From a virus, in the IMG/VR virus record IMGVR_UViG_3300034072_002252, positions 1 through 24,780 of that record: DNA of 24,780 nt; one strand, written 5' to 3'. The translations under genes and the position numbers were made by a program. A model generated the notes under the pieces. It was given only the letters and a program-made list of their open reading frames with translations. It searched no databases and was not told where the DNA came from. Numbering within the stretch: position 1 is the first letter of the stretch; each line of letters begins with the position of its first letter. Shown piece after piece: positions 1 to 24,780 of this stretch.

Positions 1-342
1 TTAACCGGTGATAGTTATCGTGCCGGCTTTTGTCCTGTGTTGTCCTTGCGCGGCATATGTCTCTGTTTGAGGATATGCACCAATCTTCTTCGCTGTTGTC
101 CCTTGCCACAAAACGTAGTGTGAGACTGCCGAACCCGCAGGCACGTCCTGCAATACATCTGCTGATTGCTGACGCACGCCGTCGGCGGCCGCTCCAAACG
201 CAATAGCCTTACGAGAATAGATGGCTCCAGCGGTTGGCAATTCATTGGCTGTTCCGTCTGCACCAGGTGCGCCTGAGTGCAGTGAAATAGTGTCGACTGT
301 GATGGCATTTGCTGCCTGATTTAAAGCTGCTGGCGTTAACAT
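1..342 (-). CDS. Small tail-region protein, function unknown
   Basis: This 113-residue protein has AAGGA 7 bases before its ATG. Its stop occupies bases 1-3, so it is complete. The composition is Ala/Gly/Thr-rich. The N-terminal part (TPAALNQAANAITVDTISLH) is followed by SGAPGADGTANEL and YSRKAIAFGAAADG, and short strands (SHYVLWQGTTAKKIGAY) lead to TITITG at the end. The text resembles small beta proteins found with tail fibres of siphophages. The role is not clear from sequence. Confidence 0.65.
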   Translation of the reverse strand: MLTPAALNQAANAITVDTISLHSGAPGADGTANELPTAGAIYSRKAIAFGAAADGVRQQSADVLQDVPAGSAVSHYVLWQGTTAKKIGAYPQTETYAAQGQHRTKAGTITITG

Positions 343-344
343 TG

Positions 345-665
345 CTAGTTCCTTACTTTTCGCGGTTTAAACTGTACTGGTCCATCAAGGACAATTAGGT
401 CGCGTCCATCTGTATCAATGGCCGCGCATTCGTGGGTAAAAAATCCATTCAACTGGTCAGCCATAGCTGCAGTTATGGTGATGACGATGGCGCCGCCGCT
501 CCAACTAATGCCGTTGCCTAGCGACAAATTCAGCACTTCTGAGTCATCCCGGCCGAATATTTGATACTTCGCGGCCTGAATGCCGCCGATAGGCACGCCG
601 TCGACGTCATGCACTACATTAATTACACCGCCAGTGCCCTGACGGAGGGTTATTAACTCAGACAC
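345..665 (-). CDS. Small tail-region protein, function unknown
   Basis: This 106-residue protein has a GTG start at 665, with GGAGG 5 bases upstream; the other in-frame GTG at 671 overlaps the ribosome binding site. It is beta-rich (GGVINVVHDVDGVPIGGI, GGAIVITITAAMADQL) with a short helix near the middle and a basic end (PRKVRN). The fold suggests a small immunoglobulin-like or fibre-linked domain. I do not recognise the family. The first bases overlap the end of the repeat protein gene and its stop is 2 bases from the next start. Confidence 0.65.
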   Translation of the reverse strand: MSELITLRQGTGGVINVVHDVDGVPIGGIQAAKYQIFGRDDSEVLNLSLGNGISWSGGAIVITITAAMADQLNGFFTHECAAIDTDGRDLIVLDGPVQFKPRKVRN

Positions 666-1977
666 GTGCACCTCCGCTGGATGTCTTCAGGTTGTAGCTG
701 TAGCGGCACGAAGTCCGTACGCTGTGGGTGTGTCGGCTGCTACTGCGGACGAATGCCACTGTAACTGGAGCAGGCACTGCAGCCGGATTGCTGCCAGAAA
801 GGGATATGGTTGCTGACGCCAAAACGGCGACTGTGCCAAGACCCACTTTGTATCCATCGATAGACGCAGAAGCGGAGGCCGCAAGGCTTGTTGTGCTTTG
901 GCCGATTTTTGCGGCCTGAAGCTGCGTTGTAGCGTTGGCACTTACGGATACATCTGAACCACTCAGTTTGGCCGCTGAGCAGAACAACGCTGCAGCTGCA
1001 GCAAAATGCACCTGGCTTTGGCCAACTTTCTCGCCCTGAACTGAAACAAGCGCAGTTGCAGTGACAGAGAACGTCCCGGCACCGGAAACGGTATTGCCTG
1101 CATAAAGGCTAATATCTGCGATGGCCTCCACATAAAGTGGAGCAACACCGACTTTGTTTGCAGCTATACCCAGCACCGCATTGATTGGCACCGTGATGTT
1201 GGCTGAGGTGTTTTTACTTGCCGACAAAAGAATGCCGGCAGTTATAGACATGCTCAGCACTGCAGAGCCAACTTTACTTCCCTGAGCAGCGGATACAGCT
1301 GCAGCAACAGCCGACACAGATGCATTGCCGACCTTGGAGCTGACCAAAGTTGCTTGGGCTGAGGCGCTAACACTGATTGTGGCCTCACCGATGTAGAAGT
1401 TGCTGTAAAACACCCACCAGCTGTCAGCTACACCAGTATGAGCAGTGATTGTTAAGGTCCGTGATACGGCGCCCGATGACGTCCACACAGTCCCTGTACC
1501 AGGCGCGTTCGTCGCGTTCCACTGAGACTGCATAACACCTGCAAGCTCATGAAAGAATTCTGACGTTGTAACTTCACTGGCCGCAGTTGTCGAAAACCGA
1601 TGGAGCTGGTTGATGGGAAAGTTCGAACTGGTACCAAAGGTACCAATTTCTGAACCGTTGACCGTCAGTGTCATACCTACACCGACTTTATTTTCTAATG
1701 CCCAGGTAAAATCAACACCTGCAGAGACAACTCCCGCAGCGGTCCTGACTCTGTCAGTCGCCGTTGTGCGAAATGCCACAGACCCATCGGTATAGACCCT
1801 TACAGCATGCTGTGTACTGCTCGATTGACCGGCAATTTGTGAGTTAACCGCTAATGTAGGGACTTTGTGCTTGCCGCCTATGCGCCAGTTTTGGGTTGAT
1901 GCATTGGTAATTGCCGTCCCACCAACCGACACATAAGCAGCACTCCCTTGGCCAACGGTCGTCATTGCATTAGGCAT
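658..1977 (-). CDS. Repeat protein, tail or host-contact type
   Basis: This 439-residue protein has two parts. Residues 1-194 are beta-rich with a lectin-like look (STQHAVRVYTDGSVAFRTTA, MTLTVNGSEIGTFG, ADSWWVFYSNFY), possibly a carbohydrate-binding or jelly-roll domain. Residues about 195-396 hold ten tandem copies of a roughly 20-residue unit beginning KVG (or a variant) followed by alternating small and hydrophobic residues. The last 35 residues are rich in Ser, Arg and His (VRSSSRHTHSVRTSC). No signal peptide is present. The start is at the 1977 ATG or possibly at 1965. The end overlaps the next gene by 8 bases from that gene's likely start. Confidence 0.7.
   Translation of the reverse strand: MPNAMTTVGQGSAAYVSVGGTAITNASTQNWRIGGKHKVPTLAVNSQIAGQSSSTQHAVRVYTDGSVAFRTTATDRVRTAAGVVSAGVDFTWALENKVGVGMTLTVNGSEIGTFGTSSNFPINQLHRFSTTAASEVTTSEFFHELAGVMQSQWNATNAPGTGTVWTSSGAVSRTLTITAHTGVADSWWVFYSNFYIGEATISVSASAQATLVSSKVGNASVSAVAAAVSAAQGSKVGSAVLSMSITAGILLSASKNTSANITVPINAVLGIAANKVGVAPLYVEAIADISLYAGNTVSGAGTFSVTATALVSVQGEKVGQSQVHFAAAAALFCSAAKLSGSDVSVSANATTQLQAAKIGQSTTSLAASASASIDGYKVGLGTVAVLASATISLSGSNPAAVPAPVTVAFVRSSSRHTHSVRTSCRYSYNLKTSSGGARV
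790..1395 (-). repeat. Ten tandem ~20-residue repeats in the tail-region protein
   Basis: The units start at residues about 195, 215, 235, 255, 275, 295, 317, 337, 357 and 377. Consensus: K-V/I-G, small residue, then an alternating hydrophobic pattern with Ala, Ser and Val. Nine of ten are 20 residues long and one is 22. At DNA level the copies are divergent, so this is a protein repeat, not recent copying. Confidence 0.75.
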
Positions 1978-1978
1978 A

Positions 1979-2668
1979 TCAGACCGCCGTCACTGTGCCA
2001 TCGATACGGTATTCGCCACCACGCCAGCGCATCCGCCGTGGCAATCCGTTATGAGGCACTTCAAAGGTATAAGATCGCTGTTGCTGGATGCCATGGTGCG
2101 CGGTTGCATGAAACCACTCAGACCAATCGCTATCGTTTTCCTGCATCTGCACAACTATATAAGTCAGCCCTGGTGTGGCTGCTGTTAGCTTCAGCCGCAG
2201 AAAGCGGGAATCCGCAGGATCCAGTTCTCGCCACTCACCAACATCAACTAGGCTCGGTTCGAAATAGGCCACAACGTCACGCAGTGTCACGTTTGGCCAC
2301 AGTGGCTTTGAATAGGTCGCCAGTTGGACCAGGTAAGCCTTTTCGTCTGCAGTCAAAACTCCAGCATTGACGGCATCGGTCAGTAGCTGCGCAACCTGTG
2401 GGTCGGCCAGATTGATGCTGTATGAGTCTTCCCGCGCCAGATAAGCAGGTTGAATGGCTTCTGTCACTGATGCAGCAGCTGCAGCTTGCGCTTGTGTGGC
2501 ATTCGCCAACCGGTTACGTAACCCGGTGGCACCGATAAACGACTGCAGGAGTTTCAGTTGGCTGCCTTGGATTTTGCCAATGGCAGGTGCTGATTGCTGG
2601 CGCAACGTTTCAAGGATCACTGGATATGGCTGGCCACGCATGGCCTCCATTTCTGAATGTAAGCTCAT
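1979..2668 (-). CDS. Phage protein of unknown function, tail region
   Basis: This 229-residue protein starts at an ATGA overlap with the hydrolase gene, with AGGAG 7 bases upstream. Residues about 1-110 are helical (LRQQSAPAIGKIQGSQLKLL, Ala/Gln-rich TQAQAAAAASVTEA) with a turn around VLTADEKAYLVQLATY. The C-terminal third has a beta character (GLTYIVVQMQENDSDWSEWF, RMRWRGGEYRIDGTV) like a small beta-sandwich. I do not recognise the family. A tail-fibre anchor or accessory is likely. Confidence 0.65.
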   Translation of the reverse strand: MSLHSEMEAMRGQPYPVILETLRQQSAPAIGKIQGSQLKLLQSFIGATGLRNRLANATQAQAAAAASVTEAIQPAYLAREDSYSINLADPQVAQLLTDAVNAGVLTADEKAYLVQLATYSKPLWPNVTLRDVVAYFEPSLVDVGEWRELDPADSRFLRLKLTAATPGLTYIVVQMQENDSDWSEWFHATAHHGIQQQRSYTFEVPHNGLPRRMRWRGGEYRIDGTVTAV

Positions 2669-3117
2669 GCTGCAACTCCTGCGGCATCATTTGCCGGCTG
2701 CGTCACCATCCACAAATGCTCCGGCGCCAGACGGTTCAGACGTTCCTGGCGTAAAGTGCCAAGGATGATGGCCGTATGGTGGCTACACCAGAGCGCATCC
2801 GGGTTATCCAGTTTGCGAGTGCCAAACCCAATGCCAACTGCGCCCCAGAAATCGTACTCAAGGCCAAGTAAGCTATTGGCCCGAGTTTGCCAGCCAGGCG
2901 CGGCGTATGCAGTTGCGATTTCCCAGTTGCCAGCGCCATAGCGGTCTTTAAATTCCTGCAGCGGCGTTTTCACCACACCATCTGGATAGATTGCCTCGTG
3001 CACCACATCGCCAATGATGATGGCGACGTGGGACCAGCGTGACTGGTAGCGTACGCGGATCGCATAACTGCCAACAGAGTGACCCCGCGCAAAAATTAAC
3101 TGTACTTTTTGGAGCAT
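2665..3117 (-). CDS. Permuted NlpC/P60-like (YiiX-type) cysteine hydrolase
   Basis: This 150-residue protein shows a His in RWSHVAIIIGD (H30), a Glu shortly after (VVHEAIY) and a Cys in ALWCSHHTAIIL (C111). His before Cys is the order of the circularly permuted NlpC/P60-like group, YiiX among them. In a tail locus such an enzyme may cut peptidoglycan during entry or process a virion part. The substrate is not known. I take the ATG at 3117. The longer reading from 3219 overlaps the preceding gene by 80 bases and adds sequence outside the domain. Confidence 0.7.
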   Translation of the reverse strand: MLQKVQLIFARGHSVGSYAIRVRYQSRWSHVAIIIGDVVHEAIYPDGVVKTPLQEFKDRYGAGNWEIATAYAAPGWQTRANSLLGLEYDFWGAVGIGFGTRKLDNPDALWCSHHTAIILGTLRQERLNRLAPEHLWMVTQPANDAAGVAA

Positions 3118-3139
3118 ACTTGGATACCTGCCTTGCCTT

Positions 3140-3673
3140 TTAAGCCAGAAACGTAATGTTGTCGGAGGCCAACTGAAACTCTGCTCCAATTCGAGCCAAA
3201 GCTTCGTTCGTGCGATCAATCAAGATTTTCCAATCACCGGAACTTTCAATCGTGCCGCTGGCTGTAATCACGCCGTTTTGTAATGTCACGTTGAGGTAAA
3301 TTTCATTTGCGAACGGTTGGCCGTTCACATGCTTTACTAATGGCAGCTTTAAAGATGTAGGTATATTGATGCCGACAACGATATCGCCATTAACATCAGT
3401 GATATCGCCTTGCATTCGAATGGTATCTCCGGGCTGGCAATAGTAATTACCCGCGAACAGCTGCAACGGCGCATCATTTGCCGTAATTTGTTTGTTTTTA
3501 ATGCTATAGATCCGTGGTGCCAGAAATTGTTCACCTGTGTATAGCCACCCAATTTGCACTAGACCGGACGGCTCAAGGATCCAACCATTGCTCATTGGCG
3601 CATCGCTGACTGCTGTATTCACGACTTTGCCAGGTGCACCAGTTTCGTTATCTAAAACGACATATCTGCTCAT
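3140..3673 (-). CDS. Tail fibre-associated protein, function unknown
   Basis: This 177-residue protein overlaps the adhesin stop (TAATG). The N-terminal third (MSRYVVLDNETGAPGKVVN, GWLYTGEQFLAPRI) has the look of small proteins encoded after fibre genes. The rest is beta-rich with a strand-turn pattern (GDTIRMQGDITDVNGDIVVG) and ends NITFLA. It could be a fibre-tip component or a fibre chaperone. I see no motif to decide. Confidence 0.65.
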   Translation of the reverse strand: MSRYVVLDNETGAPGKVVNTAVSDAPMSNGWILEPSGLVQIGWLYTGEQFLAPRIYSIKNKQITANDAPLQLFAGNYYCQPGDTIRMQGDITDVNGDIVVGINIPTSLKLPLVKHVNGQPFANEIYLNVTLQNGVITASGTIESSGDWKILIDRTNEALARIGAEFQLASDNITFLA

Positions 3674-4659
3674 TAGTAAAAAATCTCCACAATACCATTG
3701 GCCCCATTACCGCCAGCTACCGAACCAGACATCTTTCCACTAGCCCCACCACCACCAGCCCCATAACTTGCGGATGGCGCAGGGCTGCCTGCATTAAAAT
3801 CACTTGAACTCGGTCCGCCATTACCACCATTCCCACCGGGCCCATAGATTGAGCTGCCACCACCTCCACCCGGATACACTGTCGTACCGCCAACACCGCC
3901 AGTTGAAGCGATGCCCCCAACGATTGTTTTTTTGTTGGCAAGGTTAAAAGGCGACATCAAAGTTGGTAGTTCCCCATTACTTGCGGGAGAGCTTGCTGAT
4001 GTTCTCCCGCCGCCGCCAGCGCCACCAACTAGAGCAAACTCACTTGGCTGAATGAGAAACCCAGGAAATGCGACTGCTGTGTTTTGGCCCGCGTCTTTTA
4101 GAAAACCACCAGCCCCGCCAGAGGCAATGAGCAGAGGTAAATTATTAGTGCGTACTGTAGTGTCGCCGCCGACACCGCCGTTGGAACCGGTAACGCCAAT
4201 CCCTCCAGCGCCAATCACTATTTGCAGTATTTGTCCCGGCATCACATTGATTGAACACGATACCAAGCCACCTGATTGACCACCCGCCGCACCATATGCG
4301 GAGTTGGTACCAGCAGCACCGCCGCCGCCCGCGCCACCAGCGCCGGTGGCCCAGATTTCAAGGCGATAAACTCCATCGGGTACTATCCAGTTTTGCGACG
4401 TAGTGATCTGAATTTTTCTTTTGAAGGTGGCGTTGTTTACATCACTCGCTTTATTGCCAAGTAACAAATCCTTTAGCGGTGTGGCATTGTCCATCGCATC
4501 CAATGCGCTGGTAATTAGCATGTCCAGGTTGGACTCATTGCAACCTAAGCCAGAAGCGGATTTTCGAAGAAGCAACAAATCCACGAGGCTTAAAGAGTTG
4601 TTTGCCGCGTCAATTCGGGCTTGTACTTGTGTTTTGAAATTTGTAACTGATGCCGCCAT
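3673..4659 (-). CDS. Glycine-rich tail fibre adhesin
   Basis: This 328-residue protein is the likely receptor-binding tip. Residues 1-75 are helical (TQVQARIDAANNSLSLVDLL). The strand QNWIVPDGVYRLEIWATGAG then opens a glycine-rich domain to the end, with Gly runs (GGGGAAG, YPGGGGGSSIYGPGGNGGN). This arrangement fits glycine-rich fibre domains where Gly stretches form packed polyglycine helices with surface loops that contact the host. The protein ends FY after a conserved-looking GANGIVEI. AGGGA lies 6 bases before the ATG. The next gene starts on its stop codon. Confidence 0.75.
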   Translation of the reverse strand: MAASVTNFKTQVQARIDAANNSLSLVDLLLLRKSASGLGCNESNLDMLITSALDAMDNATPLKDLLLGNKASDVNNATFKRKIQITTSQNWIVPDGVYRLEIWATGAGGAGGGGAAGTNSAYGAAGGQSGGLVSCSINVMPGQILQIVIGAGGIGVTGSNGGVGGDTTVRTNNLPLLIASGGAGGFLKDAGQNTAVAFPGFLIQPSEFALVGGAGGGGRTSASSPASNGELPTLMSPFNLANKKTIVGGIASTGGVGGTTVYPGGGGGSSIYGPGGNGGNGGPSSSDFNAGSPAPSASYGAGGGGASGKMSGSVAGGNGANGIVEIFY

Positions 4660-4660
4660 G

Positions 4661-5071
4661 TTAAATCCCTGCCAATGCTAATAATTCGACGTCTGCGATG
4701 CGTTGTGTCAGTCCTGCTATATCTGCCATCCCGATAGTCACGTTTTGCGTGCCGTTGAAAGGCTTGCCGTTAATGGTCCGGGTGGTTTGTAGCTGCACTG
4801 CATAAGTCGCGGTATTCCCGGCGGTGCCGATGGCGGCATAGGCCGCCTGTAGGTTCTGTTCAGCCTGCTGAACTAATGCAGCTGTTTGTTGGCGTAACAG
4901 GTCGGTTGCCTGCCTGATTTGTTCTGCAGTCTCTGCAGCGGTCAACTGGTCGTTAAACGCATCAAATGCCGTGTCGACGGCAGCTGCCAATGCCTGCAGC
5001 TTTTGTAGATAATCGCCGCCTTTATTCGAAGCGCTAAAAACCACATTGGGTTTTACTAACGGCTCGCTCAT
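4661..5071 (-). CDS. Tail fibre-like protein with a helical shaft
   Basis: This 136-residue protein has an N-terminal anchoring part, a helix-rich centre (residues about 20-85, many Ala/Gln/Leu) and, near the end, TRTINGKPFNGTQNVTI, a motif found in many tail fibre and side fibre proteins where a beta strand turn precedes the receptor part. It ends soon after that, so it looks like the N-terminal shaft of a fibre whose distal part is supplied by the glycine-rich protein encoded one base downstream. GGAGG lies 5 bases before the ATG. Confidence 0.75.
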   Translation of the reverse strand: MSEPLVKPNVVFSASNKGGDYLQKLQALAAAVDTAFDAFNDQLTAAETAEQIRQATDLLRQQTAALVQQAEQNLQAAYAAIGTAGNTATYAVQLQTTRTINGKPFNGTQNVTIGMADIAGLTQRIADVELLALAGI

Positions 5072-5914
5072 CTATGCCTCCCGGACCACAAATTTGGCCG
5101 TGTAATTGTTGTAAAAGGTGTTGGTCAGCGGCGGCAGAGATGTGAATTTGGCCGCCATGGCATGCTCGATTTCTTTGATGCCGCCGGCTTCTGGATACAG
5201 GCTGATAAACCAGTCTCGCGATAAACCAACATGTTGAATGGCGGCACTTAAATGCGGCCGCTCTGACTCAGGGACATAATCCATGCTAAAAGCCAGTTGA
5301 CGGGTCTTCGGTTTGGCCGCCGCAAAGACTGAACCTGCTGCGGACTGCTTCTGCGCCGCAGTGGTTTGCCAGGCAAATTCGTTGCCCCAGCTGAAGTTCA
5401 CGGAAGGCTGAAATGCCTGGCCAAGATACACCCGGTCAAACTCATGGATAGCATCGCGGCTGTTTTCATCCTGGATAGTGATGCGGCCAGAGAGCGCAAA
5501 AGTTTCACCAAACCACAGCTGACTGAATTTAAAAGGCCAGGTATCAAAGGCACTCGATACCAAAGGGTCGACCAGCCAATCGAGTTCACCAAGAGCTTTG
5601 GTTGGGATGGCGTCCATCACTCCAGAATCAAACAGCAAACCGCCGCTGCAGTTCGGACCTTCAAAAAGCTCAACACGCCAGGTGGCACCATTACTCAGCC
5701 AGTGCCGATATAGGACTAGGCCATTGACCAGCGTTAAAGCATCAAGGTTAAACATCACGACTGACACACCACTGGCCGGAGTGATGCCGGCAGTCAGGCT
5801 GCGGCCATACTTTTGACTATTGGTCAGTGGTAACGAAGAGATGGCGCTACCCGTCGTGACCGACAACGTGCATTCGTCCCATAAATTCTTCATCAGCATG
5901 CGAACGTTACTCAC
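5072..5914 (-). CDS. Tail-tip protein, function unknown
   Basis: This 280-residue protein starts with GTG, confirmed by AGAGGT 6 bases upstream and a GTGA overlap with the previous stop. Sequence features are beta-rich with many aromatic residues: SGVSVVMFNLDAL, WRVELFEGPNCSGG, and a C-terminal part with RQLAFSMDYVPES and NTFYNNYTAKFVVREA. No catalytic motif stands out. Its place between hub and fibre genes suggests a structural link between the tail tip and the fibres. Confidence 0.7.
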   Translation of the reverse strand: MSNVRMLMKNLWDECTLSVTTGSAISSLPLTNSQKYGRSLTAGITPASGVSVVMFNLDALTLVNGLVLYRHWLSNGATWRVELFEGPNCSGGLLFDSGVMDAIPTKALGELDWLVDPLVSSAFDTWPFKFSQLWFGETFALSGRITIQDENSRDAIHEFDRVYLGQAFQPSVNFSWGNEFAWQTTAAQKQSAAGSVFAAAKPKTRQLAFSMDYVPESERPHLSAAIQHVGLSRDWFISLYPEAGGIKEIEHAMAAKFTSLPPLTNTFYNNYTAKFVVREA

Positions 5915-7338
5915 CGGATGACCTCTAGTGTGCAGGTGTCCTGCAACAATTCATCACGTAACCGGGTGATCACAGCCGGCCCTGGTACTGCAAAATATTG
6001 GGGATACTCAATCGTCACGGTTTGGCCTAAATCGAGGTTAAACGGGGCTGCAAACGCCGAGAATTCAAAGACTGTGCGCGGGAGCGCTGACCATGCAGCG
6101 CGGCGCGTCGCCTCAATCGTTGCATCCGCCTGGCTGACAATCAGCGTACTGACAGACACGTCGACCGCATCCGGATCATCAATGCCGGCATTGTTTGCGG
6201 TGACAACGGATTCTGGTTTTTCGTAAGTGGTCGCAATGGCCGGCGTGGTCTCACGCACAGAGCCGGCCAGGCCGTCCGCTTGCGGCGTCCAGTTACGTCG
6301 GTAGCCTACTTTCACAGATTTAGCCGGGGCGATGCGCCGGCGTGGCCAGAGGCTATTGTCTTCAATGCCGTCGCTGGTGATGCTCGCAACTGGCGCAGCG
6401 GGGCCATTGAAAAACAGCCACTGCAGCTGCCCAAGCCGGCTGTAATACCAGGCAGCGCCGATACTGGCACTGATGTCATCCAGTACAGTGGATAGGGTCT
6501 TATCGCCAATGATATAGATGCCCAGTTGGTATGCCGGCAGTGCACTTAGGCCCAATGGCTCGGCGATCCCCATCCGGCCGCACAAATAGCTGATCATCTG
6601 TGCAGCAGACTGCAGCCAGGTGCCGGCAGGTTTGGCGCCGTCGACGTCTGCAGTCACCCGGCCTTTAGCGTTGTTGGTGAGTGTGAATGTCCCTGCCGTC
6701 AGATTTGCGGTGTATGGGATGGCCACACCGTTTTCACGTACCGCGGTAATGGCATGGATAGCGCCGTCGTGTACCTGGTACGTTTTAGTGGCTTCAACAA
6801 TAAGTACCGGTGCGACGTTAAAACATCTGCCAATACAAATGGGAACCGGTTGGCCTGCATTTGGACCGACACTGATTAAGGTGGTTTGCAGCTGCCGGCG
6901 CAGCAGCTCTGCGGTGTCACGAAGTGTCAGCTGGACGGTATCGTAACTGGTCGCGCGCAGGGCATCTGCTGTGGCGCTGATCACCACACCAAACTGCGCC
7001 AATGGCCAGCTCGCATCACCACAGCGGATAGTCACCGGCAGACCGCCAACACTGGCCGTCTCTAAGAGTGCCTGCAACTCTTCATCCATGAACAAATCAA
7101 TACTGGTGCGCGCCGTGGTGCTGTAGCCGGTAAAAATCTCCGTCAGCTCACGGCCCCAACTGCCAACAGACAAAATCGTGTCGTGGTACGGCTCAAATGC
7201 TGGCGCATCCAGGGGACCAGAGCGATAAGGATGCGTCGCACGGCGCAGAGTTTTCAACTGGCCATCGTGTCGCACCTGAAATTCAACCAGGTAGCAGCGG
7301 TCCATGCCAGGTGTTTTAATCCAGTCAGCAAACATCAT
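5911..7338 (-). CDS. Tail hub/tip protein of siphophage type
   Basis: This 475-residue protein directly follows the tape measure gene, where tail-tip hub or distal tail proteins lie. The N-terminal part (MDRCYLVEFQVRHDG, then ILSVGSWGRELTEIFTGYST) and central beta-rich sequence (TVQLTLRDTAELLRRQLQ, YLCGRMGIAEPLGL) fit the group seen in B3- and D3112-like phages. The C-terminal quarter (FAAPFNLDLGQTVTIEYP) resembles a hub beta domain. No catalytic motif is visible. Start: ATGATG at 7338 with GGAGG 5 bases before it. The tape measure stop lies within this start. Confidence 0.72.
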   Translation of the reverse strand: MMFADWIKTPGMDRCYLVEFQVRHDGQLKTLRRATHPYRSGPLDAPAFEPYHDTILSVGSWGRELTEIFTGYSTTARTSIDLFMDEELQALLETASVGGLPVTIRCGDASWPLAQFGVVISATADALRATSYDTVQLTLRDTAELLRRQLQTTLISVGPNAGQPVPICIGRCFNVAPVLIVEATKTYQVHDGAIHAITAVRENGVAIPYTANLTAGTFTLTNNAKGRVTADVDGAKPAGTWLQSAAQMISYLCGRMGIAEPLGLSALPAYQLGIYIIGDKTLSTVLDDISASIGAAWYYSRLGQLQWLFFNGPAAPVASITSDGIEDNSLWPRRRIAPAKSVKVGYRRNWTPQADGLAGSVRETTPAIATTYEKPESVVTANNAGIDDPDAVDVSVSTLIVSQADATIEATRRAAWSALPRTVFEFSAFAAPFNLDLGQTVTIEYPQYFAVPGPAVITRLRDELLQDTCTLEVIR

Positions 7339-10300
7339 GCTTGCCTCCGGCTTTCAAACATCATCGCTTGTGTGCGCTGCATGTCGTCTTGTAGCGCTGA
7401 CATCTGCCGTGCCTGTAATTCACTGGCATGGCGTTGCTCTGCTAATTGCTGCTGCAGCAAATCAGACACCACAGACTCTGCAGCAGCCGTTGTGGCGGCA
7501 GATGCCGCTGCAGGCGCGGCCACATTGACAGTCACATTCACCACTGGCGGGGGCATATTGCCAATCGCCACTGCGATTTCACTCATGCCGGCACGTAACG
7601 ACATCGCCGCATCGAGCTGCTGTTGTGCAATGGCAAGTTGCGCGTCGCGCTGGGCGGCAGCTTGGGATTCGAGCTGGTCTAACATCGTCTGTAGTTCGGT
7701 CAGCTCAGCGATAGCACCTTCTTGCAGTTCCAGCTGACGTGCCTGGTATGCAGCCAGTTCTGCTTTGGCCAGAGCCTCCGCAGCAGCTTTTTCTTCAGCG
7801 GCCTTTTTCTCCAGGTCATCAAGGAGCAGCTGCAGCTCTTCCAGTTCTTTGATGGATTGTTGCTGCAGCAAGCTGTCGGCCTGCTGATACTCCAGCACCG
7901 CACGTGGGACTGTCGCTTCCGCTGAATTCGCAAGGCCACCGAAACTGCGATATGCCTGCTGCACCTGGTTAAAAATGGCGGCGTATTCAGAACTGCCTGA
8001 TGCGTAGTAGTCCCGCGCTAACTCCAGATAGCTGTTTCCGACACCGGATAACTGTTGCATTGCATCCGCATCACCACTGCGGGCTTTGTTTAAAAGCTGG
8101 TTAAACTGCTTTTGCGCCTCAGTGAACTGGTCGCCCATCAGTGCCGGGTTGAGATCACTGAGCAGCAAACTATCGGCGGCGGCCAGCAGCTGTTTTGCTG
8201 CATCACGCAGCGCGTTGTGGGCAGCGACGTCCGCTTCGTAGCGGGCCTGCGCAGCAGATGCAAGCTCTGCATTTGCTGCAAGTTCAGCGTTGTAGCGGTC
8301 TACAATCGCTTGCTGCAAGGCTGATACGGTGTTGATTTGGTCAAGAACAGAGCCGGCGCCCAACTTACTGCGCAGGTCACTAATATTGCCCTTCTGATAA
8401 CCCACCTCATTCCAGCCGCTGCCCTGGCGGCGGATATCTAAAATCGCGGCGGAAATGGAGCTGCGCACGCCGGCCAGTGATGAGGTCAGTTCGCCCCAGC
8501 TGGCGTTCAGGCTATCAAGTGCCGCTTGTGCTTGTTGCATCAGCAAGTTATTCGCGCTGATGTCTGCCTGATAGCGGCTGACAATGGCACCCTGCAGGTT
8601 CTGAATGGCTTTGATTTGAGCCGTGATGTCGCCGGTACCGAGCTGACCGCGTAGCTGATTGACCTGGCCAGCCTGATAGGCGGATTCGTCCCAGCCATTC
8701 ATTTGGCGGCGGATATCCAAAATCGAATTGCCAATGCCGGCACTGGCAGCCTGGATACTATCGACCAGTTGCTTAAAGGTGTTGTTGATGTCGGCTGTTG
8801 CCTTTTCCAGCTCTGCGGCAATGAGAGCGGCCCGCTTACGGTCGTAGAGTTTTTCCAGCAGGCTGGTGTCTGCGCCCAGTTCCGCCGCTTCTTTGATTTG
8901 TGCGTCGTACCAGGCTTTTAAATCAAACAAGCTCTTTTGCAGGTCGGTCATATCGAGCTTGGCCAGCTCGTCACCGATGGATTTGTTAAAGCCAGCCAAC
9001 TCCCGCGCTTTACGTTCCTGCTGGTCATAGTACTGATCCATCGCCGGTACCAGCGCCATCAGTGCAGCAAACATACGCTGTCCGGCTTCGGTCGTTAAAT
9101 CCAGGCTATCGACCAGGTCTTTAAATCCGTCGCGGCTGGTTGGCATCGCGATACCGAGGCTTGCGAACTGTGCTGCGGCAGATTTGGTGATGGCAGCCAG
9201 CTGCTCTTGCTCGGAGTAAAACTCGGCAAAATATTCCGCTGTGGCACTTTGGAACTGTTCAATGCCGCCCATCAGTTCAATGATGGATTGGGCTACTTCC
9301 AGCTCAATTTCCTTCGTGACACCCGCGAACCGGTTTAACTGCAGGCCCAGATTATCGAGCGCCGAGTTAAACACGGCCTGTTCCTGGGCAACGCGGATCA
9401 AGGTGTCATACAAGCCTTCGCCGATTTTTTGAAATTCGGCAATACCTGGCACCAGGTACTGCACCATCAAATCGCCTTGCTGCGAGAACATGGCCTGCAG
9501 CTCTTTTTCGATCTCATCGCCCTTGAGGTCTTTAAACGACAGCGCCGGGAGGTTGATGACAAACGATTCCAGCGTTTTGTTGGTTTGCAGGCCCAGCAGG
9601 TTCACCGCTTCAGTGACCGACTCGCTCATGTGGGCAAAGATGCGGGCAAATTCAGCTCTGAGCGCATTATCAACGTCGCGGTATTCGGTGGACTCACTGG
9701 TGGATTTACTGAGACCAAACAGCTTTTTCTTGGTGGTTTTAATGACGTCGTAGACTGTCGCATTCATCAGACCAGAGCTGATAATGTCGCCCAGCTCCTG
9801 GGCCGCAAAGCTCAGGCCACTGTCGACCAGCTCAGTCTTTTTGCTGCCAAAGAGACCGCCAAGCAGTTTGTTGGTCAGGCCACCAACAAGGCCGCCGAGC
9901 AACTTGTCCGCCACAAGGCCAATGACGCCACCACCGACCACAGAGGCCAAACCGCTGCCGAGCTGCAGGTTGTATTCTTTGCCGAGTTCGCCTGGGTAAT
10001 TCGCTTCATTAAAGCGGCCATAACTGGCAACTAGGTTGACCGCCAAGTTTTTAATGCCGGCAGAGAGTTCGCGGATGCTGCCGTTGATTGCGCGCAGCTC
10101 TGCGTATTGGTCCAGTTCCAAATCTTCGATGCGGCCAAGGGCGTTGGCGATAGATTCAGATTTTGCGTCACTGTCGCCCATTACTGTGCCAGTGCCCTGA
10201 GTCTTCTGGCGGTCTTGCGCACTCACGCCACCACCAGCGCTGCCGCTAAAAATGCCGAGGCCGGCCATAATGGCTGCCATGGCTGCAATCCGGGCAAAGG

Positions 10301-12983
10301 CTGAATACGGGTCGCCACCACCTTGGTTACTGATGGCTGCCAGCGCATTGGCCGCCGCTTTCTTCAGTGCCAACGCCGTTTCAATAGCCGCAAAAGTAAC
10401 TTCCAATTTGTGCAGTACCTGACGGCCTTTGGATTGCTCGCTGAACATCTTGCTGGCAGCACCGGCTAAAGTGGCATAGTTCCCCATTTGCAACCGGGCT
10501 TGGTCTTCCAGCAGTTTGCGCTCTGTGCTGTCGGCTTTCTCCAGCGCTTTAGTGCGCTTTGCCGGGTCTACTTCTTTTTCGGCCTTTTTACGGGCTTCGC
10601 TCAAAGTGACAAACTTTTTGGTGAACTCGTCCTGCTGCTCAGCCATGCGGGCGAACTGGTCCGCCACAGAGCCAAAACTATCCACCAGGGCATTGCCGAC
10701 ACTGCTGCCGGCATCACCGATTTTGGTGAGGCCATCCAGCACTTCGTCATAACTGCCATCGGTCAAATACTTGCGAACATCCAACTGCTCATTCAACAGG
10801 CGCTGACGCTCAATTTCGGCATCGAGCTGTTTGATCACAGCCGGATCCGTGACTCTTAAATCGCGGATCAATTTCTGCAGCTGATACTCTTTTTCGCCTT
10901 TTACCAGGCGAATTTGCAGCAGGTCGTTTTCGGCTTTCAGTGCTTTAAGGGCGTCGCCCTGGGTTTTGGTCTGATTGATTTGCCGCTGCAGCGCCAGAGT
11001 GTCCTGCAGCAGTTTCAGCTGCTTCGGATCAGTGAGTTTTTGGCCGCTGATAGCCTTCTGCAGTTCGTATTCGGCTTCGCCCTGAGACAAACGAACCTGC
11101 TGCAGGCGTACTTCTTCTTTCAGGCCTGCCAGATATTTGTCATTGGCCGCCAACTGCTGTGAAGCTTCTGCAGTTTTGAAGAATTGTTTAATGGCAGCTT
11201 CGGCGTCTTTTGGCAGGGTTGTCGCTTCTTTAAACTGAGTTTTAAACAGTTCTAAATCAATACCGGACAAAGCGCGGCCACTGGCGTCTACAGCCTGCGC
11301 GTTGAGCATTTGGGCGTTGTAGAGTTTGAGTAGCTCGTCTGAGGCTTTGGCTGCACTTTCAGCAAATGGATCTGTGGCACCGGAAAAATCAAAGAACAAC
11401 TGGGCCAGTTTTTCACTGTCATCCATCAGCACTTTTTGTGTGGCCGATAATTCGGCCAGTTCGCGCTTCAAGTCGCCCATTTCCCGATATGCTTTTTGGG
11501 CCTTATTGCTGCCAGGCGAACCGTCGATGATCTTACGGTTCTCAGCCATCTTTTTAGTGATTTCGGCAATACGGTCGGCGTTAGTCGCCAGCTCTTTGGT
11601 GTTGCTGGCAACCGCTTTCTGGAGATTGTTTTTTGAAACTTCACCGTAAGCGCCAGACAGCTTGTTTAAGCGGTCAGTCAGCAGATCTGCTTTTTCAGCG
11701 CCTAAATCACTGTTCTGGGCAAATTCATAAATGGCAAATCCTGCCAGTACCGCCAGACCAATCGGACCGCCCAGTAAGGCCATCGCTCTGCTTGCGGCAG
11801 CACTGGCGACACCTAACGCCGTAATTTTTCCGGTTGCGACACCTGCAGCTGTTGAAACGCCCATCAATGCCGCCGTTTTTTGCAGCAAAGTTAAAGTAAG
11901 GCCTGCAGAAGTTGCACCGATCGCTTTAAGACCAATGTTGTAGCGTGACAAAAAGAGCAGCGCGCCCGCACCGCCGGCGATGGCCAGCAAAGTTGCAGAC
12001 GCGTTCTGCAGCTCAGACGCACTCATGCCATCCAATGTCTTTGAAATGGATACCAACACATCTGCCCAGGCCTGCGTCGCACCAGTGACCTCATCAACCC
12101 GGCTTAAGGCAGCGCTGAAGCTGTTGTCGAGCATGGTACCGGCGCGGCCAACACTGACAGGCATTTTGCCAAACTGCTTTTCAATCTCTGGTAACTGCAC
12201 CAGGATGGATTTGAGCACATCATCCGACAACAGCTTGCCTTCCAGCACCAGTTTGCGTAGATCGCCAAGGCCCAGCTCATTTTCAGATTTGCCAATATCA
12301 TCCATCCCTTTACCGATGCGGCTGGCCACTTCAGGGATGTTTTCCAGCAGTGAATTGAATTCCTCAGCTCGCAGCACACCGCCAGATAAGCCCTGACTTA
12401 ATTGCATCAAGCCCGCTTCTAAAGCCGAGGTACTGGATCCGCCAATCACGCCAAGCTTTTGCACGGCATCGGTAAAATCCAGCATTTGGGCATTGGTAGC
12501 TTTGAGGTCTTTACGGCTGGTCGACAGGCGCTGAAACAGTTCAACCGTAGGCGCTAGTGCAGCACCATTGCGCTGTGCAATGGCATACATCTCTGCGCTG
12601 ACAGTGTTGTAATCGTTGGTCTCAGCTGTTGCGGTACGGATGCGTTGCTGCAGGACATTAAAATCATCGGCCCGCTCAATAAGAGCTTTGACGCCCTGGA
12701 ATGATTGGAACGCCGCAAAAACGACAGCACTGGCTCCGGCCATGGCCAGCATCCGGTTGTGCATCGTATTGAGTTCTGCAGTCGCCCGGCCGGCTTCCTG
12801 GGTAAGCTTTTGACTGGCCATTGACGTCTGGCCGACACCCGCAGATGCCTGAGTACCCGACTGCCCCAAATCAGCCACTGCGTGTGAGGCATTGCGACTG
12901 GCCTGGGCGACGGTCGACAAGTCTTTTACGACCAGCTGACCGCCTTGAGTGGTCAGCTTGAGGGCGAGGACTAAGTCATTCAT
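7335..12983 (-). CDS. Tape measure protein
   Basis: This 1882-residue protein is the tail length ruler and is later ejected into the host envelope. The N-terminal 300 residues carry the tape measure domain (FQSFQGVKALIERADDFNVL, then SALEAGLMQLSQGLSGGVLR and EEFNSLLENIPEVASRIGKG). A long hydrophobic stretch follows at about 330-420 (for example PIGLAVLAGFAIYEF). A 61-residue helical repeat lies at about 630-735, a Gly/Leu-rich segment at about 1010-1050 (GGGVIGLVADKLLGGLVGGL), and a 93-residue repeat at about 1420-1610. Gln/Glu/Ala coiled coil closes the protein. At about 0.15 nm per residue the ruler would allow a tail of roughly 280 nm at most, if fully helical. The ATG at 12983 has only a weak upstream GGAA. 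The stop overlaps the next gene's start. Confidence 0.93.
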   Translation of the reverse strand: MNDLVLALKLTTQGGQLVVKDLSTVAQASRNASHAVADLGQSGTQASAGVGQTSMASQKLTQEAGRATAELNTMHNRMLAMAGASAVVFAAFQSFQGVKALIERADDFNVLQQRIRTATAETNDYNTVSAEMYAIAQRNGAALAPTVELFQRLSTSRKDLKATNAQMLDFTDAVQKLGVIGGSSTSALEAGLMQLSQGLSGGVLRAEEFNSLLENIPEVASRIGKGMDDIGKSENELGLGDLRKLVLEGKLLSDDVLKSILVQLPEIEKQFGKMPVSVGRAGTMLDNSFSAALSRVDEVTGATQAWADVLVSISKTLDGMSASELQNASATLLAIAGGAGALLFLSRYNIGLKAIGATSAGLTLTLLQKTAALMGVSTAAGVATGKITALGVASAAASRAMALLGGPIGLAVLAGFAIYEFAQNSDLGAEKADLLTDRLNKLSGAYGEVSKNNLQKAVASNTKELATNADRIAEITKKMAENRKIIDGSPGSNKAQKAYREMGDLKRELAELSATQKVLMDDSEKLAQLFFDFSGATDPFAESAAKASDELLKLYNAQMLNAQAVDASGRALSGIDLELFKTQFKEATTLPKDAEAAIKQFFKTAEASQQLAANDKYLAGLKEEVRLQQVRLSQGEAEYELQKAISGQKLTDPKQLKLLQDTLALQRQINQTKTQGDALKALKAENDLLQIRLVKGEKEYQLQKLIRDLRVTDPAVIKQLDAEIERQRLLNEQLDVRKYLTDGSYDEVLDGLTKIGDAGSSVGNALVDSFGSVADQFARMAEQQDEFTKKFVTLSEARKKAEKEVDPAKRTKALEKADSTERKLLEDQARLQMGNYATLAGAASKMFSEQSKGRQVLHKLEVTFAAIETALALKKAAANALAAISNQGGGDPYSAFARIAAMAAIMAGLGIFSGSAGGGVSAQDRQKTQGTGTVMGDSDAKSESIANALGRIEDLELDQYAELRAINGSIRELSAGIKNLAVNLVASYGRFNEANYPGELGKEYNLQLGSGLASVVGGGVIGLVADKLLGGLVGGLTNKLLGGLFGSKKTELVDSGLSFAAQELGDIISSGLMNATVYDVIKTTKKKLFGLSKSTSESTEYRDVDNALRAEFARIFAHMSESVTEAVNLLGLQTNKTLESFVINLPALSFKDLKGDEIEKELQAMFSQQGDLMVQYLVPGIAEFQKIGEGLYDTLIRVAQEQAVFNSALDNLGLQLNRFAGVTKEIELEVAQSIIELMGGIEQFQSATAEYFAEFYSEQEQLAAITKSAAAQFASLGIAMPTSRDGFKDLVDSLDLTTEAGQRMFAALMALVPAMDQYYDQQERKARELAGFNKSIGDELAKLDMTDLQKSLFDLKAWYDAQIKEAAELGADTSLLEKLYDRKRAALIAAELEKATADINNTFKQLVDSIQAASAGIGNSILDIRRQMNGWDESAYQAGQVNQLRGQLGTGDITAQIKAIQNLQGAIVSRYQADISANNLLMQQAQAALDSLNASWGELTSSLAGVRSSISAAILDIRRQGSGWNEVGYQKGNISDLRSKLGAGSVLDQINTVSALQQAIVDRYNAELAANAELASAAQARYEADVAAHNALRDAAKQLLAAADSLLLSDLNPALMGDQFTEAQKQFNQLLNKARSGDADAMQQLSGVGNSYLELARDYYASGSSEYAAIFNQVQQAYRSFGGLANSAEATVPRAVLEYQQADSLLQQQSIKELEELQLLLDDLEKKAAEEKAAAEALAKAELAAYQARQLELQEGAIAELTELQTMLDQLESQAAAQRDAQLAIAQQQLDAAMSLRAGMSEIAVAIGNMPPPVVNVTVNVAAPAAASAATTAAAESVVSDLLQQQLAEQRHASELQARQMSALQDDMQRTQAMMFESRRQA
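8400..8740 (-). repeat. Tandem 93-residue repeat inside the tape measure gene
   Basis: ILDIRRQ-x-x-GW followed by a Tyr-Gln, LR-x-x-LG and AIV-x-RY pattern occurs twice exactly 93 codons apart. The shared word GGCGGCGGATATC lies at 8426 and 8705. The copies have diverged at many positions, so the duplication is old. Confidence 0.7.
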
Positions 12984-12986
12984 ACT
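12958..12986 (+). promoter_or_regulatory. Candidate sigma-70 promoter for the plus-strand peptide
   Basis: TTGAGG (12958-12963) and CATACT (12981-12986) are spaced by exactly 17 bases, each matching the -35 or -10 consensus at 4 of 6 positions. Transcription would start near 12993, about 25 bases before the peptide ATG. The promoter lies across the first codons of the tape measure gene on the other strand. Confidence 0.35.
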
Positions 12987-13017
12987 GCGGGTTTATTCCA
13001 AGTTAAAAGGACGAAAC

Positions 13018-13104
13018 ATGAATTTTCTGATAGCTGTGGGGATCGTCATCGTGTTGCTGGTTGCTGGGCTGTGGGCCTTTATTTTTAAGAACCCGCCGCG
13101 CTAA
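13018..13104 (+). CDS. Small single-pass membrane peptide on the plus strand
   Basis: This is a 28-codon ORF, the only plus-strand gene I support. AAGGA lies 6 bases before its ATG. The product starts MNFLIAVGIVIVLLVAGLW and ends with a short basic tail (FKNPPR), so it is one hydrophobic helix and no more. It fills the gap between the GT stop (its TAA overlaps that stop) and the tape measure start, where the minus strand has no gene. A promoter-like sequence lies upstream at the right distance. The form resembles small membrane toxins or exclusion peptides, but no family is recognised. Chance ORFs of this size exist, so the call rests on the ribosome binding site, the promoter and the hydrophobic pattern together. 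Confidence 0.5.
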   Translation: MNFLIAVGIVIVLLVAGLWAFIFKNPPR

Positions 13105-13466
13105 TCCCTGTCCTGCCACACTTTGAGGGCTGCAGCTTCCATCACTTGCAGTCCTTCCCAAACCCAATCCTGCTCGTCCAAGGTCAATGCCGAAAACTCT
13201 GATATTTTTGCTGCCCGGACATCAACGGCCTGATAATTCAAGCCGGTCCGGGTACCGGCCATGCCGGCATAGTTCCATTGCGTAGCGCAGGCAAAAAACA
13301 AGCGGGCGACCAGTGCGTTGGCAGGTTGCAACTCCGGTAAACCAGTATCTTTTGCGACAACCTGTGCAATGACACTTTCCGGTGCACCCGCTTGGCGCAG
13401 GCGGTCAGCAACATCGTCTTTTTTGCTGACCGAGCCGGACGCCCACCACCTGGCTACGTCTTGGAG
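13101..13466 (-). CDS. GT extension of the tail assembly chaperone (made by -1 frameshift; DUF1799-like)
   Basis: This is the T part of the G/GT pair. After the slip at A AAA AAC the -1 frame reads LQDVARWWASGSVSKKDDVA and stays open for 121 residues, giving a 264-residue GT fusion with the G part. The C-terminal region (LFFACATQWNYAG, then LTLDEQDWVWEGLQVMEAAA) looks like the DUF1799 phage family. A TTG at 13331 could be called a separate start, but the open frame upstream and the slippery site make frameshift expression far more likely. In lambda-like tails the T part binds tail tube subunits and brings them to the tape measure. Confidence 0.8.
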   Translation of the reverse strand, partial: LQDVARWWASGSVSKKDDVADRLRQAGAPESVIAQVVAKDTGLPELQPANALVARLFFACATQWNYAGMAGTRTGLNYQAVDVRAAKISEFSALTLDEQDWVWEGLQVMEAAALKVWQDRD

Positions 13467-13894
13467 TTTTTTGTTAAAAGTTCACCACTGCGGGCAGCGC
13501 TATATACTTTTTCGATTGCGTCGCGAATCTCACGGACCTGCAGCAACTGGGTGATGTCTTCAGTGGAGATTTGCGCATCTGCACCTGAGTCAGTCATAAA
13601 TGGCCAGTCATGCTCTGGGTGTTTTTCAATGCCAATGACATAGCTTTGAGTTTGGCGAACGCTTTCTTCCAGCACTTCAGCCATGCTTGCTTCTGAGTCA
13701 CGCAATTCCTGAATGCGTCTTAAATTGGTGCGGGCTTCATCGGCTGGCACAGAGCGGAACAATACAACGACGTTCAGCGCGTCGTACTGGGCTTCGCCTT
13801 TGTCACTGACCTGGTCAGATGGCAGCATGATTTTGACCGGGGCGCGGAACTGGCGCTGTTGCAGGGCTTTCACTTGATAACGTTTTTGGCTCAT
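13454..13894 (-). CDS. Tail assembly chaperone G
   Basis: This 146-residue protein lies between tail tube and tape measure genes and carries a programmed frameshift site near its end, so it is the G-type chaperone that coats the tape measure during tail assembly. The sequence opens with a short basic strand (KRYQVKALQQRQFRAPVKI) and has long helical stretches (EARTNLRRIQELRDSEASMA). AGAGGT lies 4 bases before the ATG. The zero-frame product ends KNSKT at the TAG 9 bases beyond the slippery site. Confidence 0.82.
   Translation of the reverse strand: MSQKRYQVKALQQRQFRAPVKIMLPSDQVSDKGEAQYDALNVVVLFRSVPADEARTNLRRIQELRDSEASMAEVLEESVRQTQSYVIGIEKHPEHDWPFMTDSGADAQISTEDITQLLQVREIRDAIEKVYSAARSGELLTKNSKT
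13466..13472 (-). promoter_or_regulatory. -1 ribosomal frameshift site, A AAA AAC
   Basis: Read in the zero frame of the G gene the codons are ACA AAA AAC, which forms the canonical slippery heptamer A AAA AAC on the minus strand. A shift of -1 here avoids the TAG at 13454-13456 and enters an open frame that runs to 13101. Confidence 0.85.
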
Positions 13895-13974
13895 TTAAAC
13901 CTCTTTTAAATTGGATTGAATGGTGGATTAAGATTGGGACGTCCATGTCCTGCGTATTTACTAGAAGCGCGCCA

Positions 13975-14922
13975 TTACATCGTTTTAAAGGTGTAATCGC
14001 TGTTTTTGGTCAACGGTTTGATGTTCAGCTTTAAGTCCAGATAGAGCTTGCCGGCGTCTTTGCGGCGCGTCGCTGAGGACAACTGCAGGTTTGCAATATT
14101 CCAATTGATGATGTTGCCGACATCAGTATCTTTACCGCGCTGATACACCAGACTGCCTTGGTCGCCACGCTTGGCTTTGAGCCAGTAGTTGATGACGGTT
14201 GGATCTGGTTCAACAATCGAGATATCCACGGCACCGGCCCGAGATTCAAACGCGATCTCTTCCTGGTTGGTCACATGCATATGACCAAACACGTTGCCTG
14301 GCGTGATGCTGAGTGTTGCCATGCCCACATTGGCGCCAAATAGCGTCATGGTTTTGACCGTGTTGGCGGCTGTGTGCATGGGCACACTTAAGCCCGCCCA
14401 GGAGACCGCTGGCAGTGCACCGGCTGGCACCGGATCAACATCCAGACCCATGGCGGTAAATTCCCAGTAATCGAGGCCGCCGACTTTGCTGACAAATTTC
14501 GCGGTCAAACGTACACCAATCATTTTGTGTAAAACGCCGTTGTTGCCACCGACGTAGTAGCACAGCGTGCCGTGCTCAAAATTCTGGGTGATAGGGGCAT
14601 AGGTCACGCCGTCGGCAGCGATTGTTTCGCTGTTGCCTGCCAGGCGCATGAGCGTTGCATAGGGAACTGGCGTGTCTTTTTCACCGTCTGCAGCGCCACG
14701 GACGTAACACTTAAAGCTGATCTGCTGATAGCCCCCGGTGATTTTCTCAAACGGCGAGCCCGGAAAGCCCAACGCTTCCTGCAGCTGCTCTTTGGTAAAT
14801 TCCTGGCTGTAGTTGACGTCGTAAACCGCGATGGCATCGGCCCCGGTTAACGCCTGGTCTGTGCCATAAGCACCTGAATTTAACTTCAGCAGGATGAATT
14901 CTTCTTCTGCGCGTAAGGTCAT
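13975..14922 (-). CDS. Tail tube protein (siphophage, B3/D3112-like)
   Basis: This 315-residue protein is the likely major tail tube subunit. It begins EEEFILLKLNSGAYGTDQAL and has beta-rich sequence throughout, including GVRLTAKFVSKVGGLDYWEF and the repeated Gly/Thr turns typical of tube proteins. It stands between the connector genes and the G/GT chaperones, the usual place. There is no sheath gene before it, unlike Mu (gene L), so the tail is probably non-contractile. ATGA overlap couples it to the preceding small gene. An 80-base gap with no recognisable gene separates it from the chaperone gene. Confidence 0.8.
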   Translation of the reverse strand: MTLRAEEEFILLKLNSGAYGTDQALTGADAIAVYDVNYSQEFTKEQLQEALGFPGSPFEKITGGYQQISFKCYVRGAADGEKDTPVPYATLMRLAGNSETIAADGVTYAPITQNFEHGTLCYYVGGNNGVLHKMIGVRLTAKFVSKVGGLDYWEFTAMGLDVDPVPAGALPAVSWAGLSVPMHTAANTVKTMTLFGANVGMATLSITPGNVFGHMHVTNQEEIAFESRAGAVDISIVEPDPTVINYWLKAKRGDQGSLVYQRGKDTDVGNIINWNIANLQLSSATRRKDAGKLYLDLKLNIKPLTKNSDYTFKTM

Positions 14923-15062
14923 TGGTTTTCCTCACTTGTCTGACTTGTACCACTTGCTGGTGGCGCCGGTTGTTTCTTACTTTTGGCCTTTTCGTACTCT
15001 TCTTTGCTGACTTCTTTGTCTTGCAAGGTGTACCGGCGGCCCCCGGAATCTGTTGTTTTCAT
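14919..15062 (-). CDS. Small hydrophilic protein, Mu gp38-like position
   Basis: This is a 47-residue ORF with a strong ribosome binding site (AGGAG, 5 bases before the ATG at 15062). The in-frame ATG at 15113 would lie inside the upstream gene and has no such site. The product is almost entirely charged and polar, with KEVSKEEYEKAKSKKQ in the middle and a Pro/Ser/Thr tail. A short, highly charged protein holds this place in Mu-like phages, but I cannot assign a role. Its TGA overlaps the tail tube ATG by four bases (ATGA). Confidence 0.7.
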   Translation of the reverse strand: MKTTDSGGRRYTLQDKEVSKEEYEKAKSKKQPAPPASGTSQTSEENQ

Positions 15063-15064
15063 GG

Positions 15065-15502
15065 TTACTCCTGGTGCACCCGCACCATGGTTTTGAATCG
15101 GTACAGCATCCAAAGGGTGTTTTCTTTGATGCCGATAGGTTCTGCCCGCGTTATTTCGATGCGATCAGCATCAGGTGTTGGCGTTTGCCCCAGCAGACAT
15201 GCCGTGATGTCTTTTGTGGTCTGGTCCATTAACGCCGGGCCTTTTTCGCCTTTAGGGTCGTCCACCAGGCGTAGGCCAACCACCACACCAAATTCATACC
15301 GGCATTGCTGCAAGAGCGGTCCAAGGTCTTGCGACGCCTGCCCAAAGCCTGATGGCAACGGGATGACATAAGCCTCAATGGGCCGCTTGATGCCGTCTTT
15401 CATGGCACTGGCCACGCTAAACGCACTGCCGACCAATCCAAATGCCGATTTGCCATCCACCTTGTAGGCGCTTAACAACGCAGCAATGCTGGCAAGTAAC
15501 AT
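15065..15502 (-). CDS. Putative tail terminator, Mu gp37-like
   Basis: This 145-residue protein follows the gp36 homologue by a TGATG overlap. It has an alpha/beta look: a helical N-terminus (LLASIAALLSAYKVD), strands around EAYVIPLPSGF and CRYEFGVVVGLRL, and a final strand TLWMLYRFKTMVRV. This pattern and position fit the tail-terminator/gp37 type of protein that caps the tail tube before head joining. I do not see a diagnostic motif, so the role rests mainly on position and fold impression. Confidence 0.7.
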   Translation of the reverse strand: MLLASIAALLSAYKVDGKSAFGLVGSAFSVASAMKDGIKRPIEAYVIPLPSGFGQASQDLGPLLQQCRYEFGVVVGLRLVDDPKGEKGPALMDQTTKDITACLLGQTPTPDADRIEITRAEPIGIKENTLWMLYRFKTMVRVHQE

Positions 15503-15918
15503 CAGATAAACCCTTTACTGGCGTCGCGGTGCCAGACGTTGCCACCACTTTTAATTTCAATGGCAGTATCGGCTGCCGGTGTCGCCTGGCTCGCGCTTAA
15601 TCCCAGGGACGCTTTACCGTCAGCGACGTCACGAAGCCAACGAACGGCTGCCAGATAGCGCTCCTTAACCAGCTCCGGTACACCGTTGCGGTAGAGGGCG
15701 TAACGGGTCAGGTCGGCACAAATACCTGTCAGGATCACCGGTGCAGCCGTCAGCGGCAGCGTGTAGCGACCTGCCAGGTAGCTGTCAATCGTGGCACTGG
15801 CGGTTGAAAGCTCCGCCTGGGCAATCGACTCATCCGGTCCGATCCCGTCCGGATCAATCAGCTGATTAATCTCATCGAGGCCAAAACGAATGCGCAGCTC
15901 TGTCAGGTCGCAGTACAT
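15502..15918 (-). CDS. Mu gp36-like protein (DUF1320)
   Basis: This 138-residue protein begins MYCDLTELRIRFGLDEINQL and continues with ASATIDSYLAGRYTLPL and GICADLTRYALYRNG, the marks of DUF1320, the Mu gp36 group. These proteins have the size and fold of head-tail connector adaptors, so it likely joins the portal side to the tail. The start overlaps the upstream stop (TGATG) and GGAG lies 7 bases before it. It ends on the start of the following gene. Confidence 0.85.
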   Translation of the reverse strand: MYCDLTELRIRFGLDEINQLIDPDGIGPDESIAQAELSTASATIDSYLAGRYTLPLTAAPVILTGICADLTRYALYRNGVPELVKERYLAAVRWLRDVADGKASLGLSASQATPAADTAIEIKSGGNVWHRDASKGFI

Positions 15919-16361
15919 CAGGCAGCTCCAGCCGCTTTGAAGGCGTCCCAGGCGCTGTCACGCTCGCCACCACTGACCGGACGGCCCAGCATTTTGCTTA
16001 AGGGGTCCAGCTGTGGTTTACCGCCCTGGGTGAAGTGGTCCGGGTTTGACGGGTCTAGCAGCGCAAAGGCTTCAGCCAGCGTGTTCACTGTTAGCGCACC
16101 TTGCGCGCCGTCTGTTGCCGCGCCTTGACCGTTGCCTGCCAGCAACGATTGGATCGCGCTTGTGTCGACGCCATCTGGTATCTGGTCCGCAGTAACTTCA
16201 CGTACGGAAAGACGTTTTTCACCAATGATTTGTTGGTACTGCTCATCAGTAAGCTGTTCGGGCAATAACGCGGTGCCTTTGTCGGTAAAGCCAAGTCCGG
16301 CCCGTCGAAAGCTGTCTGCCAAAGCTGTCACCAACAGAATTTTTTTCGTAGTCATAGACAT
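15918..16361 (-). CDS. Mu gp35-like head-region protein
   Basis: This 147-residue protein lies between capsid and gp36 homologues, the place of gp35 in Mu and the Haemophilus Mu-like prophage. Its N-terminal part (VTALADSFRRAGLGFTDKGT, then DEQYQQIIGEKRL) resembles the short N-terminal domain found in that family. The C-terminal part is low in features and ends in DSAWDAFKAAGAA. I place the start at 16361, where GGAG stands 6 bases upstream. The longer reading from 16382 would start inside the hairpin. Its function is unknown, probably a minor head component. Confidence 0.75.
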   Translation of the reverse strand: MSMTTKKILLVTALADSFRRAGLGFTDKGTALLPEQLTDEQYQQIIGEKRLSVREVTADQIPDGVDTSAIQSLLAGNGQGAATDGAQGALTVNTLAEAFALLDPSNPDHFTQGGKPQLDPLSKMLGRPVSGGERDSAWDAFKAAGAA

Positions 16362-16373
16362 AACAATCTCCAA

Positions 16374-16391
16374 CCCCGGCAACCGCCGGGG
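16374..16391 (-). other. GC-rich hairpin after the capsid gene
   Basis: CCCCGGC and GCCGGGG form a perfect 7-base stem with a 4-base loop between the capsid stop and the next gene's ribosome binding site. No T run follows on the minus strand (GTTGGAG comes next), so it is not a standard intrinsic terminator. It could protect the 3' end of a processed capsid message or damp read-through. Confidence 0.6.
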
Positions 16392-16403
16392 CTATGCCAG
16401 GGG

Positions 16404-17330
16404 TTACAGGAAGTCGGCGACCAGAACGTCGAACTTGTCTTTGAGGTCATTGCTGACAGACGTGCCACCGTCGTCAATCAAGTCGCGAGACTTAATCTGG
16501 TTGGCGATTTTCTGTTTGCTGTTCGGGACCACCAGCAACAGCTTGTTTTTGCCAAGACCCAGTGGCCGGCCACCGTCCGCTTTAAAGCCGCTCATCATTT
16601 CGATGGCCTGCCACAGCGTGGCGTAGGTCAGTTCTTTTTTGACGCCAATGGCCATCTGCCAGAAACCGAAACCAACGTTAGATCGCAGGTCAACACCGTA
16701 ACGGAACAGCTTTTTGGTAAAGACCTGCTCGTCATTCGGGTTATCCATGGCCGTGAACTGCGGCTTTTTGCGTTCCTGGTAAATAATCGGTTTCAGGGAA
16801 CGGCTGACATCGAGCAGGAACCAAGGCTCGCCGACATAAGCGCCGTCGATAATGACGTTGGACACTGAATTGTTGGTGCCTGAGCCGTCGACTTTGGTGT
16901 TGACCGGATGGTCGGTATCGAGGAAATACTGACCGTCATAACAAACCGTAGTGAAACCTGCTTTGAGCAGTGGGAACACCAGTTCGTCCGGGAAGACTTC
17001 AGAGGCATAACCCATTTCATCGAACATCGGGTTGTAAACACCCAGATTGTCATCTTCGATGTCGTTGCGGTCGACACCGACGCTGCTTTCAAAGTCTTTG
17101 TTTTGGATGGAATAGGCATGTTCTTTCATCGAGTTGATGACGCGGTCGCCAATCCATTCCCGAAAGCCTGGCCACTGACCTAACCAGCCATAAGTGTTGC
17201 TTTTAGTGGTGCTCGGAACCACTGTGGCAACCTGCAGGTACTGTGGCTTTGCCCGGACTTTGCCTTGTTCAAAAACTTTGTTAAAGGCAACGCGCATGGC
17301 GTTTAAGGTTGCATTACTAATCAGTGCCAT
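16404..17330 (-). CDS. Major capsid protein, Mu T-like
   Basis: The 308-residue protein matches the Mu gpT major head subunit in length and sequence. It opens with LNAMRVAFNKVFEQGK, followed by TYGWLGQWPGFREWIGDRVI and the mid-region KDFESSVGVDRNDIEDDNLG. It forms the hexamers and pentamers of the icosahedral head. AGGAG lies 9 bases before the ATG, within the end of the protease gene, so the two are probably coupled. A GC-rich hairpin follows its stop codon. Confidence 0.92.
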   Translation of the reverse strand: MALISNATLNAMRVAFNKVFEQGKVRAKPQYLQVATVVPSTTKSNTYGWLGQWPGFREWIGDRVINSMKEHAYSIQNKDFESSVGVDRNDIEDDNLGVYNPMFDEMGYASEVFPDELVFPLLKAGFTTVCYDGQYFLDTDHPVNTKVDGSGTNNSVSNVIIDGAYVGEPWFLLDVSRSLKPIIYQERKKPQFTAMDNPNDEQVFTKKLFRYGVDLRSNVGFGFWQMAIGVKKELTYATLWQAIEMMSGFKADGGRPLGLGKNKLLLVVPNSKQKIANQIKSRDLIDDGGTSVSNDLKDKFDVLVADFL

Positions 17331-17334
17331 GTGC

Positions 17335-17889
17335 TTAAGCTCCTAAGCCTTGGGCCAACTCAGCGTGGGAAATGCCGATTTGGTCTGCGACTAATTTCTG
17401 GTCTGCCGTTAACGACGCGACCGGTGATTTATCCTGTGTATCCGGCGCTTTGCGCTGTTCGGTCTGCTTTGCCGTTAAAGCAGCAACGACCGGGCGGGCA
17501 GCAAGCTGTGCTGTTAATGCAGCCATGTTTTGCTTGCCGAGGCTCACCAGGTAGTCCTTTTCAGCAGCCAGAATCAGCTTGCCGTCCTGCTCTGCCTGGG
17601 CAATCACTTGCTCCACAGTCAGGCTGGCTGTGGTTGCAGTCAGGGCGGCCACCTGCGTCAGTGCTGCGTTGTACTGTGCAATCGGCACGTACTGCGACAG
17701 GTCGACATTGCCGGCGCCGGCGGATTCGAGGGTTTCAATTTTTGCAGTTAAGGCCGCAACACTGCCGGCACTGGTCTGCAGATTGGTCACAGCGGTCAGC
17801 GCAGCCTGGGCTTGCTCGTCAGTCAGGTTGTCGCCTGGCTTCAGAGTAATGCCCAGCTTCGCCATCAACTGGATGAGCAAATCAGACAT
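17335..17889 (-). CDS. Internal in-frame start: scaffold protein, Mu Z-like
   Basis: Inside the protease gene, codon 187 is an ATG preceded at 8 bases by GGAGAT. It opens MSDLLIQLMAKLGITLKPGD and would yield a 184-residue C-terminal product in the same frame. In Mu, gene Z is made in just this way from within gene I and serves as the capsid scaffold. The C-terminal half here is Ala-, Gln- and Leu-rich and predicted helical, which suits a scaffold. The ribosome binding site is stronger than that of the full-length protein, which fits the higher demand for scaffold. Confidence 0.65.
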   Translation of the reverse strand: MSDLLIQLMAKLGITLKPGDNLTDEQAQAALTAVTNLQTSAGSVAALTAKIETLESAGAGNVDLSQYVPIAQYNAALTQVAALTATTASLTVEQVIAQAEQDGKLILAAEKDYLVSLGKQNMAALTAQLAARPVVAALTAKQTEQRKAPDTQDKSPVASLTADQKLVADQIGISHAELAQGLGA

Positions 17890-18447
17890 GGGTTTATCTC
17901 CGTGGGTGGGTAGTTCAAACCGGGCCGCCAGAGAGGCCAGCGCCTCCATACCGATGGCGCCGGGATTGTTAGTCAGCGCCGCCATCAGAATTTCTGTTGG
18001 CTCGCCAGTCGTGGTGTCGTAAGGGAAAACAGCGGACAGATAGCGGTACTCTTTGGCGTCGACATAGCCTTGGGCACGCGGTGTCCATCGAGGTTTAACG
18101 AAAAGGCCTTTGCCTGGGCGATACTGAAACTCGTTAAAAAAGCCAGCAGCTGGGGCCGCGATACCGGTTTTGGCTGCGTTTAAGGTTTGGTGTTCGTAAT
18201 CGATGACCAGCTCATTCTGGCGAAGAGCTGCTTTTGAAATCAGCCGTGCAGCAACGTCTGCATTCATCCGCCATTTGCCGCCAGGCACGTCATGTGGCCG
18301 GCCATCAACGGCAGAGAACTCGCCATCAGGTAGCAACATTTTCCAGTCATCGCCTTCGCTCAGTTCTGCCGTCAGAACGGCATAACCCAGCTGGCCAACA
18401 CTGGCAGCAGAGAGAACGGCGATGGATAAAGCAGATTCGGAAAACAT
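17335..18447 (-). CDS. Head maturation protease/scaffold, Mu I-like
   Basis: This 370-residue protein combines a capsid maturation protease with a scaffold tail. The N-terminal half (about 1-180) carries the Mu I family pattern: AVLTAEL, PGGKWRMN, LVIDYEHQTLNA and EYRYLSAVFPYD. The His and Ser in the last two motifs are likely catalytic residues. The C-terminal half is Ala/Gln-rich and helical, with SLGKQNMAALTAQLAARP near the end, as expected for the Z scaffold part. The start is forced: a TAA stop lies in frame 15 bases upstream and no other ATG, GTG or TTG fits before the conserved region. Oddly, no Shine-Dalgarno site precedes it. The gene ends 4 bases before the capsid gene, whose ribosome binding site overlaps its last codons. 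Confidence 0.88.
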   Translation of the reverse strand: MFSESALSIAVLSAASVGQLGYAVLTAELSEGDDWKMLLPDGEFSAVDGRPHDVPGGKWRMNADVAARLISKAALRQNELVIDYEHQTLNAAKTGIAAPAAGFFNEFQYRPGKGLFVKPRWTPRAQGYVDAKEYRYLSAVFPYDTTTGEPTEILMAALTNNPGAIGMEALASLAARFELPTHGDKPMSDLLIQLMAKLGITLKPGDNLTDEQAQAALTAVTNLQTSAGSVAALTAKIETLESAGAGNVDLSQYVPIAQYNAALTQVAALTATTASLTVEQVIAQAEQDGKLILAAEKDYLVSLGKQNMAALTAQLAARPVVAALTAKQTEQRKAPDTQDKSPVASLTADQKLVADQIGISHAELAQGLGA

Positions 18448-18450
18448 AAA

Positions 18451-18477
18451 AGCCCAGGGTTAAAAACTCACTGGGCT
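18451..18477 (-). terminator. Hairpin between the KAP gene and the protease gene
   Basis: A perfect 7-base inverted repeat (AGCCCAG/CTGGGCT) with a 13-base loop lies between the KAP stop and the protease start. Read on the minus strand, the stem is followed by TTTATGTTTT, a modest T run that already contains the protease ATG. On the other strand GATTTT follows. It has the look of an intrinsic terminator closing the KAP unit, but it also covers the space where the protease ribosome binding site should be. Confidence 0.5.
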
Positions 18478-18525
18478 GATTTTGAATAGGAAAAGGATAC
18501 TGTTTGAATTAAAGCAATTTGCTAA

Positions 18526-19791
18526 CTATCTATACTGATTAATCAGCCTTGCATAATTAAACAGTCTATATAACGCGCCTTGATTGTTACCATTCATACC
18601 CGTAAACAGTGAGTCAAAGTACATTGCAGGAGAATATGGATCCATTGCTCCTATCTGATTTTCAAACCTAAGGGCTGTCGAAATATTTATAAAATTCAAC
18701 TCAGATTGCGCCTCTTTGGGTAAGGTTTTCCCATTCACTATTAGTCTGAATAAGTCGGTATGTTTAACCGACCAAACAACTAACAGCACTTTTATCCGAA
18801 TATCAAGATTCCCACCGTCACACAAAGCAAAAGTTGTACAAATCCTCTCTATCGTGCGAGCCTCAAACCCGTAAAAGAAATGGATTGCATTTAAAACGTC
18901 AGAAAAGCTAGACAGAGTATTTGAGTGAATTGAGTACGGATTAAAAAACTGTTTTACAAGGAACTTGAAGTGGTCTGCATTTTCTGAAATTTTGGTAACA
19001 GGCAACTGTAGATCCAGATTGATAAACTTGTGCAAATACTGGACCGCATCAAAATCCGCACCGAACTCATGTTTGATCAATGAGTGCATTTGTGTCTTGT
19101 GATACGCAATGACAAAAACCAAACCCTCTGCGTTAAGTATGTGCTTGATTGATTCCAAAACCTCTAACGCAAAATCTGGTCTGCATCTATCTAACTCATC
19201 AATTACAACGAGAATTTTGCCGTGTTTCGAAGAGACTTTCGCGAGCTCTAAAATAGCCTCTCGGAAATTTTCTTTTGCAATTTTCTCCTGTAATCCGTTT
19301 TTAAGCTTGTCTGAAATAAATGACTCCAACGCAGCTGTGGCTTCAGTACTAATAATTTCAGCTTGTTCACCGGGCAAAATTGCATCAAGCACCTCACTGG
19401 TTTCTTGCTTCAAAATAGTTCTTGAAAGCGCTTTAAGAACTATCGTTCCTGCAGCGGAGAAAACTTTTTTAGCTGTAAAGACTACTCTCCTTTGAGCCTC
19501 TTCAATCTGTGCATTATCTGGGGCGCTCAAAGTTTGTAAAATGTGCTGAGTAATCGTAATAAAGGGGTCACCGGATCGTTCTTGTTCAAAACAGTCGAAT
19601 ACGACGATTGGCAATTCTTTGCTTTTTGCAGCTGGCGTCAGATAATTTTCTATGAACGTCGTTTTACCATTTCCCCAAGTTGCATCTATACCAATGCTAA
19701 ACTGGCTTTTAATCTTAGTTGTTACGATATCGACTAATCTATCCGCAAAATCCTTCCGTTCATACACGTCGACTAGTTGTGCTTGACTCAT
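18526..19791 (-). CDS. KAP-family P-loop NTPase (inserted cargo gene)
   Basis: This 421-residue protein shows the KAP signatures. A Walker A (GIDATWGNGKTTFIENY) lies at residues 34-50. A Walker B with the Asp-Glu-x-Asp-Arg pattern (KILVVIDELDRCRPD) lies at about 192-206, and LVFVIAYHKTQMHSLI follows at the sensor position. Residues about 100-180 between Walker A and B hold mostly helical, mildly hydrophobic sequence, where many KAP proteins carry membrane segments; none is clear-cut here. The C-terminal half is unrecognised. The KAP family is named for Kidins220/ARMS and PifA, and PifA of plasmid F excludes phage T7. This gene is not part of the Mu-type head set, is separated by gaps on both sides, and is visibly more AT-rich than its neighbours. 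These point to recent acquisition as a cargo gene. An exclusion or defence role is inference. Confidence 0.85.
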   Translation of the reverse strand: MSQAQLVDVYERKDFADRLVDIVTTKIKSQFSIGIDATWGNGKTTFIENYLTPAAKSKELPIVVFDCFEQERSGDPFITITQHILQTLSAPDNAQIEEAQRRVVFTAKKVFSAAGTIVLKALSRTILKQETSEVLDAILPGEQAEIISTEATAALESFISDKLKNGLQEKIAKENFREAILELAKVSSKHGKILVVIDELDRCRPDFALEVLESIKHILNAEGLVFVIAYHKTQMHSLIKHEFGADFDAVQYLHKFINLDLQLPVTKISENADHFKFLVKQFFNPYSIHSNTLSSFSDVLNAIHFFYGFEARTIERICTTFALCDGGNLDIRIKVLLVVWSVKHTDLFRLIVNGKTLPKEAQSELNFINISTALRFENQIGAMDPYSPAMYFDSLFTGMNGNNQGALYRLFNYARLINQYR

Positions 19792-19799
19792 TCAATGCG

Positions 19800-19805
19800 T
19801 CCTTT
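19800..19805 (-). promoter_or_regulatory. Ribosome binding site of the KAP NTPase gene
   Basis: AAAGGA on the minus strand lies 8 bases before the ATG at 19791. The gene starts 118 bases after its upstream neighbour ends, unlike the overlapping head genes, so it has its own initiation signal. I found no convincing sigma-70 promoter in the AT-rich gap. Confidence 0.6.
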
Positions 19806-19889
19806 CGTTTAAATGCCATTTAAAACTCAACAGAATGCCTTTTTTTGCCATAAACATATCAGCACCGCATATTTACTGATTAAAGGCTC

Positions 19890-19910
19890 AAAACACGATA
19901 CAGGCGTTTT
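19890..19910 (-). terminator. Weak hairpin at the end of the virion morphogenesis gene
   Basis: On the minus strand, arms AAAACGC and GTGTTTT flank a 7-base loop, giving seven pairs with one G-T pair, right at the TAA stop. The T run is part of the stem and no further T run follows. It could be a weak terminator of the first late transcript, but the structure is not strong. Confidence 0.25.
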
Positions 19911-20356
19911 TATGAATTGGTAAGATGTTCCCGTAAAATACCCATAATTTCCACACTATCCTGCCAGGGGCCATCGGTGATGCCGATAAATGGTCGCGCC
20001 TCAATCCCGTCCTCTTCCCGGCCAAACTGATGCGTTGCGGCATATTCCAGATTTGAGCCAAATAGCAATTCAGATGCAGTGACTTCATAGCTCAAAGTGT
20101 CACGCAAAGTACCTTGGTCCTGCAGGATGCGATCTTCACCTTTTTTGCGGGCAAGGGTCTCGGGGGAAAGCGGCGCCCAAGGGGTGCCATCTGGTGCAAC
20201 TTCCAGTTGAAAGCGGGATTGGTGGGATTCCAGCAGGTATTCGCCGACTTGAGAAAGTGCTGGCTGTAGATCCCGGGTTTTATTCATCAGCTGATTGAGG
20301 GTATCGACCAGCTCGGATACTCCGCTCAGTTGAGCGGCAAGGTTTATGCCGGCCAT
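19910..20356 (-). CDS. Phage virion morphogenesis protein, Mu G-like / P2 S-like tail completion
   Basis: This 148-residue protein fits the virion morphogenesis family that includes Mu G and P2 S, which act at the head-tail joining or tail completion stage. Visible family marks are the helical N-terminus, the DGTPWAPLSPETLARKKG stretch, the turn ILQDQGTLRDTLSYEV, and LEYAATHQFGRE followed by a conserved-looking ARPFIGI near the C-terminus. Its length is usual for the family. It overlaps the upstream small gene by 13 bases. In Mu the G gene is the last of the first late transcript and gene I begins the next one. Here a KAP NTPase gene has been placed in that gap. Confidence 0.85.
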   Translation of the reverse strand: MAGINLAAQLSGVSELVDTLNQLMNKTRDLQPALSQVGEYLLESHQSRFQLEVAPDGTPWAPLSPETLARKKGEDRILQDQGTLRDTLSYEVTASELLFGSNLEYAATHQFGREEDGIEARPFIGITDGPWQDSVEIMGILREHLTNS

Positions 20357-20616
20357 TCACTATCATCCGACTGCAAGAGTGCAAACTCTTCAGCGCTGGC
20401 GTCTGCATACATATATTCGACCACTGAGCTGAAACGCCTATAGTCTTCACCGCCTGCAGCTTTGGCTTGCCTGGTCAGCTCCTTCACACGCTGAATTTTC
20501 TGACTATACGGCAAATCGCTTTTCAGCACTGCGAATGCTTCATCAGCCAGCGGCGTTTCAGGCACAGAGTCAAAGTCGCCGGCCATGGCCCGCTTAATTG
20601 CATCTTCAATCGACAT
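20344..20616 (-). CDS. Small protein of unknown function after the MuF gene
   Basis: I do not recognise a family for this 90-residue ORF. It starts on the TGATG overlap with the MuF stop and ends 13 bases inside the next gene, so it is translated as part of the head operon. It has no signal peptide or membrane segment. It is rich in Asp/Glu at both ends (DDSEW near the C-terminus), with a lysine-containing centre (SQKIQRVKELTRQAKAAGG), and is probably mostly helical. Its position right behind a MuF protein with a putative effector domain is where immunity genes sit in MuF toxin loci, but a plain head-assembly accessory role is equally possible. Confidence 0.75.
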   Translation of the reverse strand: MSIEDAIKRAMAGDFDSVPETPLADEAFAVLKSDLPYSQKIQRVKELTRQAKAAGGEDYRRFSSVVEYMYADASAEEFALLQSDDSEWPA

Positions 20617-22040
20617 CAGCTCAACGCCTGTTTCATTAATTGGTCAAAGTATAATGCAACATCTTCGTTCCAGGCGGCCAGTGCTTTGCGGTTCAGTAAC
20701 CACATCACAAAGTGTTCGGCATGCCACTCTTTGAAGTTTTCCGTTGCGTATTGGGTCAGCCAGGTGGAAATGCCACTTCGGCCAAGGCCCGTTTTATAAT
20801 GCAGTTGGTGGCCCATCTCGTGCAGCCAATCACTGAGCAGGCGCCCGTCGCCGCCATCTGTTACTTGCTTTTTAATAACATCCGATAAAGTCCAGGCCGG
20901 TTTGCCACCCTGTTTTAGCAGGATTACCAAATCAACGGCCCGGCGCATTTCATTAATTGCCGCTTTACTAAGGGCATTATCAGCACTCGCTTTGATAACT
21001 ACATGATTATAACTCCTTGATGTAAAACCGTCGGCCAGACGGTAACCCTTGGTGGTGTAACAATGTAGCGGGTGAACACCCGGCACTTTGCCCAGGTAAT
21101 CATTTACATCCGCCAGAATCTTGGTGGGCGCAATAGCTTTGGGATTCATTTGCGCCTGAGTGATAAACAGGGTTTTGATGTCGTGCTTTTGCAGGAACTG
21201 AGACAACTGCTGCACTTGTGGGCCGGATGACGTTGCCGCCAGTTCGGCCAGTTTGTCGTTCAGGCGATGGATATTTACGCCCGGCACAGTGCTAAAAGCT
21301 GAAGGCACTAAACGGCCTGGTAAACGCTCTGCCAGAGGCAGCTTGTCGTCCAGTTGTTGTTTTATTTGCTCACTGGGTTTGCTTGCGCCTGGTGCATAAT
21401 CAAACCCCGGATCAATTCCTTTTGGTACAAGGTGTACTTCGCCGGTCTTTTTATCGACCCATTCACGGCGCTCGATTTCCGGTTCGTTGGAAACCTTCAG
21501 GCCTTTTCGCTCCAGACTTTGTTTGGTCTCGCCAATCACTTTGCACTTACAGCCCCAGCCGTTCTGCGGAAACCATACCTGCCAAAAGGCTGCTGTCTTG
21601 GGTAAAACCAAGCCGTGTTTTGCCTGATGCGCTGGACGCGGATATCGGCTGTCGCCATGTACATAACGCCAGAACTCAAATTGCTGCAGCTGTTGATAAC
21701 GACCAGCGTTATAAGCCTGACGCATATTGGTGTCGTAAATGGTCCGCGCCCGCCAGGCGGCATCGCCGGTATGTTCCCAGCCGGTGCGTTTAATGATGTT
21801 TTTAAACTCTCTTTGAAACCATTTTAAACTGCGGCCTTCAGCAATAGCGGCATCAACTGCCTGGCGCAAATCAGCCAGTAAATCGGCCTTCATCGCACCG
21901 GCCACCATAAAACCGACGTTGTGTTGCTCGCGCCAGATATCTGCCCAGCGCTCACTTGGTAGGTTGACCTTGGCCCGGAAAAACGCAATGGCCTCTTTAA
22001 ATGGCAGGCTGCCGTACTGAGCAGTATTTGGGGTTGGCAT
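20616..22040 (-). CDS. MuF-type minor head protein (Mu F/gp30-like) with C-terminal zincin-like domain
   Basis: This is a 474-residue minor head protein. Residues about 30-175 match the Mu F / SPP1 gp7 family: RTGWEHTGDAAWRARTIYDT at 85-104, then the invariant-looking FWRYVHGDSRYPRPAH and a Cys pair in GWGCKCKVIGE (161-171). Such proteins enter the capsid and help head assembly or DNA ejection. After a linker, residues about 280-474 form a second domain with HEMGH at 407-411, the HExxH zinc-protease signature, and a candidate third ligand in KEWHAEHF (E438 or E442). In the MuF polymorphic toxin group the C-terminus carries a variable effector domain, and zincin-type effectors are plausible there. 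The MuF call is firm. The protease activity and its target are inference. The start overlaps the portal stop by one base (TGATG). Confidence 0.85.
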   Translation of the reverse strand: MPTPNTAQYGSLPFKEAIAFFRAKVNLPSERWADIWREQHNVGFMVAGAMKADLLADLRQAVDAAIAEGRSLKWFQREFKNIIKRTGWEHTGDAAWRARTIYDTNMRQAYNAGRYQQLQQFEFWRYVHGDSRYPRPAHQAKHGLVLPKTAAFWQVWFPQNGWGCKCKVIGETKQSLERKGLKVSNEPEIERREWVDKKTGEVHLVPKGIDPGFDYAPGASKPSEQIKQQLDDKLPLAERLPGRLVPSAFSTVPGVNIHRLNDKLAELAATSSGPQVQQLSQFLQKHDIKTLFITQAQMNPKAIAPTKILADVNDYLGKVPGVHPLHCYTTKGYRLADGFTSRSYNHVVIKASADNALSKAAINEMRRAVDLVILLKQGGKPAWTLSDVIKKQVTDGGDGRLLSDWLHEMGHQLHYKTGLGRSGISTWLTQYATENFKEWHAEHFVMWLLNRKALAAWNEDVALYFDQLMKQALS

Positions 22041-23614
22041 CAGTTACCTGCAGCGACATCAAAGCGGCCAGCCAATTCTGCAGTACTGAGTGCCAGTTGC
22101 ATCACTTCGGCCAGTTCTGATTCATCCAGCTTGCCTTCAAGTGTCAGCAGTTGCTGCAGCAAGTCTTCCAGGCTAGTGGCGCTTGCGACCAATTCTTCAA
22201 TCGGTTTCATTAGCTTACCCATTACAGGAGCTGCTTTGGCTCGCAGCTGTGCGGCAAGTTGGTCGGCTAAATCGTGTTCCGGCAATTCGGCCCTCAGGCT
22301 TGCAATGGCTCTTGTCAGCGCTGCCGCTTTATCTTTTGTCGGCACCGCTGGCACAGCTGGTGCCTGTGCGCCCAAGACCGGTTCGTCGTTCTCCGGTAAT
22401 GGGATTGATAATTTTTGATGGGCCCAGGCGGTTGGGATCTTCATGCCGGCATTGGCTAAGGCCGGCAGGGCTTCGCTGAACAGCTTGATATCTTCGGCTT
22501 CCTCGATATCAAATTTCAGCTGCGGCATCCGGCGCGGGTCGCCGGTGTAGGATTTGCCGTTCAGCATGTGCATTGGCCATAGCAAATCGCGGTTCAGCGT
22601 GCTGGCCAGTTGGCGTAAGTCATGATTACGGATATCAAGCCGGACTTCATTGTGCACATTGCCCAGAGCCTGGCTGCCGGTACTGTCAACTTGTGCCGTC
22701 AATGTTTGGCCCAGAATCACTTTAGACTGGACGCGTTCACACCAGGACATCATGGTCATAAACGGGTCGCCACCGCCTTTGGCCGCTTCGACAAAGTCCA
22801 TTTCCATGCCTTTTGGCATAATGCCGGCACTGTTATGGCCAACACTCCAAACCGCTTGCAGCAGCCGGTTCTTCTCTTCGTCGGTAGCGCCCGCCGGATA
22901 TTTACCAATCCGGATCGGAATGCCATAAATTTCCAGGAACTCAGCCAGGTCTCGCACCGAATAGTTCTTAAAGATAAATGGCCAGGCTAATTGGCGAATC
23001 AAACCAGTGCGAGCGACATAACCACTTTTAGCTGCGTGGCGATGCTGGATCCAGCCAAACTGTGCCAGCGCTTCGCCTTCTGCGGTGCCATTGCGCAACA
23101 CCAACTGGTCCTGATTGTGCGGAGATAACTGGAACCAGGTGGCCGGTCTGTGCTGAAAATCAGCCGGCAGGCGAAAATCGTTATAGCGCTCCCAGTGAAA
23201 CTCCAGATTGCTGAAGCCCTTTAAAATACCGTCGGCCATATTGAAGATCACATCTTCAAAGTTCGGGGTATCCGCCAGTACATCGTTATACGTGGCGGCG
23301 TCTTTCTTTTCCTGGGCACTGGCATTGCGGGGCGGTTCAATCCGATACGGCACACTGGTCAGCGCCATCCGACGCTTGAACAGCTCGGCATAGATATGGC
23401 CGTCTTTTTCTTCAACATCTTCGGCCAGATAGCACTGCGCCAATAAATTGCCCTGTTCTGCATCCGTCATAATGGCCGCCAGACTCATTGGCGTTAAACC
23501 ACGGCTTGGATGCTCGGCGAACTCCCGGCGTAGCTGCAGAATGCGGGGGCTGTTATCGGTCTGTTTTTGTTTCTCTCGCACCCGGAACATGGTGCCATTT
23601 TTGTCTGTTTGCAT
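22040..23614 (-). CDS. Portal protein, Mu gp29-like (DUF935)
   Basis: The portal forms the dodecameric ring at the head vertex through which DNA is pumped and to which the tail attaches. The 524-residue length and the N-terminal sequence (SRGLTPMSLAAIMTDAEQGN, then AELFKRRMALTSVPYRIEPP) are typical of DUF935, the Mu gp29 family. The C-terminal 100 residues are Ala/Leu/Glu-rich and probably helical. I place the start at 23614 rather than at the upstream ATG at 23623. An AGCAGGA ribosome binding site lies 8 bases before the 23614 ATG but touches the upstream one, and the 23614 start gives the same stop/start overlap seen at neighbouring junctions. It lies directly after the terminase and before the MuF gene, the Mu order. 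Confidence 0.9.
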   Translation of the reverse strand: MQTDKNGTMFRVREKQKQTDNSPRILQLRREFAEHPSRGLTPMSLAAIMTDAEQGNLLAQCYLAEDVEEKDGHIYAELFKRRMALTSVPYRIEPPRNASAQEKKDAATYNDVLADTPNFEDVIFNMADGILKGFSNLEFHWERYNDFRLPADFQHRPATWFQLSPHNQDQLVLRNGTAEGEALAQFGWIQHRHAAKSGYVARTGLIRQLAWPFIFKNYSVRDLAEFLEIYGIPIRIGKYPAGATDEEKNRLLQAVWSVGHNSAGIMPKGMEMDFVEAAKGGGDPFMTMMSWCERVQSKVILGQTLTAQVDSTGSQALGNVHNEVRLDIRNHDLRQLASTLNRDLLWPMHMLNGKSYTGDPRRMPQLKFDIEEAEDIKLFSEALPALANAGMKIPTAWAHQKLSIPLPENDEPVLGAQAPAVPAVPTKDKAAALTRAIASLRAELPEHDLADQLAAQLRAKAAPVMGKLMKPIEELVASATSLEDLLQQLLTLEGKLDESELAEVMQLALSTAELAGRFDVAAGN

Positions 23615-24780
23615 TACCAACATCCTGCTGAGGATTGCATATGGGAGGGGGAGTCTTTGTTCTGGGTCAGCGCCGTGATAGAGGTAAAGTCGATTTCGCC
23701 GCCTTCCATCCAGCTGGCGCGGACTGCCATGGCCAAAGCCACTGCAAAGTCGCCGTGGCGCTGCTGGCCATCGGTGCCCTTGCCGGAGCCTTTTTCAATT
23801 TGCGGCACGCCGTTTTTCATCTGGATTTTGCAGAGGTCATCAAGGATGTCCTGGTGGCGCGGGATCTCGATAAAGCCATCGTCAAATTCGGCTTTAAGCT
23901 TGGGCATCCACTCGCGATACCAGGCTTGGCTTAACATCACGCAATCGACCATTTCAGTGCCGAACTTCAGTCGGGCCGTTTCAGCCAGATACCCGCCGTT
24001 ACCGGTGCTATCAAATGCGGCCCCGGTAAATCGTGGCAGTCGCTCCATGATGTACATCAGGATTTGGCGCTGGGCTTCATAAGTACCGTTGGAGATCTCA
24101 ACGACAAATGGCACCCGTTTGGTCAGGTCCGGCCGGATGGTCATTGGTACAAAGACCGACAAGTCGCCTTTGCGGGCAAAGTCCTCGCCGAACACATGCC
24201 GGCAATTGGCAGGCAGTTGCTCCAGCAAAAACTGCACATTGTTTTCCAGCCATTCACTGACAATGCGCTGCCGGTCTGCATCAGATAACAGCTCAAAGTC
24301 TTTGGGCGCCGTAAATCGTACAATCGGAATACTGTGGTCTTTGACCATGGCGCGCTCAATGAGCGTGCGTTTTAAATAAATGCCGGCACCGGCTTTTGGC
24401 ACACAGAAATATTCTTCCAGCGCATCTTCTTCGGTGGCGGTGTCTTTGAGCAGACCTTCCTTCCACTCGATTTCCTTTTCCATACTCCAGCTGAGCTTTC
24501 GTGTCTGGCAGATGCGCTGGTACAGACCATCGCGGCAGGCATCATCCAGCGTGATGGTATGGATTGAGTAGCGTTTTTTGCCGGCGCGGCTGTCTTGAAT
24601 CAGCTGGTTAAACAGGTTTTCAATGCCGTTATGGGTGCTGATTAAACGGACTTTACTGCCCCACATGGTCAGTGCCAGGGCGGCTTTTAATACTTCGGCC
24701 AGACGTTCGTGGAATGCGGCTTCGTCGATGGTGACATTACCCTGCATACCGCGAAGGTTTGACGGGTTGGAGCTTAACGC
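23614..24780 (-). CDS. Terminase large subunit, Mu gp28-like (5' end cut off by window)
   Basis: This is the DNA-packaging motor ATPase/nuclease of a Mu-like phage. The frame stays open to the window edge, so the N-terminal Walker A part is missing and 388 residues are visible. They begin just before a Walker B-type segment (VTIDEAAFHE), followed by a coupling-type motif (LISTHNG). The C-terminal RNase H-like nuclease domain shows candidate metal-binding aspartates in GEDFARKGDLSVF, AAFDSTGNGG and QRHGDFAVALAMA. This ATPase-then-nuclease layout is standard for large terminases, and the overall text matches the Mu gp28 group. The ATG at 24747 is internal, not the true start. The TAA stop overlaps the next gene's ATG by one base (TAATG), which indicates translational coupling with the portal gene. 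Confidence 0.9.
   Translation of the reverse strand, partial: ALSSNPSNLRGMQGNVTIDEAAFHERLAEVLKAALALTMWGSKVRLISTHNGIENLFNQLIQDSRAGKKRYSIHTITLDDACRDGLYQRICQTRKLSWSMEKEIEWKEGLLKDTATEEDALEEYFCVPKAGAGIYLKRTLIERAMVKDHSIPIVRFTAPKDFELLSDADRQRIVSEWLENNVQFLLEQLPANCRHVFGEDFARKGDLSVFVPMTIRPDLTKRVPFVVEISNGTYEAQRQILMYIMERLPRFTGAAFDSTGNGGYLAETARLKFGTEMVDCVMLSQAWYREWMPKLKAEFDDGFIEIPRHQDILDDLCKIQMKNGVPQIEKGSGKGTDGQQRHGDFAVALAMAVRASWMEGGEIDFTSITALTQNKDSPSHMQSSAGCW

Follow-up and report, generated by a model that had tools for sequence, protein, structure and literature searches.

Why does a Mu-like phage carry a KAP P-loop NTPase gene between two genes of its head cluster, and what does that gene do? The window, i.e., the whole 24,780-bp stretch of virus contig analyzed here, holds homologues of F, the portal gene and the major head protein gene T in Mu order (Table 1). 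The KAP reading frame is intact, with an ATG start, 421 codons and zero internal stops. It is separated by 118 bp from the G homologue and by 78 bp from the I homologue, in agreement with the neighbors and the flanking gaps that the initial annotation had described from the sequence. Its claim of AT-rich foreign cargo was likewise borne out, as GC content falls from about 53% to about 39% across the gene (38.6% in the G-I junction vs. 52.7% in the flanks). A single reading frame was chosen in this junction, and no pair of an acr gene with an aca regulator was found there. Searches for a sigma-70 promoter between G and the KAP gene, and for a promoter or terminator on the KAP strand outside the reading frame, gave no convincing site; the gene could be transcribed together with the late genes. 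By analogy with Mu, whose record has a terminator and a late promoter annotated within the G-I junction, the gene would lie at the border of two late transcripts.

Table 1 Features of the window and of related loci (positions refer to the window unless a locus is named).
Feature	Position	Strand	Basis or remark
KAP P-loop NTPase cargo gene, 421 aa	18526..19791	(-)	PADLOC PDC-S20 type; PHROG 8614
Walker A, DATWGNGKT, residues 36-44	19660..19686	(-)	W-G-x-G-K invariant in alignments A3 and A5
Walker B, VVIDELDRC, residues 195-203	19183..19209	(-)	DELDR invariant in alignments A3 and A5
Fast-diverging C-terminal part, residues 266-421	18526..18996	(-)	Candidate sensor or partner region
Shine-Dalgarno-like AAAGGA, 8 nt 5' of the KAP ATG	19800..19805	(-)	Read from sequence
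Phased TTTAAA tracts, GTTTTAAATGGCATTTAAACG, left of the cargo	19806..19826	(-)	Candidate right arm of a strong gyrase site
gpG homologue (Phage_tail_S, PF05069), flanking the slot upstream	19910..20356	(-)	Pfam
Hairpin AGCCCAG-N13-CTGGGCT immediately 5' of the gene I start codon	18451..18477	(-)	Right border of the slot
gpI homologue (Mu-like protease/scaffold, PF10123), flanking the slot downstream	17335..18447	(-)	Pfam
gpT major head protein (PF10124), survey anchor	16404..17330	(-)	Pfam
DUF2971 (PDC-S31) cargo, 2 loci	L002 6000-6926; L295 3919-5079		
Two-TM cargo family	L007, L009, L011, L012, L019, L022, L023, L038, L084, L202, L278, L295, L296, L301, L307, L308		

Family membership was assessed with protein profiles. 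The Pfam model KAP_NTPase (PF07693) matches residues 12-321 of the protein with 115.9 bits (E 2.7e-33), compared with a curated cut-off of 20 bits, and the KAP identity proposed earlier thus stands, as do both Walker motifs, whose cores are invariant over 102 aligned sequences. In this alignment W39, G40, G42, K43, D198-R202, P205, E213, H217, F226, G244, Y252 and F256 do not vary, and R312 is almost invariant. The top PADLOC family is PDC-S20, a phage-defense candidate (E 8.6e-61, residues 8-374 of 421), followed by QatA (3e-17) and PifA (4e-15). The gene adds a new member to this known candidate family. No phage record matched the window by megablast, a PDB sequence search with the KAP protein returned nothing significant, and a scan of viral contigs with the single protein found zero relatives; relatives were retrieved with an alignment as the query.

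The AlphaFold2 model (pLDDT 85, pTM 0.81) comprises an NTPase core, a long helical insert (residues ~94-187), which is its least confident region, and a helical C-terminal part. Its best fold match in the PDB is RdrA of the RADAR system (E 1e-6, TM 0.4-0.5, large rmsd), a local resemblance confined to the ATPase core at ~13% identity. Transmembrane helices within the NTPase domain occur in many KAP proteins but are not universal. Hydropathy indicated none in the protein of the window, where the top 19-residue value is 1.32, and all six KAP proteins encoded in G-I junctions stay at or below 1.6 over any 19 residues. No distinct effector domain was recognised in the KAP gene.

The initial annotation further suggested that the junction between G and I may be a cargo hotspot. 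We drew loci from IMG/VR, from bacterial genomes and from phage records, and mapped the F, G, I and T homologues in them; this sampling leans to Gammaproteobacteria. The distance between G and I exceeds 600 bp in 51 of 91 distinct Mu-like loci, compared with 0/85 for F-G and 0/91 for I-T. Four loci (L100, L106, L202, L245) had been found via the KAP protein itself, and when they are left out the junction is occupied in 47 of 87. The GC content of the cargo lies below that of the flanking head genes in every one of the 51 occupied junctions (mean -9.6 points, Wilcoxon p 5e-10). The G-I junction is thus confirmed as a cargo hotspot of Mu-like phages. In part of the loci (e.g., L202, L245, L271), the I-T junction contains ~400 bp extra, which fits the small virion gene at RGP H of Pseudomonas Mu-like phages (PMC4378225).

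Close relatives show the exchange directly. The DNA of the window is 89-90% identical to that of locus L002 on either side of a junction that in L002 holds a DUF2971 (PDC-S31) gene instead. In the comparison with L003, whose G-I junction holds no cargo, homology breaks off 9 nt past the G stop codon and restarts at the KAP stop codon. The gene hence displays two hallmarks of a moron, namely insertion between genes that sit side by side in close relatives (L003 empty, L002 with another gene) and a composition unlike that of its neighbors (GC 0.386 vs. 0.527). A KAP gene conserved in all relatives and sharing the composition of the head genes, which the initial annotation had named as an outcome that would speak against its reading, is not observed, as the slot of relatives whose flanks are ~90% identical holds a different gene or is empty. 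Empty junctions are also found in Mu and Vibrio phage ZX4290. Repeats at the edges of the slot are short, imperfect and compatible with chance, and no integrase was found in the G-I junction. The L003 record (IMGVR_UViG_3300034072_002256, 75,273 bp) contains one gene I homologue 94% identical to that of the window and a second one 52% identical to it, and therefore probably comprises two different, adjacent Mu-like prophages.

The comparison of G-I junctions proposed earlier indeed yielded differing cargos. Clustering of 96 reading frames gave 62 groups, certain small frames surely being non-genes. KAP genes occupy the junction in six loci (the window, L100, L269, L106, L202 and L245). The most common cargo is a family of ~270-315 aa proteins with two transmembrane helices, both N-terminal, and an FGDFFGG motif, present in 16 loci (Table 1). 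It matches PHROG 8999, gave no reliable match in a Pfam search, and may resemble abortive-infection proteins. L307 and L009 carry its genes in tandem, L202 has one next to the KAP gene, and in L295 one follows the DUF2971 gene. PDC-S42-type cargo was found in four loci, and PDC-M41A/B, DUF4747 and a type VI retron are single cases. The retron (RT_VI 3e-96) lies with its HTH gene in the slot of Shewanella phage MuM16-1, whose authors likewise named a type VI retron among the capsid genes (PMC8541194). All these defense labels are profile matches, and the slot also contains cargos without a known link to defense, including lipoprotein-like genes, Bro-N regulators and unassigned proteins.

Both borders of the slot carry recurrent sequence elements. 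On the left, the window has two TTTAAA tracts 11 bp apart, ending immediately 5' of the KAP ribosome-binding site. Across the 91 loci, the 170 nt past the G stop codon contain 118 TTTAAA compared with 30 expected (200 shuffles, maximum 48). The most common spacings are 11, 20-21 and 31 bp and thus in helical phase. The element is present in most relatives, in empty and occupied junctions alike. A gyrase cut site is annotated in the G-I junction of the Mu record, and the right arm of the strong gyrase site of Mu contains repeat motifs that bend DNA (PMC10052514). The group of the window shares with Mu this junction and helically phased AT tracts past G, with gyrase binding being a prediction here, and the TTTAAA element is a probable strong gyrase site judging from its sequence. 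In loci having the element, it precedes the cargo or sits near its start, so that the probable gyrase site is spared by the insertions.

On the right, a perfect hairpin ends 0-4 nt 5' of the ATG of gene I in 51 of the 91 loci, whereas the same search found one at the T start in 1/91 and at the G start in 8/91. Its stems are changed on both sides between lineages. Many of the hairpin loci also have a -10-like CATACT or CATGAT 6-12 nt 5' of the ATG, CATTAT is a further -10-like sequence close to the ATG, and the region looks like a near-leaderless late promoter. Transcripts from such a promoter could start within the hairpin, while read-through transcripts could fold and thereby hide the start of gene I.

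The closest protein found, 61% identical over its full length, is encoded in a prophage of Rheinheimera sp. 4Y26 (L100), likewise between G and I, and the head proteins of this prophage are 82-90% identical to those of the window. The host of the phage is therefore likely a Rheinheimera-like water bacterium. Between the two KAP genes, codon positions 1 and 2 differ by 0.27 and position 3 by 0.58. The excess at third positions points to selection on the KAP protein. Third positions of the head genes differ by 0.37-0.46, and the KAP gene has diverged beyond its neighbors at every codon position (61% vs. 82-90% amino acid identity). Its history has been faster than that of its neighbors or partly separate. 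Divergence is uneven along the protein, with identity to the Rheinheimera homologue dropping from 84% in the Walker B segment (residues 191-265) to 58% (266-330) and 45% (331-421), and identity to the L269 protein from 51% to 8% and 14% over the same segments. In a tree of 155 rows, the G-I KAP proteins fall into two branches. One origin for all of them is disfavored by the best tree, which requires two changes, although the strongly supported branches still allow one. KAP homologues in bacterial genomes have type I and type II restriction-modification genes among their neighbors; such neighbors are absent from 95 control proteins, a small sample with a loose control. Separately, an adjacent pair of KAP genes, one coding for ~1,000 aa and the other of the window type, is found on Burkholderia glumae plasmid pR52p (L093 4822-9257).

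From these observations, the most likely explanation, to which we assign a probability of about 60%, is that the gene is a moron, which a temperate Mu-like phage carries as single-gene cargo between G and I and which codes for a soluble, NTP-driven immune switch. The ATPase probably assists the host cell against other viruses. In a lysogen, the protein would work as an immune switch whose C-terminal helical region recognizes something that an incoming phage makes or alters. Binding of ATP together with assembly would then change the state of the protein, as could be envisaged for a protein whose nearest fold is the RdrA ring ATPase, and this change would block the superinfecting phage through exclusion or shutdown of the cell. 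The combination of a conserved ATPase motor with a variable C-terminal part would fit a switch that reads variable targets. Several points count against a role in defense: PDC-S20 is a candidate family, no convincing sigma-70 promoter precedes the gene, the slot also holds genes not linked to defense, the resemblance to RdrA is local, and the control for the neighborhood of KAP homologues is small.

An accessory role in the phage cycle, e.g., as an ATPase of the late operon for head assembly, packaging or gyrase-dependent folding of the genome, is unlikely in our view. It would be consistent with a gene on the late-gene strand that has a good ribosome-binding site and no promoter of its own that we could find, and that adjoins the phased TTTAAA element. 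However, a KAP gene is missing from relatives with ~90% identical head genes, occurs in only 6 of 91 junctions, three or four of which were found via the KAP protein, and has a foreign composition. Still less weight falls on lysogenic-conversion or selfish cargo that has no antiviral role and persists since inserts are tolerated in the slot. Acceptance of unrelated cargo such as lipoprotein-like genes agrees with it, but the codon pattern indicates selection on the KAP protein, and KAP genes from two branches of the tree recur at the slot. The least probable alternative is counter-defense, with a slot that serves the infecting phage and a KAP ATPase that disables host defenses at entry or in replication; the precedent of an anti-CRISPR gene with its HTH partner in the identical junction of DMS3 and at RGP G of D3112-like phages (PMC4378225, PMC10155984) is offset by the small size of such known cargo (~70 aa in DMS3) and its HTH regulator, none of which is seen in the window, by the defense function of the KAP relatives of known activity (PifA, QatA), and by the defense candidates among the other slot cargos.

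The immune-switch reading can be extended to the slot as a whole, and this broader proposal we put forward tentatively, as possible without being the expected outcome. In Mu-like phages, the junction would serve as a general dock for cargo that two fixed borders keep open, with the gyrase site on the left and on the right a self-contained start of gene I, whose hairpin would block production of the protease from read-through transcripts. Defense and counter-defense genes would be swapped via recombination between flanking head genes, and the KAP protein would be a one-gene immune sensor with its target set by the C-terminal part. If the slot is general, every Mu-like prophage marks a short region that is easy to clone and whose unknown genes are likely enriched in functions of phage conflict, a use for which the anti-CRISPRs of Pseudomonas phages are a precedent. 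The survey yields concrete candidates, namely the KAP genes, the two-TM family that occurs in 16 loci, and genes of the PDC-S31, PDC-S42 and DUF4747 types. The survey also ties the position of cargo to the central gyrase site, which Mu requires for efficient transposition.

Among known systems, PifA, which is encoded on the F plasmid and blocks phage T7, had been proposed as an analogy for the gene. What stands of this comparison is the shared superfamily, i.e., the KAP NTPase domain, together with carriage on a mobile element, although the two elements differ. Membership of the PifA family was rejected as the similarity is far from full length: residues 13-285 alone match positions 22-275 of the 720-position model, and the 421-aa protein has no candidate transmembrane segment. 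QatA shares the KAP NTPase core, but its score of 68.9 bits compares with an NCBIfam cut-off of 600 and no qatB, qatC or qatD is adjacent, so that QatABCD was rejected as well. Similarly, the gene does not belong to RADAR, since the likeness to RdrA is limited to the fold of the ATPase core and the gene is flanked by those for gpG and gpI rather than by an RdrB deaminase gene. PDC-S20 and PHROG 8614 KAP proteins match over most of the length and are of equal size class, whereas the protein of the window and its kin in L100 and L269 form a long branch of their own (SH-aLRT 100), ~20-30% identical to the other members. Within the reach of term searches, we found no literature under the name PDC-S20 and none on a general G-I slot for defense genes. 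The defense hotspots of P2 and P4 are likewise fixed phage sites with diverse, exchangeable defense genes (PMC9122126), but they belong to a different phage family, and the slot described here lies inside the head-gene cluster and has a defense function that is predicted only. The junction itself was known beforehand as the anti-CRISPR locus of Pseudomonas Mu-like phages. It corresponds to RGP G of Cazares et al. in D3112-like Pseudomonas phages (PMC4378225), contains the AcrIF7 locus in phage H70 (PMC10155984), and in DMS3 holds an anti-CRISPR gene and an HTH (aca1-like) gene (DMS3-30/31) between DMS3-29 and DMS3-32. The window shares with this locus the identical junction and low-GC, exchangeable cargo, and differs from it in carrying a large NTPase gene that lacks an aca-like partner and in its nearest known host, Rheinheimera. 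The slot thus widens a site already known for anti-CRISPRs in Pseudomonas Mu-like phages to more phages and more cargos.
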